This document shows, one piece after another, positions 1 through 64,000 of a DNA stretch of 64,000 nucleotides. The notes beneath the pieces are model-generated. The model searched no databases. It worked only from the letters and a program-made list of their open reading frames with translations, and had not been told where the DNA came from. The stretch is from Actinoplanes palleronii (GTDB lineage Bacteria > Actinomycetota > Actinomycetes > Mycobacteriales > Micromonosporaceae). Location: NCBI RefSeq assembly GCF_016862315.1, contig NZ_BOMS01000014.1:62001-126000 (forward strand), in the 5' to 3' direction. Position 1 is the stretch's first letter, and every line of letters starts with the position of its first letter. The position numbers were made by a program, and so were the translations under genes.

Positions 1-1
1 A

Positions 2-163
2 CCTGACGTGGATCTGGATGCGCGCGTCATCCCGATCGCTCCCATCCGGTGGGCAGAATTTGATCTTGAGGCCGTGGAGAATCCGGTTCTCATGGCAGTT
101 CTCGTCCAGGCCCGCAGTGGTGAATCGCGTCCGGGACGATCCTTCAACAATTTCGTCAGCTGA
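2..163 (+). CDS. FxsA-like RiPP precursor peptide, 3' part (5' end outside window)
   Basis: The frame is open from the window edge to TGA at 161-163 and gives at least 53 residues. The stretch ENPVLMAVLVQAR resembles the hydrophobic leader segment of FxSxx-COOH precursors. The C-terminus is RPGRSFNNFVS, so the usual F-x-S-x-x ending is not present. Instead two aromatic triplets, FNN and FVS, end the peptide, with the serine as last residue. The stop codon abuts the ATG of the radical SAM maturase at 164, which implies translational coupling and supports a precursor role. The start codon lies upstream of the window. Identification rests on position next to fxsB and on the leader-like segment; the exact crosslinks are inference. 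Confidence 0.72.
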   Translation, partial: PDVDLDARVIPIAPIRWAEFDLEAVENPVLMAVLVQARSGESRPGRSFNNFVS

Positions 164-1336
164 ATGCCCGTCGCCCCGGATGTGTCGCCGTTCCGGCAGT
201 TTCTCCTGAAGCTACACAGTCGGTGCAATCTGGCCTGCGACTATTGTTACGTCTACGAACACGCTGATCAGTCCTGGCGTGAACGTCCCCGGGTGATGGC
301 ACCGGAGACGGTGGCGGCCGCCGCCGCCCGGATCGGCGACCATCTTCGCACCTGGCGCCCCGCCGAGGCGGCCGTCGTCCTGCACGGCGGAGAGCCCTTG
401 CTCGCCGGGGCGGAGGTCGTCCGCGACGTGGTGCGCAGGGTCCGTGCGTCGGCCGGTGGCACCACGCGCCTGGAGTTCGCCGTCCAGACCAACGGTCTGC
501 TGCTGGACCCGCCGATGCTGGACATGCTGGCCGAGGAGCAGGTCGGCGTCGGGGTCAGCCTGGACGGCCCGCGGGCCGTCAACGACCGGCACCGGCGCTT
601 CGCCCACGGCGGCGGCAGCTACGACAGGGTCGCGGCCGGCCTGCACCGGCTGGGCCAGGATCGCTATCGGCACCTGTACCGCGGCCTGCTCTGCACGATC
701 GACGTCCGCGAGGATCCGATCGAGGTCTACGAGGGATTGCTGGCCTTCGACCCGCCCCGGATCGACCTGCTCCTGCCGCACGGCAACTGGACGACGCCGC
801 CACCGCTGCGCACCGCGGACGCCTCGAGCACCCCCTACGCCGACTGGCTCATCCCGATCTTCGACCGCTGGTACCGCTCGCCGTCCTACCGGACCGACGT
901 CCGGCTGTTCAGTTCCATCATGTCCCTGCTGGTCGGAGGCGCGAGCCGGGCCGAGTCGGTCGGGCTGACCCCGATCGACTACGTGACGATCGAGACCGAC
1001 GGCACGATCGAACAGAGCGACGCGCTGAAGACCGTCGGCGAGGGCGCAGCCGCCACCGGGCTGACCGTTTTCGACAACAGTCTGGACGAGGCGCTCCGGC
1101 ACCCGGCGATCCGAGCCCAGCGCGACGGCGTCTCCGCGCTCTGCGCCACCTGCCGCGGCTGCCGCCTGGTCCAGGTCTGCGGCGGCGGCCTCTACGCCCA
1201 CCGCCACCGCGCCGAGAACGGCTTCGCGAACCCCACCGTCTACTGCGCCGACCAGCAAAAACTGATCGACCACATCAGCAGCCAGATCTCCCCGGACCTG
1301 AACCGTGCCCGGCTGGCGTCGGCGCGGAGCTCATAG
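164..1336 (+). CDS. fxsB: FxsB-type radical SAM/SPASM cyclophane maturase
   Basis: A 390-residue radical SAM protein. The CxxxCxxC cluster motif is at C21, C25 and C28, and a cysteine-rich SPASM-like C-terminus has C327, C330, C333, C339 and C361 for auxiliary iron-sulfur clusters. Proteins of this family install carbon-carbon crosslinks between an aromatic side chain and a nearby residue in a small precursor peptide. The substrate is most likely the peptide encoded immediately upstream, whose stop codon touches this ATG. There is no HEXXH-type extension, which many FxsB proteins or their neighbours carry. The 3' end overlaps the converging fxsT by 6 bp, leaving no room for a terminator. Family assignment is strong because fxsT and fxsC lie next to it. 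Confidence 0.9.
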   Translation: MPVAPDVSPFRQFLLKLHSRCNLACDYCYVYEHADQSWRERPRVMAPETVAAAAARIGDHLRTWRPAEAAVVLHGGEPLLAGAEVVRDVVRRVRASAGGTTRLEFAVQTNGLLLDPPMLDMLAEEQVGVGVSLDGPRAVNDRHRRFAHGGGSYDRVAAGLHRLGQDRYRHLYRGLLCTIDVREDPIEVYEGLLAFDPPRIDLLLPHGNWTTPPPLRTADASSTPYADWLIPIFDRWYRSPSYRTDVRLFSSIMSLLVGGASRAESVGLTPIDYVTIETDGTIEQSDALKTVGEGAAATGLTVFDNSLDEALRHPAIRAQRDGVSALCATCRGCRLVQVCGGGLYAHRHRAENGFANPTVYCADQQKLIDHISSQISPDLNRARLASARSS

Positions 1337-4300
1337 CGACGGCGGGTCGATGTCGCAGTTGAGGCGGCGTTCCTCGATCGGGGCGCCGGTGTTCGGGTGA
1401 TCGGGTCCGAGCGTCTCGCGGAACAGGTTGTGCGCGTCCTGCCGCAGCCGTCGCGCTTCGACCTGCTCGTCGAGGGCGGCCAGCGTGATCGCCAGATTGC
1501 TCATCGCGGCCAGGGTGTCGGGATGTTTCGGCCCGAGCGAGGAGGCGAGGCGTTCGTACACGTCCCGGTCGTTGGCCCGCGCGCCCGGCAGGTCGCCGCC
1601 GTCGAACAGCTCGTTGCCCCGGTTGACCAGGCAGGCCAGCGTGTACGGGTGGTCCGGGCCGAGCATGATCCGGAACCGGTCGATGACCTCCTCGCTGATC
1701 GCCCGGGCGTGTTCGTGGTTCCCGAGCTTGCGCGTGAAGATCGCGACGTTGTTCCGGCAGGCCAGGGTCGACGGGTGGTCCGGGCCGAACCTCGCGTCGT
1801 ACTGGCGCAGGGCGCTCTCCGCAGTCGCCTGGGCGGCCCGGTCGTCGCCCAGCGCGGACTGGATGTTGGCCAGGTCGTTCAGGCAGGCGAGCGCCTCGGG
1901 GTGGTTGCGGCCCAGACGCCGTTCGAGCTTGGGCTTGATGTCCCGGGTCAGGTCGTGTGACTTGCTCAGCTCGCCGAGTTTGCGCAGGGTCACGGCGAGG
2001 ATCCGCGCGATGATCAGCGTCAGCTCGTGTGCCGGCCCGTTCACGTCCGTCGACCGGAGCATGACCTGCCGCAGCAGTCGCTGCGCGTCGGTGAACCGGC
2101 CCAGGTCCCGATAGTCGCGGCCGAGGCTGGCGCCCACCCGGAGCGCGTACGGCCGGTGCAGCCCGATCTTGCTGGACAGCTGGTAGGCCGTCTCGTCGAG
2201 CTCGGTCGCCTGGCGGAAGTCGCCGATGAACCGCAGCGACAGCGCCTTGTTGCTCATCGCGAAGATGGTCCGGGGTGCCTCCGCGCCGAGCACCCGGATC
2301 GCCAGCGAGAGCGCCTGGTCGTCGAGGGCCAGCGACTCCTGGTACCGGCCCAGTCCTTTGAGGTCGGCGGCGAGCCCGCTGATGCTCATCACGACGTACG
2401 GATGCTCCTGCCCGACCGATCCCAGCAGCAGCTCGTGCACCTCGTTGTCGATCTCGTAGGTCTCGGCGTACCGGGCCTGGGAGCGGATCGCGTTGGCCAT
2501 GTGCAGGCGGAGCCAGAGTGTGGTGGTGTCGTCCGGCCCGCCGCCGCGCCGCCACGCGATCAGGGCGCGTTCGCCGAGCTCCTGACTGTCCTGCCAGTCA
2601 CCGATCCGCCAGAGGTAGCGCACCATGTCGATGACCAGCTGCCGGACGGCGGGCACCGGGGAGTTGAGCACCCCGGTCGGCTCCAGGTGCCGGCGGATCA
2701 GGCGGTAGTCGGGCCAGGTCTTCGGCTCGTCGGGTTCCTTCGGATTGGCCGCGGCGAGGACGTCGTGCACGCTCCGCTCGGTCGACTCCCGGTCCTCGGG
2801 TGTCATCTCCGACCGGACCACGGTCTGCACCAGCCGGTGCATCTCGATGGTGCCCTGACCGGTGTCGGAACGGGCCAGGGCGTACCGCCCGATCTCCTGC
2901 ACCAGCCGCCCGATCAGCAGCGGGTCCTGCAGGCTCGGATCGAGCCGCTGGAGCAGGGCGATGAACGTGCTGCTGTAGAGCAGGCGCATCGGGATCGGCT
3001 CGGGGGCGAAGAACGCGCACACCTCGAGCAGGCGCGCCGCGGCCGGGAGGTCGGCGCGGATGCGTTCCAGCGACAGGCGCCAGGTGCCGGCCGGGGTCTG
3101 CTCGTACCCGGGTGGGGGATTCTCCCGGAGCATGCGGGGGAGTTCGGTGTCGAGCAGTTCGGAGTACGCGCTGGCCGGCATGCCGGTCGCCGCCAGCCAG
3201 GCGGCGGCCTGCTCGATCACGAGCGGTAGGTCGCCGAGCTTTCCGGCGATCATTTCCGCGTCCGGCTCGGAGATCGCCGGCACCAGCCGGCGGATCAGGC
3301 TGACGCTCTCCACCCGGGTGAAGACCGGGACCTCGGTGGCCGTGACGTACCGGCCCCAGGCGAGGTTCCGGGTGGTGAGCAGGATGTGCCCGGCCCCGGC
3401 CGGGAGGTACTGCCGGATCTCCTCCGGCTGGTCGGCGTTGTCGAAGACCAGCAGCCAGCGGCGATAGGGCTCACCGCGCCGCAGGGCGTCCAGCACGCCG
3501 TCGACCGTCTCGGCGGTGCTCGGCCCGGTCGGCAGGTCCAGTGCCTCGGCGAGCTCCGACAGGGCGGCGCGGACCAGGCTGGGCTGCTCGGCCGGGATCC
3601 ACCAGACGATGTCGTAGTTGGCGGCGAACCGGTGGACGTACTCCAGCGCGATCTGGGTCTTGCCGGCGCCGCCGAGCCCGTGCAGCGCCTGCGGGGAGGT
3701 CGCCGTGACGCTGATCAGCAGCCGGTCGCGCAGCTCTTCCAGCAGCCGGGTCCGGCCGGTGAAGGTCGGGTTGCGCTGCGGGGTGTTCCAGACCGGCGGG
3801 ATGTTCGCCGGGAACCGCGAGGCGGACCGCTGCGCCTGCCGGTCGACGCCGGTGGGTGGCTCCAGGTGCGGCTGGTCGAAGGCGCTCAGCAGGGCCGGCC
3901 GGGCCTGCTCCTCGCTGAGGCCGAAAAGCTCCAGCTCCCGGGCCCGGTGCGGCTCGGTGAAGGGTGCGGACAACCGGCTGTTGTCTATGCGGATCCGCAG
4001 CAGGTTGCCGCCGGCCGACTCACGCTCGGCGACCTGGTCCCAGAGCCACGCGGCCTGCGGTGAGCGCAGGTAGTCGTGGGAGATCAGGACGACGAGCCGG
4101 GCGGCCGGGCCGTCGGCGGGCATCGGGTCGGTGCCCGGCTCGGACGAGATCGCGGCCAGTTCGATCTCCTGGAGGGTGACCGACTGGCCGATCTGTTCCA
4201 GCTCGCCGGCGATCCAGTCGGCCCAGGTGCGGTCGATCGAGGCGTAGCTGATCATCGTGCGGGGGTTGATCGAGGGCTTCTGGCGTTCGAACGTGGACAG

Positions 4301-5275
4301 CCAGCGGCGCCGTTCGCGCTCGTCCATCGGCGGCAGCTCGGTGACCGCGTTCTCGGTGATGATGCCGGTCAGGCGTTCGAAGGAGGAGAGCAGCGAGTGC
4401 TCCTGCCGGGCGCGCTCACCGAAGGTGGCCAGGATTTCCTCGTACGCGAAGAAGGGCTTGTACGGGATCTCGACGTCACCCCAGTACGCGGCCGCGGCAT
4501 CCGGGTCCAGTCGCAGGAACGGCTCGAACCGCTGCCGCGCGTGGTCCCGGCCGGTCTCGAGCTTGAACAGCTCGGCGTCCTCGACCCGCATCGGCACGGG
4601 CAGGATCCGGACCGGGCGGCGACTGCTGAGCCGCACGATGGACTCCGCGACCGCGGCCGCGCCGTCGATGCTCTGCTCGTTGAGGGTGAAGCAGTTGACC
4701 ACGGTGTCCGGCAGGTTGACCGTGCACATGCCGGCCGAGTCGCTGAGCCCGGTACGGCTGTCGATCAGCACGTAGTCGTACCCCTGGGACATGTTCACCC
4801 GGAGGGCGCGGAGGAACTCCTCGCCACCGAGGCGCTCGTAGAACGCCGCCCAGTCGAAGGTGCTCACCGTGCCGGAGTAGGCGGCGTTCTGCTGGCCGGC
4901 GGGGAGCAGGTCGATCAGGCCGTGCCCCGGGAAGCTCCAGGTCAGGGACACCGCCTCGCGTTCCACGTCGGCGTAGCGCTGGTACCAGTCCGGTTCGCCG
5001 GGATCGGCGGCCGGGTCGACCACCGCCGCCGCGAAGTCCCGGATCATGTCGATCACGCCGCGGGAGTGCCGCAGCTTCTTGTCCGCCAGGAACGGCCGGA
5101 AGTAGTGGTGCAGCCCGGGTGACTCCAGGTCCCAGTCGACGGCGAGGACCCGATGCCCGTTGGCGGCCAGGATCCACGCCACGTTGGCCACCGCCATGGT
5201 GCGGCCGGTGCCACCCTTGAAGGAGTAGAAAGTCACGATCTGACCTGAGTCGCGGTCGTGCGGCGAGCGCGTCAT
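1331..5275 (-). CDS. fxsT: FxsT: ParA-like ATPase / TIR-like / NB-ARC / TPR protein
   Basis: A 1314-residue multidomain protein. Residues 1-320 are a ParA/MinD-like ATPase with deviant Walker A KGGTGRT at 20-26 and DWDLESPG at 47-54. Residues 339-465 are TIR-like (MISYASIDRTW). Residues 500-720 are NB-ARC-like, with GLGGAGKT at 533-540 and Walker B LLVFDNAD at 608-615. The C-terminal 400 residues are TPR repeats with recurring HP-x-T/Y-LA units. This is the architecture of the tetratricopeptide protein of FxSxx RiPP systems and resembles STAND/NLR signalling ATPases. The ATG at 5275 has a GGAG 8 nt upstream. It follows fxsC by 61 bp in one minus-strand operon. Its biochemical role in RiPP production is not known; a sensor or switch is inference. 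Confidence 0.88.
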   Translation of the reverse strand: MTRSPHDRDSGQIVTFYSFKGGTGRTMAVANVAWILAANGHRVLAVDWDLESPGLHHYFRPFLADKKLRHSRGVIDMIRDFAAAVVDPAADPGEPDWYQRYADVEREAVSLTWSFPGHGLIDLLPAGQQNAAYSGTVSTFDWAAFYERLGGEEFLRALRVNMSQGYDYVLIDSRTGLSDSAGMCTVNLPDTVVNCFTLNEQSIDGAAAVAESIVRLSSRRPVRILPVPMRVEDAELFKLETGRDHARQRFEPFLRLDPDAAAAYWGDVEIPYKPFFAYEEILATFGERARQEHSLLSSFERLTGIITENAVTELPPMDERERRRWLSTFERQKPSINPRTMISYASIDRTWADWIAGELEQIGQSVTLQEIELAAISSEPGTDPMPADGPAARLVVLISHDYLRSPQAAWLWDQVAERESAGGNLLRIRIDNSRLSAPFTEPHRARELELFGLSEEQARPALLSAFDQPHLEPPTGVDRQAQRSASRFPANIPPVWNTPQRNPTFTGRTRLLEELRDRLLISVTATSPQALHGLGGAGKTQIALEYVHRFAANYDIVWWIPAEQPSLVRAALSELAEALDLPTGPSTAETVDGVLDALRRGEPYRRWLLVFDNADQPEEIRQYLPAGAGHILLTTRNLAWGRYVTATEVPVFTRVESVSLIRRLVPAISEPDAEMIAGKLGDLPLVIEQAAAWLAATGMPASAYSELLDTELPRMLRENPPPGYEQTPAGTWRLSLERIRADLPAAARLLEVCAFFAPEPIPMRLLYSSTFIALLQRLDPSLQDPLLIGRLVQEIGRYALARSDTGQGTIEMHRLVQTVVRSEMTPEDRESTERSVHDVLAAANPKEPDEPKTWPDYRLIRRHLEPTGVLNSPVPAVRQLVIDMVRYLWRIGDWQDSQELGERALIAWRRGGGPDDTTTLWLRLHMANAIRSQARYAETYEIDNEVHELLLGSVGQEHPYVVMSISGLAADLKGLGRYQESLALDDQALSLAIRVLGAEAPRTIFAMSNKALSLRFIGDFRQATELDETAYQLSSKIGLHRPYALRVGASLGRDYRDLGRFTDAQRLLRQVMLRSTDVNGPAHELTLIIARILAVTLRKLGELSKSHDLTRDIKPKLERRLGRNHPEALACLNDLANIQSALGDDRAAQATAESALRQYDARFGPDHPSTLACRNNVAIFTRKLGNHEHARAISEEVIDRFRIMLGPDHPYTLACLVNRGNELFDGGDLPGARANDRDVYERLASSLGPKHPDTLAAMSNLAITLAALDEQVEARRLRQDAHNLFRETLGPDHPNTGAPIEERRLNCDIDPPSL

Positions 5276-5336
5276 GGTCGGGACTCCATTCCCTGGTGGT
5301 GGCCGTGGCGGCGGTCGGGGGTGGACCTCGCAGCGA

Positions 5337-6581
5337 TCAGGGGCCGCGGAGGATCGGCCGCTGGCCGGACCGGGCCGGGAGCTGATGCTGCACCGTCTTG
5401 GTGCGGAACATCCGGTTGCGGGACCGCTCCAGCACGACGCCGAGGTCGGCGTCGAAGGACTGCGGGCTGATGATCACGCTCCGGAACGAGTCGAGCCGGG
5501 CGCTCATCCGCCGCCCGAACACCTGGCTGAGCGTCGCGGTCAGCTGACTCAGGTACGTGTTCGTCTGCTCGTCGTCGTGCCCGGCCGGCACCAGCACCGA
5601 GGCCGCCGCCGAGGTCGCCGCCACGTCGTCGGCCTCCTCGAACCGGGCCAGCGCGTTCCGGTGCCGGGACAGGCCGGTGACCCACAGGTCGACGAGGAGC
5701 ACGATGATCCAGTCGGTGGTGTCCTCGTCGCTGTCGAGGTGCTCCCGCAGGCCGTCCAGGTCGGTCACCATCGCGTGGAACTGGTGCTCCAGCGCCACCT
5801 GCCGGGCCCGGTCGGCGATCGGCGCATCGAGATGCGGCCGGTACGGCGCCCACTGCTCGGGCAACTCGCCGTAGAACCGCGGGTCACGGTCGACGCCGGG
5901 CAGCAGCTGGCCGGCCAGGTCGGCCCGGGACGGCGCGGCGACGATGAACTTCACCAGGTCGGCCGGGCTGACCGCGGGCGCCGGCGCCGCGCCGGTCTCG
6001 TGGAAGGCGCTGTGCACCTGCTCGAACGGCAGCGGGTTCGGATGCGTCGGCACCGGCCGGCCGGACGTGGCGACCTCGACGATCTGCTGCGCCAGCCGGG
6101 CGAGCATCTCCAGGTAGTCGTCCCGGTACCGGGTGAGCCGGATGATCTGCCGTAGGCCGGTGCGGCCGTACGCCTCCGGCATGCCGTGATTGAGGTACTG
6201 CCGGGCCTCGATGGCGGCCGGGAGCCGGGGCGGGGGCAGCCAGAGCAGCGGGATCAGCGGCGGCGGATCGACCGAGGGATCGCCGTCCTCGAGCCGGCTG
6301 AGCCGATCCGAGAAGATCGCCCACTCCCGGCCGCAGGGCTCGCTGATCAGGTAGCGCGGGGAGATCAGGGCCACGAAGGTGCGGCAGATGCCGAGCGCGC
6401 TCATCAGCGTCCGCGCCCACGACTCGCCGACCTGCATCTCCACGTCGAGGAAACCGACGGTCGAGGTGGGCGGCAGGCCCGCGTAGGAACGGACCTCGGC
6501 GGAAAGGTCGTTGAAGAACTGCTTGACCGAATCCCGGTCGTCGCCGCGCGCATAGCTGAGGAAGAAGTAGTAGTCCGGCAA
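5337..6581 (-). CDS. fxsC: FxsC: TIR-like protein of the FxSxx system
   Basis: A 414-residue protein starting with a TIR-like domain (FFLSYARGD near residues 6-14, FLDVEM near 44-49). The motif SPRYLISEPCGREW at about residues 74-87 matches the TIR segment that carries the catalytic glutamate of NAD-cleaving TIR proteins; here it is E86. The remaining 230 residues match the family-specific FxsC C-terminal region in general character, but no known catalytic motif is visible there. TTG at 6581 is chosen as start because GGGAG lies 6 nt upstream and the TIR fold begins directly after it. It is the first gene of the fxsC-fxsT operon. NAD hydrolysis is plausible from the motif but unproven. Confidence 0.85.
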   Translation of the reverse strand: MPDYYFFLSYARGDDRDSVKQFFNDLSAEVRSYAGLPPTSTVGFLDVEMQVGESWARTLMSALGICRTFVALISPRYLISEPCGREWAIFSDRLSRLEDGDPSVDPPPLIPLLWLPPPRLPAAIEARQYLNHGMPEAYGRTGLRQIIRLTRYRDDYLEMLARLAQQIVEVATSGRPVPTHPNPLPFEQVHSAFHETGAAPAPAVSPADLVKFIVAAPSRADLAGQLLPGVDRDPRFYGELPEQWAPYRPHLDAPIADRARQVALEHQFHAMVTDLDGLREHLDSDEDTTDWIIVLLVDLWVTGLSRHRNALARFEEADDVAATSAAASVLVPAGHDDEQTNTYLSQLTATLSQVFGRRMSARLDSFRSVIISPQSFDADLGVVLERSRNRMFRTKTVQHQLPARSGQRPILRGP

Positions 6582-6765
6582 GCGGTGCTCCCAGTCGTGG
6601 CGACACTGTTGGCGGTGACGTTCCTAGTTGCACCAAAGCGTGTTTGCACCAGAGCGGTCGACGGCGGGTCGCTCACGAGGAGTATATAGGCGGTTACCTA
6701 ACTTACACATGCCTCGAACCCGGTCCACCTCTCCGCGAGGCGGGCCGGGTCCGGTGGCTGGTGGA
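6582..6765. promoter_or_regulatory. fxsC upstream region with TTGCACCA direct repeat
   Basis: This gap separates fxsC from urtE. TTGCACCA occurs twice, at 6628-6635 and 6644-6651, 16 nt apart start to start, a pattern typical of a direct-repeat operator. On the minus strand TATACT (plus-strand 6681-6686) resembles a -10 box, but no good -35 box is evident. If used, the transcript would have a leader of about 90 nt that includes the repeats. Confidence 0.35.
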
Positions 6766-7458
6766 TCAGACCGTGAGGGCCTGCCGGACGGTCGGCTCGG
6801 CGTCCGTTCCGCCGTCGCCGGTCGAGGTGACCCGGCCGGCTTCCAGGACGTAGTACTGCTGGGCCGCGCGCAGGGCGAAACCGACGTGCTGCTCGACCAG
6901 CAGGACCGACAGGCCGCCGCGGGCGGCCAGGGCCAGGATGGTCTGCTCGATCTCGGCGACCACCGACGGCTGGATGCCCTCGGTCGGCTCGTCGAGCAGC
7001 AGCAGCCGGGGCCGGGTGATCAGGGCCCGGGCCAGGGCCAGCTGCTGGCGCTGGCCGCCGGAGAGCAGGCCGGCCCGGCGGCCGAGCAGCTCCTTCAGGG
7101 CCGGGAACAGGTCCAGCGCCTCGGCGGTGGCCTCCCGGCCGTCCTTGCGGCCGTCCGCGACCAGCTGCAGGTTCTCCAGCGCGGTGAGGTGCGGGAAGCT
7201 CTGCTGGCCCTGCGGGACGTACGCCATGCCGCGCGCCACCCGGTCGTGCGGCGCGAGCCTGGTGATGTCCTCGCCGTCCAGCAGGATGGCACCGGAGCGC
7301 GGCTTGAGCAGGCCGACCGCGGCGCGCAGCAGGGTGCTCTTGCCGGCGCCGTTGTGGCCCAGGACCGCCGCGACCCCGTCGGACGGCACGGTGAGCGAGA
7401 CGCCGTGCAGGACGACGCTCCGGCCGTACCCGCAGTGGATGTCCTCGAATCGCAGCAT
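6766..7458 (-). CDS. urtE: Urea ABC transporter ATP-binding protein UrtE
   Basis: A 230-residue branched-chain-amino-acid-type ABC ATPase, LivF/UrtE class. Walker A is GHNGAGKST, the signature is LLSGGQRQQLALARAL, and Walker B is RLLLLDEPTEGIQPS. The EGIQPS extension after Walker B is typical of UrtE. The start is ATG at 7458, overlapping the urtD stop as TGATG; an adjacent GTG one codon upstream is also possible. It is the last gene of the urtABCDE operon and energises urea uptake together with UrtD. Confidence 0.93.
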   Translation of the reverse strand: MLRFEDIHCGYGRSVVLHGVSLTVPSDGVAAVLGHNGAGKSTLLRAAVGLLKPRSGAILLDGEDITRLAPHDRVARGMAYVPQGQQSFPHLTALENLQLVADGRKDGREATAEALDLFPALKELLGRRAGLLSGGQRQQLALARALITRPRLLLLDEPTEGIQPSVVAEIEQTILALAARGGLSVLLVEQHVGFALRAAQQYYVLEAGRVTSTGDGGTDAEPTVRQALTV

Positions 7459-8192
7459 CACGCCTCCACCGGATGTCCGAGATAGACCTCTTGGACCTTC
7501 GGGTCTGCCTGCACCTGCGCGACGGTGCCCTCGGAGAGGACCTTCCCGGCGTGCATCACCGTGACGGACCGGGCGAAGCGCCGCAGGAAGTCCATGTCGT
7601 GCTCGATCACCACGACGGTGTGCTCCCGGCTGAGTTCGCCGAGCAGTTCGCCGGTGGCGTCGCGTTCCTCGTGGCTCATCCCGGCGACCGGCTCGTCGAG
7701 CAGGAACAGCTTGGCGTTCTGCACCAGCAGCATGCCGATCTCCAGCCACTGTTTCTGCCCGTGCGGCAGGGTGCCGGCCAGCTGGTCGCGCACCGCGGTC
7801 AGCCGGACCGTCTCCAGGGCGTTCTGCACCTCGGGCGGTACCGACGAGCGGCGGCGCAGCAGGGTGAGCGGGCCGCGGTGCCAGCCGGCCGCGATGTCCA
7901 GGTTCTGCAGCACGGTGAGTTCCTCGAAGACCGTGGAGTTCTGGAACGTCCGGCCCACGCCCAGCCTGGCGATCTTGTGCACCTTGCGGCCGAGCAGCTC
8001 GTGCTCGTCGAAGGTGACCGCGCCGGTGGCCCGCGCCAGGCCGGTGATCGCGTCGATCAGCGTGGTCTTGCCGGCGCCGTTCGGCCCGATGATGAACCGT
8101 ACGTCACCGGACGGCACGGTCAGGTCCACGCCGCCGACGGCCACGAAGCCGTCGAACACCACCTGCAGGTCCCGGACGACCAGCCCGCTCAT
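7458..8192 (-). CDS. urtD: Urea ABC transporter ATP-binding protein UrtD
   Basis: A 244-residue ABC ATPase, LivG/UrtD class. It has Walker A GPNGAGKTT, the segment GVGRTFQNSTVFEELTV typical of LivG/UrtD proteins, and Walker B KLFLLDEPVAGMSHEE. The longer open frame upstream is noncoding in this frame; ATG at 8192 overlaps the urtC stop by ATGA. The canonical signature LSGGQ is replaced by LPHGQKQWLEIG, which is usual for this family and not a defect. It pairs with UrtE on the cytoplasmic face. Confidence 0.93.
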   Translation of the reverse strand: MSGLVVRDLQVVFDGFVAVGGVDLTVPSGDVRFIIGPNGAGKTTLIDAITGLARATGAVTFDEHELLGRKVHKIARLGVGRTFQNSTVFEELTVLQNLDIAAGWHRGPLTLLRRRSSVPPEVQNALETVRLTAVRDQLAGTLPHGQKQWLEIGMLLVQNAKLFLLDEPVAGMSHEERDATGELLGELSREHTVVVIEHDMDFLRRFARSVTVMHAGKVLSEGTVAQVQADPKVQEVYLGHPVEA

Positions 8193-9292
8193 GAGGTCAC
8201 CTCCGTGCTGGTGGAGCGGCGCCGGCGCAGGTACATGGCGAGGGAGGCGAGCCCGCCGGGCAGGAAGACCACCGGCAGGATGAAGAGCAGGCCCTCGAAG
8301 TACGTCCACGCCGACGGGAGCTTCTCGGAGAGCGCCGTCTTCGCCCAGGCCACCGCGATCGCGCCGAGCGCCGGGCCGATCAGGCTGGCCCGGCCGCCGA
8401 CGGCCACCCCGATCACGAACTCGATCGACGGCACGACACCGATCATCGCGGGGGAGATGATCCCCACCGCCGGGACGAACAGGGCGCCGGCCAGTCCGGC
8501 CATGCCGGCCGCGACGACGTACGCGACGAGCTTGACGTTGGCCGGGTCGTAGCCGAGGAAACGGACCCGCTCCTCGCCGTCCCGGACCGCGACCAGCAGC
8601 TCGCCGAAGCGGCTGCGCATCAGCTGCCAGGCGACGCCGAGCACCGCGAGCAGGGCCGCCGCCACGATGAAATAGATCATCCGGCGGTTGATCGGGTCGT
8701 TCAGGTCGTACCCGAAGAAGCCCTGGATGTCGGTGAGCCCGTTGGTGCCGCCGGTGGTGCCCTGCTGCCCGATCAGGAAGATCGCCAAGGCCGCGCAGAG
8801 CGCCTGGGAGAGGATCGCGAAATACGCTCCGCGGACCCGGCGCCGGAAGATCAGCAAGCCCAGGAGGAACGCCACCAGCATCGGCAGCAGCACCGTGGCG
8901 GCCAGCGCGAAGGCCGGGTTGGCGAACGGTTTCCACCACCAGGGCAAGGCGTCGAGCTGTCCGTACAATTGCATGAAATCGGGCAGCTCACCGGGACCCG
9001 CGTCGGCCAGCTTGAGGTGCATGGCCATCGCGTAGCCGCCGAGCCCGAAGAAGACGCCCTGGCCGAGAGTGAGCATGCCGCCGCGGCCCCAGGCGAGGCC
9101 GATGCCGACCGCGACGATGGCCAGGCAGAGGTATTTGGCGAGCAGGCCGAGCCGGAAGTCGCCGAGGGCGACCGGCGCGAGCGCGAACAGCACAACGGCC
9201 GCGAGGCCGAAGCCGATCAGGGCGTGGAAGCGACGGGGTGCCTTGGCCGCCGACGCTTCGACGGCCACCGGCGGATCTTGGAGCGTTGTCAT
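8189..9292 (-). CDS. urtC: Urea ABC transporter permease UrtC
   Basis: A 367-residue LivM-type permease with about ten hydrophobic segments. The motif WGRGGMLTLGQGVFFGLGGYAMAMHL is conserved in UrtC. The N-terminal 25 residues are cytosolic. It forms the membrane channel with UrtB. The stop overlaps urtD by 4 bp; a 55-bp gap separates it from urtB upstream. Confidence 0.93.
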   Translation of the reverse strand: MTTLQDPPVAVEASAAKAPRRFHALIGFGLAAVVLFALAPVALGDFRLGLLAKYLCLAIVAVGIGLAWGRGGMLTLGQGVFFGLGGYAMAMHLKLADAGPGELPDFMQLYGQLDALPWWWKPFANPAFALAATVLLPMLVAFLLGLLIFRRRVRGAYFAILSQALCAALAIFLIGQQGTTGGTNGLTDIQGFFGYDLNDPINRRMIYFIVAAALLAVLGVAWQLMRSRFGELLVAVRDGEERVRFLGYDPANVKLVAYVVAAGMAGLAGALFVPAVGIISPAMIGVVPSIEFVIGVAVGGRASLIGPALGAIAVAWAKTALSEKLPSAWTYFEGLLFILPVVFLPGGLASLAMYLRRRRSTSTEVTS

Positions 9293-9347
9293 GCTGTGCT
9301 CCCTTCGGCATGCCCTTCTGGCCCTTGCTTCGCTGCGGTGCAGCCGG

Positions 9348-10235
9348 TCATGCCAGGCTCCTTGTCCGGAGGGTGAACAGGCCCTGCGGGCGCCACTGCA
9401 GGAACGCGACGATCACCACGAAGACGATCACGCTGGCCACGCTGACCGTGGTGGTGTACTCCACCATGGACTGCACGATGCCGAGCACGAACGCCACGAT
9501 CACGGTGCCCTTGAGCTGGCCGATGCCGCCGACCACGACCACCAGGAACGCGTTCACGATGATGTTGGTGCCCATCGTCGGGCCGATCGGGCCGATCAGG
9601 GTGAGCGCGACCCCGGCGATGCCGGCCAGGCCGGAGCCGATGAAGAAGGTCAGCCGGTCGACCCGGCCGGTGGCCAGCCCGGAGACGGCGGCCAGGTCGC
9701 GGTTCTGCATCACGGCGCGGATCCGCCGGCCGAGCGGGGTGGTCTTCAGCACGACGGTCACCGCGGCGACCGCGATCAGGGCCAGGGCCAGGATGAACAC
9801 CCGGCTGCTGGAGATCGCCAGGTCGTCGGTGAGGTGGATGCTGCCGGTCAGGGCGGACGGCGCGCGGGTCTGCACGTTCGGCGCGCCGAACAGGTCCCGG
9901 GCCGCCTGCTGGAGCAGCAGCGAGACACCCCAGGTGACCAGCAGGGTGTCCAGCGGCCGCGCGTAGAGCCGGCGGATCAGCAGGACCTCGATCAGGACGC
10001 CCATCAGGCCGGCCACCACGAACGCCACCGGCAGGGCCACCAGCAGCGAGAACCCGGCCCCGCCGATCACCTTCTGGAGCATGTAGACGGTGTAGGCGCC
10101 GGCCATGATGAGTTCGCCGTGGGCCATGTTGATCACGTTCATCTGGCCGAAGGTCAGCGACAGGCCGAGCGCGATGAGCAGCAGCACCGCGCCGATGCTG
10201 ATGCCGGTGAAGAGTTGGCTGAGGACGAGAGTCAC
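9348..10235 (-). CDS. urtB: Urea ABC transporter permease UrtB
   Basis: A 295-residue LivH-type permease. The N-terminus LTFGQMNVINMAHGELIMAG carries the conserved permease motif GxxNxxHG. It has about eight membrane segments. Its length fits the short UrtB form, without the long N-terminal periplasmic extension found in many proteobacterial UrtB proteins. It lies between urtA (54-bp gap) and urtC. Confidence 0.92.
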   Translation of the reverse strand: MTLVLSQLFTGISIGAVLLLIALGLSLTFGQMNVINMAHGELIMAGAYTVYMLQKVIGGAGFSLLVALPVAFVVAGLMGVLIEVLLIRRLYARPLDTLLVTWGVSLLLQQAARDLFGAPNVQTRAPSALTGSIHLTDDLAISSSRVFILALALIAVAAVTVVLKTTPLGRRIRAVMQNRDLAAVSGLATGRVDRLTFFIGSGLAGIAGVALTLIGPIGPTMGTNIIVNAFLVVVVGGIGQLKGTVIVAFVLGIVQSMVEYTTTVSVASVIVFVVIVAFLQWRPQGLFTLRTRSLA

Positions 10236-10289
10236 GGTGAACCCCTTCCAGCGGGCCGCCCCGAACGGAGCGGCCCGCCGTCGCGCAGG

Positions 10290-11546
10290 TCAGGAGAGGC
10301 CGGTCGCCCAGCTGTAGCCCTTGAGGTAGGGGTCCGGCTTGATCGGCTCGCCGGAGTTCCAGACCTCCTTGATCAGGCCGTCGTCGCCGACCTTGCCGAT
10401 CCGGGCGGTCTTGTAGATGTGCTGCGTCGGGCCGTCCACGGTGACCTTGCCCTCGGGGGCGTCGTAGGTGATCCCGCCGGCCGCCGCGGCCGCCTTGACC
10501 TTCTCGACGTCGAACGAGCCGGCCTTCTCGACCATGGCCTTCCACAGGTAGACCGAGGTGTACGCGGCCTCCATCGGGTCACTGGTCGGCTTGTCCGCGC
10601 CGTACTTCGCCTTGTAGGCCTTGACGAACTTCTCGTTCGCCGCGCCCTCGGTGGTCTGGTAGTAGTTCCATGCGGTCAGCTGGCCGGCGAGGTACTGCGT
10701 ACCGATGCTCTTGACCTCTTCCTCGGCGATCGAGACGGAGACCACCGGCATCTTCTCGGCGGTCAGCCCGGCCGACTTGTACTCCTTGAAGAACGCCACG
10801 TTGCTGTCGCCGTTGAGGGTGTTGAAGATCGCCGACGCGCCGGCCGCCTTCACCTTGTTGGCGATCGTGGAGAACTCGGTGGAGCCCAGCGGGGCGTAGT
10901 CCTCGCCGAGCACCTTCATGCCGTTGGCCTCGGCGTACGCCTTGATGATCTTGTTGGCGGTGCGCGGGAAGACGTAGTCCGAGCCGACCAGGTAGAGCGA
11001 GGTCTTGCCCTGCGCCTTCAGGTAGTCGAGGCCCGGCACGATCTGCTGGTTGGTGGTGGCGCCGGTGTAGAAGATGTACGGCGACTGCTCCAGGCCCTCG
11101 TACTGCACCGGGTAGAACAGCAGGGACTTGTTCTTCTCGAAGACCGGCTTGACCGCCTTGCGGGAGGCCGAGGTCCAGCAGCCGAAGACGGCCGCGACCT
11201 TGTCCTGGCTGATCAGCTTCTGGGACTTCTCGGCGAAGGTCGGCCAGTCCGACGCGCCGTCCTCGCTGACCGGCTCGATCTGCTTGCCGAGCACGCCCCC
11301 ACCCGCGTTGATCTCCTCGATCGCCAGTTTGAGCGAGTCCCGGACGGTCACCTCGCTGATCGCCATGGTGCCGGAGAGCGAGTTGAGCAGACCGACCTTG
11401 ATGGACGATCCGGAGGTGTCGATGGTCGCGCCGGCCGCCGAGGCCGAGCTGCTGTCGTCGGTCTTGGCGCCACAGGCGGTGAGCGCCGCGAGGGCCGCCA
11501 CCGTCGCGACAATGGTCGCCGAACGGCGACCGCGAATCCTGAACAT
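10290..11546 (-). CDS. urtA: Urea ABC transporter substrate-binding lipoprotein UrtA
   Basis: A 418-residue Peripla_BP_5-type binding protein. A lipoprotein signal peptide ends in LAALTACG, so Cys25 or so is lipidated. The segments [33 protein letters not shown] and [12 protein letters not shown] are diagnostic of urea-binding UrtA rather than amino-acid-binding LivJ. The ATG at 11546 has GGAGG about 5 nt upstream. It is the first gene of the operon. No urease genes lie in the window. Confidence 0.94.
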
Positions 11547-11691
11547 GAATCCTCCAAGGCCCTTTGCGGGCCGGAAATCGCATTGATGTCGCTGGAAGTC
11601 ATGCCGCCGGGGTGTCCGGTCGTGCGCCGCTCTGGCTGGCCGCGATGCCGCTCAGTGCAGTGTCAGTCTTAAATCTTTCGATTTCCGTGCC

Positions 11692-11718
11692 GTTTCCCGG
11701 AACTTAATACGCGGTTTC
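11692..11718 (-). promoter_or_regulatory. Candidate GlnR box upstream of urtA
   Basis: On the minus strand two perfect GAAAC elements occur exactly 22 bp apart, with TTAAG between them at the position of the GTnAC half-site. This is the geometry of the actinobacterial GlnR box (GTnAC-n6-GAAAC repeated). The first GTnAC element is degenerate. It lies about 150 bp upstream of the urtA start, consistent with nitrogen control of urea uptake. The match is by eye. Confidence 0.45.
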
Positions 11719-11737
11719 TACGGGAACGGGCCGGTAA

Positions 11738-11766
11738 ATAAAAAAGCCCACCACAGAATGGTAGGC
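11738..11766 (-). terminator. Rho-independent terminator after the UrtA-like sensor gene
   Basis: Reading the minus strand, a GCCTACCA/TGGTGGGC hairpin is followed directly by six T residues. It lies about 55 bp beyond the stop codon of the sensor gene ending at 11820. An additional perfect inverted repeat, GGGAAC-TTA-GTTCCC, lies at 11770-11784 between the stop and this hairpin. Confidence 0.75.
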
Positions 11767-11819
11767 AAAGGGAACTTAGTTCCCGCTGGAAGTAACCTTG
11801 CCGCCCCCGGGCGACCCTG

Positions 11820-12872
11820 TCAAGGCAGCTCGGTCAATACGTCGAAGTCGACACCGCGGGCCTCGGCCAGATAGATCCGCTGGTTCACGTGCCGGCTCCG
11901 CAGCCGGAGCAGACCACGGGGGCCCTCGTAGGACACCGACTCGGCGTTCGCCCCGATCGCCCGGACGTCCAGCTCGCCGGTCTGCTCGACGAGCGCGGCG
12001 AGCAGCAGCACACCCTCGTAACAGGACTCGCCGAGGCTGCCCAGCGGCGGGGCCTCCGGTCCGAACCGGGCCGCGTACCGGCCGTGGAACTCCAGGTTCT
12101 CCGGCGTGATCATGTTGGCGAAGAACCCGGCCGTGCTGAACAGGTCGCGGGTCGCCGGCGCGCCGCTGGCCAGCAGCATGTTCTCGTCCATCAGGGTGCT
12201 CAGCCGCAGGCAGCGGCCGGGCAGCCCGGAGCGGGCGAACGCTCGGTTGAACCGGACCGCGTCCATCCCGACCAGCAGCATCAGCACCGCGTCGGCGGAG
12301 GAGAGCTCGATCCGGCGCAGCGCCTCGGAGAAGTCGTCGGTGGCCAGCGGTACGTAGCTCTCGCCGACGATGTGCAGGCCGTTCGCGGCGGCGTAGCGGT
12401 GCGCGGTCCGGGCGGTGCGGCGGGGCCAGACGTAGTCGTTGCCGATCACGTACCAGCGGCGGGCGGTGCGCTCGCGGGCCAGCAGCCGCATCGCCGGGAA
12501 CAGCTGCACGTCCGGGGTCTCGCTGGTCATGAAGACGCCCTCGGTGCGCTCGCCGCCCTCGTAGAGCGCGGTGTAGACATACGGCACCCGGCCGGCGATC
12601 CGGGGCGCCACGGCCTGCCGGACCGAGGAGATGTGCCAGCCGGTCACGCCCTGCACCAGGCCCGCGTGCACCAGCGCGGCGACCTCGGCGGCCACCGCCT
12701 GCGGCGCGGCGCCGCCGTCCACCGGGATCAGGCGCAATTCCCGGCCGAGCACCCCGCCGGAACGGTTGACCTCCTCGGCGGCGAGCTGCGCGCAGAGCTC
12801 GGCGCTCGGCCCGAAGATGCCGGCCGGGCCGCGCAGCGGCACCACGAGAGCCACATCGAACGACCGGGACAT
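11820..12872 (-). CDS. Cytosolic UrtA/AmiC-like ligand-binding protein
   Basis: A 350-residue Peripla_BP_5-fold protein similar to UrtA and to the amide sensor AmiC. Segments such as FDVALVVPLRGPAGIFGPS, AEEVNRSGGVLGREL and RRWYVIGNDYVWPRRTARTA show the family. It has no signal peptide and no lipobox: the binding fold starts within five residues of the N-terminus, so the protein should stay in the cytoplasm. The start at 12872 is preferred; an ATG three codons upstream (12881) is possible. It is divergent from a marR gene 61 bp away. A role as cytosolic urea/amide sensor acting on a regulator, as AmiC does on AmiR, is inference. Confidence 0.75.
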   Translation of the reverse strand: MSRSFDVALVVPLRGPAGIFGPSAELCAQLAAEEVNRSGGVLGRELRLIPVDGGAAPQAVAAEVAALVHAGLVQGVTGWHISSVRQAVAPRIAGRVPYVYTALYEGGERTEGVFMTSETPDVQLFPAMRLLARERTARRWYVIGNDYVWPRRTARTAHRYAAANGLHIVGESYVPLATDDFSEALRRIELSSADAVLMLLVGMDAVRFNRAFARSGLPGRCLRLSTLMDENMLLASGAPATRDLFSTAGFFANMITPENLEFHGRYAARFGPEAPPLGSLGESCYEGVLLLAALVEQTGELDVRAIGANAESVSYEGPRGLLRLRSRHVNQRIYLAEARGVDFDVLTELP

Positions 12873-12933
12873 GACCCTCATCGTCCTGGAAGCCGGACTG
12901 GATCTGAAGCACGGATTGGGTAACATCCCGACG

Positions 12934-13362
12934 ATGCGGGGACCCACGGATCTTTTGTACCTGCTGACCCGGGCCGAGCGGCTGCTCGCCCGCCGGCTGT
13001 CCGCCATCCTGGACGCGGAGGACTGCTCGCTCGACGCGTGGCGGGTGATCGCGCTGCTCGCCGACGGCAAGGGCCGGTTCATGACCGAGCTCTCCGAGCG
13101 GGCCTTCCTGCCGCCGGGCAGCCTGACCCGGCTGGCCGACCACCTGGTCGAGGACAACCTGGTCTACCGTCGCGGCGACGACCTGGACCGGCGGCGGATC
13201 AAGGTGCACCTGACCGCGCGCGGCCGGCGTCTCTTCCAGCGGGTGGACGAGCGGATCCGGGCCGAGCTGACCGACGTGCCGCTCGGCGACAGCCTCGGCG
13301 CGCTGGTGGAGGCGCTGGAGTGTAGTCCGGGTCATACTCTTGCAGCGCGGCAAAGCCGCTAG
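12934..13362 (+). CDS. MarR-family transcriptional regulator
   Basis: A 142-residue winged-helix protein. The HTH and wing are visible in MTELSERAFLPPGSLTRLADHLVEDNLVYRRGDDLDRRRIKVHLTARGRRL (about residues 50-100), including the DxRR wing motif of MarR proteins. ATG at 12934 gives a normal MarR length; upstream in-frame codons would extend into the promoter shared with the divergent UrtA-like gene. It probably controls that neighbour or the urt operon; this is inferred from position only. Confidence 0.85.
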   Translation: MRGPTDLLYLLTRAERLLARRLSAILDAEDCSLDAWRVIALLADGKGRFMTELSERAFLPPGSLTRLADHLVEDNLVYRRGDDLDRRRIKVHLTARGRRLFQRVDERIRAELTDVPLGDSLGALVEALECSPGHTLAARQSR

Positions 13363-13479
13363 CAGCCTGAACGGCACTGTTAACACGCATACCTTTAAAT
13401 GTGCGCAAACGTCGATACACACTGATCTCCTACGGTCCGCCGCACGTCGATCTCCGGCGTACCGGATCTTGGAGTAACG

Positions 13480-15966
13480 ATGAGACGCGCCCTCCTGGCG
13501 GCCGGGGCCGGCCTGGCCCTGACCGCAGGCCTGTTCGCCCCACCGGCCTATGCCGGCGGTCGGCCGACCGGAACTGATCAGCCGAAACGCATTGTCGAGT
13601 CGCTCGACCGGGGCCTGGTCGCGGTCCCCGCCGAGAAGGGCGGGACGTTCCTGAGCTGGCGCCTGCTCGGCACCGAGTACGGCTCCGGCATCGCCTTCAA
13701 CGTCTACAAGGGATCACGGCGGCTCAACCAGCGGCCGATCACCAGGTCGACCACCTACACCGACAAGTCCCGGGGCGCGGGCGCCTACACCGTCCGGGCC
13801 GTGGTGCACGGCCGGGAGCAGGCGACGAGCCCGGCCGCGGTCACGCCCGGCGACATCCCGCTGGCCGGCGCGCCCGGCTACTACGTGCAGCACGCCTGGC
13901 CGGGTGACCTGGACGGGGACGGCCGCTTCGAGATCGTGGTGTCCCGGCTCTCCACCGACCTCGACAAGCCGAACTACCTCGAGGCGTACACCCTCGCGGG
14001 CGCGCGGCTGTGGCGGGTCGACCTGGGGCCGGCGTCCTGGACCCGGGCCGGTGGCACCGCCGCCAACGACCCGCCGCTCGCCGCGATCAGCGGGTACGGC
14101 GACGTCGCGGGCTACCGCAACGACGACAACGTGACCGTTTATGACCTGGACAGCGACGGTCGCGCCGAGGTCGTCGTCAAGACCGCCAACGGCACGACCT
14201 TCGCCGACGGCGCCAAGGTCACCACGGGCAACCCGCTCGACCAGTTCGTCTCGGTTATCGACGGGTACTCCGGCGTCGAGCGCGAGCGTGTCCCGGTCGC
14301 CGCCGACTTCCTCGCCGACGGCCCGTCCGGCGGCCAGTACGGCGTCGGCTACCTGGACGGCGTGCACCCCAGCCTGATCACCAAGCAGGTCACCCGGATC
14401 GGCGCCAAGCGCGGAGACTTCCGGGTCCTCTTCGCGGCCTGGGACTTCGACGGCCGGGACCTGACCCGGCGCTGGACGTTCGTCCGGGGCGTCGACCAGG
14501 GCACCAGCTTCCACCAGCTGCGCGTGGTCGACGTCGACCAGGACGGCCGGGACGAGATCGCCGACGGCAACTACGTGGTCAACAGCGACGGCACGTTCCG
14601 CTACGTGGTGCCGGAGTCCGTGCACGGCGACCGCTTCCACATCGGTGACCTCGACCCGAACCGTCCCGGCCTGGAGGGTTACGCCATCCAGCAGACCGAG
14701 GGCGGCGTCTTCACCACCTTCCCCTGGTACTACTACGACGCGTCGACCGGTCAGCGGCTGATCACCGGCTCGCACCCGGACGTCCCGCAGGACGCCACCC
14801 TCTGGGACGTCCCGCGCGGCACCACGGCGGACATCGACCCGACCCACCCCGGCTACGAGTTCTGGGCCGCGACCGCGAACGCCGACCTGCCCGGCGCCGG
14901 CGTCTGGAGCGTCGACGGCACCGAGGTCTCGACCGCTACGCCGAGCGTGAACTTCCGCATCTGGTGGGACGGCGACACCGGCTCCGAGCTGCTGGACAAC
15001 ACGTACGTGGAGAAGTGGGACTGGACGAAGCAGCAGAGCGACAAGATCTTCGAGCCGGCCGGTGTCGTCTCGTCCTGGCGCAACGCGGTCCCGTTCTACG
15101 GCGACATCCTCGGCGACTGGCGCGAGGAGTACCTGGCCGAGACGAGTGACCACACCGCGCTGCGGGTCTTCACCACGAACGTGCCGACCAGCACCCGGCT
15201 CTACACGCTGGCGCACGACCCGGCCTACCGCCTGGGCTGGACGGTCCGCGGCTACCTGCAGTCCACGCTGACCGATTTCTACCTCGGGTTCGGCGGCAAG
15301 GCCCCGGCCCGGCCCAGGATCCAGACGACGGCGCAGGCGGGGAACGCCTGGCAGGTCGTCGCCTATGACAATTTCGTCCAGAACACCGGCAAGTGGCAAG
15401 CCGAGCTCCAGACCGGAGGGACGGTGGCCGCCGGCGACGGCGTGCTGGACATCGACGTCCCCGGCGGGGCGAGCGTCTGGTTCACGCAGGAGCTCGAGGG
15501 CCCCTACGAGATCGAGTACACCGCCACCCCGGTCGACCAGGGCGGCCCGAACGACCACGTCACCGACCTGAACTCGTTCTGGAGCGCGCGCGACTCCCGC
15601 TCGCCGGACGACGTCTTCGCCACCGAGCGGCACGGCGCGCTCGCCGAGTACGACTACCTGAAGACCTACTACGTCGGGCAGGGCGCGAACCTCAACACCA
15701 CCACCCGGTTCCGCCGCTACGTGGGTGAGGCCGGCAACCGCCCGCTGATCTACGACTACACGTCGCCGCTGATCCGGGCGAACGTGCCGATCCACGTGCG
15801 GATCTCGGTGCTCGGCGACCGGATCCGCTACTACAGCGACGACCAGCTGATCTTCGACTGGACCGACGCCGACCCGTACGACAGCGGCTGGTTCGCGTTC
15901 CGCACCGTCGCCAGTCACTTCCACATCCAGGACTTCACCGTCTGGAAGCCGCCCACCGTGGCGTGA
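13480..15966 (+). CDS. Secreted rhamnogalacturonan lyase (PL11) with DUF6250-like C-terminus
   Basis: An 828-residue exported enzyme. A signal peptide (about residues 1-25, ending AYA-GG) precedes a PL11-type rhamnogalacturonan lyase region with repeated calcium-binding DxDxDG-type blades, for example DLDGDGRFEIV, DLDSDGRAEVV and DVDQDGRDEIA. The catalytic region runs to about residue 610. The last 200 residues form a separate beta-rich module with FWSARDSRSPDDVF, resembling DUF6250. The enzyme would cleave the rhamnose-galacturonate backbone of pectin outside the cell. GGAG lies about 6 nt before the ATG. No pectin transporter is adjacent, apart from an orphan binding protein downstream. Confidence 0.9.
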   Translation: MRRALLAAGAGLALTAGLFAPPAYAGGRPTGTDQPKRIVESLDRGLVAVPAEKGGTFLSWRLLGTEYGSGIAFNVYKGSRRLNQRPITRSTTYTDKSRGAGAYTVRAVVHGREQATSPAAVTPGDIPLAGAPGYYVQHAWPGDLDGDGRFEIVVSRLSTDLDKPNYLEAYTLAGARLWRVDLGPASWTRAGGTAANDPPLAAISGYGDVAGYRNDDNVTVYDLDSDGRAEVVVKTANGTTFADGAKVTTGNPLDQFVSVIDGYSGVERERVPVAADFLADGPSGGQYGVGYLDGVHPSLITKQVTRIGAKRGDFRVLFAAWDFDGRDLTRRWTFVRGVDQGTSFHQLRVVDVDQDGRDEIADGNYVVNSDGTFRYVVPESVHGDRFHIGDLDPNRPGLEGYAIQQTEGGVFTTFPWYYYDASTGQRLITGSHPDVPQDATLWDVPRGTTADIDPTHPGYEFWAATANADLPGAGVWSVDGTEVSTATPSVNFRIWWDGDTGSELLDNTYVEKWDWTKQQSDKIFEPAGVVSSWRNAVPFYGDILGDWREEYLAETSDHTALRVFTTNVPTSTRLYTLAHDPAYRLGWTVRGYLQSTLTDFYLGFGGKAPARPRIQTTAQAGNAWQVVAYDNFVQNTGKWQAELQTGGTVAAGDGVLDIDVPGGASVWFTQELEGPYEIEYTATPVDQGGPNDHVTDLNSFWSARDSRSPDDVFATERHGALAEYDYLKTYYVGQGANLNTTTRFRRYVGEAGNRPLIYDYTSPLIRANVPIHVRISVLGDRIRYYSDDQLIFDWTDADPYDSGWFAFRTVASHFHIQDFTVWKPPTVA

Positions 15967-15999
15967 CGATGCGTCCACCCTGGGCGCACATCGAGTAAC

Positions 16000-17208
16000 G
16001 TGGATCACATGCCGGACCTGTATTCGCGGCGCTCGTTCATCGCCGGGGTGATCACCGCCGGAATGCTCTCCACGGCCACCGGCTATCTCCTGACGCGTCG
16101 TACCCCGGTGACCCTCACCCTGGTCACCGGGGGCGACGCGACCGGCGGGCGGAGCCTGCTGATCAACCTGTGGAACCGGTTCAACCCGGACGTCCGCCTC
16201 GACGTGCTGACGGTCAACAGCTCCACCCGGGACCAGTACGACAAGTTCGCCGGCACCCGGGCCGACATCTACAACCTCGACGTCATCCACATCCCGCGGT
16301 TCGCGGCCCGGGGCCGGATCGCGCCGATCGACCCGCCGGACGGCATCACCCTGCTCGCGCCGGTGCAGCGGGTCAGCCAGGTCGAGGAGGGTTCGGCCCG
16401 GCTCTGGGCGGTCCCGCTCAACACCGACGTCGGCATGCTCTACCGCCGGATCACCGACAAGCGGGCCACGGACGCCGAGCCGGAGATCGGCCGGCTGGTC
16501 GCCGACCGCACGCAGGTGCGGCAGCTCGCCGCCCAGCTGGCGACGGAGGGTTCGACCACCGACGAAGCGTTCGTGATCAACGTGCTGGAGCAGGCCCTGG
16601 CGCAGGACCGGACGATCCTCGACGAGCGGGGCGTGGTCTCGACGAGCCTCGGCCAGTGGCAGCGGGCCCTCGCACCGCTCGCCGCCGCGCTGCGTGACAA
16701 CCGGATCGTGGCGGTGGCCGGCGAGGAGAAGACCAACGCGGCGTTCCAGGAGCGGAACCTGCGCTACATGCGGAACTGGCCGGTCTGGTTCCCGGCGATC
16801 GACCGCGAGGAGCGGGACAAGAAGCCCGGCACCGCGGCGATCCGGCTGGGCCGGCTCCCGATCGGGGTGCTGGGCGGCCAGGGTCTCGCGGTGGCCGAGG
16901 ACACCGGGTACCGCGACGAGGCCGAGGCGGTGATCCACTTCCTGACCGGGATGCCGGCGCAGAAACTGCTGGCCACCTACGGGTTCGCGCCGACCGCGTC
17001 GGAGGCCTACAACGACCCCGAGGTGAAGGCCGCGATGCCGCACCTGGAGATCGTCCGGTCCGCGGTGGAGGACGCCCACCCGCGTCCGATGAGCGCCGGG
17101 TACGCGGACTTCGCCCAGGTGTTCCGCCAGCACACCTACGACTACCTCTACCGCGGTGTGCAGCTCACCGACGGTTTCGTCGAGGGGATGCAGGGAGCGT
17201 TGCGATGA
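16000..17208 (+). CDS. Orphan extracellular solute-binding protein with Tat-type signal
   Basis: A 402-residue protein related to family 1 carbohydrate-binding proteins of ABC transporters (LINLWNRFNPDVRLDVLTV, AVPLNTDVGMLYRR, a C-terminal helical lobe). The N-terminus SRRSFIAGVITAGM is a twin-arginine signal-like sequence without a lipobox cysteine. GTG at 16000 or ATG at 16009 may be the start; neither has a strong ribosome site. Downstream is not a permease but a small three-helix membrane protein overlapping by ATGA. No ABC permease or ATPase is adjacent, so transport may rely on genes elsewhere, or the protein may be a sensor. Confidence 0.7.
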   Translation: MDHMPDLYSRRSFIAGVITAGMLSTATGYLLTRRTPVTLTLVTGGDATGGRSLLINLWNRFNPDVRLDVLTVNSSTRDQYDKFAGTRADIYNLDVIHIPRFAARGRIAPIDPPDGITLLAPVQRVSQVEEGSARLWAVPLNTDVGMLYRRITDKRATDAEPEIGRLVADRTQVRQLAAQLATEGSTTDEAFVINVLEQALAQDRTILDERGVVSTSLGQWQRALAPLAAALRDNRIVAVAGEEKTNAAFQERNLRYMRNWPVWFPAIDREERDKKPGTAAIRLGRLPIGVLGGQGLAVAEDTGYRDEAEAVIHFLTGMPAQKLLATYGFAPTASEAYNDPEVKAAMPHLEIVRSAVEDAHPRPMSAGYADFAQVFRQHTYDYLYRGVQLTDGFVEGMQGALR

Positions 17209-17546
17209 GCGAGGAGACCGGTCTGCAGGCCTGGCTCGTCCCGGTCTTCGTGACCGCGGCGATCATCCTGGTCGAGGCCGCCGTCTGGCTGGTGACCAGC
17301 CGCCGCCGTCCGGCCCGCCCGGCCGGGAACCTGGCCGACCGGCGCGCGCAGACCATGGCGCTCGGCCTGCTGGTGCTGCTCGCCCTCGCGGTCGCCGGGA
17401 TGGCCAGCCTGGGTCCGAACCTCGCCGATCAGCTGGCCAGCGTCGTGGCCGCGCTGCTCGGCGGCGTCTCGGCGTTCCTGACCTACCTGTCCTACAAGTC
17501 CACCCAGACCGCCCGCAAGGAGAACGGCGGCGACAAGGCCGATTAG
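17205..17546 (+). CDS. Small three-helix membrane protein
   Basis: A 113-residue protein with three predicted membrane segments at about 9-30, 48-68 and 76-97, and a charged C-terminal tail. The start overlaps the stop of the solute-binding protein (ATGA), so the two are translationally coupled and probably work together. The ending converges on the next minus-strand gene with a 4-bp overlap. I recognise no family. Confidence 0.7.
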   Translation: MSEETGLQAWLVPVFVTAAIILVEAAVWLVTSRRRPARPAGNLADRRAQTMALGLLVLLALAVAGMASLGPNLADQLASVVAALLGGVSAFLTYLSYKSTQTARKENGGDKAD

Positions 17547-18391
17547 CCGGCCCGGCGCAGGCGCACCACGAGGGCGCGGGCCCAGGCGGCCGTCCCGGCG
17601 ATGACCAGGGCCGGGAACAGCACGTACGGCTCCCAGAGCGCTCCCGGCGGGTCCGGCGGGACCACCACGGCCGGGGCGAACAGCTCGCCGGTCACCGCGA
17701 GCGTCGGCAGGGCCAGCAGCGCCGACCCGATCCACGCCGACCGGCGCCACGGCCGGCGGCCGGACTGCCGGGCGGTGACCTTCAGTGCGGCCCAGCCGCC
17801 CAGCAGCAGGCCGAGCCCCCAGCCGAGCAGGGCCAGCGGCCGGACCAGGGCCGGTTCCGGGTGCCAGAAGACGATGCCGCTCTCCGCCACCCAGTGATCG
17901 TCCTGGTAGAAGCCCAGATCGTCGTGGTAGACGGCGATCTCCACGTCGTCGCGGCGGGCGGTCACGTAGGCCTCCGCTGCCACGCCGGCCAGGTCCCAGC
18001 GCCCGGAGTCCGGCAGGATCCGCCAGCCGGTGCGCTCCAGGGTGGCCCGGACCTCGGCGACGTCCGGCACGTCGACCGGCAGCAGCACCGAGCCGCCGGC
18101 GTATTCGTCGTCGCCGAGGATCAGCGGCGCGACGCCCGAGGAGTCCGAACCGAAGATCGTGTCCTGCCGCTCGATCCCGCCCACCCGGGCGCCGGGCAGC
18201 AGCTCACCGGCGAGCGCGGTGGCCCGCTGGTCGCTCGGCAGTGGACCGGCGTCGCGCCAGCCCAGCCAGGCGCCGCACCCGGCCAGCGCCGCCGCGACGG
18301 TGAGCGCCACCACGGCCACCGCGCACCAGCGCAGGATCCGGTGCCCGGCACGGTGCCCGGTGTGCTGCACGTCGGTGGCGAGAATCGACAT
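17543..18391 (-). CDS. Hypothetical membrane protein with long extracytoplasmic loop
   Basis: A 282-residue protein. One membrane segment or signal anchor (about 20-42, ending near LAGCGAW) is followed by an external domain of about 130 residues, then three C-terminal membrane segments at about 180-280. The external part has VAEVRATLERTGWRI and YHDDLGFYQDDHWVAESG, which I cannot assign. A lipobox-like LAGC lies inside the first segment but is followed by A-W, so lipidation is uncertain. The gene overlaps its convergent neighbour by 4 bp and is followed upstream by the phosphatase-like gene. Confidence 0.65.
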   Translation of the reverse strand: MSILATDVQHTGHRAGHRILRWCAVAVVALTVAAALAGCGAWLGWRDAGPLPSDQRATALAGELLPGARVGGIERQDTIFGSDSSGVAPLILGDDEYAGGSVLLPVDVPDVAEVRATLERTGWRILPDSGRWDLAGVAAEAYVTARRDDVEIAVYHDDLGFYQDDHWVAESGIVFWHPEPALVRPLALLGWGLGLLLGGWAALKVTARQSGRRPWRRSAWIGSALLALPTLAVTGELFAPAVVVPPDPPGALWEPYVLFPALVIAGTAAWARALVVRLRRAG

Positions 18392-18412
18392 CCGCGAACC
18401 CTAGAACATCGG

Positions 18413-18853
18413 TCAGAGCGTGTGGAAGCGGTCGACGAAGCGCCGCTGCCACGGCGTCTCCACGGCACGGTGGTGGTAGTGCTCGCGCACGAACCCGACC
18501 GCCTCGGCCGCCGGCAGCCCGTCCAGCACGGCCAGGCAGGCCAGCGCGGTTCCGGTCCGGCCCCGGCCGCCCCAGCAGGCGATCTCGACCCGCTCACGGT
18601 CCGCGCGGGTCCAGGCTTCTATCAACACCACTTTCGCGTACGCGGGGTCAGCCGGCAGCCAGAAGTCCCGCCAGCGCACCCAGCGCGTCTCCCACCCGAC
18701 CTCGGGCGGTTCCGCGCCGAGCAGGTACACGCCGAAGCGCGGCGGGTGCCCGGACGGCATCGCCGCACGCAGCCCGCGGCCCCGGACCAGTCGCCCGGAC
18801 GGCAGTCGCAGCACCCCGGCCGCTCCCGGCTCCCAGCCGGCAAATTGGCTCAC
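18413..18853 (-). CDS. Protein-tyrosine phosphatase-like protein
   Basis: A 146-residue protein with the CX5R phosphatase loop CWGGRGRTG, with C93 as predicted nucleophile and R99 as phosphate ligand. The later helix EAVGFVREHYHHRAVETPWQRRFV is typical of small dual-specificity or protein phosphatases. GTG at 18853 is chosen; the long open frame further upstream overlaps the MFS gene on the other strand and is a shadow. The divergent gap to the MFS gene is only 34 bp. The target is unknown. Confidence 0.72.
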   Translation of the reverse strand: MSQFAGWEPGAAGVLRLPSGRLVRGRGLRAAMPSGHPPRFGVYLLGAEPPEVGWETRWVRWRDFWLPADPAYAKVVLIEAWTRADRERVEIACWGGRGRTGTALACLAVLDGLPAAEAVGFVREHYHHRAVETPWQRRFVDRFHTL

Positions 18854-18887
18854 GCCGAGAAATGTTATTCCGTAAGGTGCGGTCCTG

Positions 18888-20108
18888 ATGATCGCTCCTT
18901 TGGTCCGCACCGTGCTGCCCCCTCGTCTCGGCGCTGATTTCCGCTGGCTGGTCGGCTCGTCCTGGGCGACGAACCTCGGTGACGGCATCTCCGCGGCGGC
19001 CGGTCCGCTGCTCGTCGCCTCGCTCACCGACGACCCGTTCCGGATCTCGTTGGCCGCTCTGCTCTCCTGGGCCCCGCCGCTGGTCTGCGGCCTGTACGCC
19101 GGGGTGCTCTCGGACCGGCACGACCGCCGCCGGATCCTGCTGCTCGCCAACGCGGTCCGGGTGCTGGTGCTGCTCGCCCTGATCGGCACGCTGGCCACCG
19201 GCCGGCTCTCGGTGGAGCTCGCCCTGCTCGGGCTGGGGCTGCTCAGCACGGCCGAGGTGTTCGCCGACAACACCACCGGGACGCTCGCGCCGATGCTGGT
19301 GGACCGGGCCGACCTGCCGCTGGCCAACGCCCGGCTGTCGGCCGGGTTCATCACGCTGAACCAGCTGGCCGGCCCGCCGCTGGGCGCCGCGCTGTTCGCC
19401 GCCGGCCGGGCCTGGCCGCTGGCCGGCGAGGTGCTGCTGCTGGTGGCCGGCACGCTGCTGGTCTCCCGGGTCCGGCTGCCGGCGCACAGCCGGCCCGCGA
19501 CGGCCGGGGTGCGCCGCGACGTGGCCGAGGGGGTCCGCTGGGTGGTGCGCCACCCGGCGGTCCGGACCCTCTGCCTGATCGTGCTGATCTTCAACCTGGC
19601 GTTCGGGGCGTCCTGGTCGGTGCTGGTGCTCTACGTGAGCGAGCGGCTCGGGCTGGGCTCGATCGGCTTCGGCCTGGTCACCACGGTGATGGCGGCCGGC
19701 GGGATCCTCGCCACCGGCGCGTACGGCTGGCTCACCGCCCGGGTCAGCCTGGGCAACCTGATGCGGATCGGCCTGTTCATCGAGACCGGCACCCACGCGG
19801 TGCTCGGGTTCACCGCCTCGCCGTGGGTGGCGCTCCCGACGTTCTTCCTGTTCGGCGTGCACGAGTTCGTCTGGCGGACCACGGCGACCACGGTCCGGCA
19901 GCGGTCGGTGCCGACGCACCTGCAGGGCCGGGTCGGCGCGGTCAGCGTCATCTGCATCTACGGCGGGCTGGTGGTCGGCGCGGCGGCCGGCGGCGTGCTG
20001 GCCTCGCGGTACGGCGTGGCCGCCCCGTTCCAGGTGGCGTTCGTCTGCGCGGCGATCTTCCTGGCCGTGCTGTGGCCGCAGATGAAACACATCGCCCACG
20101 ACGACTGA
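18888..20108 (+). CDS. MFS transporter (exporter-like)
   Basis: A 406-residue major facilitator protein with about twelve hydrophobic segments. The loop GVLSDRHDRRRILLLANAVR after segment 2 matches the MFS loop 2-3 motif. It resembles the MFS_3 (EntS-like) group of siderophore or drug exporters by overall layout. The substrate cannot be read from sequence. Its stop lies 18 bp before the argS leader peptide. Confidence 0.85.
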   Translation: MIAPLVRTVLPPRLGADFRWLVGSSWATNLGDGISAAAGPLLVASLTDDPFRISLAALLSWAPPLVCGLYAGVLSDRHDRRRILLLANAVRVLVLLALIGTLATGRLSVELALLGLGLLSTAEVFADNTTGTLAPMLVDRADLPLANARLSAGFITLNQLAGPPLGAALFAAGRAWPLAGEVLLLVAGTLLVSRVRLPAHSRPATAGVRRDVAEGVRWVVRHPAVRTLCLIVLIFNLAFGASWSVLVLYVSERLGLGSIGFGLVTTVMAAGGILATGAYGWLTARVSLGNLMRIGLFIETGTHAVLGFTASPWVALPTFFLFGVHEFVWRTTATTVRQRSVPTHLQGRVGAVSVICIYGGLVVGAAAGGVLASRYGVAAPFQVAFVCAAIFLAVLWPQMKHIAHDD

Positions 20109-20114
20109 GGCCGC

Positions 20115-20126
20115 TATAGTCGCGGC
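20115..20126 (+). promoter_or_regulatory. -10 element for a leaderless argS leader transcript
   Basis: TATAGT at 20115-20120 is separated by 6 nt from the ATG at 20127, the spacing expected when transcription starts at the A of the ATG. There is no ribosome-binding site. The -35 region lies inside the end of the MFS gene and shows no clear consensus. Confidence 0.5.
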
Positions 20127-20177
20127 ATGCACAGCACCTTCAGCGAGCGACGCCGGCGACTTCACGGCCGCCGCTGA
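20127..20177 (+). CDS. Arginine-rich leader peptide of argS
   Basis: A 16-codon ORF reads MHSTFSERRRRLHGRR and ends in TGA. Six of 16 codons are arginine: a run of four (CGA CGC CGG CGA, codons 8-11) and two CGC codons just before the stop. It precedes the arginyl-tRNA synthetase gene by about 90 bp and is followed by a strong GC hairpin. This is the layout of ribosome-mediated attenuation: when charged tRNA-Arg is scarce, the ribosome stalls on the arginine run. The reading is direct; the regulatory role is inferred from the match between the codon content and the gene controlled. Confidence 0.7.
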   Translation: MHSTFSERRRRLHGRR

Positions 20178-20211
20178 ACTGTGCTTTCCGCCGGCGGGTC
20201 GATCCCGCCGG
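20168..20211 (+). terminator. argS attenuator: Attenuator-like hairpin with competing antiterminator
   Basis: CCGGCGGG (20191-20198) pairs perfectly with CCCGCCGG (20204-20211) around a 5-nt loop. No T-run follows, as is usual for high-GC actinobacteria. CCGCCG at 20168-20173, within the last codons of the leader peptide, can instead pair with CGGCGG at 20192-20197 and would block the terminator stem. Stalling at codons 8-11 would leave that segment free, while translation to the stop would cover it. Confidence 0.55.
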
Positions 20212-20268
20212 TTGCTGACGTGTCACTCCGGTCGACCCGCTTCGTTCGTACGATGAATGGGGTTGATC

Positions 20269-21912
20269 GTGAATTTTGAATCTCTCCTGTCGGATCGGCT
20301 GGCACCCGCGCTGGAAGCGGTCGCCGGCCATCCGGTCGATCCGGCGGTGCGGGCGTCGCCGCACGCCGACTTCCAGTCCGGTGCGCCGCTGGCCCTGGCC
20401 CGGGAGCTGGGCCGGGCGCCCCAGGAGATCGCCGCCGAGGTGGCCACGCGTGCCGACCTGGCCGGGCTCGCCGAGATCACCGTCTCCGGTCCGGGGTTCC
20501 TGAACCTGACGATCGGCGACGACCTGCTCGCCGAGAGTCTGCGGCTGACCGGTGCTGATCAGCGGCTCGGTGTGCCCGCGACCGCCGCGCCGGAGCGGAT
20601 CGTGATCGACTACTCCGGGCCGAACGTGGCCAAGGAGATGCACGTCGGGCACCTGCGGTCGACGATCATCGGGGATGCGCTGGCCCGGACGCTGGAGTGG
20701 CTGGGCCACGACGTGGTCCGGGTGAATCACCTGGGCGACTGGGGGACCCCGTTCGGGATGCTCGTCGAGCACCTGGTCGACCTGGGCGGCGCGGCTGATC
20801 ACTCGATCCGGGATCTGACCGCGTTCTATCAGGACGCCCGGGTCAAGTTCGACACCGACGACGACTTCCGGACCCGGGCCCGGCTGCGGGTGGTGGCGCT
20901 GCAGTCCGGCGATCCGCTCTCCCGGGACCTGTGGCAGCGGCTGGTGGCCCAGTCCGAACGCTACTTCCTGGACGTCTACCAGCGGCTCGGCGTCACCCTC
21001 GGCCCGGACGACTTCGCCGGTGAGAGCCGTTATCAGGACGACCTTCCGGTGCTGGTGGCCGAGCTGCTGGCGCAGGGTCTGCTGACCGATAGCGACGGCG
21101 CGCTGTGCGCGTTCCCGGACGGGTTCACCGGGCGGGACGGCGACGCGCTGCCGCTGATCGTGCGCAAGGCCGACGGCGGTTTCGGGTACGCCGCGACCGA
21201 CCTGGCCGCGATCCGGCACCGGGTCGGCACGCTCGGCGCGGACCGGTTGCTCTACGTGGTCGGCGCACCGCAGCGCACCCACTTCGAGATGGTCTTCGCG
21301 GTGGCCCGGAAGGCCGGCTGGCTGCCCGGCGGGGTGACCGCCGAGCACCTCGGGTTCGGCTCGATCCTGGGCGCGGACGGCAAGATGCTGAAGACCCGGG
21401 CCGGCGACACGATCAAGCTGGCCGAGCTGCTGGACGAGGCGGTGGCCCGGGCGACCGCGCCGGCCATCGGGATCGGCGCGATCAAATACGCCGATCTCTC
21501 CGGTGACCGGCGGGGCGACTACGTCTTCGACTGGGACCGGATGCTGGCCAGCACCGGCAACACCGGTCCCTACCTGCAGTACGCCTACGCCCGGATCCGG
21601 TCGCTGTTCCGCAAGGCCGGCACCGGGCCGGGACCGGTGACGGTGACCGAACCGGCCGAGCGGGCCCTGGCCCTGACCCTGCTCGGTTTCGAGCCGGCGC
21701 TCCGGGCCGCCGCCGGTCAGGCCGAGCCGCACCGGCTGGCCGGATACCTGCACGACCTGGCCGTGGCCTTCTCGGTCTTCTACGAGCGGTGCCCGGTGCT
21801 GCGGGCCGCCGACGACGTGCGGGCCAGCCGGCTGGGGCTGGCCGAGCTGACCGCCCGCACCCTCCACACCGGAATGTTTCTGCTGGGTATCGAGACGCTC
21901 GAGGAGATTTGA
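20269..21912 (+). CDS. argS: Arginyl-tRNA synthetase
   Basis: A class I aminoacyl-tRNA synthetase of about 547 residues. It has the HIGH-type motif KEMHVGHLRSTIIGDAL, a C-terminal anticodon-binding (DALR-type) domain, and GADGKMLKTRAGDTIKL in place of KMSKS, all normal for ArgRS. GTG at 20269 is chosen because GGGG lies 6 nt upstream; ATG at 20257 lacks a ribosome site. It attaches arginine to tRNA-Arg. An arginine-rich leader peptide and hairpin precede it, suggesting control by tRNA-Arg charging. Confidence 0.95.
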   Translation: MNFESLLSDRLAPALEAVAGHPVDPAVRASPHADFQSGAPLALARELGRAPQEIAAEVATRADLAGLAEITVSGPGFLNLTIGDDLLAESLRLTGADQRLGVPATAAPERIVIDYSGPNVAKEMHVGHLRSTIIGDALARTLEWLGHDVVRVNHLGDWGTPFGMLVEHLVDLGGAADHSIRDLTAFYQDARVKFDTDDDFRTRARLRVVALQSGDPLSRDLWQRLVAQSERYFLDVYQRLGVTLGPDDFAGESRYQDDLPVLVAELLAQGLLTDSDGALCAFPDGFTGRDGDALPLIVRKADGGFGYAATDLAAIRHRVGTLGADRLLYVVGAPQRTHFEMVFAVARKAGWLPGGVTAEHLGFGSILGADGKMLKTRAGDTIKLAELLDEAVARATAPAIGIGAIKYADLSGDRRGDYVFDWDRMLASTGNTGPYLQYAYARIRSLFRKAGTGPGPVTVTEPAERALALTLLGFEPALRAAAGQAEPHRLAGYLHDLAVAFSVFYERCPVLRAADDVRASRLGLAELTARTLHTGMFLLGIETLEEI

Positions 21913-21982
21913 GGAAAGTTGATCACCGCGCAACCTTCCGTTGATCGACCGATGACCTGATCCCCCGTTAGGGTGCTTCTTT

Positions 21983-22005
21983 CGGCGCGCCCACAAGGCG
22001 CGCCG
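21983..22005. terminator. Perfect 9-bp hairpin between argS and the 5'-nucleotidase gene
   Basis: CGGCGCGCC pairs perfectly with GGCGCGCCG around the 5-nt loop CCACAA-like sequence. It is 70 bp beyond argS and 28 bp before the next ATG. It may terminate argS or be a structured 5' leader; no T-run is seen. Confidence 0.55.
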
Positions 22006-22032
22006 CTTGAACTCCCCTGCGAAAGGCTCGCA

Positions 22033-23835
22033 ATGACGCTTCCCAACGGCGTATCGCGGCGTGGCGTGCTGGCGGTCTCGGCCGCCGCCGCTGCGGCACC
22101 GCTCGCCTTCCCCGGCTCGGCGCAGGCCGGCGGCAAGGGCGCCCCGAAGCCCCCGAAGACCCCCGAGACGTTCCAGCTGACCGTGCTGGGCACCTCGGAC
22201 ACGCACGGCAACGTGTACAACTGGGACTACTACAAGGACGCCGAGTACGACGACTCCGCGCACAACGACGTCGGTGTCGCCAAGCTGGCCGCGCTCGTGA
22301 ACAAGCTGCGCGCCGAGGCGACCGGCGCCACGCTGGTGCTCGACGCCGGTGACACGATCCAGGGCACCCCGCTGGCGACCTACTACGCCAAGCAGGAGCC
22401 GATCACCGAGACCGGCGCGAAGCACCCGATGGCCAAGGCCATGAACGTGCTGCACTACGACGCGATCACGCTGGGCAACCACGAGTTCAACTACGGCCTG
22501 CCGCTGCTGAACCTGTGGATCCGGCAGCTCGGCTTCCCGGCCCTGGCCGCCAACGCGGTCAGCGCGAAGACCGGCAAGCCGGCGTTCACGCCGTACATCA
22601 TCAAGAAGGTCTCGCTCGGCAAGCACGCGCCCACCCTGCGCGTCGGCATCCTGGGCCTGACCAACCCGGGCGTGGCGATCTGGGACAAGGGCAACGTCGA
22701 GGGCAAGCTCAACTTCCTCGACATGGTGGCGACCGCCGCCAAGTGGGTGCCGATCATGCGGCGCAACGGCGCCGACGTCGTGATCATCTCGGCGCACGGT
22801 GGCGACAGCGGCACCTCCAGCTACGGCACCGAGCTGCCGAACGAGAACCCGTCCGCGCTGATCGCCGAGCAGGTCCCGGGGATCGACGCGATCCTGTTCG
22901 GGCACGCGCACAACGAGGTCGCGCAGCGCTTCGTCACGAACACCAAGACCGGCACCCAGGTGCTGCTCTCCGAGCCGTCGAAGTTCGGCCAGCGGCTCAC
23001 CAAGATGGACTTCACGCTGGTGCGCGAGCACGGCTGCTGGAAGATCACCACGAAGGCGTCGGCCACGCTGAACACCAACACCGTCGAGGCCGACCCGAAG
23101 GTGCTGGCCGCGGTGAAGGGCCAGCACGAGAAGACCGTGGCGTACATCAACCAGGTCGTCGCGGCGTCGACCGCGGAGCTGTCCGCGGCCACCTCGCGGT
23201 ACGAGGACACCCCGATCCTCGACTACATCAACAAGGTGCAGACCGACACGGTGGTGGCCGCGCTGGCCGGCACCGCGTACGCGGCTCTGCCGGTCCTCTC
23301 GATCGCCGCGCCGTTCAGCCGGACCGCGGTGTTCCCGAAGGGCGACGTCAAGATCAAGGACGTCGCGGGGCTGTACATCTACGACAACACCCTGGAAGCC
23401 GTCGTGCTGACCGGCGCCGAGGTGCGTGCCTACCTGGAGTACTCGGCGAAGTACTTCAACACGTACGCGGTCGGCGCCGTCGTCGACCCGGCGACCATCA
23501 ACGTCAGCACGGTGCCGGACTACAACTACGACACCCTCTCCGGCGTCGAGTACGACATCGACATCAGCAAGCCGGTCGGCAGCCGGATCACCAAGCTGCA
23601 GCTCAACGGCGTCGACGTGGCCGCCGACGCGCAGTTCGTGATCGCGGTGAACAACTACCGGCGGTCCGGTGGCGGCGCGTTCCCGGGCATCGTGAAGACC
23701 CAGGTCTACAACGAGCAGAAGGAGATCCGTCAGCTCCTGATCGACTGGGCGCAGGCCAAGGGCAAGATCGACCCGGCCGACTTCTTCGCGAAGAACTGGC
23801 AGCTGGTCCGCGAGGGTGTGCCGGTCACGTTCTGA
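22033..23835 (+). CDS. Exported 5'-nucleotidase / 2',3'-cyclic phosphodiesterase
   Basis: A 600-residue UshA/CpdB-type enzyme. A Tat signal peptide has VSRRGVLAVSAAAAAAP with cleavage near AQA-GG. The metallophosphatase domain shows TSDTHGN, DAGDTIQG, GNHEFNYG and GHAHNE metal-binding motifs, followed by a C-terminal 5'-nucleotidase domain (YDNTLEAVVLTGAEVRAYLE). It hydrolyses extracellular nucleotides to nucleosides and phosphate. ATG at 22033 has GAAAGG upstream; the longer frame from 21973 crosses the hairpin and is not used. Confidence 0.92.
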   Translation: MTLPNGVSRRGVLAVSAAAAAAPLAFPGSAQAGGKGAPKPPKTPETFQLTVLGTSDTHGNVYNWDYYKDAEYDDSAHNDVGVAKLAALVNKLRAEATGATLVLDAGDTIQGTPLATYYAKQEPITETGAKHPMAKAMNVLHYDAITLGNHEFNYGLPLLNLWIRQLGFPALAANAVSAKTGKPAFTPYIIKKVSLGKHAPTLRVGILGLTNPGVAIWDKGNVEGKLNFLDMVATAAKWVPIMRRNGADVVIISAHGGDSGTSSYGTELPNENPSALIAEQVPGIDAILFGHAHNEVAQRFVTNTKTGTQVLLSEPSKFGQRLTKMDFTLVREHGCWKITTKASATLNTNTVEADPKVLAAVKGQHEKTVAYINQVVAASTAELSAATSRYEDTPILDYINKVQTDTVVAALAGTAYAALPVLSIAAPFSRTAVFPKGDVKIKDVAGLYIYDNTLEAVVLTGAEVRAYLEYSAKYFNTYAVGAVVDPATINVSTVPDYNYDTLSGVEYDIDISKPVGSRITKLQLNGVDVAADAQFVIAVNNYRRSGGGAFPGIVKTQVYNEQKEIRQLLIDWAQAKGKIDPADFFAKNWQLVREGVPVTF

Positions 23836-23856
23836 CCAGCACGCACCGGCCGGCCG

Positions 23857-24501
23857 CTACTTGGTCGTCTCCCAGCTGCCGCGGGCGTCCGCCTCGATGG
23901 TCATCAAGGCGGACCGCCCGTCGGTCAGCAGGAACGTGCAGTCGTAACGGCGCAGCCCGTCCGCGCCACGGTCACCGACCGGCACACACGCGCCGGTCTT
24001 GACCGTAGTGCCGACGGCGGCCTCCACCCGGCCGTCGCCGAACACCTTCTCCTGCACCGCTTCGGTGGCCTGGTCCTCGACCTGGGTCCGGTGCAGCGGC
24101 AGCACCACGTCGACCGCGAGCGCCGTCCAGAACGCCCCGCCGGCCACCGCCGTCACCACGAACGCCACCCAGTACGGCGCGCGCCGCCGGCCGTACGCCC
24201 GGGCCTTCCGCGACCGCTGCATCGCCGAGACCACGCCCAGCAGGCTGAACAGGAACGTCCAGGCCACCACCGGCCGCCAGGACGGCGCGTCCGGGCGGGC
24301 CGAGCCGGTCATCTCGTGCGGGAAGCGGACCAGCAACTGGCCGTGCTTGTTGCTGGGCGAGCCGTACGGCGGGACCACACCGCCGAACGGCAGCGGCTCC
24401 AGTTCCTCCGTCGCCGCCGCCTCGGCCGTGTCGATCCACGGCGGAGAGACCGGGTACGGCAGCGGCTCGTGCGGGGTCTGCGGGGTCTGAACGGTCGTCA
24501 T
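23857..24501 (-). CDS. Hypothetical membrane protein with proline-rich N-terminus
   Basis: A 214-residue protein. A proline-rich cytosolic part is followed by two membrane segments at about residues 80-100 and 115-137, then a C-terminal external domain with two cysteines (GACVPVGDRGADGLRRYDC) likely to form a disulfide. ATG at 24501 is chosen; upstream sequence in frame is arginine-rich shadow. It lies 22 bp past the converging nucleotidase. The function is unknown. Confidence 0.6.
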   Translation of the reverse strand: MTTVQTPQTPHEPLPYPVSPPWIDTAEAAATEELEPLPFGGVVPPYGSPSNKHGQLLVRFPHEMTGSARPDAPSWRPVVAWTFLFSLLGVVSAMQRSRKARAYGRRRAPYWVAFVVTAVAGGAFWTALAVDVVLPLHRTQVEDQATEAVQEKVFGDGRVEAAVGTTVKTGACVPVGDRGADGLRRYDCTFLLTDGRSALMTIEADARGSWETTK

Positions 24502-24584
24502 CGGTGCGGCCCTTCCGGTAGCGGCCCGGGTGCAGTCTCCGTGCCACCCGCGATCATCGGCCGCTACCGGTCCCAGTTGAGGAT

Positions 24585-25445
24585 TCAGCTCTTCTCGGTT
24601 GCATTTCCGGTGCCGTCCAGCGGCACCTGCATCTCGGTGAGCCACTTGTCGAGCTCGCCGTCCGGGCAGTGCAGGTACACCTCACGGGCGAAACCGGGCG
24701 GAACCGGCCGGAGCCCGTTGTCCTCGATCCAGGTGGCGATCCGCTCGCCGGTGCGGAACGCCTCCGACATCGGCCCCTCGTGCACCGAGGTGGCCGCGTC
24801 GATCGGCGGCAGCACCACCACGTCGAACCCGGCCGAGCCGACCTCGGCGTCACCGATCGGGAACGCCGCGTGCGCGGTGATCGTCTCGTCGCCGGGCCCG
24901 GTCGGCGCCGGCCGGTAGTACGCCAGCGACGAACCGGTGATCGCGACCCCGGCCTGCTCCAGCAGCTCCGCCAGGCGGGGGAAGAGCGGCGACAGGTTCT
25001 CGGTGATCGACGTGGGGTGGTCGTACCCCAGGGCGGTGGTGGACAGTTCCGCCACCCGCAGTGCCGGGATCCGCTTGAAGAGGACATCTCCGGTGTTCAT
25101 ATGACCCTCCGTCTCGATCATGCGGAGACGCGCGTCGACCAGGGCCAGGCGGGCGTTGTCCCGCTCCACCTGCACGGCCAGCTCGGCCCGCCGCAGTCGC
25201 AGCATCCCGCGCAGCTCACCGGTGTCGACCTTCTCCTCGATCATCACCTGCACCTGTTGCAGGCTGAAGCCGAGGTCCTTGAGGGCGAGGATCCGGTTGA
25301 GCCGCCGCAGCTGCTCCGCCGTGTAGTAGCGGTAGCCGCTGTGCGGGTCGACGTGGGCGGGGCGGAGCAGGCCGATGGCGTCGTAGTGGCGCAGCATGCG
25401 CACCGACACCCGGCTCAGACCGGCGAAGTCTCCGATACTCAACAT
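24585..25445 (-). CDS. MerR-family regulator with effector-binding domain
   Basis: A 286-residue protein. The N-terminal MerR winged helix is MLSIGDFAGLSRVSVRMLRHYDAIGLLRPAHVD with a following YRYYTAEQLRRL, then a coiled-coil dimerisation helix (about 75-115). The C-terminal 160 residues form a GyrI/BmrR-like effector-binding domain, indicated by the VYLHCPDGELDKWLTEMQVPLD ending. Such regulators activate multidrug transporter genes after binding lipophilic cations. No transporter is adjacent, so the target is unknown. Confidence 0.87.
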   Translation of the reverse strand: MLSIGDFAGLSRVSVRMLRHYDAIGLLRPAHVDPHSGYRYYTAEQLRRLNRILALKDLGFSLQQVQVMIEEKVDTGELRGMLRLRRAELAVQVERDNARLALVDARLRMIETEGHMNTGDVLFKRIPALRVAELSTTALGYDHPTSITENLSPLFPRLAELLEQAGVAITGSSLAYYRPAPTGPGDETITAHAAFPIGDAEVGSAGFDVVVLPPIDAATSVHEGPMSEAFRTGERIATWIEDNGLRPVPPGFAREVYLHCPDGELDKWLTEMQVPLDGTGNATEKS

Positions 25446-25494
25446 GGTCGGTCCACCGTCCCGCCTGACACGGTGTGAGGGTCAACCCCGGCTG

Positions 25495-26931
25495 TTACTG
25501 ATCGGCAGCGGGGTCCGTCGTGGGCGTCGCGGGCGGGGACGTCGGCGGATCCGGGTCCGGGTCCTCGGTGGGCGGCGACGTGCTGGTGTCGGGGGTCGGC
25601 GACGACGACGGGGTGTCGCTCGGGGTCGGCGACGCGGAGGCCGACGCGCTCGGGGACGGCGACTTGCTCGGCTTGCGGGACGACGACGGCTTGCGCGTGG
25701 GGGTGTCGTCATCGTCGTCGTTCGAGATCGGCGACTCGCTGAACTGGTCGGTCGCCTCCGGCGCGGGTGTCGTGGTGGTCGTGACCACTGCCGGTTTGTC
25801 CTTGCCGTTCGGGCTGGCGTCGGCCGGGTCATCCTTGTTGGTCATCGCGAAGGCGACGCCGAGGCCGCCGGCCAGCACGAACAGCGCGATCACCGCGATC
25901 ATCAGGCTGCGCTGCACCCGCGGCGCGGCGACCGGCTCGGGCGCGCGCATCGGCGGGGGAGCGGGCGACATCCGCGGGCGGGGCACCGGCTGGGTCATCG
26001 GGGCCGGGCTCATCGGCGCCGCGCTGATCGAGGCCGGCACGGTCGGCGCGCCGCTGGTCGGTGCGATCAGCGCGGTGCCGGTCAGCCGCTTCCAGTCCTG
26101 CGGGGTGCCGGCCGCGGCATATGCCGCCTCGGCGAACTCGGCCGCGGTGGCGAACCGGTCGGCCGGCTGCTTGGCCATCGCCCGGATGATCAGCTCGCGC
26201 ACCGCGAGCGGGACGTGGTCGGGCAGCGGGTCGGGCTCGTCCTCCAGGTGACGCAGCGCGACCTGGAGCGCGTTGTCCCCGTCGAACGGGGGCTGGCCGG
26301 CGATGCAGTGGTAGGCCACCGCGCCCAGCGCGTAGACGTCGGTGCCGGGGGTCAGATTGCCCTTGGCGACCTGCTCGGGCGCCATGTAGAGCGCGGTGCC
26401 GACGATCGAGTTCAGGCCGGTCATGCTGGTCAGCGCGTTGGAGCGGGCGACACCGAAGTCGACCAGGATCACCGCGCCGGTCGGCTTCACGATCAGGTTG
26501 CCGGGCTTCACGTCCCGGTGCACGATGCCGGCGTCGTGCGCGGCGTGCAGCGCGTCGGCCGCCTGCGCCACGATCGACATCGTCTCAGCGACCGGGATCG
26601 GGCCCTGCTTGACCCGGTTGGACAGCGGCTCGCCCTCGACGAACGCCATCACCAGATAGGCGACCTTCTCCGGGCCGCCGGAGTCGCCGGCCTCGGCGTA
26701 GTCGTAGACCTCGACCACGTTCGGGTGCCGGAACGCGGCCATCATCCGGGCCTCGCCGTAGAACCGGGCGGCGAACTCGGGGTCGTCGAGCATCGCCGTG
26801 CGCAGCACCTTTACCGCTACGACACGACCCAGCACCACGTCGGTGCCACGCCACACGTCACCCATGCCACCGGTGGCGATCCGGTCGTCCAACCGGTAGC
26901 GGTTGTCCAGGAGATGTCCCGCACTGAGCAC
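25495..26931 (-). CDS. Membrane Ser/Thr protein kinase (PknB-like)
   Basis: A Hanks-type kinase of about 478 residues. The glycine loop is TGGMGDVW, the catalytic lysine is K41 (AVKVL), the catalytic loop is IVHRDVKPGN and DFG is present. One membrane segment (IAVIALFVLAGGLGVAFAM) separates the kinase from an extracellular tail rich in Ser, Thr, Pro and Asp, with no PASTA repeats. GTG at 26931 is chosen because AAGG is 8 nt upstream and the kinase fold begins directly; TTG at 27003 would add 24 residues. The low-complexity tail may span the cell wall. Confidence 0.92.
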   Translation of the reverse strand: MLSAGHLLDNRYRLDDRIATGGMGDVWRGTDVVLGRVVAVKVLRTAMLDDPEFAARFYGEARMMAAFRHPNVVEVYDYAEAGDSGGPEKVAYLVMAFVEGEPLSNRVKQGPIPVAETMSIVAQAADALHAAHDAGIVHRDVKPGNLIVKPTGAVILVDFGVARSNALTSMTGLNSIVGTALYMAPEQVAKGNLTPGTDVYALGAVAYHCIAGQPPFDGDNALQVALRHLEDEPDPLPDHVPLAVRELIIRAMAKQPADRFATAAEFAEAAYAAAGTPQDWKRLTGTALIAPTSGAPTVPASISAAPMSPAPMTQPVPRPRMSPAPPPMRAPEPVAAPRVQRSLMIAVIALFVLAGGLGVAFAMTNKDDPADASPNGKDKPAVVTTTTTPAPEATDQFSESPISNDDDDDTPTRKPSSSRKPSKSPSPSASASASPTPSDTPSSSPTPDTSTSPPTEDPDPDPPTSPPATPTTDPAADQ

Positions 26932-27078
26932 CAGGTGGACCTTTTCTGATCGGGCGGCCCCGAAGGCCGCGGTAACGAACTGATCGAGGGCAATGCCGGT
27001 CAACTGTACAGAGCCGGGCCGATCAACGGGAGATCAGCGGAGGTGCCCTTCGTCCCGTCGTGGATGGGCTCGGACATG

Positions 27079-27124
27079 CGAACAAGGGTATGGCGGCCCG
27101 GCCAGGCCGCCATACCCTTGTTCG
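27079..27124. terminator. Perfect 20-bp hairpin between kinase and coiled-coil gene
   Basis: The arms 27079-27098 and 27105-27124 are perfect complements around a 6-nt loop. It lies 15 bp beyond the stop of the minus-strand gene ending at 27139, so it most likely terminates that gene. It would also insulate the kinase gene. Confidence 0.8.
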
Positions 27125-27138
27125 GTCTCGTTGCGCCG

Positions 27139-27666
27139 CTACTGCTGCTTCTCCTCGTACGTGGGGGTGACCACGACAGCCGTTTCGGCCAGTTCCAGCT
27201 CTTCGTTCTCGGCCTGCCGCTCCAGCGCCGCGCGGGCGGTGGACGCGGCGACCCAGCCGGCCGCCAGCCCGAGCAGGCCGACCCCGGCGATCAGGCCCCA
27301 CGGGCGGCCCGGCTTGTTGCCGGCCAGCGCGCCGGCCGCGGCGTTGGCCCGTGCCCAGGCCTCGTCGGCGGCGCCACCGGCCCGGCTGGCGAGCTCGTGA
27401 CTGGCCTTGCTGGCCTTGCCGGCCAGCTTGTGGCTCTTCTTGTCGACCCGGGTGGCCAGCTTGCGGCTGCGCCGGCTGGTCTTGTCCGCCAGGGTGCTGG
27501 TCCGGTCCGCCAGCGCACGGGTGCCCCGGCCGGCCCGGTCGGCAGCGTCCGCGGCCTGCTTGCCGGCGTCCCTGGCAGTCTCACCGGCGGCCGCCATGGC
27601 GGCTGACAGGTGATCCCACGCCTGGGCGGCGGTCCGTTCGGCCCGGCTCTTCCTCGTCGTGAACAT
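27139..27666 (-). CDS. Coiled-coil membrane-anchored protein, apolipoprotein-like
   Basis: A 175-residue protein. Residues 1-115 form an alanine/lysine-rich amphipathic helix with repeats of the type ADRTxxLADKT and KLAGKASKASHELASRAG. One membrane segment follows (LIAGVGLLGLAAGWVAASTA), then an acidic tail ending in TYEEKQQ. The start MFTTRKSRAERTAAQAW at 27666 is supported by length and composition. It lies upstream of the kinase and could be a substrate, but that is inference. I recognise no named family. Confidence 0.6.
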   Translation of the reverse strand: MFTTRKSRAERTAAQAWDHLSAAMAAAGETARDAGKQAADAADRAGRGTRALADRTSTLADKTSRRSRKLATRVDKKSHKLAGKASKASHELASRAGGAADEAWARANAAAGALAGNKPGRPWGLIAGVGLLGLAAGWVAASTARAALERQAENEELELAETAVVVTPTYEEKQQ

Positions 27667-27959
27667 CGTCGGTTACCCTCCTGCGCTCGCCCTTCACCGG
27701 GTTCGTGCCCCGACAAGGGCGTCGGCAAACGTCCGGTATGGACGGCATCACATTTCCAAAACGATTTGACGTCCCGCAGTACTGTTGACCTCGCTCACAC
27801 GGGCCACTCAGGTGTCTAACAGGTTCGGGGCCTAACCTTTCGGTCAGTTTCACCGAACCTTCCGTGGGTTGGTCCATCCGTCCTGCTCCAGGACGGTCTG
27901 ACTGACCCGCGTCAAAGAGGAACAACGCCCGGCTCCCCGGGCGGGTGGAGGGAAGAGGC
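27667..27959. promoter_or_regulatory. Divergent intergenic region with small inverted repeats
   Basis: About 290 bp separate the coiled-coil gene from the STAS gene. TTGACC at 27785 resembles a -35 box. Two perfect inverted repeats lie near the STAS gene: TTCGGT/ACCGAA around 27840-27857 and CCGTCCT-GCTCC-AGGACGG at 27878-27896. The region probably holds promoters for both genes; no specific regulator site is recognised. Confidence 0.35.
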
Positions 27960-28310
27960 GTGACGCTGTCGATAATGACGTCGACGCTGGCTGACGGTGC
28001 TGTCGAGGTCTCGCCACGCGGCGAGATCGACGTCGAGAACGCGTACGAGATCCGTGAGGCCGTCGCGGCCCAGCTCGCCGAGGGCGCCCCGGCGCGCATC
28101 GAGCTCAACATGCAGCACGTGACCTTCATCGACTCCGTGGGGATCAGCGCACTCGTGGCCGCGTTCCAGCTCGCCGGGGTGAGCGGTGTCAAGGTGGTCG
28201 TGACCCAGCCGAGCCGGTTCGCTCACAAACAGCTCTGGGTGACCGGGCTGCTCGGCCTGTTCGGCAACCCTCAACCCCATCAGGACGACGCGGCGCTCTC
28301 CGGCGCCTGA
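27960..28310 (+). CDS. STAS-domain anti-sigma factor antagonist
   Basis: A 116-residue single STAS domain of the anti-anti-sigma (SpoIIAA/RsbV) type. The phosphorylatable serine lies in HVTFIDSVGISALV, and EVSPRGEIDVENAYEIREAV is the usual N-terminal strand-helix. GTG at 27960 is chosen because GGAGGG lies 7 nt upstream. It would release a sigma factor by binding an anti-sigma kinase; neither is encoded next to it. The preceding kinase gene is Hanks type, not an RsbW type, so a functional link is only possible. Confidence 0.85.
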   Translation: MTLSIMTSTLADGAVEVSPRGEIDVENAYEIREAVAAQLAEGAPARIELNMQHVTFIDSVGISALVAAFQLAGVSGVKVVVTQPSRFAHKQLWVTGLLGLFGNPQPHQDDAALSGA

Positions 28311-28344
28311 CGTCCGCGACTTCCGTGCGAGCCCGGCGTGCTGC

Positions 28345-29211
28345 TCAGTACGCCGGGCTCTGCACGTGCACGGCCTCGACGTTGATCCGGATGTCCGGAT
28401 CCTCCATCGGTGCCCGGATCGCCGTGACCACCGCGAAGTTGTCGGCCAGGGCGGCCAGGTCGGTGCCCGGGTCGAGCTCCTCCTCGGCGGCCTGGACGGC
28501 GGTGCGGACATAACCGTCACCCGCCTCGGCGATGCTCATCTGCACCTGACCGAAACGGGCCAGCCCGGCCTGCTTGAGCCCCCGGATCCCGTCCACGTGC
28601 AGGTCCGGCACGTTCAGGTTGAAGACCGTGCCGGGCGGGGTGTGCAGCAGCGAGGGGAGCAGGCGGACCGCCAGCTCGGCGGCGCTGGCCCAGTGGTGCT
28701 GCTCGTCGTCGGCCGCGTGCAGGGCGGCGATGGCGGCGCCCCCGCTGGCCGCGGTGGCCGCCGCCGGGGTGAGCACGTCCAGCGACACGGCCAGGCCGCG
28801 CAGACCGGCGTGCGAGGCGGTCAGGGTGGCGCCGACGGTGCCCGAGTGGACCACCGCGGCGCCCGCGTTGGCACCCCGGTTGATCCCGGAGACCACCAGG
28901 TCCGGCGCCGGGCCGAAGGCCTCCCGCAGGGCGAGCAGCACGATGTACGCCGGGGAGGCGGCCACTCCGTACGCCGGGATCTGCTTGGCGCCGGCCAGCT
29001 CGCGCACCTCTGAGACGATCTTGCCGTCCTGCACCACCGCGGTCATCGAGGCGCTGCTGCCGCTCGACTCGCTCAGCGGCGCGGCGACCACCACGTCGTA
29101 CTCGGCGTGTGCCAGCGCCCGGGCCAGCCAGCGGATGCCGGGCGCCTCGATGCCGTCGTCGTTGGTGATCAGGATCCGGAGGTGGCGATGGTTACCCGAA
29201 TTCGCTGTCAT
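28345..29211 (-). CDS. surE: 5'/3'-nucleotidase SurE
   Basis: A 288-residue SurE-type phosphatase. The N-terminus LRILITNDDGIEAPGIRWLA carries the metal-binding DD pair, and the segment SGINRGANAGAAVVHSGTVGA is the conserved active-site loop. It dephosphorylates nucleoside monophosphates. Its ATG overlaps the stop of the PfkB kinase by 4 bp, so both are made from one mRNA. Confidence 0.9.
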   Translation of the reverse strand: MTANSGNHRHLRILITNDDGIEAPGIRWLARALAHAEYDVVVAAPLSESSGSSASMTAVVQDGKIVSEVRELAGAKQIPAYGVAASPAYIVLLALREAFGPAPDLVVSGINRGANAGAAVVHSGTVGATLTASHAGLRGLAVSLDVLTPAAATAASGGAAIAALHAADDEQHHWASAAELAVRLLPSLLHTPPGTVFNLNVPDLHVDGIRGLKQAGLARFGQVQMSIAEAGDGYVRTAVQAAEEELDPGTDLAALADNFAVVTAIRAPMEDPDIRINVEAVHVQSPAY

Positions 29212-30152
29212 GATGCCTTCTTGATCGGGGTCAGCCGGACTCGTTCGGTGAGCACCCGGACGGCGTCGACGTGCCCGGTGCCGAGGCCGTGGCGGGTGAC
29301 GTTGAGGGCGCCCGCGGCGGCGCCGGTGCGCACCGCGTCGGTCATCGAGCCGCCGTTCGCCAGGGTGGCGGCGACGCCGGCGGTCATCGAGTCGCCGGCG
29401 CCGCGGTGCTCGGCTGCGGTCAGCTTGGGCAGCGTGACGGTGTAGATCTCGTCGTCGATCAGGGCCAGGGCGCCCTCCCCGGCGCGCGAGACCAGGACCG
29501 CGTCGGCGCCGTCGGTGTTCAGCTTGACCAGTGCGTTCATCAGCTCACGGGTGGAGCCGTCGGCGGCCGCGCCATCCTTGATCAGCTCTTCGTGGCTGAT
29601 CTTGACGACCGTGCAGCCGGCCTCCATCACGGCGGCGAGGTACCGCCCGCACAGGTCGGCGATCACCCGGCAGCCGTTCGCCTTCAGATCGGCGGAGAGC
29701 CGGCCGTAGACCTCCGGCTTGATCACCGAGGGGTGCGCCGGGCCGCTCAGGATCGCGATGCCGGCGGTCAGGCCCTCGGCCAGGGTGAGGTTGTAGAGCT
29801 CGTCCAGCTCGTGCCGGGAGAGCGGGGTGCCGGGGCGCTCGGCGATCTCCTCGCGGGTGCCGCTGCGGCGGTCGTGCACGTACCACCCGCTGCCGTGCTC
29901 GCGGTTCACCAGACGGAGTGTCACCCCGGGCAGGTCCGCCATCAGCGGGACCAGCACCCGGCCGACCTCGCCCCCGGCGGCCGTGCAGAGCGTCACCTTG
30001 GCGCCCAACGACGTGATCATGCGGGTCTGCCAGATGCCCTGGCCACCCGGGTGCACGTGCAGTTCGGGTTCGTCGTGGTGTTGTTCGATGGTCACCGTCA
30101 GCTGTGGGGCCGGCGCGAAGACCATGACCCGGCCGTCACTCATGATTCGCAT
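29208..30152 (-). CDS. PfkB-family sugar kinase (1-phosphofructokinase-like)
   Basis: A protein of about 314 residues, ribokinase/PfkB fold. GGQGIWQTRMITSLGAKVTL is the PfkB signature 1 region, and HRGAGDSMTAGVAATLANG carries the GAGD catalytic aspartate and anion hole. The N-terminus VMVFAPAPQLTVTIEQ resembles 1-phosphofructokinases. ATG at 30152 or 30143 may be used. The segment immediately upstream is GC-rich repeat, not coding. The pairing with surE suggests sugar- or nucleoside-phosphate salvage; the substrate is not decided by sequence. Confidence 0.82.
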   Translation of the reverse strand: MRIMSDGRVMVFAPAPQLTVTIEQHHDEPELHVHPGGQGIWQTRMITSLGAKVTLCTAAGGEVGRVLVPLMADLPGVTLRLVNREHGSGWYVHDRRSGTREEIAERPGTPLSRHELDELYNLTLAEGLTAGIAILSGPAHPSVIKPEVYGRLSADLKANGCRVIADLCGRYLAAVMEAGCTVVKISHEELIKDGAAADGSTRELMNALVKLNTDGADAVLVSRAGEGALALIDDEIYTVTLPKLTAAEHRGAGDSMTAGVAATLANGGSMTDAVRTGAAAGALNVTRHGLGTGHVDAVRVLTERVRLTPIKKAS

Positions 30153-30386
30153 TCTGATCGGTTCCCGCAGCCGCCGTGGCGGTTCGCAGAAAGAACAGAA
30201 GCGACGTTCTACAACTCGAGCCTCCCGGGGCTCATCACGCTGGCCACGGGGCCGGTGGGTGGCGCGGGACTGGTGTCGCACGCGCGCCGGCATGGCTCGA
30301 TCGTGCGCCCTCGATGTGATGATCGCCAGACGAGGGGCCGCGGGCAGGGGGCCCCTGACGGCGCGCGGCGGCCCGGAGCGCTTCCG

Positions 30387-30454
30387 GTCTCGCGCCGTTT
30401 CCGGCGTCGCGCCGCTCCCGGTCTCGCGCTGGTCCCCGCGTCGCGCCGGTCCCG
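30387..30454. repeat. Four tandem 17-bp GC repeats
   Basis: Four adjacent 17-bp units (30387, 30404, 30421, 30438) share the core TCGCGC[CT]G with TCCC or TTCC after it. Units 1 and 3 begin GTCTCGCG; units 2 and 4 begin GCGTCGCG, giving a 34-bp superperiod. A degenerate unit may precede them at 30370. They lie between pfkB and the helD terminator. Confidence 0.6.
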
Positions 30455-30477
30455 GTCCCGGCGGGGCCGGGACCGGG
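30451..30477 (-). terminator. Terminator of the HelD-like gene
   Basis: CCCGGTCCCGG pairs perfectly with CCGGGACCGGG around a 5-nt loop, 8 bp after the minus-strand stop at 30485. There is no T-run, as common in this genome. Confidence 0.7.
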
Positions 30478-30484
30478 GAGCGGG

Positions 30485-32608
30485 CTACGGGTGCCAGTCG
30501 GGGTTGGTGCCGACCGTGGTGAGGCGCTGGGTGGCGCGGGAGAGGGCGACGTAGAGCGTGCGGACCCCGGACTTGTCGACCGCGATCTGGCCCGGCTCGA
30601 CCAGCACCACCGCGTCGTACTCCATGCCCTTGGCCTCCAGCGCGGTGACCACGTGGACACGTTCCGGCAGGCCGGTGACCCACGCGGCCATCTCGTCCCG
30701 GCGGGACACCGGGGCGATCACCCCGATCGTCCCGTCCACGTCGGCCAGCTGCTTCTCGGCCAGCTCGCGGACCGTGGCCGGCAGCGCGCCGGCCGTGGTC
30801 ACCACGTCGACCGGGTCGACGCCGGTGGAGCGCACCGCCGAGGGCAGCGGCAGGTCCGGCAGGATCGCCCGGATCACCGAGGCGGCCACCGCGAAGATCT
30901 CCGACGAGTTCCGGTAGTTCGTGGTCAGCGAGTAGCTGTTGCGCTTGCGGGTGCCGAGTGCCTTCTCCCGGGACCGGTCCAGCTCGTCCGGGTCGCCGGA
31001 CCAGGCGGTCTGCGCCGGGTCGCCGACGATCGTCCAGGACGCGTACGCCCCCCGCCGGCCGATCATCCGCCACTGCATCGGCGAGACGTCCTGCGACTCG
31101 TCGACCACCACGTGCGCGTAGTCGCGGTAGTCCTCCTCGCGCTCGACCTGCTGGGCGCGGGCCGCGGCCTGCCGGTCGGCGAACGTGCTGACCTCCTGGA
31201 CGCCGTCCCGGACGTGGAACGGGTTGCGGGACTTCTTCTGCGCCTTCCGGGGGCGGCCCATCAGCTCGTCCAGCTCGTCGAGCAGCGCCACGTCGGAGAT
31301 CGTCGGGCCGTGCTCGGCGAGGGCGTCGAAGGAGCCCTGCAGGGTCTCGATCTCGTCGCGGGAGAGCACGCCGTTCGCGTACGCCCGGAGCCGTTTCGGA
31401 TCGGCCAGCCAGCGCAGCACCCGCAGCGGGGTGAACCGCGGCCACCACGCCTTCAGGAACTCCCGGAAGTCGGTGCGGTCGGCCAGCTCCGACTCGAACT
31501 CGCGCTTCTCCGGCAGCCCGCTCAGCTTCGCGTCCCGGGCCTGCGCCCAGAGCGCGTCGAAGACCCGGTCGAAGCCGGTGCCGCGGACCTCGTTGCGGCG
31601 CGCGCCACGCTGCAGCACCTTGCGCCGGATCTGCTCCAGCGCCTGGGCGTCCAGCCGGAGCAGGGCGCCCCGGTAGAGCAGGCGCAGCTCGGTCGGCGCG
31701 CCCGGCACGGCGTCGTGCGAGGCCCGCTCCAGCACCCGGCGGATCCGCAGCGAGCCCTTGATCGCGGCCACCTCGGTGGAGTCCACCCGGGTCGCGTCCC
31801 AGCCCGGCACCAGCGAGCCCAGCGAGCGCAGCGTCGCGGTCTCCTCGCCGAGCGAGGGCAGCACGGTGGCGATGTAGTTGACGAACACCCCGGACGGGCC
31901 GACCACCAGGATGCCGCCGCCGGCGAACCGGCTGCGGTCGGAGTAGAGCAGGTACGCCGCGCGGTGCAGGGCGACAGCGGTCTTGCCGGTGCCCGGACCG
32001 CCGGTCACGATCGTCACCCCGCCGGCGGGGGAGCGGATCGCCTCGTCCTGCTCGCGCTGGATGGTGGCGACGATGTCGCGCATCCCGGTGCCGGTCGCCT
32101 TGGCCAGGCTGGCCAGCAGCGCGCCGTCGCCGACCACGGTCATCCCGGGCGGCGCGGCCTCCGGGTCGAGCAGGTCGTCCTCGATGCCGGTGACCCGCTC
32201 ACGGGTGGACTGGATCATCCGGCGCCGGATCACGCCCAGCGGTTCGGCCGGGGTGGCCTGGTAGAACGCCGCGGCGGCCGGCGCCCGCCAGTCGACGACG
32301 AGCGGTCGTGAGGCGTCGTCGCGGATACCCATCCGGCCGACGTAGTGGGTGGCTCCGGTCAGCAGGTCGAGGCGGCCGAAGACCAGGCCCTCGTGCTCGG
32401 TGTCCAGGGTCTGCCGCCGCCGGGCCGCGTGGTACACCATCGCGTCGCGCTCGACCAGCGCGCCGAACGTGCCCACGCCGGCCTGGCGGTAGCCCTCTTT
32501 CTCGGCTCGGGATGCGTCCTGGCGCAGCTCGGCGAGCCGGGTGTAGACCCGGTCGACGTGCTGCTGCTCGATCGCGATCTCCTGCTGCAGGACGGTGGCG
32601 TCGCTCAA
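30485..32608 (-). CDS. helD: HelD-like RNA polymerase-associated helicase
   Basis: A superfamily 1 ATPase of about 707 residues. Walker A is GGPGTGKTAVALHRAAYLLY; motif II is DESQDVSPMQW; later motifs are EAKGMEYDAVVLVEP and LYVALSRATQRL. The N-terminal helices (QQEIAIEQQHVDRVYTRL) form the coiled-coil arm that in HelD proteins enters the RNA polymerase channels. HelD recycles stalled RNA polymerase, and some actinobacterial relatives give rifamycin tolerance. TTG at 32608 is chosen because GGGAG is 10 nt upstream and the homology begins there; an ATG further upstream is in poorly coding sequence. Confidence 0.86.
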   Translation of the reverse strand: MSDATVLQQEIAIEQQHVDRVYTRLAELRQDASRAEKEGYRQAGVGTFGALVERDAMVYHAARRRQTLDTEHEGLVFGRLDLLTGATHYVGRMGIRDDASRPLVVDWRAPAAAAFYQATPAEPLGVIRRRMIQSTRERVTGIEDDLLDPEAAPPGMTVVGDGALLASLAKATGTGMRDIVATIQREQDEAIRSPAGGVTIVTGGPGTGKTAVALHRAAYLLYSDRSRFAGGGILVVGPSGVFVNYIATVLPSLGEETATLRSLGSLVPGWDATRVDSTEVAAIKGSLRIRRVLERASHDAVPGAPTELRLLYRGALLRLDAQALEQIRRKVLQRGARRNEVRGTGFDRVFDALWAQARDAKLSGLPEKREFESELADRTDFREFLKAWWPRFTPLRVLRWLADPKRLRAYANGVLSRDEIETLQGSFDALAEHGPTISDVALLDELDELMGRPRKAQKKSRNPFHVRDGVQEVSTFADRQAAARAQQVEREEDYRDYAHVVVDESQDVSPMQWRMIGRRGAYASWTIVGDPAQTAWSGDPDELDRSREKALGTRKRNSYSLTTNYRNSSEIFAVAASVIRAILPDLPLPSAVRSTGVDPVDVVTTAGALPATVRELAEKQLADVDGTIGVIAPVSRRDEMAAWVTGLPERVHVVTALEAKGMEYDAVVLVEPGQIAVDKSGVRTLYVALSRATQRLTTVGTNPDWHP

Positions 32609-32774
32609 GTCGGTCGTTCTCCCTTTCATGCGCACCGCCAGCGCTCGCGCGAAGGGGGCAATCGAACTTACTCCCGCCCCGCAATCCGCGACCAAGCGGC
32701 CCCTGGCCGGCCCTGGCGCTCACCGCATCGTTCGAACCTCTCACAAACGAGCGGGGGTGTGCGGATGTTCCGGC

Positions 32775-33725
32775 TCAGGCGGCCCGGCGTCGCAGTGGAA
32801 CGCTCGTCGCCCGCGGATTCTTCCGAGTGGCGCGATTCACCCGGCGGACCACGGTGAGCAGCGCCTCGGTGACCTCCTCCGGGCGTTCCAGCGGCAGCAT
32901 GTGGCCCGCGCCGGGGCAGACGGTCAGCTGGGCGTGCGGCAGCGCGGCCGCGATCGACTCGGCGCAGGCCGGCGGGGTGAGCCGGTCCCGGTCGCCGACC
33001 AGCACCGCGGCCGGCACGTCGGCGAGGGCCGCCAGGGTCGCCAGCCGCTGCTGCGCGCCGATCGAGGCGCGGAACCCGCCGATCGACTGCAGCGGGGCCC
33101 GGCCGACGCTGCGCAGGGCCAGGCCCAGGTCGTCGGAGGCGCACCGGTCACCGAAGAGCAGCCAGCGCATCACGGGCGCCAGGACGGGCAGCACGGCCCG
33201 ATGCGGTCGCCAGGCACCGGACCGGGCCAACAGGCCCGCTCCGAGCGTCTCACCGGCCCGCAGCAGGGTCGCCAGGTGGTCCGGTAGGCCGTACCGGGTG
33301 TGGGTGTGTCCCTCGGCGGTGGTGGAGACCAGGACCAGGCCGGCCACCCGGTCGGTGAACTCGGCGAGATGGCGGTGGGCGTACTCCATGATCGTCATGC
33401 CGCCCATCGAGTGGCCGACGAGCACCACCGGGCCGGTCGGGGCCAGCCGGCGCAGCACCTCGGCCAGGTCGTCGCCGAGCTGGTCCAGGGTGGCGCCGTG
33501 GCGGCCGGTGGCCGACGAGCGGCCGTGCCCGCGGGTGTCGTAGGCGATCACCCGGGGTGCGCGGCGGCCCATCCCGCTGAGCGCGTCCACCTGATGCCGC
33601 CAGGTCCGGCGGTCCAGGCACCAGCCGTGCAGCAGCACCACGGTGACCGGGGCGTCGGCCGGGCCGGTGATCTCGACGTGCAGGCGTACTCCGTCGGCCA
33701 GGGTGATCTCGGTCCGCTCGGACAT
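32775..33725 (-). CDS. Alpha/beta hydrolase
   Basis: A 316-residue alpha/beta hydrolase. The oxyanion segment is LLHGWCLDRRTW, the nucleophile elbow is GHSMGG, the acid is in VLVGDRDRLTPP and the catalytic histidine is in GAGHMLPLERPEEV. ATG at 33725 has GGAGG 6 nt upstream. The substrate is unknown; short acyl esters or a peroxidase-like role are both possible. It is separated from the divergent carbonic anhydrase gene by 169 bp that contains a perfect ATCACGCGTGAT palindrome at 33776-33787. Confidence 0.85.
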   Translation of the reverse strand: MSERTEITLADGVRLHVEITGPADAPVTVVLLHGWCLDRRTWRHQVDALSGMGRRAPRVIAYDTRGHGRSSATGRHGATLDQLGDDLAEVLRRLAPTGPVVLVGHSMGGMTIMEYAHRHLAEFTDRVAGLVLVSTTAEGHTHTRYGLPDHLATLLRAGETLGAGLLARSGAWRPHRAVLPVLAPVMRWLLFGDRCASDDLGLALRSVGRAPLQSIGGFRASIGAQQRLATLAALADVPAAVLVGDRDRLTPPACAESIAAALPHAQLTVCPGAGHMLPLERPEEVTEALLTVVRRVNRATRKNPRATSVPLRRRAA

Positions 33726-33894
33726 GGGCACCTCCGCGTCATCCACGCCCCCGCGTGTACCCACGGGTAATAAGCATCACGCGTGATCGGGACGATTGCC
33801 ACTGGCGCTCCGGACAGGTCCTGTCGCCCTTTAGTGACCGTGAGCTGCCTCGCAATTACTTTCGCTTGGCGTCCGGACAGCGAGAATCATCGGC

Positions 33895-34509
33895 ATGACA
33901 GCCATTCGCGCTGCCCAGGCCATCACGCCCGGCACAGCTCTGGGCATGCTCACCACGGGCAACAAGCGTTTCGTCTACGGCACGCCGCACTACGGGCACA
34001 ACGTCACCCAGGCCGCGGCGACGGCCGGTGGCCAGCAGCCGCACTCGGTCGTGCTGGGGTGCATCGACTCCCGGGTGCCGCTCGAGGCGATCTTCGACCA
34101 GTCGTTCGGCTCGATCTGCGTGGCCCGCTCCGGCGCGCACGTGCTGGACCGGTCGATGGTCGGCTCGGTGGAGTTCGCGGTGTCGTCGCTCGGCGTCTCG
34201 CTGGCCCTGGTGGTGGGACACAAGCGGTGCGGCGCGGTGACCGCCACGGTCGACGCGGTGCGCTCCGGCGAGATGCCGGGCGGTGACGTCGGATACCTGG
34301 TGGAGGAGATCTCCCCGGCGGTGGACGGGCTGGACCTGGACGATCCGTCGGCGACCGAGCAGGCGATCCGGGCGCACGTGATCCGTACCGTGGAGCGGTT
34401 GCGCCGCAGCGACGGCCTGGCGCCGGCGATCGCGGCGGGCCGGATCGACGTGGTCGGCGCGATCTACGACCTGGACACCGGCGGGGTGGAGTTCCTGGAA
34501 AACGCTTGA
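33895..34509 (+). CDS. Beta-carbonic anhydrase
   Basis: A 204-residue beta-class carbonic anhydrase. The zinc ligands are C56 (GCIDSR, with D58 and R60), H109 and C112 (GHKRCGA). It interconverts CO2 and bicarbonate in the cytoplasm, supplying bicarbonate for carboxylases such as those of fatty acid synthesis. It reads toward a strong terminator and is monocistronic. Confidence 0.92.
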   Translation: MTAIRAAQAITPGTALGMLTTGNKRFVYGTPHYGHNVTQAAATAGGQQPHSVVLGCIDSRVPLEAIFDQSFGSICVARSGAHVLDRSMVGSVEFAVSSLGVSLALVVGHKRCGAVTATVDAVRSGEMPGGDVGYLVEEISPAVDGLDLDDPSATEQAIRAHVIRTVERLRRSDGLAPAIAAGRIDVVGAIYDLDTGGVEFLENA

Positions 34510-34524
34510 TCTTCATCAACCGCG

Positions 34525-34564
34525 AAAAGGCACCTCCCGGTACGAGACCGGAAGGTGCCTTTTT
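34525..34564. terminator. Bidirectional terminator after carbonic anhydrase
   Basis: AAAAGGCACCT and AGGTGCCTTTT flank an inner CCGGT/ACCGG stem with one mismatch. The 3' T-run ends the plus-strand gene and the 5' A-run serves the minus-strand gene ending at 34581. Confidence 0.9.
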
Positions 34565-34580
34565 CCGTGCGTGGGGCTGC

Positions 34581-34907
34581 TCAGCCCTCGAAGACGCCGG
34601 CGTCGACGAGACGCTTCTCGGCGCCGTCCCAGCCGTGCTCCGGGTTGGTGCTGTGCAGGGCCTGCAGCTCGGCGCGGACCTTGGCGCCGTGCCCGGCGGC
34701 GGCCAGCACGCGGATCTCCTCGACGAACGCGTCCGAGGTGGTCTGCAGGTGCGTGGTCTTGCCGTTGGTCAGGTTGCGCACGTACGCGAAGCGGCCGTTG
34801 GCGAGCGGGATGAGGTACTTGTACTCACCGAGCACGCTGAGGGCGCCACCGGTGCTCTGGCCGGCGCGGACTGATGCGCGGGCGGTCTTCGAGGTGTTGC
34901 TCGCCAC
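34581..34907 (-). CDS. Conserved hypothetical small protein
   Basis: A 108-residue protein. GTG at 34907 has AAGGAG 7 nt upstream, a strong translation signal. Residues 1-30 are Ser/Ala/Thr-rich and probably flexible; the rest has EYKYLIPLANGRFAYVRNLTNGKTTHLQTT and a C-terminal helix. No catalytic motif or membrane segment is visible. I do not recognise the family. It ends at the shared terminator. Confidence 0.65.
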   Translation of the reverse strand: MASNTSKTARASVRAGQSTGGALSVLGEYKYLIPLANGRFAYVRNLTNGKTTHLQTTSDAFVEEIRVLAAAGHGAKVRAELQALHSTNPEHGWDGAEKRLVDAGVFEG

Positions 34908-35150
34908 GGCGGTACTCCTTGGAGGTATTGCATGAGCAGAGAAAAGGCCGTGGCAACGATACACGACGGGCGGTGAACCGTGCCGTCGGAGCAGGTACAC
35001 GCGTTGGACTCGGTGTGCCACTACGGCTGGTCCCACAGTCGATGTTGCGGATTCTCTGGCGCACCATCCGTAGCAACCGGCATCATGGGACACGATCAAC
35101 CGCGGTCGAGGTCGTAGGGGAAGACGCACCTCGGTCTCCGGGAGGTCACC

Positions 35151-35642
35151 GTGCCAACGTGTGGCGTCGTATACGTCCACTCAACCCCGCTCGCCGTGTG
35201 CCAACACGTCGAATGGGCGATAGCGCGCGTCCTGACCGCGCCGGTCAATCTGCAATGGACCGTGCAGCCGGTCGATCCGAGCATGCGCCGAGCCGAGTGC
35301 AGCTGGACCGGGCGGGCGGGAACGGGCGCCGAGCTGGCTGCTGCCCTACGGCAGTGGTCCATGATCCGTTTTGAGGTGACCGAGGAACCGAGTCCCGGGC
35401 TCGACGGCGAGCGGTTCATGCACGTGCCCGGCCGTGGGTTGTTCCACGGCACGATGGGCGCGTCCGGCGACATCCAGGTCGGCGAGGACCGGCTGCGCGC
35501 CATCATGGCGCAGGCCAGAGCTCCCGAGGCGTTGGCGCACGCCCTGGAGAAGGCGCTCGGCACGGCGTGGGACGCCGAGCTGGAGCCGTACCGGTACGCC
35601 GGCGACGGCGCACCGGTCACGCTGCTCACTCGTGTCGGGTAG
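35151..35642 (+). CDS. DUF3145 family protein
   Basis: A 163-residue protein matching the actinobacterial DUF3145 family by its start (TCGVVYVHSTPLAVCQHVEWA) and GLFHGTMGASGDIQVGEDRLRAI. GTG at 35151 has GGAGG 5 nt upstream. The function of the family is not established. It is followed 37 bp later by the GH3 lipoprotein gene on the same strand, possibly co-transcribed. Confidence 0.85.
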   Translation: MPTCGVVYVHSTPLAVCQHVEWAIARVLTAPVNLQWTVQPVDPSMRRAECSWTGRAGTGAELAAALRQWSMIRFEVTEEPSPGLDGERFMHVPGRGLFHGTMGASGDIQVGEDRLRAIMAQARAPEALAHALEKALGTAWDAELEPYRYAGDGAPVTLLTRVG

Positions 35643-35679
35643 GGGGATCGCGTGGCGGGAGTTTCCGCGACCTGATTCG

Positions 35680-37425
35680 ATGACGGGCGTGAAAAAAGTG
35701 TCCCGTGTCGCCTTTGTCGCCCCGCTCCTCCTCGTCCTAGGAGCGTGCGGGGACGATGCCACGCCGCAGGGCGCTCCACCGAGTGCCGGCCCGGCCTCCG
35801 CGTCGGTGCCCGCGCCCGCGCCGGAGTCCGCGTCCGCCTCCACGCCACCGGCCGACCCGGCCGCGCGGGCGGCGGAGACCGTCGCCCGGCTCAGCGACGA
35901 GGACCTGGCCGGTCAGGTGCTGATCCCGTACGCCTACGGGGGCTCGGCCACCCAGGTGGACGCCGGCGCGATCGCCGGGAACCGGTCCCTCGCGGGCGTG
36001 GACACCCCGGCCCAGATGATCGCCAAGTACCGGCTGGGCGGCCTGATCCTGGTCTCCTTCACCCAGCAGGACCCGACCGGCAAGACCAACCCGACGTCGA
36101 ACGTGGAGGACCCGAAACAGGTCCGGGCGCTCACCGCCGGGCTGCAGGAAGCGGCGCGGCAGCTGCCCGCCGCCGCGCCGCTGATGATCGGCACCGACCA
36201 GGAGTACGGCATCGTGACCCGGATCACCGACGGCGTCACGCTGCTGCCGTCGGCGATCGCGGTCGGCGCCGCTGCCCAGCCGGTGCTGACCGAGGCGGCC
36301 TGGCACGCGGCCGGCCGGGAGCTGGCCGCGATGGGTGTCACCGTCGACTTCGCGCCGGTCGCCGACACCCTCGGGGTGGCCGGCAGCTCGGTGATCGGGT
36401 CCCGGTCGTACGGCACCGACGCCAAGGCCAACGCCGGCCAGGTCGGCGCGGCTGTCCGTGGCCTGCAGGCGGCCGGGGTCTCGGCCGCCCTGAAGCACTT
36501 CCCCGGGCACGGGCACACCACCGGTGACAGCCACGAGGAGCTGCCCGCGATCAAGCAGAGCCTGGCCGCCTGGAAGGCGCAGGACCTGCCGCCGTTCCAG
36601 TCCGGGGTGCAGGCCGGCGCGGGCGTGGTGATGTCCGGCCACCTGGACCTGCAGGCGGTGGACAAGGGCACGGCGGCCACGTTCTCCCACAAGATCATGA
36701 CGGACGTGCTGCGCGGCCAGCTCAAGTTCACCGGGGTGGCGATCACCGACGCGATGAACATGGCGCCGGCCAAGAAGTGGCCGGCCGGTGAGGCCGCGGT
36801 CCGGGCCCTGAACGCGGGCAACGACATGCTGCTGATGCCGCCGGACATCGGCGCGGCCCGGGACGGCATCCTGGCCGGGCTGAAGAGCGGCAGCCTGAAG
36901 CGTGAGCGGCTGGTCGAGGCGGTCACCCGGATCCTGACCCTGAAGTTCCGCACCGCGGCCACCCCGCAGCCGGAGCTGTCGGTGGTCGGCTCGGCGGAGA
37001 ACCAGCAGGCCGTCGCGGCGCTGGACGCCGCCTCGATCACGGTGCTCCGCGGGCGCTGCTCCGGTCCGCTGGTCACCGGTCCGGTCACGGTGACCGCCCC
37101 GTCGTCGCGCGGGCTGGCCCGGGCCACGCTGGTCAAGGCGCTGCAGGACGCCGGGGTCGCGGTGCAGGCGGCGGGCGGCGCGGAGATCCGGCTGGTCGGG
37201 TACGGCGACAAACCGGTCGACCTGTCCCCGGACGCCGCGGTGACCGTGATGATGGACCTGCCGGGGCTGCTGGCCTACGCGAAGTCGCCGACGCTGCTGG
37301 CGACGTACTCGTCGAGCAAGCTGTCGCTGACCGCGCTGGCGGCGGTGATCGCCGGCAAGGCCACCGCGCCGGGCAAGTCACCGATCGCGGTCGCCGGGCT
37401 GCCCCGGAGCGCCTGCGCCAAGTGA
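35680..37425 (+). CDS. GH3 beta-N-acetylhexosaminidase-like lipoprotein (NagZ type)
   Basis: A lipoprotein of about 581 residues. The signal peptide ends LLLVLGAC, so the cysteine near residue 24 should be lipidated; a Pro/Ser/Ala-rich linker follows. The catalytic domain contains DQEYGIVTRI, DFAPVADTLG and KHFPGHGHTTGDSHEELP, the last being the NagZ-type histidine/aspartate loop. These enzymes remove N-acetylglucosamine from cell-wall fragments. The C-terminal 150 residues are a separate module typical of secreted GH3 proteins. ATG at 35680 or GTG at 35689 may start translation. Confidence 0.86.
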   Translation: MTGVKKVSRVAFVAPLLLVLGACGDDATPQGAPPSAGPASASVPAPAPESASASTPPADPAARAAETVARLSDEDLAGQVLIPYAYGGSATQVDAGAIAGNRSLAGVDTPAQMIAKYRLGGLILVSFTQQDPTGKTNPTSNVEDPKQVRALTAGLQEAARQLPAAAPLMIGTDQEYGIVTRITDGVTLLPSAIAVGAAAQPVLTEAAWHAAGRELAAMGVTVDFAPVADTLGVAGSSVIGSRSYGTDAKANAGQVGAAVRGLQAAGVSAALKHFPGHGHTTGDSHEELPAIKQSLAAWKAQDLPPFQSGVQAGAGVVMSGHLDLQAVDKGTAATFSHKIMTDVLRGQLKFTGVAITDAMNMAPAKKWPAGEAAVRALNAGNDMLLMPPDIGAARDGILAGLKSGSLKRERLVEAVTRILTLKFRTAATPQPELSVVGSAENQQAVAALDAASITVLRGRCSGPLVTGPVTVTAPSSRGLARATLVKALQDAGVAVQAAGGAEIRLVGYGDKPVDLSPDAAVTVMMDLPGLLAYAKSPTLLATYSSSKLSLTALAAVIAGKATAPGKSPIAVAGLPRSACAK

Positions 37426-37446
37426 GGCGGGCCGTGTGAGTCGTGC

Positions 37447-37494
37447 CACATGAAGAGAGCCGCTCCCCGGCCGGGGAGCGGCTCTCTTCATGTG
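37447..37494. terminator. Bidirectional terminator, 48-nt perfect palindrome
   Basis: The sequence from 37447 to 37494 is a perfect palindrome centred at 37470/37471, with AGAGAGCCGCTCCCC and its complement in the stem. It lies 22 bp after the GH3 gene and 17 bp from the convergent fabF stop, so it ends both. Confidence 0.92.
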
Positions 37495-37510
37495 CGCGTG
37501 CGCGTACCCG

Positions 37511-38737
<1,227 letters not shown>

Positions 38738-38738
38738 G

Positions 38739-38981
38739 TCAGTGGTTCGCCTCGATGTAGGTGACCGCGTCACCGACGGTCTTCAGGTTCTGCACCTCGT
38801 TGTCCGGGATCTTGACGCCGAACTTCTCCTCGGCGGCCACCACGACCTCGACCATCGACAGCGAGTCGACGTCCAGGTCGTCGGTGAAGGACTTGCCCTC
38901 GGCGACGTCGTCCGGGTTCACCCCGGCGACCTCCTCGAGGATCTCGGCGAGGCCTGAGGTGATCTCTTCGCGAGTAGCCAT
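38739..38981 (-). CDS. acpP: Acyl carrier protein
   Basis: An 80-residue carrier protein. The phosphopantetheine site is S40 in DVDSLSMVEV. It is acidic, with the usual four-helix pattern, and carries the growing fatty acyl chain. It lies 65 bp after fabH and one base before fabF. Confidence 0.96.
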   Translation of the reverse strand: MATREEITSGLAEILEEVAGVNPDDVAEGKSFTDDLDVDSLSMVEVVVAAEEKFGVKIPDNEVQNLKTVGDAVTYIEANH

Positions 38982-39046
38982 TGTTTTTGTTTTTCCTCTC
39001 GAAACTGACGGGTAGAACGATGGAACAGAAGACGGACGGGTCGCCG

Positions 39047-39997
39047 CTACGGGCAGCGGACGACCTGGCCGGCGTAGGTGAGGCCACCGCCGAAGCCGAA
39101 CAGCAGCACCGGCGCCCCGGAGGGCACCTCGCGCCGCTCGACCAGCTTGGACAGGGCCAGCGGCACACTCGCCGCGGAGGTGTTGCCGGACTCGACCAGG
39201 TCCTTCGCGATGATCACGTCGGGGCCGAGGCCCAGCCGCTTCACGATGCCGTCGATGATCCGGGTGTTCGCCTGGTGCGGCACGAACGCGGCCAGCTCGG
39301 ACGGCTCGATGCCGGCCCGCTTGCAGGCCTCGAGCGCGAACGGGGCGAGCGCGGTGGTCGCCCAGCGGAAGACCGACTGGCCGTCCTGCTTGATGTACGG
39401 GTGCCAGCCCTCGATCCGCAGCACGTCGCCCCGCTCCGGCGCCGAGCCCCAGAGCACCGGGCCGACGCCGGCCTGCTCGCCGTCCGGCACCGCGGAGACC
39501 ACCGCGGCGCCCGCGCCGTCACCGAAGAGCACCGCGGTGGTGCGGTCCGACCAGTCGGTGATGTCGGAGAGCTTCTCCGCGCCGATCACCAGGGCGTGGC
39601 GGCTGGCGCCGGCCTTGATCGCGTGGTCGGCGCTGCCGAGCGCGTAGGAGAAGCCGGAGCAGGCGGTGTTCAGGTCGTACGCGGCCGGCGCGGCGATGCC
39701 GAGCTTGCTGGCGACCCGGGTGGCGACGTTCGGGCAGCGGTCGATCGACGAGCAGGTCGCGACGACCACCAGGTCGATGTCGGCGGCCGACAGTCCCGAG
39801 GTGGCGAGCGCCTTCTCGGCTGCGTAGGTGGCCATGTCGGCGACCGACTCACCGTCGGCGACGCGCCGCTCGGCGATGCCGACCCGGCTGCGGATCCACT
39901 CGTCGTTGGTGTCCAGATTCCGGGTCAGGTCTTCGTTGGTGACAACGCGCGAGGGCTGGTAATGGCCCATCGCGACGATGCGGGAACCCGCGGTCAT
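39047..39997 (-). CDS. fabH: Beta-ketoacyl-ACP synthase III
   Basis: A 316-residue initiation condensing enzyme. The catalytic triad is C113 (NTACSGF), the histidine in VPHQANTRI and the asparagine in ESGNTSAAS. It condenses a short acyl-CoA primer with malonyl-ACP; in actinobacteria primers are often branched. It lies 31 bp after fabD. Confidence 0.95.
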   Translation of the reverse strand: MTAGSRIVAMGHYQPSRVVTNEDLTRNLDTNDEWIRSRVGIAERRVADGESVADMATYAAEKALATSGLSAADIDLVVVATCSSIDRCPNVATRVASKLGIAAPAAYDLNTACSGFSYALGSADHAIKAGASRHALVIGAEKLSDITDWSDRTTAVLFGDGAGAAVVSAVPDGEQAGVGPVLWGSAPERGDVLRIEGWHPYIKQDGQSVFRWATTALAPFALEACKRAGIEPSELAAFVPHQANTRIIDGIVKRLGLGPDVIIAKDLVESGNTSAASVPLALSKLVERREVPSGAPVLLFGFGGGLTYAGQVVRCP

Positions 39998-40028
39998 GCT
40001 GTTCCTCCTTGGGTCGCGACGGCGCGCG

Positions 40029-40958
40029 TCAGAGCTGGGTCTTGCTGTGCCGGGCGATCAGATCGCGCGCGGCGGGCAGGTCGTCCGGGGTGTTCAGGGT
40101 GACGATCTCGGGTGCGCCGTCGCCCTTCAACTCCCGCTTGAGCAGGCCGGCCAGGGTGCCGGCCGGCGGCAGCTCGACGACCCCGGTGACACCGAGGTCC
40201 TTGAGTGTGCGCATGCACAGGTCCCACCGGACCGGCGCGGTGACCTGGCGGACCAGGCGGCCCACCATGGCCCGGCCGTCGGTCACCGCGGTCCCGTCCA
40301 GGTTCGACAACAGGATCCGGGCCGGGTCGGTCACGGCCACCCGCTCGGCAACCGAGGCCAGCGCGGTCTCGGCGGGCGCCATGAACGGCGTGTGGAACGC
40401 GCCGGCCACCGCCAGGGCGATCACCCGGGCCTTGGCCGGCGGTGCGGCCGCGAACTCGGCCAGCGCGCCGAGCGCACCGGCCGCGACGATCTGGCCCGCG
40501 CCGTTGCGGTTGGCCGCGTACAGCCCGTGCTTCTCGATGACGGCGACCACCTCGTCCGGGTCGCCGCCGAGCACGGCGGACATCCCGGTCGGCTCGAGCG
40601 CGCAGGCCGCGGCCATCTCCCGGCCGCGGACCCCGGCCAGCGTGATGGCGTCCTCGGCGGTCAGCACCCCGGCCGCGGCGGCGGCGCCCAGCTCACCCAC
40701 GCTGTGGCCGGCGATCACACCGGCCGCGTCGAGTGGCAGCTGCTCGGCGGCGAGCAGGGCGGCGGCGACCAGCAGCGGCTGGGTCCGGGCGGTGTCCTTG
40801 ATCTCCTCGGCTCCGGCGACGGTGCCGAGGTGCACGAGGTCGACCCCGGCGAGCGCGGACCACGCGGTGAGGCGGGCCTGGGCGCCGGGGAGTTCGAGCC
40901 AAGGGGTGAGGAAGCCGGGCTTCTGGGAACCCTGGCCGGGGGAGAGAACGGCGAGCAC
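40029..40958 (-). CDS. fabD: Malonyl-CoA:ACP transacylase
   Basis: A 309-residue transacylase. The nucleophile S86 lies in GHSVGE; the catalytic histidine is in AVAGAFHTPFMAP; the N-terminal MLAVLSPGQGSQ is typical. It loads malonate on ACP. GTG at 40958 starts the operon, with the FasR operator about 70 bp upstream. Confidence 0.94.
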   Translation of the reverse strand: MLAVLSPGQGSQKPGFLTPWLELPGAQARLTAWSALAGVDLVHLGTVAGAEEIKDTARTQPLLVAAALLAAEQLPLDAAGVIAGHSVGELGAAAAAGVLTAEDAITLAGVRGREMAAACALEPTGMSAVLGGDPDEVVAVIEKHGLYAANRNGAGQIVAAGALGALAEFAAAPPAKARVIALAVAGAFHTPFMAPAETALASVAERVAVTDPARILLSNLDGTAVTDGRAMVGRLVRQVTAPVRWDLCMRTLKDLGVTGVVELPPAGTLAGLLKRELKGDGAPEIVTLNTPDDLPAARDLIARHSKTQL

Positions 40959-41009
40959 GTCTTCGACTCTTCCGGATCGGGGGGTGTTCTGCGGGTGCTG
41001 GCCCCAACC

Positions 41010-41043
41010 AAACCCTACGACGAGCCTTGTAGGAACCCTACAA
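41010..41043. promoter_or_regulatory. Candidate FasR operator between fasR and fabD
   Basis: TTGTAGG-AAC-CCTACAA at 41027-41043 is a perfect 7-bp inverted repeat, and a further half-site ACCCTACG lies at about 41011-41018. It sits upstream of fabD and directly downstream of the fasR coding region. In streptomycetes the PucR-type regulator FasR activates the fab operon from this region; the specific site here is by inference. Confidence 0.55.
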
Positions 41044-41112
41044 AACAGGGGGGATCTTGTCCGGGTTGCGCACTATTTCGGGGTCTGGTCGTTAGTGCCG
41101 GGCTGCTGTGAT

Positions 41113-42321
41113 TCAGGTCGCAGGATCGAGTCTGCCGATACTCAGCGCCATCCGCAGGGCGAAGGCGTCCCGCCCGTCCAACGGGGTCATCCCGGTGACC
41201 TCGGCCACCCGACGCAGCCGGTAGCGGACGGTGTTCGGGTGCACGTAGAGCTCGCGGGCCGCACTCTCCAGTACCCCGCCGGCCGCGAAGAACGCGTCGA
41301 GGGTCTCCAGCAGTCCGCTGCCCGCCCGGGCCAGCGCGGCGTACACGTCGTTGCGGAGTTTGCGGCGGGCGTCCAGGTCGCCGGCCAGGGCCCGTTCCGG
41401 CAGCAGGTCGTCCGCCGCGACCGGGGTGGGCGCGCCCGGCCAGGCCGGCGCGGCGCGGAAGCCGGCCAGTGCGGCCCGGGCCGACTCGGTGGCCTGCTCC
41501 AGGGTCGGCACGGACGGGCCGACCACGATCGGCCCGTCGCCGAAGCTCGAGCTCAGCGCGGCCGCGGCGGCCACCGGGTCGGTCGCGCCGCCGACCACCG
41601 CGACCAGCCGGTCGCCGTGCACCCCGCCGATCACCTCGAGCCGGGCCCGCCGGGCGGCCCGGTAGACCGCGTGCAGCACGGCGGTGATGTCGCCGCCGGG
41701 GGAGCGGCCCACCACCACCACGACCGGCGGGGAGTCCACCCAGCCCAGCGCGGCCGCCCGGCTGGCCAGCACGTCCGAGGAGTCGCCGCGCAGCAGGGCG
41801 TCGACCAGCAGCGCCTGCAGCCGGGCGTCCCAGGCGCCGCGGGACTCGGCGGCCCGCGCGTAGACCCGGGCGGCGGAGAACGCGATCTCCCGGGAGAACC
41901 GCAGGATGGCCTGCAGCAGCAGGTCGCCCTCGCCCTTCGCGGCGAAGCCGGGCACCTCGGCCTCGGCCACGTCGATGGTCACCTTGATCAGCTGCACGGT
42001 CTGGGTCAGCGTGATCGCCCGGGCCAGGGCGCGGGGCGCGGCCGCGAACACCTCGTCGGAGATCTCCTGGGTGCTGGCTGCCACGGTGGCACCGGACCGC
42101 AGCCACTCCACAAGTGATCGGACACCGGCCTGTGCGACGAGCATCACCCAGGACCGCTGATCGGCCGGAAGCGCCCGGAACCACGGCAGCGTTTCGTCCA
42201 TCCGGGCCACCGCGGAGCTCGCGAGCGCGCCGGCGTGCTTCTCGATCCGGCGCAACGTCGCAGGTTGAAGCGGGTTTGCCGGGACCTCCGGCGAGGATTC
42301 GAGGATTCGGCTGTCCGCCAC
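41113..42321 (-). CDS. fasR: FasR-like PucR-family regulator of fatty acid synthesis
   Basis: A 402-residue PucR-type protein. The C-terminal helix-turn-helix is AARELYVHPNTVRYRLRRVAEVTGM (about 355-380), characteristic of HTH_30. The N-terminal 150 residues hold the RMDETLPWFRALPADQRSWV region seen in FasR. Its position directly upstream of fabD on the same strand matches FasR of Streptomyces, which activates fatty acid synthesis. It starts with ATG at 42321. Confidence 0.88.
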   Translation of the reverse strand: MADSRILESSPEVPANPLQPATLRRIEKHAGALASSAVARMDETLPWFRALPADQRSWVMLVAQAGVRSLVEWLRSGATVAASTQEISDEVFAAAPRALARAITLTQTVQLIKVTIDVAEAEVPGFAAKGEGDLLLQAILRFSREIAFSAARVYARAAESRGAWDARLQALLVDALLRGDSSDVLASRAAALGWVDSPPVVVVVGRSPGGDITAVLHAVYRAARRARLEVIGGVHGDRLVAVVGGATDPVAAAAALSSSFGDGPIVVGPSVPTLEQATESARAALAGFRAAPAWPGAPTPVAADDLLPERALAGDLDARRKLRNDVYAALARAGSGLLETLDAFFAAGGVLESAARELYVHPNTVRYRLRRVAEVTGMTPLDGRDAFALRMALSIGRLDPAT

Positions 42322-42556
42322 GCGCCCAGAGTGACACGCCGTCTTCGGCGGCTGCCAGCCGTGTCTGTTTTAGGGGGTTTTATAACATTTGTGACATGTA
42401 GCGGTGCGCCCTCGCCACGATTCCGGTCGGTGACCTGGCATCGTGTCGGACTAGTGCGGCCCGCCCGGCCTTCAACCCGGGCCCGGGCGTGCCGATGAAG
42501 AGACGGTGCCGAACAACCGATCGACAGCCGAACCCGCGGATCGAGGAGGCGAGATG

Positions 42557-42772
42557 ATGGACCGGGACGATGTGACACGTACCGAGATCGATGCCGTCCT
42601 TGAGGACCTGCCATCGGCGTCCGAAGAAGAACCGATCGTCGTGTCGGAGGAGCCGGGCCGTGTCGGCTGCCGTACCGAGCTGCGCGGCTGGGCCGGTGCT
42701 CACCTGCACGGTGCGGTGCGCCCGCGCCGCCGGGCCGCCGGTCGCGGCCGCCCTCCGGGCCGCTGGTGCTGA
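42557..42772 (+). CDS. Possible small acidic/basic peptide gene
   Basis: A 71-72-residue ORF. GGAGG at 42545-42549 is 7 nt before the second ATG (42557), a strong ribosome site. The first half is acidic (TEIDAVLEDLPSASEEEP); the second half is basic and Gly/Arg/Pro-rich, ending RPPGRWC. The two halves look like a leader and core, but there is no modifying enzyme nearby. I recognise no family, and a spurious ORF is possible. Confidence 0.35.
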   Translation: MDRDDVTRTEIDAVLEDLPSASEEEPIVVSEEPGRVGCRTELRGWAGAHLHGAVRPRRRAAGRGRPPGRWC

Positions 42773-42896
42773 CCGGCGCTCCGCGCGATTTTCTGGTACG
42801 ACGGGAAAGCCCACGCACACCTCGAACGGGTGAGTGGGAGGGGCGCCCCGGGCGCGTTTCGCGAGCCGGGGCGGTCCGAGTGACCACGGTGAACGG

Positions 42897-43502
42897 GTGG
42901 ACGACAAGAGACGGCTGATCCTGGACCAGGCGCTCGCCCTCGTGGACGAGCGCGGTCTGGCCGCCATGTCGATGCGGGCGGTCGCCGAGCGGGTCGGGCT
43001 CACCTCGATGGCGCTGTATCCGTACGTCGGAGGCAAGGACGCCTTGCTCGACGGTCTGGTGGATCTGCTGCACCTGGAGTTGGGCACCGCGGTCGGTGAC
43101 GATCTCGCGGACATCGAGTGGCCGGAGCGTCTGCGGGCCCTGGGCCGCGCGGTCCGGGCGCTCGCGCACGCCCATCCCAGCGCGTTCCCGCTGCTGCTGA
43201 ACCGTTCCGCGGCAGCGGCCTCGGCCTCCTGGGTGACCGCCGCCCTGCGCGGCATCCTGCACGACGCCGGGGTGGGTGACCGCGACGTGCCGCGGCTGGC
43301 CCGGATGATCTGTGCCTTCCTGCTCGGCTACACCACCGGTGAGGTCACCGGTGGCCTGCCGGTCGTGCTGTCACCCGGCGAGGGTGAGCCGGCCGGCGAG
43401 CCGTGGGAGCGCGACGGCGATCCGGCGGCCGGTCAGGCCGAGTTCGACGCCGACCTCGAGGACCTGGTGGGCCTGGTCGGGCGGACGGTGCGCGCCCGGT
43501 GA
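42897..43502 (+). CDS. TetR-family transcriptional regulator
   Basis: A 201-residue TetR protein. The N-terminal HTH is KRRLILDQALALVDERGLAAMSMRAVAERVGLTSMALYPYVGGKDAL. The C-terminal ligand domain (TetR_C type) lies in RALAHAHPSAFPLLLNR. GTG at 42897 is chosen because the HTH begins immediately; the ribosome site is weak. The target is unknown; the nearest genes are the small ORF upstream and the convergent exported protein. Confidence 0.83.
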   Translation: MDDKRRLILDQALALVDERGLAAMSMRAVAERVGLTSMALYPYVGGKDALLDGLVDLLHLELGTAVGDDLADIEWPERLRALGRAVRALAHAHPSAFPLLLNRSAAAASASWVTAALRGILHDAGVGDRDVPRLARMICAFLLGYTTGEVTGGLPVVLSPGEGEPAGEPWERDGDPAAGQAEFDADLEDLVGLVGRTVRAR

Positions 43503-43562
43503 GACGCCGACCGCCCCGGTCCCGGCGAGGCCGGTCACGGGGCGGTGCGGTGGTGCGGAGTC

Positions 43563-44273
43563 TCAGACCCGGCGACGGATCAGGAACGCCATGCCGGCCA
43601 GGCCGGTCAGGATGACCAGCAGGACCGCGCCGTTCAGCAGGATCAGCCGGCGCATCTGACCGAACAGCTCGGGCACCCCGGTGGCCGGGTCGAGCTGGTC
43701 GGCGCTCAGGTTCTCGCCGACGCCGCCGCCGATGCCGCCGTTGACCACGTCCGGCTTCGCCTTCAGCGGCACGCCGGACAGGCGCAGCGACTCGGACATC
43801 GAGAGCCGGCCGTAGAACCAGCCGTCCACCTTCTTGCTGCCCGGCCGGTGTGCCCGCGGACCGCCGACGGCCAGCGGATACAGCTCGTACGTCTGGTTGA
43901 CGGTCTCTTTGACCAGCAGCTTCACGGTGTACTTCGGGCCCAGCTTGGCGGCCTTCGGTGTCGTGGTCTGCGGTGTCGCCGAGGCCAGCCAGCCGACCTC
44001 GTCCATCAGCATCCGGAACAGTTTCGGATCCTCGGACTGCAGGACGGTGATCCCCTCAGCCGCCACGTTCTGCCCGGTGATCTGGACCGTGGTCGGCTGC
44101 GGTTTCGGCTTCGGCTTGACGGTCGGCCTCGTCGCCGACGCCGTGCCGATGCCGGTCTGCCCGGCGGGCGTGGCATGTGCCGCCGCCGGAGTCGTGCCGA
44201 GTGCCAAAACCGCCGCGATAGCCCATGCGCCGGCCGCCGTAGACACCCGTTTCATAGCTCGTCGAACCACCAT
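43563..44273 (-). CDS. Exported membrane-anchored hypothetical protein
   Basis: A 236-residue protein with a signal peptide (WAIAAVLALGTTPAAAHA), a Pro/Lys/Thr-rich linker, a mainly beta external region and one C-terminal membrane segment (ILLNGAVLLVILTGLAGMAFLI) followed by RRRV. ATG at 44273 has GGGAGG just upstream. The layout is that of a cell-surface protein anchored at its C-terminus. No family is recognised. Confidence 0.65.
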   Translation of the reverse strand: MVVRRAMKRVSTAAGAWAIAAVLALGTTPAAAHATPAGQTGIGTASATRPTVKPKPKPQPTTVQITGQNVAAEGITVLQSEDPKLFRMLMDEVGWLASATPQTTTPKAAKLGPKYTVKLLVKETVNQTYELYPLAVGGPRAHRPGSKKVDGWFYGRLSMSESLRLSGVPLKAKPDVVNGGIGGGVGENLSADQLDPATGVPELFGQMRRLILLNGAVLLVILTGLAGMAFLIRRRV

Positions 44274-44578
44274 CCGACCTCCCCCGCCCGTGGATGACAT
44301 GGTTGCGTGAACCGCTGCTCGTGCCCGGCGACGACCGGGACACGGCGGCGCCTCCAGCCTTCCCGAGCACCGGCCCGGCCGCATCTCGCAGCAGGGTGAA
44401 TTGGAGCCATGTGGGGGGACGTGCGCGGAGGGCGTTAGCCGCCGTTGATCAGCGGCCGAATATTAACGTGTCCCCGCAATCCGTGGGGGCGGCGGCCACC
44501 CATGTAGCGGACGGTCTCACCGCATTCGACGACCTGCTATGGCGGCAGGCCGTCGAATGCGGTAAAAGGGGTCGTACG
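44274..44578. other. Intergenic region between gltX and the exported protein gene
   Basis: About 305 bp without a convincing gene. It holds the gltX terminator (44519-44563) and presumably the promoter for the exported protein. No ORF with a ribosome site is seen. Confidence 0.5.
44519..44563 (-). terminator. gltX terminator
   Basis: A 13-bp outer stem (ACCGCATTCGACG with its complement), one mismatch, then an inner CCTGC/GCAGG stem and a 7-nt loop. It starts 16 bp after the gltX stop. Confidence 0.88.
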
Positions 44579-45988
44579 TTACGAAAGGCGTGCGCGGGCC
44601 GCGGCGATCCGGGCCAGCGCGCGGTCCCGGCCGAGCACCTCGATCGACTCGAAGAGCGGCAGGCCGATCGTCCGGCCGGTGACCGCGACGCGGACCGGCG
44701 CCTGGGTCTTGCCCAGCTTCAGCCCGCGCGCCTCGCCGACCTGCTCGAGCGCGGCCTTGAGCGCGTCGGCGCTCCACTCGGTGAGCTCGCCGAAGGCGGC
44801 CGCGGCGCCGTCCAGGATGTCGGCCGCGCCCTCCTTCATCGCCTTCGCCCAGGACGCGTCGTCCTGGACCGGCTCGTCGAGGAAGAAGAAGTCGACGTAC
44901 TCCACGATCTCGGAGAGCACCGCGATCCGGGTCTGTGCCAGCGGGGCGATCGTTGCGAAGACCTCGGAGTCGAACTTCTCCGGGTCCCACGGCGGGGTCG
45001 CGATGGTCTCGGTCCCGGACAGCCACGGCGCGCAGACCTGGGTGAACTCCGTCGAGGAGAGCGCCCGGATGTACTCGCCGTTGAACGCGCGCAGCTTCTT
45101 CACGTCGAAGAACGCCGGCGCGTGGTTCACCTCTTCGATCTTGTACTCCGCCTCGACCACCGACCACGGGACGATCTCCCGGTCGCCGGTGGGCGCCCAG
45201 CCGAGCAGCATCAGGTAGTTGCGCATCGCGGCGGCGAGATAACCCTCGTCCCGGTACGACTCGAGGGCGACCTTGTCGCGCCGCTTCGACAGCTTCTGCC
45301 GCTTCTCGTTCACGATCACCGGGACGTGGCCCCAGACCGGCGGGGTGACGCCGAGCGCCTCCCAGAGCAGCTGCTGCTTCGGCGTGTTCGGCAGGTGCTC
45401 CTCGGCGCGGATCACGTGGGTGATCCCCATGCTCATGTCGTCGACCACGTTGGCCAGCAGGAACACCGCCGAGCCGTCGCTGCGGGCGATGACGAAGTCC
45501 TCGAGCAGCTTGTTCTCGAAGGTGGGCTTGCCGCGGACCAGGTCGACGACCACCGTCTCGCCCTCGTCCGGCGTGCGGAAGCGCAGCGCGCGCCCCTCGC
45601 CCGGGCCGAGTGCGCGCTCGCGGCAGAAGCCGTCGTAGCCGATGTGCGTGTTGCCGGTGCGGGCGATCACGTCCTCGCGCTTGCAGTCGCAGTAGTAGGC
45701 GCGGCCTTCGCCGTACAGCCGGGTGGCTGCGGCGGTGTGGTCGGCGGCGTAGGACGACTGGAAGTGCGGTCCCTCGTACGTCCCGCGTTCGATGCCGATC
45801 CAGTCGAGGGCCGAGATGATGCCCTCGGTCCACTCGGGCCGGTTGCGGGCCGCGTCGGTGTCCTCGATCCGGAGCACGAAGACACCCCCGTGCTGCTGGG
45901 CGTAGATCCAGTTCTGCAGCGCCGAGCGGGCGCCGCCGACGTGGAACATGCCGGTGGGTGAGGGTGCGAAACGTACGCGAACAGTCAC
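44579..45988 (-). CDS. gltX: Glutamyl-tRNA synthetase
   Basis: A 469-residue class I synthetase. The HIGH-type region is [19 protein letters not shown], and the KMSKS-type motif is [17 protein letters not shown] lies in the zinc-binding insert position; only two cysteines are obvious. It charges tRNA-Glu and, in actinobacteria lacking GlnRS, also tRNA-Gln for transamidation. It starts with ATG at 45988. Confidence 0.95.
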
Positions 45989-46020
45989 GCCCCCAGCCTA
46001 CCGAGGTCCGCGATGGGTAT

Positions 46021-46082
46021 TTGACATGGCGGGGCGGAGGGGCATACGTTACCAACCAGTTAATTAACGCATCGGTTAAATA
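46021..46082 (+). promoter_or_regulatory. Promoter and possible operator for the DHFR-like gene
   Basis: TTGACA at 46021-46026 and TACGTT 18 bp later fit a -35/-10 pair. Downstream lies GTTAATTAAC, a perfect palindrome near 46059-46068, and TTAAATAAGGAG before the ATG at 46097. The palindrome sits where a repressor would block transcription. Confidence 0.5.
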
Positions 46083-46096
46083 AGGAGCTGACGGGC

Positions 46097-46630
46097 ATGG
46101 GCAAGGTTGTCGCGGTGGAATATGTGACCCTCGACGGCGTCTTCGAGGAGCCGTCCTGGAGCGGGCCGTACTTCAACGAGGAGCTCAGCGCCTGGCAGGC
46201 GGAGAACCTGCGCGAGGCCGGCGCGCTGCTGCTCGGCCGGCGTACCTACGAGGGCTTCAAGGCCGCCTGGCCGCAGATGGAGGCGGAGACCGGTGACTTC
46301 GGGGCGAAGATGAACGCGATGCCCAAGCACGTGGCGACCACCACGCTGAGCACCCCGGAGTGGAACGCGAGTTTCCTGGCGGGCGAGCCGGCCGAGGCGG
46401 TGGCCAAGCTGAAGACCGAGCCGGGGAACCTGCTGATCAACGGCAGCGCCACCCTGGTCAACTACCTGACCCGGCACAACCTGATCGACGAGTACCGGAT
46501 CATGATCTTCCCGGTGGTGCAGGGCGAGGGCCGCAAGCTCTGGGACGACGGCACCAAGATCGCGCTGTCGCTGACCGGTTCCTGGACGACTGCGACCGGC
46601 GTCCAGGTCGTCACGTACGTCCCGGCCTGA
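46097..46630 (+). CDS. Dihydrofolate reductase/RibD-like reductase
   Basis: A 177-residue protein of the RibD C-terminal/DHFR-like family. EYVTLDGVFEEPSW, LLLGRRTYEGFKAAWP, LLINGSATLVNYLTRHNLIDEYRIMIFPVVQG are typical. These NADPH-dependent proteins are mostly of unknown substrate and are often regulated by neighbouring repressors. AAGGAG lies about 8 nt upstream of the ATG at 46097. It converges on the chemoreceptor remnant. Confidence 0.85.
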   Translation: MGKVVAVEYVTLDGVFEEPSWSGPYFNEELSAWQAENLREAGALLLGRRTYEGFKAAWPQMEAETGDFGAKMNAMPKHVATTTLSTPEWNASFLAGEPAEAVAKLKTEPGNLLINGSATLVNYLTRHNLIDEYRIMIFPVVQGEGRKLWDDGTKIALSLTGSWTTATGVQVVTYVPA

Positions 46631-46636
46631 GCCCGG

Positions 46637-47458
46637 TCAGACGGTGAACCGGCCGACCAGCCCGGTCAGCCGCTGCGCGGTGGCGTGCAACTCGTCCGCG
46701 GCCCGGTGCGCGACCGCCACCGACTCCCGGGTGCCGTCCACCGCGCCGCTGACCGAGCTGATCCCGTCCGCGATCTCCCGGCTCCCGCCGGCCGCCTCGG
46801 CGATGTTGCGGCCATCTCGGCGGTCGTCGCGGCCTGCTCCTCGACCGCCGCGGCGGTCGCCGTCTGATAGTCGTTGACCTGGGCGATCCGAGCCGCGATC
46901 GCGTCGATCGAGCTGACCGCGCGGGCGGTGTCGGTCTCGATCGCGGCGACCCGGGCGGTGACGTCCTCGGTCGCCCGGGCGGTCTCCTGGGCCAGCTCCT
47001 TGACCTCGCCGGCGACCACCGCGAAGCCCTTGCCGGTCTTGCCGGCCCGGGCCGCCTCGATCGTCGCGTTCAGCGCCAGCAGGTTGGTCTGCTCGGCGGT
47101 GCCGCGACACGGTCCGCTTGGCCTGGCTGACCTGGTTCGTCACCGCCCAGGTGACGCGCCGGCCGGACACCCGCAACCCGCCGTGCATGCTGAGCAGCCC
47201 GTCGGCGCTGTGCATGCCCAGGTTCACCCCGCGCTGCACCTCGTCGCCGACCGAGGAGACCAGGGTGCTCACGTCCCGGGTGGCCCGGCCCAGCTCGGCG
47301 TCGTTCTGCCGGACCACCGCCCGTTCGGTGCTGCTCGCGAACCGGTCGCTCTGCCACGCGCCGACGAGCACCAGGACCAGAGCGGTGCCGAGCACGCTGC
47401 CGGGTCCGAGGATCAGAAGTTTGTGACTGATACGCGGCCCAAACCGGCATTCTCGGAC
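46637..47458 (-). pseudogene. Decayed methyl-accepting chemotaxis protein
   Basis: The remnant keeps an N-terminal membrane segment (SHKLLILGPGSVLGTALVLVLVGAW) and part of an external sensor domain (to about 47115). It then jumps, in another frame, into the chemoreceptor tip [18 protein letters not shown] and the following signalling helix, and shifts back near 46811 by an apparent single-base loss to finish [18 protein letters not shown] and a normal C-terminus. The rest of the sensor, second membrane segment, HAMP and half the signalling domain are deleted. No start codon precedes the first segment in frame. No chemotaxis genes are nearby. Confidence 0.85.
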
Positions 47459-47466
47459 AAAAATAC

Positions 47467-47495
47467 GGGGCCCGTCGCGGAAAGCGACGGGCCCC
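47467..47495 (-). terminator. aceE terminator
   Basis: GGGGCCCGTCGC and its perfect complement form a 12-bp stem with a 5-nt loop; on the minus strand a T-rich run (TATTTTTG) follows. It lies 15 bp after the aceE stop. Confidence 0.92.
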
Positions 47496-47509
47496 GGGAA
47501 ATCAGGCGA

Positions 47510-50248
47510 TCAGCTGTCGCCGCCGGTCTCGCCGACCGGCGCCGCGGTGACGTCGTCGATCGCGTACTTCTTGGCGGCCTCGCCCGGCACGTGCATCGGG
47601 ATCTTGCCGCGCAGCGCGAGCTCGCGCAGCGTGGCGACGGTGACCGACTCGGCGTCCACGTGGAAGTGGCGGCGCAGCGCGTGCCGGGTGTCGCTCATGC
47701 CGAACCCGTCGGTGCCCAGCGAGGTGTAGCCGTTCGGCACCCAGCGCGCGATCAGGTCGGGCACCGCCCGCATCCAGTCGCTGACCGCCACCGACGGTCC
47801 CTCGGTGCCTTCCAGCTTCTGCTGGATGTGCGGCTTGCGCGGCTGGTCGCTCGGGTGGAGCAGGTTGTGCTCCTCCGCCTCGATGGCGTCGCGGCGCAGC
47901 TCGCTCCACGAGGTGACCGACCACACGTCGGCGCTCACGCCCCAGTCCTGTGCGAGCAGGTCCTGCGCCTTGAGTGCCCAGCGCATGCCGGTGCCGGACG
48001 CCAGCAGCTGCGCCTTCGGCCCCGTCGTGGCCGGGGCCTCGGCGTACCGGTAGATGCCCTTGAGCAGGCCCTCCACGTCCACGTTCTCGGGCTCGGCGGG
48101 CTGCAGCGCCGGCTCGTTGTAGATCGTGAGGTAGTAGAAGATGTTCTCCTGATGCTCGCCGTACATGCGGTGCAGGCCGTTCTCCATGATGTACGCGATC
48201 TCGAACGCGAACGCCGGGTCGTACGCCACCACGGCCGGGTTCGTCGCCGCGATCAGCAGCGAGTGCCCGTCCTCGTGCTGCAGGCCCTCACCGTTGAGCG
48301 TGGTGCGCCCGGCGGTGGCGCCGAGCAGGAAGCCGCGGGTCATCTGGTCGGCGGCCGCCCAGAGCTCGTCGGCGGTCCGCTGGAACCCGAACATCGAGTA
48401 GAAGATGTACAGCGGGATCATCGGCTCGTCGTGCGTCGCGTACGACGTGCCGGCCGCGATGAAGCTCGCGGTCGACCCGGCCTCGTTGATCCCCTCGTGC
48501 AGGATCTGGCCGTTCGTCGCCTCCTTGTAGGACAGGAAGAGCTCCCGGTCCACCGAGGTGTACGTCTGGCCGTGCGGCGAGTAGATCTTCTTGGTCGGGA
48601 AGAGCGAGTCCATGCCGAACGTGCGGGCCTCGTCCGGGATGATCGGCACCCACCGGGCGCCGAAGTCCTTGTCCCGCATCAGGTCCTTGAGCAGGCGGAC
48701 GAACGCCATCGTGGTGGCGATCTTCTGCTTGCCGCTGCCCCGCTTGATGTCGCCGAAGACCTTCGACTCCGGGATCTTCAGCGACTTGGCCTTGGTGCGC
48801 CGGGACGGGATCGAGCCGCCCAGGTCACGCCGCCGCTCCATCATGTACTGGTACTCGTCGGACTTCTCGCCCGGGTGGAAGTACGGCGGGAGGTAGGGGT
48901 TCTCCTCCAGCTGCTTGTCGCTGATCTCCAGGTAGAGCCGGTCCCGGAAGCCCTTGAGGTCGGGCAGCGTCAGCTTCTTCATCTGGTGCGTGGCGTTGCG
49001 CGCCTCGAAGTGCGAGCCGAGCGTCCAGCCCTTGATGGTCTTGGCGAGGATCACCGTCGGCTGGCCGGTGTGCTCGGTCGCCGCCTTGTAGGCCGCGTAG
49101 AGCTTGCGGTAGTCGTGCCCGCCGCGCTTGAGGTTCCAGACCTCGTCGTCGGACATGCTCTCGACCAGCTTGCGGGTGCGCGGGTCCCGGCCGAAGAAGT
49201 GCTCGCGGACATACGCCCCGGACTCGCCCTTGTAGGTCTGGTAGTCACCGTCGGGCGTCGCGTTCATCAGGTTGACCAGCGCGCCGTCGGTGTCCGCGGC
49301 GAGCAGCGAGTCCCACTCGCGGCCCCAGACGACCTTGATGACGTTCCACCCGGCGCCGCGGAAGAAGGACTCCAGTTCCTGGATGACCTTGCCGTTGCCG
49401 CGGACCGGACCGTCCAGGCGCTGCAGGTTGCAGTTGACCACGAAGGTGAGGTTGTCCAGCTCCTCGCGGGCGGCCACGCCGATCGCGCCGAGCGACTCGA
49501 CCTCGTCCATCTCGCCGTCGCCGAGGAACGCCCAGACGTGCTGCTGGCTGGTGTCCTTGATGCCGCGGTTCTGCAGGTAGCGGTTGTACCGCGCCTGGTA
49601 GATCGCGTTCATCGGACCCAGGCCCATGCTGACCGTCGGGAATTCCCAGAAGTTCGGCATCAGCCGGGGGTGCGGGTACGACGGCAGGCCGCCGCCCGGG
49701 TGGCTCAGCTCCTGGCGGAAGCCGTCCAGCTGGTCGGTGCTGAGCCGGCCCTCGAGGTACGCCCGGGCGTACATGCCGGGGGAGGCGTGACCCTGGTAGA
49801 AGATCTGGTCGCCACCGCCCGGGTGGTCCTTGCCCTTGAAGAAGTGGTTCATGCCGACCTCGTAGAGGCTGGCACTGGACGCGTACGACGAGATGTGGCC
49901 TCCGACGCCGATCTCGGGACGCTGCGCGCGGTGCACCAGCATGGCGGCGTTCCATCGGACGTACGCCCGGATCCGCCGCTCGACGAACTCGTCGCCCGGG
50001 AACCACGGCTCGCGCTCCGGCGGGATGGTGTTGATGTAATCCGTGGACGTCAGTGGCGGAACGCCCACCTGTCGTTCGCGAGCGCGCTCCAGTAGGCGCA
50101 ACATCACGTAACGGGCTCGTTTGGCGCCGCGTTCATCGATGACTCCGTCGAGGGACTCGATCCATTCGTTTGTTTCCGAAGGGTCGATGTCCGGAAGCTG
50201 GCTCGGCAGGCCATCGCTGATCACCGGGCGCTTGCGCTCCGTGGCCAC
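47510..50248 (-). CDS. aceE: Pyruvate dehydrogenase E1 component, homodimeric
   Basis: A protein of about 912 residues, the single-chain E1 of pyruvate dehydrogenase. The TPP motif is [19 protein letters not shown]...[14 protein letters not shown], and [21 protein letters not shown] and [17 protein letters not shown] are characteristic. It decarboxylates pyruvate and feeds the lipoyl E2. GTG at 50248 has AGAGGA 7 nt upstream; earlier in-frame codons cross the regulatory repeats. E2 and E3 are not in the window. Confidence 0.95.
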
Positions 50249-50326
50249 AGGCAATCCTCTTGGTGTGAGTGTCGGAACCGGTGCGATCAAGGTGGCGTAT
50301 CGCCCGGAGGCCTCCATCCTGCCTCT

Positions 50327-50391
50327 TAACGGTGGGCGTCGTCACGCCTAACGGTCGGCGTAGCGATCCGCGACACATGTACTGATCAGTA
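50327..50391 (-). promoter_or_regulatory. Direct repeats and palindrome upstream of aceE
   Basis: TAACGGTGGGCGT (50327-50339) and TAACGGTCGGCGT (50349-50361) are 12/13 identical and 22 bp apart, two helical turns. TACTGATCAGTA at 50380-50391 is a perfect 12-nt palindrome. The arrangement suggests two regulator sites for aceE; no regulator is named. Confidence 0.45.
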
Positions 50392-50422
50392 ACTTTGCGC
50401 ATTACCCGATTCGGGGCGGAAG

Positions 50423-50836
50423 TCACCCGGCCAGGAACGAGAAACGGACCTGGCGCACCGGGTTGTCGCCGTTCGGGTCGACCAGGCAGATCGACTGCCA
50501 GGTGCCGAGCGCGATCCGGCCGCCGAGCACCGGCAGGCTGGCGTACGGCGGGATCCAGGCGGGCAGCACGTGATCACGGCCGTGCCCGTGCGAGCCGTGC
50601 CGGTGCCGCCAGGTGTCCTCGGCCGGCAGCAGCGCGTCGATCGCGGTCAGCAGGTCGTCGTCGGAGCCCGCGCCGGTCTCGATGATCGCCAGCCCGGCCG
50701 TCGCGTGCGGCACGAACACGTGCAGCAGGCCGTCCTTCTCGGACGCCACCGCGTCCAGGAACCGCTCGGCCTCGCGGGTCACGTCGACGACGACGGGGGC
50801 GTTCCCGGTCCGTACGGTGATCACTTCGGTACGCAT
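50423..50836 (-). CDS. YjbQ/UPF0047 family protein
   Basis: A 137-residue protein. HVFVPHATAGLAIIETG, HGSHGHGRDHVLPAWIPPYASLPVLGG and LGTWQSICLVDPNG are family hallmarks, with conserved histidines. Members can make thiamine phosphate in a side reaction and have been called secondary thiamine-phosphate synthase. It is next to TPP-dependent enzymes on both sides, which may or may not be meaningful. A short membrane ORF ends 9 bp upstream. Confidence 0.85.
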   Translation of the reverse strand: MRTEVITVRTGNAPVVVDVTREAERFLDAVASEKDGLLHVFVPHATAGLAIIETGAGSDDDLLTAIDALLPAEDTWRHRHGSHGHGRDHVLPAWIPPYASLPVLGGRIALGTWQSICLVDPNGDNPVRQVRFSFLAG

Positions 50837-50845
50837 CCGGCGAGC

Positions 50846-50941
50846 CTATGTGTACAGATCGAGCAGCAGGAACACGGTCGCGGCGAAGGTCAGCCAGGCA
50901 GCGCAGAGTGCCAGCCGGAGCGCCGCGCACCACATGATCAT
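50846..50941 (-). CDS. Possible 31-residue single-helix membrane peptide
   Basis: MIMWCAALRLALCAAWLTFA begins a 31-residue ORF that is nearly one membrane helix and ends LLLDLYT. It stops 9 bp before the yjbQ ATG, which itself has no clear ribosome site, so it may couple translation. No ribosome site precedes this ORF, so it is uncertain. Confidence 0.3.
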   Translation of the reverse strand: MIMWCAALRLALCAAWLTFAATVFLLLDLYT

Positions 50942-51045
50942 CCAGGTATCACACCACCACGCCGCCCGGCCCCGCCTGAAGATCGAGATGCGTGATCGGA
51001 ATCCGGCGGGTGGCAGCACTCGCCCGGGTCCGTAATGCTGGCCTG

Positions 51046-53274
51046 GTGACCACCCCGCAAAGCCTCGACGAGCGGTTCCGCGAAGCGGTCTCGGCCCTGC
51101 GACCACCGGAGCGCCCGCGGGCGCCCGGCGACCCGGTCCGGGACGGCGTGACACTGACCGGCGCCCGTGCCCTGGAACTGTTCGACGCTCAGCTCACCGC
51201 CCGCCACCTCGATCTCGCCGCGCGCTGGCTGCGCAGCTTCAACGAGGGTTTCCACACCGTCGCGTCGGCCGGTCACGAGGGCAACGCGGCGGTCGCCGCG
51301 GCGCTGCGCGGCGACGATCCGGCCCTGCCGCACGACCGGGCCGCGGCGTTCTACTGCGTCCGGGCGGCGTACCGCGCGGATCCGCCCGGCATCGATCCGG
51401 CCAAGCGGATGGAGGACGCCGCCCGGGACATCCTGCGCGGCGTGGTGGCGTCGGTGCGGGACCCGATCAGCGGCGGTCGCGACAAGGTCTTCGGCAACGC
51501 CGAACTGCATCTGGTCCCGGTGGTCTCCGCGCCGGCGGGTCACCTGCCGCGCGCGGTCGGCCTGGCGTACGCCCTGGGCCGCTCACCCGACCCGCGCTGG
51601 CCCGCCGACGCCATCGTGACGGCCACCTTCGGCGACGACGGGGTCGACCGGCCCGGTGCGGCCGCGGCCCTGCACGCGGCCGGCTGGCACGACCGGGCCG
51701 GCCAGCAGATCCCGCTGCTGCTGGTCTGCGAGGACGACGCACCCGGCGGCCCCGCCCCGGACGGCTGGGTGGCGACGGTGCTGCGCGGGCGGCCCGGGGT
51801 GCGGTACTCCTACGCCGACGGCGGTGACCTGGCCGCCGTGTTCGACGCCGCGGCCGAGGCCGCCGAGTACGTCCGCCGCGAGCGCCGCCCCGCGGTGCTG
51901 CACCTCGGCACGGTGCTGCTGCTGGGCCGTCCCGGCGACCCGGAGCCCGGCGCCGACCTGGACCGCGACCCGCTGGTCGGCACCGCCCGGCTGCTGGTCG
52001 AGGCCGGCCTGCTCGGCCCGGACGACGTGATCACCCGGTACGACGAGGTCGGCTGGCAGGTCCGCAAGGCCGCCGAGGAGGTGCTCGGCGAGCCCAAGCT
52101 GGCCACCGTCGGCGAGATCGTCGCCTCCCTCGCGCCGCGCCGCCCGCTGCGGGTCGCGCACGCCATCGCCGACGCCGCGAGCCGGGCCACCGGCGCGGGC
52201 GGGGCGAACCGGGGCCGGGTCTTCGGCGGGCGGCTGCCCGAGCAGGCCGGGCCGATGACCCTGGCGCAGACCATCAACGCCACCCTCACCGACGCCCTGG
52301 CGGCCCGGCCGGGTCTGCTGGTCTTCGGGCCCGGCACCACCCGGGGCGGGCGCCACGGTGTCACCGCGGGGCTGCGCGAGCGGGGCGGCGAGCGGGTCTT
52401 CGACACCCCGCCGGACGCCACCAGCGTGATCGGGCTCGCCCTGGGCGCCGGGCTGGCCGGTCTGCTCCCGGTGCCCGAGTTGCCGGATCTGGCCGGTCTG
52501 CACAGCGGCGAGGACCAGATCCGGGCCGAGGCGGCCACCATGTCGTTCCTCTCCGCGGGCGCCTATCGCAACCCGCTGGTGCTGCGCGTCCCGGCGCTGG
52601 CCGACCCGTACGGGCTCGGTGGTCACCTGGCCAACGACAACTCGGTCGCGGTGCTGCGGGACGTGCCCGGGCTGGTCGTCGCGGCGCCGTCGCGGGCCGA
52701 GGACGCCGCGCCGATGCTGCGCACCTGCCTGGCCGCCGCCGAGGTGGACGGGAGCGTCTGCGTGTTCCTGGAACCCGCGTCGCTGTATCAGACGAGGGAC
52801 CTCTATCAGCAAGGCGACAACGAGTGGCTGGCGCCCTATCCGGGCCCCGATCAGTGGGCCGGTGAGCACGCTCCGATCGGCCGGGCACGCATCTACACCC
52901 TGGGCACGGCGCAGGACCTCACCATCGTCACGTACGGTGGCGGGGTGCGGATGTCCCTGCGAGTGGCGGCCCGATTGGCCGCCGACGGCTACGGCACCCG
53001 GGTTGTCGATCTTCGGTGGCTGAACCCGCTGCCCGTCGCTGACCTGGTGCGCGAGTCTCTGGCGACCGGCCGGGTGCTGATCGTCGACGAGACCCGCCGC
53101 TCCGGCGGGGTCGGCGAGGGCGTGCTCGCGGCGCTCGTCGACGGGGCGTTCGTCGGATCCGCCCGCCGGGTGGCCGCGGCTGACGCTCCGGTTCCGTTGG
53201 GCCCGGCGGCACAGCACGTGCTGGTGGGAGAGGATGCCATCACTCAGGGTGCCCATGCTCTGCTGGCGCGGTAA
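51046..53274 (+). CDS. Fused E1 alpha-beta 2-oxoacid dehydrogenase-like protein
   Basis: A protein of about 742 residues. The N-terminal half is an E1 alpha-type domain (FNEGFHTVASAGHEGNAAV; TPP region FGDDGVDRPGAAAALHAAG...LLLVCEDDAPG). The C-terminal half is a transketolase-like beta domain (MTLAQTINATLTDALA, GEDQIRAEAATMSF, RVVDLRWLNPL). It resembles fused branched-chain or acetoin-type E1 proteins. The last Mg/TPP ligand position reads EDDA where relatives have EDNG. GTG at 51046 has no ribosome site, but TAATGC lies 7 nt upstream, so a leaderless mRNA is possible. Confidence 0.8.
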   Translation: MTTPQSLDERFREAVSALRPPERPRAPGDPVRDGVTLTGARALELFDAQLTARHLDLAARWLRSFNEGFHTVASAGHEGNAAVAAALRGDDPALPHDRAAAFYCVRAAYRADPPGIDPAKRMEDAARDILRGVVASVRDPISGGRDKVFGNAELHLVPVVSAPAGHLPRAVGLAYALGRSPDPRWPADAIVTATFGDDGVDRPGAAAALHAAGWHDRAGQQIPLLLVCEDDAPGGPAPDGWVATVLRGRPGVRYSYADGGDLAAVFDAAAEAAEYVRRERRPAVLHLGTVLLLGRPGDPEPGADLDRDPLVGTARLLVEAGLLGPDDVITRYDEVGWQVRKAAEEVLGEPKLATVGEIVASLAPRRPLRVAHAIADAASRATGAGGANRGRVFGGRLPEQAGPMTLAQTINATLTDALAARPGLLVFGPGTTRGGRHGVTAGLRERGGERVFDTPPDATSVIGLALGAGLAGLLPVPELPDLAGLHSGEDQIRAEAATMSFLSAGAYRNPLVLRVPALADPYGLGGHLANDNSVAVLRDVPGLVVAAPSRAEDAAPMLRTCLAAAEVDGSVCVFLEPASLYQTRDLYQQGDNEWLAPYPGPDQWAGEHAPIGRARIYTLGTAQDLTIVTYGGGVRMSLRVAARLAADGYGTRVVDLRWLNPLPVADLVRESLATGRVLIVDETRRSGGVGEGVLAALVDGAFVGSARRVAAADAPVPLGPAAQHVLVGEDAITQGAHALLAR

Positions 53275-53372
53275 ATTGCCACACACCCGGTGCGCCACTT
53301 GCGCCTCGGCCCCGGAGTGTGTGGACTACCCCCAGGTTTTCAGTGGATTTTACGGCTAGGAGGATTTGGACA

Positions 53373-53804
53373 GTGAGCGCGACCGCGGGTCAGGCCGACG
53401 GCGTACGCAGCCTGGCGGACCGGTTCGGCTTCGAGCCGAGCATGGTGGTCATGGAGATGGGTTACGACGACGATGTCGACGAGGATCTCCGTGAAGCCCT
53501 GACCGAACGCGTTGGTGATCTGGTCGACGAGGACACCGATGAGGTCGTCGACGCGGTGCTGTTGTGGTACCGCGATGGCGATGGTGACCTGTTCGAGCTG
53601 CTCACCGACGCTCTTGGCCCTCTGGCCGACAATGGCGTGGTGTGGTTGCTGACGCCCAAGGCCGGCCGTGACGGACATGTCGAACCGAGTGAGGTGAGCG
53701 AGTCGGCACCTACCGCCGGCCTGCAGCAGACCTCGACGGTGAATGCCGGCAAGGACTGGACCGGGGCACGGCTGGTCTCTCCGCGAGGCGCCAAGAAGAA
53801 GTAG
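53373..53804 (+). CDS. DUF3052 family protein
   Basis: A 143-residue acidic protein matching DUF3052: ADRFGFEPSMVVMEMGYDDDVDEDL and NGVVWLLTPKAGRDG. GTG at 53373 has AGGAGG about 8-9 nt upstream. In mycobacteria the corresponding gene lies next to aceE and ahpE, and the same neighbourhood is seen here. The function is not established. Confidence 0.87.
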   Translation: MSATAGQADGVRSLADRFGFEPSMVVMEMGYDDDVDEDLREALTERVGDLVDEDTDEVVDAVLLWYRDGDGDLFELLTDALGPLADNGVVWLLTPKAGRDGHVEPSEVSESAPTAGLQQTSTVNAGKDWTGARLVSPRGAKKK

Positions 53805-53876
53805 CTCGCTGTCCGCCCGCCCAGGTCGGCGTCCCCTCCCGGACGCCGACCTCATCGGCGCGGTTAGGCTGGGCAG

Positions 53877-54341
53877 ATGCCGATCGAAGTGGGCCGGCCG
53901 GCGCCGGATTTCCTGCTCAAGGACCAGAACAACCAGGACGTGGGCCTTGCCGGCTTTCGCGGCCGCAAGGCGGTGTTGCTGGTGTTCTATCCGCTCGCGT
54001 TCAGCCGGCGTTGCCACGGCGAGCTGACCGAGATCCAGGAACACCTGCCGGAGTTTGCGAACGAGCACGTGCAGGTGCTCACGCTCAGCGTGGACTCGGT
54101 CTACAGCCACAAGGTCTGGGCGGAGCAGGAGAGCTTCACCTTCCCGCTGCTGGCTGATTTCTGGCCGCACGGCGAGGTGGCCCGGGCGTGGGGGGTCTTC
54201 AACGAGGAGACCGGCTTCGCCAACCGGGGCACGTTCCTGGTGGACCGGGACGGTGTGGTCAGGTTCGCCGAGATGACCGGCCCGGGCGAGTCCCGTGACC
54301 AGTCGGCTTGGCGGCAGGCCCTCACCGCCCTGACCGCCTGA
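53877..54341 (+). CDS. ahpE: Peroxiredoxin AhpE
   Basis: A 154-residue one-cysteine peroxiredoxin of the AhpE group. The peroxidatic cysteine is in YPLAFSRRCHGEL; most relatives have a T-G-x-C sequence there, so RRC is unusual. It reduces peroxides and peroxynitrite in the cytoplasm. It follows DUF3052 by 72 bp, as in mycobacteria. Confidence 0.9.
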   Translation: MPIEVGRPAPDFLLKDQNNQDVGLAGFRGRKAVLLVFYPLAFSRRCHGELTEIQEHLPEFANEHVQVLTLSVDSVYSHKVWAEQESFTFPLLADFWPHGEVARAWGVFNEETGFANRGTFLVDRDGVVRFAEMTGPGESRDQSAWRQALTALTA

Positions 54342-54411
54342 CGGCGCTCCGCGGCTCTTCCGGGAGCCGATCCGCGGCAGGGTAGGATGACCTCCGCGGC
54401 GCAGCCGTGCC

Positions 54412-54486
54412 GGGCGCGTAGCTCAGTGGGAGAGCACCCGCCTTACAAGCGGGGGGTCGTAGGTTCGAAACCTACCGCGCCCACCA
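54412..54486 (+). tRNA. tRNA-Val (anticodon UAC)
   Basis: The acceptor stem GGGCGCG/CGCGCCC, D arm GCTC...GAGC, anticodon arm CCCGC-CTTACAA-GCGGG and T arm with GGTTCGAAACC all form. Anticodon TAC is at 54444-54446 and reads GUA. The CCA end is encoded. Confidence 0.97.
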
Positions 54487-54490
54487 ATGC

Positions 54491-54532
54491 CGAATGCCCC
54501 CGATCCGCGCAACCGCGGGCCGGGGGCATTCG
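54491..54532 (+). terminator. Terminator after tRNA-Val
   Basis: CGAATGCCCCCG pairs perfectly with CGGGGGCATTCG, with a smaller CCGCG/CGCGG stem inside. It starts 4 bp after the tRNA. Confidence 0.9.
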
Positions 54533-54634
54533 TCGTCTTCCCGCCTGCCGATCCTTGTCCTGCGGGCGCCTCGGCCGGGCCGGAGCGTGCCCTGGCCGGT
54601 GGGCCGGGTGCCGGACCGGCCCACCGTCGCCGGG

Positions 54635-55141
54635 TCAGGTGGCCGCCGCCGGGCCGGCCGCCGCCGGATCGGGCGGGGGCGGGCGCCAGCGGCCGCCGGG
54701 TGGGATCTCGCCGAGGTGCTCCAGCCGGGACCGGATGCCGCCGGCGGTGCGGCCGAACTCGGCGGCGAGCCCGGCCTGGCCGGCGCCCTGCCGATAGCGC
54801 GAGCGGAGCCGCTCGTCGTCGGCCGGCGCCCAGCGGGCGCCCCGGTTGGGGGCCCGGCCCCGCTGGACCGGGACCCGGGCCGGGCCGGGGGCGGTGCGGC
54901 CGGTCATCGCGATCAGGCCGGCCAGGGTGGTGGTGAGCACCTCGGTGAGTGCGGCCAGGTCGTCGGGCGCGAGGATGCCGCTCATCTCGCTCACCACCTG
55001 GCCGTCGCCGTCGCTGCTCACGATGCAGAGGTCGAGCCGCTGGTCCTCGGCCGGGAAGACGGTGACCTGGTAGTCGGTCTCGCCCAGCAGGAGACGGCGA
55101 TCGAGGGTGATCGGGGCGTCGCGGAGTGCTGTGTCGGTCAT
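54635..55141 (-). CDS. Hypothetical protein with C-terminal SANT/Myb-like helices
   Basis: A 168-residue protein. The N-terminal 75 residues are beta/alpha without recognised motif. Residues 100-145 (GARWAPADDERLRSRYRQGAG...EFGRTAGGIRSRLEHLG) look like a three-helix Myb/SANT-type DNA-binding unit found in several bacterial helicase-like proteins. The C-terminus is Pro/Ala-rich. It may bind nucleic acid; the role is unknown. Confidence 0.6.
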   Translation of the reverse strand: MTDTALRDAPITLDRRLLLGETDYQVTVFPAEDQRLDLCIVSSDGDGQVVSEMSGILAPDDLAALTEVLTTTLAGLIAMTGRTAPGPARVPVQRGRAPNRGARWAPADDERLRSRYRQGAGQAGLAAEFGRTAGGIRSRLEHLGEIPPGGRWRPPPPDPAAAGPAAAT

Positions 55142-55199
55142 GGTGTGACGGTAGGGCTACCCTCTGACAATTTCCGGGGTGCGCCGGCCGGGCGGCCGG

Positions 55200-55736
55200 T
55201 CAGCGGAAGCGGCGCCACCGGCGTGCCGGTGCGGCGGCCCGGGCGAGCCATCCGCGGTAGTGCCCGGCGAACGGCTCGGCGCCGCCGGTCAGCGCCGCGT
55301 GCAGCTCGGCGGTCGCGGCGGTGGCCGCGGTCACCACGTCGTCCGGGTAGCCGAAGCGGACCCGGTGCTCGGCGAACTCGTCCTCGTCGTCGACCACCAC
55401 CCGGCCGTCGCGCAGGCGGATCAGGTCGAGGTCCAGGTCGACCAGGGTGAACTCGCCGGGAGCGGTGCGCCGGGCCGGGGTGGTCACGTCGCAGTAGATC
55501 TCCGAGCGGCTCGGCGCGGCCGTGAACGTCGCCATCCACCAGCTGTCCCGCGGGACCAGCCGGACCGCGTCGGAGCGGGTCCACGAGATCCGGCGCAGGC
55601 CGTAGCTGTAGCGCACCGTGGTGCCGCGCGGGGTGCCGATCCAGGTGCCGAACTCGTCCTCGCCGAGCAGCCGCCCGGTGACCCGGCGGTGCGGCCGGCC
55701 GTCGTACTTGCGCAACACCAGATCGACCGTGTCCAC
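55200..55736 (-). CDS. DUF402 domain protein
   Basis: A 178-residue protein. The conserved DUF402 core is SWWMATFTAAPSRSEIYCDVTTP, LVDLDLDLIRLRDGRVVVDDEDEF, with the acidic residues that bind metal in nucleoside tri/diphosphatases of this family. It would hydrolyse nucleotides, but other members have other substrates. Confidence 0.8.
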   Translation of the reverse strand: MDTVDLVLRKYDGRPHRRVTGRLLGEDEFGTWIGTPRGTTVRYSYGLRRISWTRSDAVRLVPRDSWWMATFTAAPSRSEIYCDVTTPARRTAPGEFTLVDLDLDLIRLRDGRVVVDDEDEFAEHRVRFGYPDDVVTAATAATAELHAALTGGAEPFAGHYRGWLARAAAPARRWRRFR

Positions 55737-55949
55737 GACCGCGACGATAGCCCGCCGTCCGGCAACCGGACGGATCCGGAACGCAACGGGGGTGCACCCG
55801 GGCGCGGCTCATGTCCGGGGGCCGGCCACCGATTGCTGTTGTTACCTGCGGGAACGACCGCGGTGGGCGGGTCCGGCCGGTTCCCCCCGGCGAGTCGGGC
55901 CCGCCCGGCGGCTGCGCATCGGGCACTTTGATCACGACGGAGGCCGGCG

Positions 55950-56789
55950 ATGAGCGTGGACCTGCACATCGGCGCCGACTCCGAGAAGGTCGTGATCTCG
56001 GCGACCCGGGTACGGACCCGGGCCGGACGGGCGCGCTCACGTCGTACCGGATCGATGGTTGAAGCCGTGCCCCGGCCGCCTGCCGTGCGCACCCGCGAGG
56101 TTCGCATCGTGCGGACCGCGCGCCTCGCCCTGCCGCTGCTGTTCGCCTCGGCCCTGCTGTCCGCCACCGGGCTCACCTGGTGGCTGCCGGCGACCGTGAG
56201 CGCGGCCCTGGTCGTCTGGTTCTGGCGGTGGCAGGCCCGCGCCGCACAGATCGCCGCGTTCGCGGCACCTCGCGACCCGGAGTCCCGGGTGCTGTGGACC
56301 GAGCCGGAGCGCGCGGCGTTCGAGCGGGCCGTCACGGTCTCGCACCGGGTGCGCCGGACCTGGCCCGCGCTCGGCGACATGATCGACCCGGGGCTCGCCG
56401 ACCACACGCTCACCCGGGCCCTCGACGAGCTGGCCGGACTGCTGGCCCAGCGGCAGGAGCTGCGCCGGGTCCGGGCCGGCCTGGACGCGACCCGGGACGC
56501 CGACATCCCGGCGGACAGCCCGGCCCGGTTCGCCGCGGACGCGCAGTGGGAGCGGGCCGACGAGCTCTGGCGGGAGACCGGCGCGGCGGCCAACCGCATC
56601 CTGCGTGCGATCGACAGCGCGGCCCGGGCCGGTGAGAGCTTCATCCGGGAACAGCAGGTGGCCGCGACCGCCCGGCACGCCGAGCGGGCGCTCGCCCGGG
56701 TCAGCGGGGTGCCGGCCGCGGCGAGCGGGCCGGAGCTGGCCGACCGCACCGATGCCGTGATCGCCGCCTACCGCGAGCTGGCCGCCTGA
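55950..56789 (+). CDS. Membrane protein with long cytosolic helical domain
   Basis: A 279-residue protein. Residues 1-58 are basic and cytosolic, two membrane segments lie at about 59-90, and the rest is a mostly helical region with LAGLLAQRQELRRVRAGLDATR and REQQVAATARHAERALARV likely to form coiled coils. GGAGGC lies upstream of the ATG. I recognise no family. Confidence 0.6.
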   Translation: MSVDLHIGADSEKVVISATRVRTRAGRARSRRTGSMVEAVPRPPAVRTREVRIVRTARLALPLLFASALLSATGLTWWLPATVSAALVVWFWRWQARAAQIAAFAAPRDPESRVLWTEPERAAFERAVTVSHRVRRTWPALGDMIDPGLADHTLTRALDELAGLLAQRQELRRVRAGLDATRDADIPADSPARFAADAQWERADELWRETGAAANRILRAIDSAARAGESFIREQQVAATARHAERALARVSGVPAAASGPELADRTDAVIAAYRELAA

Positions 56790-56924
56790 ATTTTCACTCA
56801 TCTGTTCACTCGTGTGGGTGACTCGCACCACGTCGGGGTGTGGGATACCTTGTCGGGTGACATGTGTACCCGTGCCCACACCCGGCACCCGGCCGCCGAC
56901 AGCGACACTGTGGCGGCCGGTGGG

Positions 56925-57578
56925 TCAGGCCGCCCGGCGCAGGCTGGACAGCTGACGGGGGATGACCGGCCTGCGGGGCGCCCGGGTGGCGCTCTCGGCG
57001 AGCATCTCCTGCACCCGTTCCGGGTCGGGCAGGATCCAGTCCACCGCCGACGGCGGGACCTCCCAGCGGACCGGTCCCTCCACCATCCGGCTCGGTGGCG
57101 CCGGGATCCACGAGTTCTGCGCGTGGTGCACCACGTCCATGCGCAGGTCCAGTTCGGACCGGAGCGGACTGCCGGGCCGGACCAGGAACATCCAGCGCCC
57201 GGCCGCGGTGACCGCGACCGGACCGGCATCGCCGGCGTGCCGGTCGACGGCCGGGCGGCCCAGCATCGCCGGCACCTCCAGCACGTCGAAGGTGTCGCCG
57301 GTGGTGAGCAGCACGTTGTGCGGCCGGCGCCGCCACCACCCGGCCACCCGGGTGGGATCGACGGTGGCCGACTCGGCGAGCGAGTCGACGGCCGGATGAC
57401 AACCCGTGATCGGGCACCCGGGGCGACCACAGTCGAACCGGCGACCGGTCAGATAGGAGCCGGGCGCCACTGCCCAGCCGTGTTCGGCGTAAGCCAGCGC
57501 GGCCCGGCGCAGGCGCACCCGGTCAAGTCGATCGAGAAGCGACGGTCGGACGAACGGCTGACGGTTGGTCCACTGCAT
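56925..57578 (-). CDS. Prim-Pol domain protein (bifunctional DNA primase/polymerase N-terminal type)
   Basis: A 217-residue protein similar to the N-terminal Prim-Pol domain of bifunctional primase-polymerases: ALAYAEHGWAVAPGSYLTG, CGRPGCPITGCHPA, WWRRRPHNVLLTTGDTFDVLEVP. Cysteines in CGRPGCPITGC may bind zinc. The domain stands alone, with no helicase part. ATG at 57578 has GGAGG about 9 nt upstream. Standalone forms of this protein are common in actinobacterial chromosomes and their job is unclear; plasmid ancestry is possible. Confidence 0.75.
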   Translation of the reverse strand: MQWTNRQPFVRPSLLDRLDRVRLRRAALAYAEHGWAVAPGSYLTGRRFDCGRPGCPITGCHPAVDSLAESATVDPTRVAGWWRRRPHNVLLTTGDTFDVLEVPAMLGRPAVDRHAGDAGPVAVTAAGRWMFLVRPGSPLRSELDLRMDVVHHAQNSWIPAPPSRMVEGPVRWEVPPSAVDWILPDPERVQEMLAESATRAPRRPVIPRQLSSLRRAA

Positions 57579-57718
57579 AGCCCAATTCCTCCCGGATCCG
57601 GGTCTGCTGCCGTCGTGTCGGGCGTTCCAGCCGTATCCCAGCGAGACGAACGTCGTTGGGCCGATCAGATCCACCCTTTGCAAGTTGCATAAAAAACTAC
57701 GAGCATCGGTGAGCAGGC

Positions 57719-57739
57719 GATCACACACGTTGTGCGATC
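57719..57739. promoter_or_regulatory. Inverted repeat upstream of the XRE gene
   Basis: GATCACACA-CGT-TGTGCGATC is an inverted repeat with 8 of 9 matching pairs, in the 245-bp divergent region between the Prim-Pol gene and the XRE regulator. It may be an autoregulatory operator. Confidence 0.4.
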
Positions 57740-57823
57740 TGTACATACGTGAGCGGTCCACACTGCAGATCACTGGATGACTCACCGGCGGGAATGAGTC
57801 GCCGGGTGAGTGGGGGAGGCACC

Positions 57824-59050
57824 GTGGACGAGCTGCCGATCGGCCGCCGCGTCGCCTACTGGCGGGGCAGGCGCAAGATGTCCCAGCAGGTCTTTGCGGA
57901 CCGGCTGGGCAAGAGTAAGAGCTGGGTCGACAAGGTGGAGCGGGGGGTTCGCCGACTCGACAAGTTCTCCGTGGTCTACGACATCGCGGATGTGCTCCAG
58001 GTCGATGTCCAGCTGTTGCTGGGCAAGGAGGTGGAGCGCAAGCCGGAGACGCAGAACTGCATCGACCAGGTGGAGGTCGAGGAGATTCGTGCGGCTCTGG
58101 AGCGTTATGACCAGATGAGTGCGTTCTTCCAGGCTGTGCCGCAATCGCCACCGCTGGCAGAGATGCACAAAGCGGTCAGCCACGCCTGGCTGACGTACCA
58201 GCACGCGAAGTACGGCGTCCTGGCCCGGGCGCTGCCCAAGCTGCTGCGCGACGCACAGGCGGCGGACAGCGCGCACGCCAACAGTGAACAGGCGTCGAAA
58301 GCCGCGCACCTGCTCGGGCAGGTCTACCAGATCGCCTCGTCGGCACTGCGGAAGGTGGGCGAGCACGAGCTCTCCTGGCTCGCCGCGGACCGATCGATCG
58401 CGGTCTCCCAGCGGGCCGGCGACCAGTTGCTGGCCGGCCTGGCCAGCTATCGGGTGGGCAGCGCGCTGCTCGCGCTCGGCCGGGTCCGCCCGGCGCTGGA
58501 AGTCAACGTCAACATCGCCAACCGGCTCGCGCCGGGACCGGACCGGCCCGAGGCCGACCAGCTCTCGGTGTACGGGATGTTGCTGCTCAACGGCGCGATG
58601 GCGGCGTCCCGGATCGGGGACAGCGCGACCGTGCGCGACCTGCTGAGCGGCGCCGAGCAGGCGTCCCTGCAGCTCGGTGGCGACTTCAACCACTACTGGA
58701 CCTGTTTCGGTCCGACGAACGTGAAGCTGCACCGCTGTGCCACCGCCGTCGAGCTCGGTGACGGCCGGACCGCGGTGGAGACCCACGAGAACATGGACTT
58801 GGCGGGCTTCAACGCCATGCTCCCGGAACGGCGGGCGCACCACTTCCTGGACATCGCCCGCGGCTACACCCAGATCGGCGACGTGGAGAAGGCCGGCGAG
58901 ATGCTGCTGGAGGGCGACCGGCTCGCCCCCTCGGAGATCCGCTGCCGCCCGCTCGCCGCGGAAGTCCTTTCCGACGTGCTACGGCGGACACGGGGCACGC
59001 CGCCGGCTCCGATCGCGGAGCTGGCCGAACAGATGGGAGTCGGCGTATGA
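57824..59050 (+). CDS. XRE-family regulator with TPR-like C-terminus
   Basis: A 408-residue protein. The N-terminal XRE helix-turn-helix is RVAYWRGRRKMSQQVFADRLGKSKSWVDKVERG (about residues 8-42). The rest is helical TPR-like repeats (for example AADRSIAVSQRAGDQLLAGLASYRVGSALLALG). GTG at 57824 has GGGAGG 5 nt upstream. Such regulators often sit beside a flavoprotein gene, as here. Confidence 0.87.
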   Translation: MDELPIGRRVAYWRGRRKMSQQVFADRLGKSKSWVDKVERGVRRLDKFSVVYDIADVLQVDVQLLLGKEVERKPETQNCIDQVEVEEIRAALERYDQMSAFFQAVPQSPPLAEMHKAVSHAWLTYQHAKYGVLARALPKLLRDAQAADSAHANSEQASKAAHLLGQVYQIASSALRKVGEHELSWLAADRSIAVSQRAGDQLLAGLASYRVGSALLALGRVRPALEVNVNIANRLAPGPDRPEADQLSVYGMLLLNGAMAASRIGDSATVRDLLSGAEQASLQLGGDFNHYWTCFGPTNVKLHRCATAVELGDGRTAVETHENMDLAGFNAMLPERRAHHFLDIARGYTQIGDVEKAGEMLLEGDRLAPSEIRCRPLAAEVLSDVLRRTRGTPPAPIAELAEQMGVGV

Positions 59051-59102
59051 GGGGAGCCGTTAGTCCGTTTCCGGACGGCGGGTGGGGGGTCCGCGGGTAA
59101 TG

Positions 59103-59684
59103 ATGGGCAACCCCTCACCCGGTGTGCTGTACGTCCTCGTGTGCGGATCGCCGATGGCCCGCGACGTCGGGCTCCTCGTCGGCATGGCCCAGCGTGACGG
59201 CTGGGAGGTCTGCGTGATCACGACACCGGACGGTCGCAAGTTCGTCGACGTGACGGCCTTGCAGGCGCAGACCGGACATCCGGTGCGTACGTACTACAAG
59301 AGTCCCGGCGACCCGGACGTGCTGCCACCGGCCGACGCGATGATCGTCGCACCGGCCACCGTCAACACGGTCAACAAGTGGGCCGCCGGGATCACCGACA
59401 CGCTGGTGCTCGGACTGCTGGTGGAGGGGTACGGGTATGGCGTGCCGACCGCCGTCGTCCCGTACACCAACAAGGTCATGGCGCTGCACCCGTCGCTGCA
59501 CGACAGCCTGGCCAAACTCCGCGACTGGGGGGTGCACGTGCTCTACGGCGAGGACGTGTGCCGGCTCGGTGGCCCCGGCCAGACCGACCGGTTCCGCGGC
59601 CAGTTCCCGTGGCGGCGTGCCCTCCAGGCGGTCAGCAGCCCGGTCACGGCGTCGAGCCGAGTCGAGCCGGGAGCGGTTTCCTAG
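59103..59684 (+). CDS. HFCD-family flavoprotein
   Basis: A 193-residue protein of the homo-oligomeric flavin-containing cysteine decarboxylase fold. VLYVLVCGSPMARDVGLL is the flavin-binding N-terminus; PATVNTVNKWAAGITDTLV corresponds to the PASANT motif of phosphopantothenoylcysteine decarboxylases. ATG at 59100 or 59103 starts; GGGGGGT lies upstream. It may decarboxylate or oxidise a small molecule. The pairing with the XRE regulator suggests joint function. Confidence 0.78.
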   Translation: MGNPSPGVLYVLVCGSPMARDVGLLVGMAQRDGWEVCVITTPDGRKFVDVTALQAQTGHPVRTYYKSPGDPDVLPPADAMIVAPATVNTVNKWAAGITDTLVLGLLVEGYGYGVPTAVVPYTNKVMALHPSLHDSLAKLRDWGVHVLYGEDVCRLGGPGQTDRFRGQFPWRRALQAVSSPVTASSRVEPGAVS

Positions 59685-59703
59685 CCGTATAGAGTTTGCG
59701 CTC

Positions 59704-60555
59704 GTGACGGAGCCTGCCGCTGTACCGACGGTTCGCCAGGTGGTTGATGCCTTGGACGGACGTTATCCGCGGAACTGGGCGGAATCCTGGGACCGGGTCG
59801 GTCTGGTGCTCGGCGAGTTCGAGCACGCCGTCGCCCGGGTCCTCTGCGTCGTGGACTGTGTGCCGGAAACCGTCGACCAGGCTCTCGAGGTCGGTGCCGA
59901 CCTGATCGTGGCGCATCACCCATTGCTGCTCAAGCCGGTGTCCTCGATCGCCCCGGACACCTTCAAGGGGCGGATCGTGCACCGGCTGATCCGTGCCGAG
60001 GTGGCGCTGTTCACCGCGCACACCAATGCCGACGTCGCCAACCCGGGCGTCTCCGACGCGCTCGCCGCCCGGCTCGGCCTGACCGGGTTGCGCCCGCTGG
60101 CGCCGGCCGAGGGCGCGGCTGCCGGTGGTGGTCGTGGCGCGGGCCGGATCGGCGAGCTGGCCGAGCCGCTCACCCTGGCCGAGCTGACCGCTCTCGCGGC
60201 CGCGCGGTTGCCGGCCACGGCGGGCGGGGTGCGCGCCGCTGGGGATCCGGAGCGGGTGATCCGTACGATGGCGGTCTGCGGTGGCGCCGGCGACTCTTTC
60301 CTGACCGAAGCGGCCCGGGCCGGGGTCGACGCGTATCTTTGCGCGGACCTGCGGCATCACCCGGCCGGCGAGCATCTCGCGAACGACGGCCCGGCGCTGC
60401 TCGACGCCGCGCACTGGGCGACGGAGCGACCCTGGCTCGACGACGTGGCCGCCTGGCTGCGCGCGGAATTCCCCGTCGATGTGGTGGTGTCCGACCTGGA
60501 CACGGATCCCTGGACCGTTCATACCGCCTCTGCGCATAAGGAGACCCACCCGTGA
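59704..60555 (+). CDS. NIF3 family protein
   Basis: A 283-residue Nif3-like protein. HHPLLLKP and FTAHTNADVANPGV carry the metal-binding histidines and aspartate typical of the family; ADLRHHPAGEHLANDG is the C-terminal half. Members are dinuclear metal proteins of unclear activity, sometimes named GTP cyclohydrolase I type 2. GTG at 59704 lacks a ribosome site but TAGAGT lies 8 nt before it, so the mRNA may be leaderless. First gene of a three-gene operon. Confidence 0.87.
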   Translation: MTEPAAVPTVRQVVDALDGRYPRNWAESWDRVGLVLGEFEHAVARVLCVVDCVPETVDQALEVGADLIVAHHPLLLKPVSSIAPDTFKGRIVHRLIRAEVALFTAHTNADVANPGVSDALAARLGLTGLRPLAPAEGAAAGGGRGAGRIGELAEPLTLAELTALAAARLPATAGGVRAAGDPERVIRTMAVCGGAGDSFLTEAARAGVDAYLCADLRHHPAGEHLANDGPALLDAAHWATERPWLDDVAAWLRAEFPVDVVVSDLDTDPWTVHTASAHKETHP

Positions 60556-61286
60556 AGGCCGCCCCAGAAGCCCAGCGTCGCCTGCTCGACCTGCAGGCTG
60601 TCGACACCGCCCTGGCTCAGCTGGCGCACCGCCGCAAGAGCCTGCCCGAGCTCGCCGAGATCGAGGCGGCGTCCCGGGAGATCTCCGCGCTGGAGGACGA
60701 ACGGGTCCGCGCCCAGGTCACCGTCGACGACCTGGACCGGGACATCTCCCGGTTCGAGAAGGACATCGAGCAGGTCCGGCTGCGCAAGGACAAGGACCAG
60801 AAGCGGCTTGACTCCGGCGCCGCGATGCGGGAGATCGACGGCCTGCAGCACGAACTGGCCACGCTGAAGCGGCGGCAGTCCGAGCTGGAGGACGCCGAGC
60901 TGGAGCTGATGGAGCAGCGCGAGGCCGGTGTCGCCGGGCTGGCCGACGTGCAGGCCCGGATCGCCGCGGCGGTGCAGCGGCGCAACGACGCCGAGAAGCG
61001 GCGCGACAGCACGCTCGACGAGATCACCAAGGAGCAGGAGTTCAAGTCGGGGGCCCGCGGCCCGCTCGCCGGTGACCTGCCGGCCGACCTGGTCACCCTG
61101 TACGACAAGATCCGTGCCGACTCCGGGATGGGTGCCGCGCTGGTCTACGCCGGGCGCTGCGGCGCGTGCCGGATCGAGCTGTACGGCGCCGACCTGAACC
61201 GGGTGAAGACCGCACCGGCCGACGAGGTGGTGCGCTGTGAGGAGTGTCGCCGGATCATGGTGCGCACGTCGGAGTCCGGGCTGTGA
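60552..61286 (+). CDS. C4-type zinc ribbon coiled-coil protein
   Basis: A 244-residue protein. A long antiparallel coiled coil occupies residues 10-165, followed by a zinc ribbon with CGAC and CEEC pairs. GTG at 60552 overlaps the NIF3 stop. The family is conserved in actinobacteria next to NIF3 and RNase H genes and is thought to act with nucleic acid or trafficking partners; the exact role is unknown. Confidence 0.85.
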   Translation: MKAAPEAQRRLLDLQAVDTALAQLAHRRKSLPELAEIEAASREISALEDERVRAQVTVDDLDRDISRFEKDIEQVRLRKDKDQKRLDSGAAMREIDGLQHELATLKRRQSELEDAELELMEQREAGVAGLADVQARIAAAVQRRNDAEKRRDSTLDEITKEQEFKSGARGPLAGDLPADLVTLYDKIRADSGMGAALVYAGRCGACRIELYGADLNRVKTAPADEVVRCEECRRIMVRTSESGL

Positions 61287-62392
61287 GCGGTGACCTGCGG
61301 GTCGTCGTCGAGGCCGACGGTGGTTCCCGGGGCAACCCGGGCCCGTCCGGGTACGGCGCGGTGGTCAAGGACGCGGTGACCGGCGAGGTGCTGCTGGAGC
61401 GGTACGCCGCCCTCGGCACCGCCACCAACAACGTCGCGGAGTACTCCGGCCTGATCGCCGGTCTGCGCGCCGCCGCCGAGCTGAACGCCACCCGGGTCGA
61501 CGTCCGGATGGACTCCAAGCTGGTGATCGAGCAGATGGCCGGCCGCTGGCAGATCAAGAACTCCGGGCTGCGTCCGCTCGCCGCCGAGGCGGCCGGTCTG
61601 GTCGCCAAGTTCGACGAGGTCACCTACGGCTGGATCCCGCGCGAGCGGAACAAGGACGCCGACGCCCTGGCCAACCGGGCGATGGACGAGGCGGCCGGCA
61701 AGACGACGCCGGAGCGGGTGGAGCGCGAGCTCACCGTCCCGAAGCCGCGGTCCTGGGCGCCGCCGTCGCTGGAGAACGCCACCCGCCTGATCCTGGTGCG
61801 GCACGGCGAGACCGCGATGACGTCGCAGGGCCGGTACTCGGGCCGTGGCGACGTGCCGCTCACCGACGCGGGCGAGGCGCAGGCGATGGCCGCCGGTGGG
61901 CGGGTGGCCGGGCTGTCCCGGGACGTCGGCGCGGTGCTGGCCTCGCCGCTGGTCCGGTGTGTGCGGACCGCCGAGCTGATCGCGGCCGAGACCGGTGGCC
62001 TGCCGGTGACGGTGATGGACGACCTGATCGAGTGCGACTTCGGGCTCTGGGAGGGCAAGACCTTCGCCGAGGTGCAGGAGGGCTGGCCGCGGGAGATGAC
62101 GGGCTGGCTGGAGTCGACGAGTGTGGCGCCGCCGCAGGGTGAGTCGTTCCAGACGGTGGCCAAGCGGGTCCGTGGCGCGCTGGCGAAGATCATTGAGGCG
62201 TACCCGGGTCAGACCGTCGTGGTGGTCTCGCACGTCTCGCCGATCAAGCTGATCCTGCGGGACGCGCTGGCCGCCGGTGACGCGTTCCTGCACCGGTTGT
62301 TCCTGGACGCGGCCGGGGTGTCCACCATGGACGTCTGGCCGGACGGCAACATCGCGGTCCGCTCGGTCAACGAGACGGCCCATCTTCGATAG
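61283..62392 (+). CDS. Bifunctional RNase H / acid phosphatase
   Basis: A 369-residue fusion. Residues 1-145 are an RNase HI-like domain (VEADGGSRGNPGPSGYGAV, NNVAEYSGLI, RMDSKLVIEQM). Residues 175-369 are a histidine-phosphatase domain (LILVRHGETAMTSQGRYSGRGD, SPLVRCVRTAELI, VVVSHVSPIKLIL), of the CobC type. It removes RNA from RNA-DNA hybrids and dephosphorylates a small substrate. GTG at 61283 overlaps the preceding stop. The order NIF3, zinc ribbon, RNase H-phosphatase is as in mycobacteria. Confidence 0.93.
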   Translation: MSGDLRVVVEADGGSRGNPGPSGYGAVVKDAVTGEVLLERYAALGTATNNVAEYSGLIAGLRAAAELNATRVDVRMDSKLVIEQMAGRWQIKNSGLRPLAAEAAGLVAKFDEVTYGWIPRERNKDADALANRAMDEAAGKTTPERVERELTVPKPRSWAPPSLENATRLILVRHGETAMTSQGRYSGRGDVPLTDAGEAQAMAAGGRVAGLSRDVGAVLASPLVRCVRTAELIAAETGGLPVTVMDDLIECDFGLWEGKTFAEVQEGWPREMTGWLESTSVAPPQGESFQTVAKRVRGALAKIIEAYPGQTVVVVSHVSPIKLILRDALAAGDAFLHRLFLDAAGVSTMDVWPDGNIAVRSVNETAHLR

Positions 62393-62398
62393 AAGTTG

Positions 62399-62446
62399 TT
62401 GACCCTCCAGGGTGAGACGTTTAGTTTCCTCGATTAGGAAACTTTC
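62399..62446 (+). promoter_or_regulatory. Chitinase promoter with inverted-repeat operator
   Basis: TTGACC (62399-62404), a 17-bp spacer and TAGTTT (62422-62427) form a good promoter. Over the -10 box and start site lies AGTTTCC-TCGATTA-GGAAACT (62423-62443), a perfect 7-bp inverted repeat, overlapping GAAACTTTC. A repressor bound here would block transcription. Confidence 0.6.
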
Positions 62447-62471
62447 TTCACCGTTTCGCCCTGGAGGGCTC

Positions 62472-63764
62472 ATGAACGGTTTCACCCGTCGTCTCATCGC
62501 CGTGACAGCGGCCGCCACGGCCGCCACGGCCGTCGTGGCCACGGCGCCGGTGCCGGCGCAGGCCCATAGCAGCTCGTACGTCAAGGTCGGCTACTTCACG
62601 CAGTGGGGCATCTACGGCCGCGACTTCCAGCTGGCCAAGGTGCAGAAGTCCGGTGCCGCCGCCCGGCTCACCCACCTCAACTACGCGTTCGGCCCGGTGA
62701 CCGCGGACGGTGTCTGCGCCTCCGCCGACCCGTGGGCCGACTGGCAGACCCCGTTCTCCGACGCGAACAGCGTGGACGGTGCCGGTGACGTGGCCGGCCA
62801 GCCGATCGCCGGGAACCTCAACCAGCTCGCCGAGCTCAAGAAGAAGAACCCCAAGCTGCGGGTGCTGATCTCGCTGGGCGGCTGGAGCGGCTCGGCGTAC
62901 TTCTCGGACGCGGCCCTGACCGACGCCTCCCGCAAGAAGCTCGTCTCGTCCTGCGTGGACCTCTGGGTCAAGGGCAACCTGACCGGTCTCCCCGACGGCG
63001 TGGGCGCCGGCATCTTCGACGGCATCGACCTGGACTGGGAGTGGCCCGGCTCGTCCGGCAACGACGGCAACGTCATCCGGCCCGAGGACAAGCAGAACTT
63101 CACCCTGCTGGCCGCGGAGTTCCGGGCCGAGCTGGACAAGCTCGGCAAGGCGAACCGCCGGCACTACGACCTGACCGCGTTCCTGCCGGCCGCGCCCGCG
63201 AAGATCGACGCCGGCTTCGAGGTCGCCAAGATCTTCAAGTACCTGGACTTCGGCACCCTGCAGGGCTACGACTACCACGGCACGTGGGAGGCGAAGACCA
63301 ACCAGCAGTCCGCGCTGCGGGTACCGGCCGGCGCGCCGGACAACCCGGACTTCTCGGTCGAGAACACGGTCAACGCCTGGCTCGCCGGTGGCGCGCCGAA
63401 GCGCAAGCTGGTGCTCGGCCTGCCGTACTACGGCCAGGGCTGGACCGGGGTGACCGGTAGCGGCAACGGGCTGTTCCAGCCGGCCGCCGGCCCGGCGCCG
63501 GGCGTCTTCGCCGCCGGCACCGAGGACTTCAAGACGCTCAAGCAGCTGCCGGCGCAGGGTTACACCGTGCACCGCGATCTGCGCAACGGTCACGCCTGGC
63601 TGTTCGACGGCAAGACCTTCTGGACGTACGACGACCCGGCCGTGCTGCTGCAGAAGACCCTCTACATCCGGTCCCGGGGCCTGGGTGGCGCGATGATGTG
63701 GTCGCTCGACGGTGACGACGACAAGGCCACCCTCACCAAGACGGTGTCGCTGGGCCTGATCTGA
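62472..63764 (+). CDS. Secreted GH18 chitinase
   Basis: A 430-residue chitinase. A signal peptide cleaves near AQA-HSS (residue 31). The catalytic motif FDGIDLDWEW contains E190 as proton donor, and LRVLISLGGWSGS and MMWSLDGDD are other family blocks. There is no chitin-binding module. It cleaves extracellular chitin. GGAGG lies just before the ATG at 62472. Confidence 0.93.
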   Translation: MNGFTRRLIAVTAAATAATAVVATAPVPAQAHSSSYVKVGYFTQWGIYGRDFQLAKVQKSGAAARLTHLNYAFGPVTADGVCASADPWADWQTPFSDANSVDGAGDVAGQPIAGNLNQLAELKKKNPKLRVLISLGGWSGSAYFSDAALTDASRKKLVSSCVDLWVKGNLTGLPDGVGAGIFDGIDLDWEWPGSSGNDGNVIRPEDKQNFTLLAAEFRAELDKLGKANRRHYDLTAFLPAAPAKIDAGFEVAKIFKYLDFGTLQGYDYHGTWEAKTNQQSALRVPAGAPDNPDFSVENTVNAWLAGGAPKRKLVLGLPYYGQGWTGVTGSGNGLFQPAAGPAPGVFAAGTEDFKTLKQLPAQGYTVHRDLRNGHAWLFDGKTFWTYDDPAVLLQKTLYIRSRGLGGAMMWSLDGDDDKATLTKTVSLGLI

Positions 63765-63793
63765 ACCGCCCGGGGGACGCCGGCCGTCCGCGG

Positions 63794-64000
63794 TCAGCGT
63801 CCCCCGGCGCGCAGCACCTCGGCCATCGTCCGCAGCACCACCTTGACGTCCAGCCAGAGCGACCAGTTCTCGATGTAGTAGTTGTCGAACCGCGCCCGGT
63901 CGGAGATCGGGGTGTCCCCGCGCAGGCCGCTCACCTGGGCCAGCCCGGTCAGGCCGACCGGTACCCGGTGGCGCATCGCGTACTCCGGGTAGTCGTGCGA
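63794..64000 (-). CDS. Polyprenyl glycosylphosphotransferase, C-terminal part
   Basis: The frame runs through the window edge; 68 codons are seen before TGA at 63794. [20 protein letters not shown] and [22 protein letters not shown] are the conserved C-terminus of bacterial sugar transferases (WbaP/PssY-like). These integral membrane enzymes attach the first sugar phosphate to undecaprenyl phosphate for exopolysaccharide. The N-terminal part lies outside the window. Confidence 0.9.

Follow-up and report, generated by a model that had tools for sequence, protein, structure and literature searches.

What does a short, arginine-rich open reading frame (ORF) do in front of a gene for arginyl-tRNA synthetase (ArgS)? 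The question is raised by a locus of Actinoplanes palleronii (contig NZ_BOMS01000014.1), which lies in a stretch of 64,000 nucleotides (positions 62,001 to 126,000 of the contig) that we analyzed as a whole and call the window. All coordinates below are window positions, and the features described lie on the forward (+) strand unless stated. A sequence-only reading of this stretch had recognized in the locus the logic of classical attenuation, with the charging of tRNA-Arg as the signal. From comparisons across the genus and the family, exchanges of RNA segments between loci, and folding with ribosomes in place, we conclude that the feature is conserved and is most likely an arginine leader-peptide attenuator of a second argS, acting on translation.

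A second argS behind an Arg-rich leader ORF

The leader ORF, MHSTFSERRRRLHGRR with its stop codon included, occupies positions 20127 to 20177 and ends in a TGA at 20175 to 20177. It has 16 codons, six of them for arginine and four of these consecutive (20148 to 20159), just as the sequence-only reading had it. Six bases separate its ATG at 20127 from a −10 box, TATAGT (20115 to 20120), and transcription is expected to start at or adjoining the A of this ATG, which would make the transcript leaderless. The leaderless appearance noted earlier holds up in the comparison: all 62 leaders of the genus have an upstream TANNNT box whose end is 6 or 7 nt from the start codon, a count helped by choice, since among alternative leader starts the one behind a −10 box was preferred. 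We would call the transcript probably leaderless.

The argS gene that follows, at 20269 to 21912, encodes 547 amino acids from a GTG start and is recognized by TIGR00456 (420 bits) and by Pfam PF00750, PF05746, and PF03485; the nearest solved structure to its product is 4oby (526 bits). Mechanical ORF calling puts the start at ATG 20257. Because the start [ATG]TG-AAT-CTC-GAA is largely common to the aligned loci and the in-frame ATG 20257 is not, GTG 20269, set by alignment, is the likely start.

That the leader precedes argS was correctly seen, but this argS is the second of its genome, another ArgS being encoded next to lysA. The other gene (L002:1390-4439) lies directly upstream of lysA, a neighbor assigned by 464 bits to TIGR01048, and its product is 28% identical to the window ArgS; both proteins score above the TIGR00456 cutoff (416 bits for the lysA-linked ArgS, 420 for that of the window). 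The lysA-linked type is present in all 67 genus genomes searched and the window type in 66 of them; the exception, G234, gave only a weak match to the window type and one match in the search for the lysA type. In a family sample of 61 genomes, TIGR00456 at an E value of 1e-60 gave two matches in 37, one in 21, and none in 3. Since the lysA-linked argS is universal in the genus genomes, it is presumably the housekeeping copy, and the second copy is apparently auxiliary. The lysA-linked argS of this genome (L112) has a GTG start 6 nt behind a TAGCAT box and, judged by eye in this one genome, no leader.

Conservation of the leader in the genus and family

Upstream regions were collected at 63 argS loci (L001 and L003 to L064) from the 66 genus genomes with a window-type ArgS. 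Comparison of argS upstream regions across Actinoplanes and its relatives, in line with the check that the sequence-only reading had proposed, shows the Arg-rich short ORF to be conserved: a frame of 14 to 21 codons, with its stop 67 to 109 nt upstream of argS, is present at 62 of the 63 genus loci, and such leaders recur in other genera. The longest Arg run has four codons in 41 of these 62 leaders, three in 19, and two in 2. The sole genus locus without a leader of this kind, L062 in G220, lacks the argS start pattern and was dropped from the genus counts. By eye, a TAGATT box stands there a few bases before the argS start, so that argS may be leaderless in its own right.

Of the 62 genus loci, 41 (alignment A2) were used to build a covariance model. 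Run with strict search filters, it matched the second argS in 35 of 36 genus genomes, and not the lysA-linked one, a result that is partly by construction, as many of the 36 test genomes had supplied sequences. The second argS of genus genomes G155 and G216 was matched by the model, and one weak extra match was returned in G056 (E 0.006). The model found nothing in 24 genomes of other families, and a search for the element on plasmids gave no match.

For the family, 300 genomes were searched with the ArgS protein as query and 4 candidates were scored per genome, so that absences in this search are not evidence. Among 47 further loci (L065 to L111, mostly from other genera, two from the genus), 33 have a candidate leader, some of these being spurious, and 14 have none. 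In a Micromonospora-type set of 60 loci, 20 of them shared with the 47, a GC hairpin occurs at 52 loci together with an Arg-rich leader that follows a −10 box. Four loci from other genera (L073, L076, L082, and L087) have Arg leaders with CGA CGA CGA, but the RNA after the leader is laid out differently there and has no GC hairpin.

Named argS loci were inspected for a leader in 44 of 80 cases, and five of the 44 carry it: those of Actinoplanes cyaneus, Paractinoplanes ferrugineus, P. deccanensis, P. polyasparticus, and Micromonospora sp. AMSO31t. These five belong to genomes already counted and supply names, not independent cases. At the criteria used, 38 of the 44 have no leader, and family members without one at these criteria are Salinispora mooreana, Micromonospora maritima, Catenuloplanes japonicus, and Dactylosporangium vinaceum. 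A candidate in Brevibacterium, also among the 44, overlaps the argS start and was taken as spurious.

A rare codon in the Arg run

Codon counts and the comparison of genus leaders mark the Arg run of the window, CGA CGC CGG CGA at 20148 to 20159, as the presumed stall site. CGA accounts for 3 of the 259 Arg codons in the eight window ORFs taken as genes. Within the longest Arg runs of the 62 genus leaders it makes up 68 of 225 codons, compared with 3 of the 130 Arg codons that lie elsewhere in these leaders. For 27 further leaders drawn from L065 to L111 (14 loci without a candidate and 6 candidates were left out; L098 is a genus member), the corresponding counts are 54 of 90 run codons and 7 of 103 remaining ones. 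Moreover, the longest run opens with CGA in 61 of the 62 genus leaders and 26 of the 27 further leaders, nine of which have runs of CGA CGA CGA. Codon identity played no part in the selection of leaders.

CGA is decoded slowly, by an inosine-containing tRNA-Arg, and the rare codon is probably the sensor of the run. The bias could instead reflect a demand of the RNA on its own sequence, a reading that is weakened by the different RNA contexts which the runs occupy in different genera.

RNA segments in and after the leader

A fold within the leader, supported by covariation, is the hairpin H0, whose 5' arm (segment 0, TTCAGCG) lies at 20139 to 20145 and whose 3' arm (segment 1', CGCTGAA) lies at 20172 to 20178, over the stop codon. 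Past the leader, the perfect 8-bp GC hairpin described earlier is present: H1 is formed by segment 2 (CCGGCGGG, 20191 to 20198) and segment 3 (CCCGCCGG, 20204 to 20211), and in the alignment its 8 pairs are unchanged in 41 of 41 sequences. The distance from the leader stop to H1 is 13 to 18 nt in 59 of the 62 loci and 16 to 18 nt in 55.

Two pairings are open to segment 4. As GGTCGACCC (20230 to 20238) it would be the 5' arm of H2, a hairpin predicted by folding and covariation that sequesters the Shine-Dalgarno (SD) region; the 3' arm, segment 5 (GGGTTGATC, 20260 to 20268), holds most of the SD-like GGGG at 20259 to 20262. As GTCGACCCGCT (20231 to 20241) it can pair with GGCGGGTCGAT (20193 to 20203), which is made up of part of segment 2 and the H1 loop. 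This alternative, 2:4, is suggested by covariation and by the cross-genus comparison, its register being set by hand.

The SD region is paired above the level of shuffled sequence in 50 of 62 loci, and the minimum free energy of the 3' part has a median z score of −1.33, with values below −2 in 18 of the 62. RNAalifold, applied to the 41 aligned sequences of A2 from the 62 genus loci, predicted H0 and H1, with one pair changed on both sides; H2 is absent from that consensus. In the whole window, Rfam at gathering score found only a tRNA at 54412, and no T-box or other element at this locus.

Pairings supported by partner swaps

Pairings were examined by partner swap, in which the duplex energies of native segment pairs are compared with those of pairs exchanged between loci. 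Over all 62 loci, z was −4.9 for 4:5, −4.8 for 2:4, −4.7 for 0:1', and −4.5 for 1:1'; the pairings 1':2 (−0.5) and 1:3 (+1.8) were unsupported. These values are inflated by relatedness, as a control pair (spacer:five) reached +4.4, and for this reason the swaps were repeated on 31 and on 14 clade representatives, with swap windows that tile the leader but include segments chosen beforehand. Among 299 window pairs for the 31 representatives, those of H0 rank 1 to 4, segment 4 with its own downstream arm ranks 5, 4:5 ranks 6 (z −3.5), and 2:4 ranks 9 (z −3.2); two windows at the base of H1 also score (−2.9 and −2.8). For the 14 stricter representatives, 4:5 ranks 8 and 2:4 falls to rank 16 of 300.

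A scan restricted to Micromonospora was too shallow, as a strict start-codon pattern removed 30 of 52 loci and the 22 left amount to 7 representatives; it was replaced by a comparison across genera, with segments swapped between 62 Actinoplanes-type and 51 Micromonospora-type loci. Here the native 2:4 pairs (−18.9 and −20.8) are stronger than the swapped ones (−15.5 and −13.4), and so are those of H0 (−17.0 and −22.0 native, −14.2 and −14.6 swapped). The result for 4:5, obtained with windows of unequal length, is mixed: native pairs at −16.5 and −23.5 stand against swapped ones at −19.0 and −11.9, so that pairing is stronger natively in one of the two. Pairing 1':2 is not kept (native −12.3 and −8.7, swapped −12.4 and −11.4). 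These comparisons of sequence lend support to the view that H0, the SD-sequestering H2 (4:5), and the alternative 2:4 have been kept by evolution.

The sequence-only reading had placed the alternative pairing elsewhere, between the last leader codons and the 5' arm of H1. The complementarity exists, CCGCCG against CGGCGG, but the pairing does not covary (z as given for 1':2; ranks 70 and 200 of 299, in segments that vary little and give the test low power), and in Micromonospora-type loci it is weaker native than swapped, so we rejected it. Two more candidates, 1:3 and 1':4, are attractive by eye or in stalled folds and were set aside for lack of covariation or for the wrong sign. No covariation was found for pairing of the spacer with the 3-4 linker, and swap tests on the genus loci revealed no covarying strand that joins the leader to the switch.

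Probable control of translation initiation and its rivals

The SD region is sequestered by the downstream element, for which an alternative partner also covaries, and the locus is therefore better read as one controlled at translation initiation. We hold it probable that the leader is an attenuator acting on translation initiation of the second ArgS: when charged tRNA-Arg runs short, the ribosome on the leader would stall and more of the enzyme would be made. A charging sensor would be expected to have a leader, H0, and a rare-codon run, as here, and a translation-initiation switch to have pairings such as H2 and 2:4. In the mechanism we propose, a ribosome would translate the leader and, with charged tRNA-Arg scarce, stall on the CGA-led run; the stall would shift the RNA from H1 plus H2, in which the SD is hidden, to 2:4, in which it is exposed; and the second ArgS would thus be supplied when the other enzyme falls short of demand. 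Both the sign of control and the coupling of the ribosome to the switch are what we infer: starvation would turn the gene on, the sign we consider likeliest for a gene that encodes a synthetase.

The strongest rival, unlikely in our judgment, is transcription attenuation as in the sequence-only reading, in which the GC hairpin (or 2:4) terminates transcription and a stalled ribosome prevents it, or else Rho acts in the untranslated stretch. The layout that such a model asks for is there: regulatory codons lie in a run within the leader, and a strong GC hairpin follows its stop by 13 to 18 nt in 59 of 62 loci. The leuS and trpE leaders of Streptomyces lividans are described with Rho-independent termination in the passages of PMC8079986 available to us. 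However, a scan of 19900 to 20400 for terminators with a T-rich tail, a search that is blind to Rho, found no + strand terminator-like site. The pairing of the late leader with the hairpin arm lacks covariation and is weak in Micromonospora-type loci, and transcription attenuation offers no account of why segment 4 and the SD region covary. The classical, terminator-type form of the proposal is thus not sustained. On the − strand, two T-tailed stems lie at 20090 to 20105.

How a ribosome on the leader might act on the SD region was approached by folding. At equilibrium the SD stays closed with a free, a stalled, or a terminating ribosome, at every position tried. The median cost of opening it is 12 to 14 kcal/mol, and relative to the stop-codon state these medians differ by −0.5 to +0.8 kcal/mol; stalls at R1 or R2 make opening cheaper in roughly half of the 62 loci and costlier in 20 to 21. 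An ON state reached through equilibrium folding with ribosome masks was accordingly given up, as no switch was seen. In the transcript that ends before segment 5, without a ribosome, 2:3 and 2:4 have similar probabilities (means of 0.32 and 0.41), which allows kinetic control. The candidate coupling is of this kind: if the trailing ribosome is lost, 2:4 may have time to form ahead of the transcription of segment 5.

The same transcript speaks for the opposite sign once ribosomes are placed on it, because 2:4 is less likely with a stalled ribosome (median probability of 0.00 at R1 and 0.05 at R3) than with one at the stop codon (0.76). Under this second rival, also unlikely, an Arg shortage would turn the second argS off, for example, if only a ribosome reaching the stop destabilizes H1 and lets 2:4 form. 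With 16 to 18 nt between the stop codon and H1, as in 55 of 62 loci, a ribosome that terminates comes to lie next to H1, in keeping with such a role, and the Arg leader rbfL of Staphylococcus aureus acts with the same sign in the portion of PMC13009471 consulted. Against it, the differences between stall states arise from pairings that do not covary, and a synthetase made only when its own charged tRNA is plentiful is hard to rationalize.

The lack of a ribosome-dependent switch at equilibrium would also suit a leader that is translated but non-regulatory, with hairpins that merely stabilize the mRNA or tune initiation. We consider this improbable, because 2:4 and 4:5 are mutually exclusive and both covary, Arg runs recur across genera in different RNA contexts, and the element is located at the second argS. 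Least probable of all is that the leader senses a ribosome-targeting antibiotic and not tRNA charging: Arg-X-Arg motifs are sites of macrolide-dependent arrest, the run is rich in them, and the hosts are antibiotic producers, but the gene downstream is argS and not a resistance methylase, and the bias is one of codon choice (CGA), beyond the residue alone.

Related systems

Returning to control of translation initiation by an Arg leader, two precedents share a part of the design. Vecchione and Sello reportedly placed TrpRS1 of Streptomyces coelicolor, an auxiliary, antibiotic-resistant enzyme, under ribosome-mediated transcriptional attenuation. There as here, a second synthetase paralog would carry the leader-peptide attenuator, the control being transcriptional in that case; the other paralog of the present pair, the lysA-linked argS, lacks the element in the covariance-model search and, judged by eye in L112, has no leader. 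In erm translational attenuation, a leader stall unmasks a sequestered SD and the signal is a macrolide; the helix order and the sequences of erm attenuators are unrelated to those of the argS leader.

Among actinobacterial systems, the LEU element before leuA (Seliverstov 2005, PMC1262725) is alike in that the SD of the gene joins the RNA pairing. In that element the strand that pairs with the SD consists of the Leu codons, and the authors propose a pseudoknot; the argS leader differs in that the SD is masked by pairing of two segments distinct from the codon run, 4 and 5, and in that segment 2 competes as the other partner. The same 2005 survey of amino acid and synthetase operons of Actinobacteria gives trp, cys, leu/ilv, and ileS cases and, in the passages covered, reports no conserved structures for genes in the biosynthetic pathways of other amino acids (PMC1262725).

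Leader peptides also precede actinomycete tRNA synthetase genes in S. lividans, where eight are listed in the sections of PMC8079986 at hand, including those of leuS, trpS, alaS, and thrS. The leuS, trpS, and thrS leaders are stated there to be leaderless, as is expected of the present leader. Unlike the case described here, none of the eight is an Arg leader, and rare-codon bias or an SD switch is not mentioned in those sections; leuS has a Rho-independent terminator, trpS has hairpins without a U-tract, and termination at thrS is called unclear (PMC8079986).

Arginine is also the signal of rbfL of S. aureus, a leader peptide that reads it through rare Arg codons and thereby governs how the gene after it is translated (PMC13009471, in part). 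In contrast to our proposal, the paused ribosome there occludes the SD directly, with the opposite sign; the target is a biofilm regulator, and the text consulted from that source describes no alternative hairpins. The open-access literature searched contained no Arg leader-peptide attenuator on argS, and a word search for argS, arginyl, and arginine in the main texts of PMC2965389 and PMC4833913 returned no mention; the RNA-seq study of Actinoplanes SE50/110 (Wolf 2017) may already list the leader. New within this literature are thus a well-conserved Arg leader on a second ArgS, a rare codon as its probable sensor, and an apparent action on translation initiation.

A broader reading can be offered tentatively. 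The leader might be a family-wide sensor of tRNA-Arg charging that works through CGA, in which segment 2, as a decoy of segment 5, competes for the anti-SD segment 4 and the backup arginyl-tRNA synthetase (ArgRS) is turned on when the lysA-linked ArgRS is inhibited. If true, these soils would be expected to contain natural inhibitors that target ArgRS, or Arg analogues. The question of why the family keeps two arginyl-tRNA synthetases becomes testable, and the leader is a candidate native reporter for ArgRS inhibition.

Further copies and neighboring genes

One window-type argS match (G119:C1:1848779-1850428) reads through a TGA, which may mean that the sequence is in error, the frame edge misplaced, or the copy in decay. 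Another genus genome holds a further argS copy (L106, G200:C1:5767802-5768262; 57% identity), and the candidate found there is not of this leader type. Upstream of the second argS, within the 1.5 kb examined, an MFS gene was matched in 13 of 30 genus loci. The gene downstream, at 21973 to 23835 of the window, encodes a 5'-nucleotidase-like metallophosphatase and was matched in 29 of the 30.
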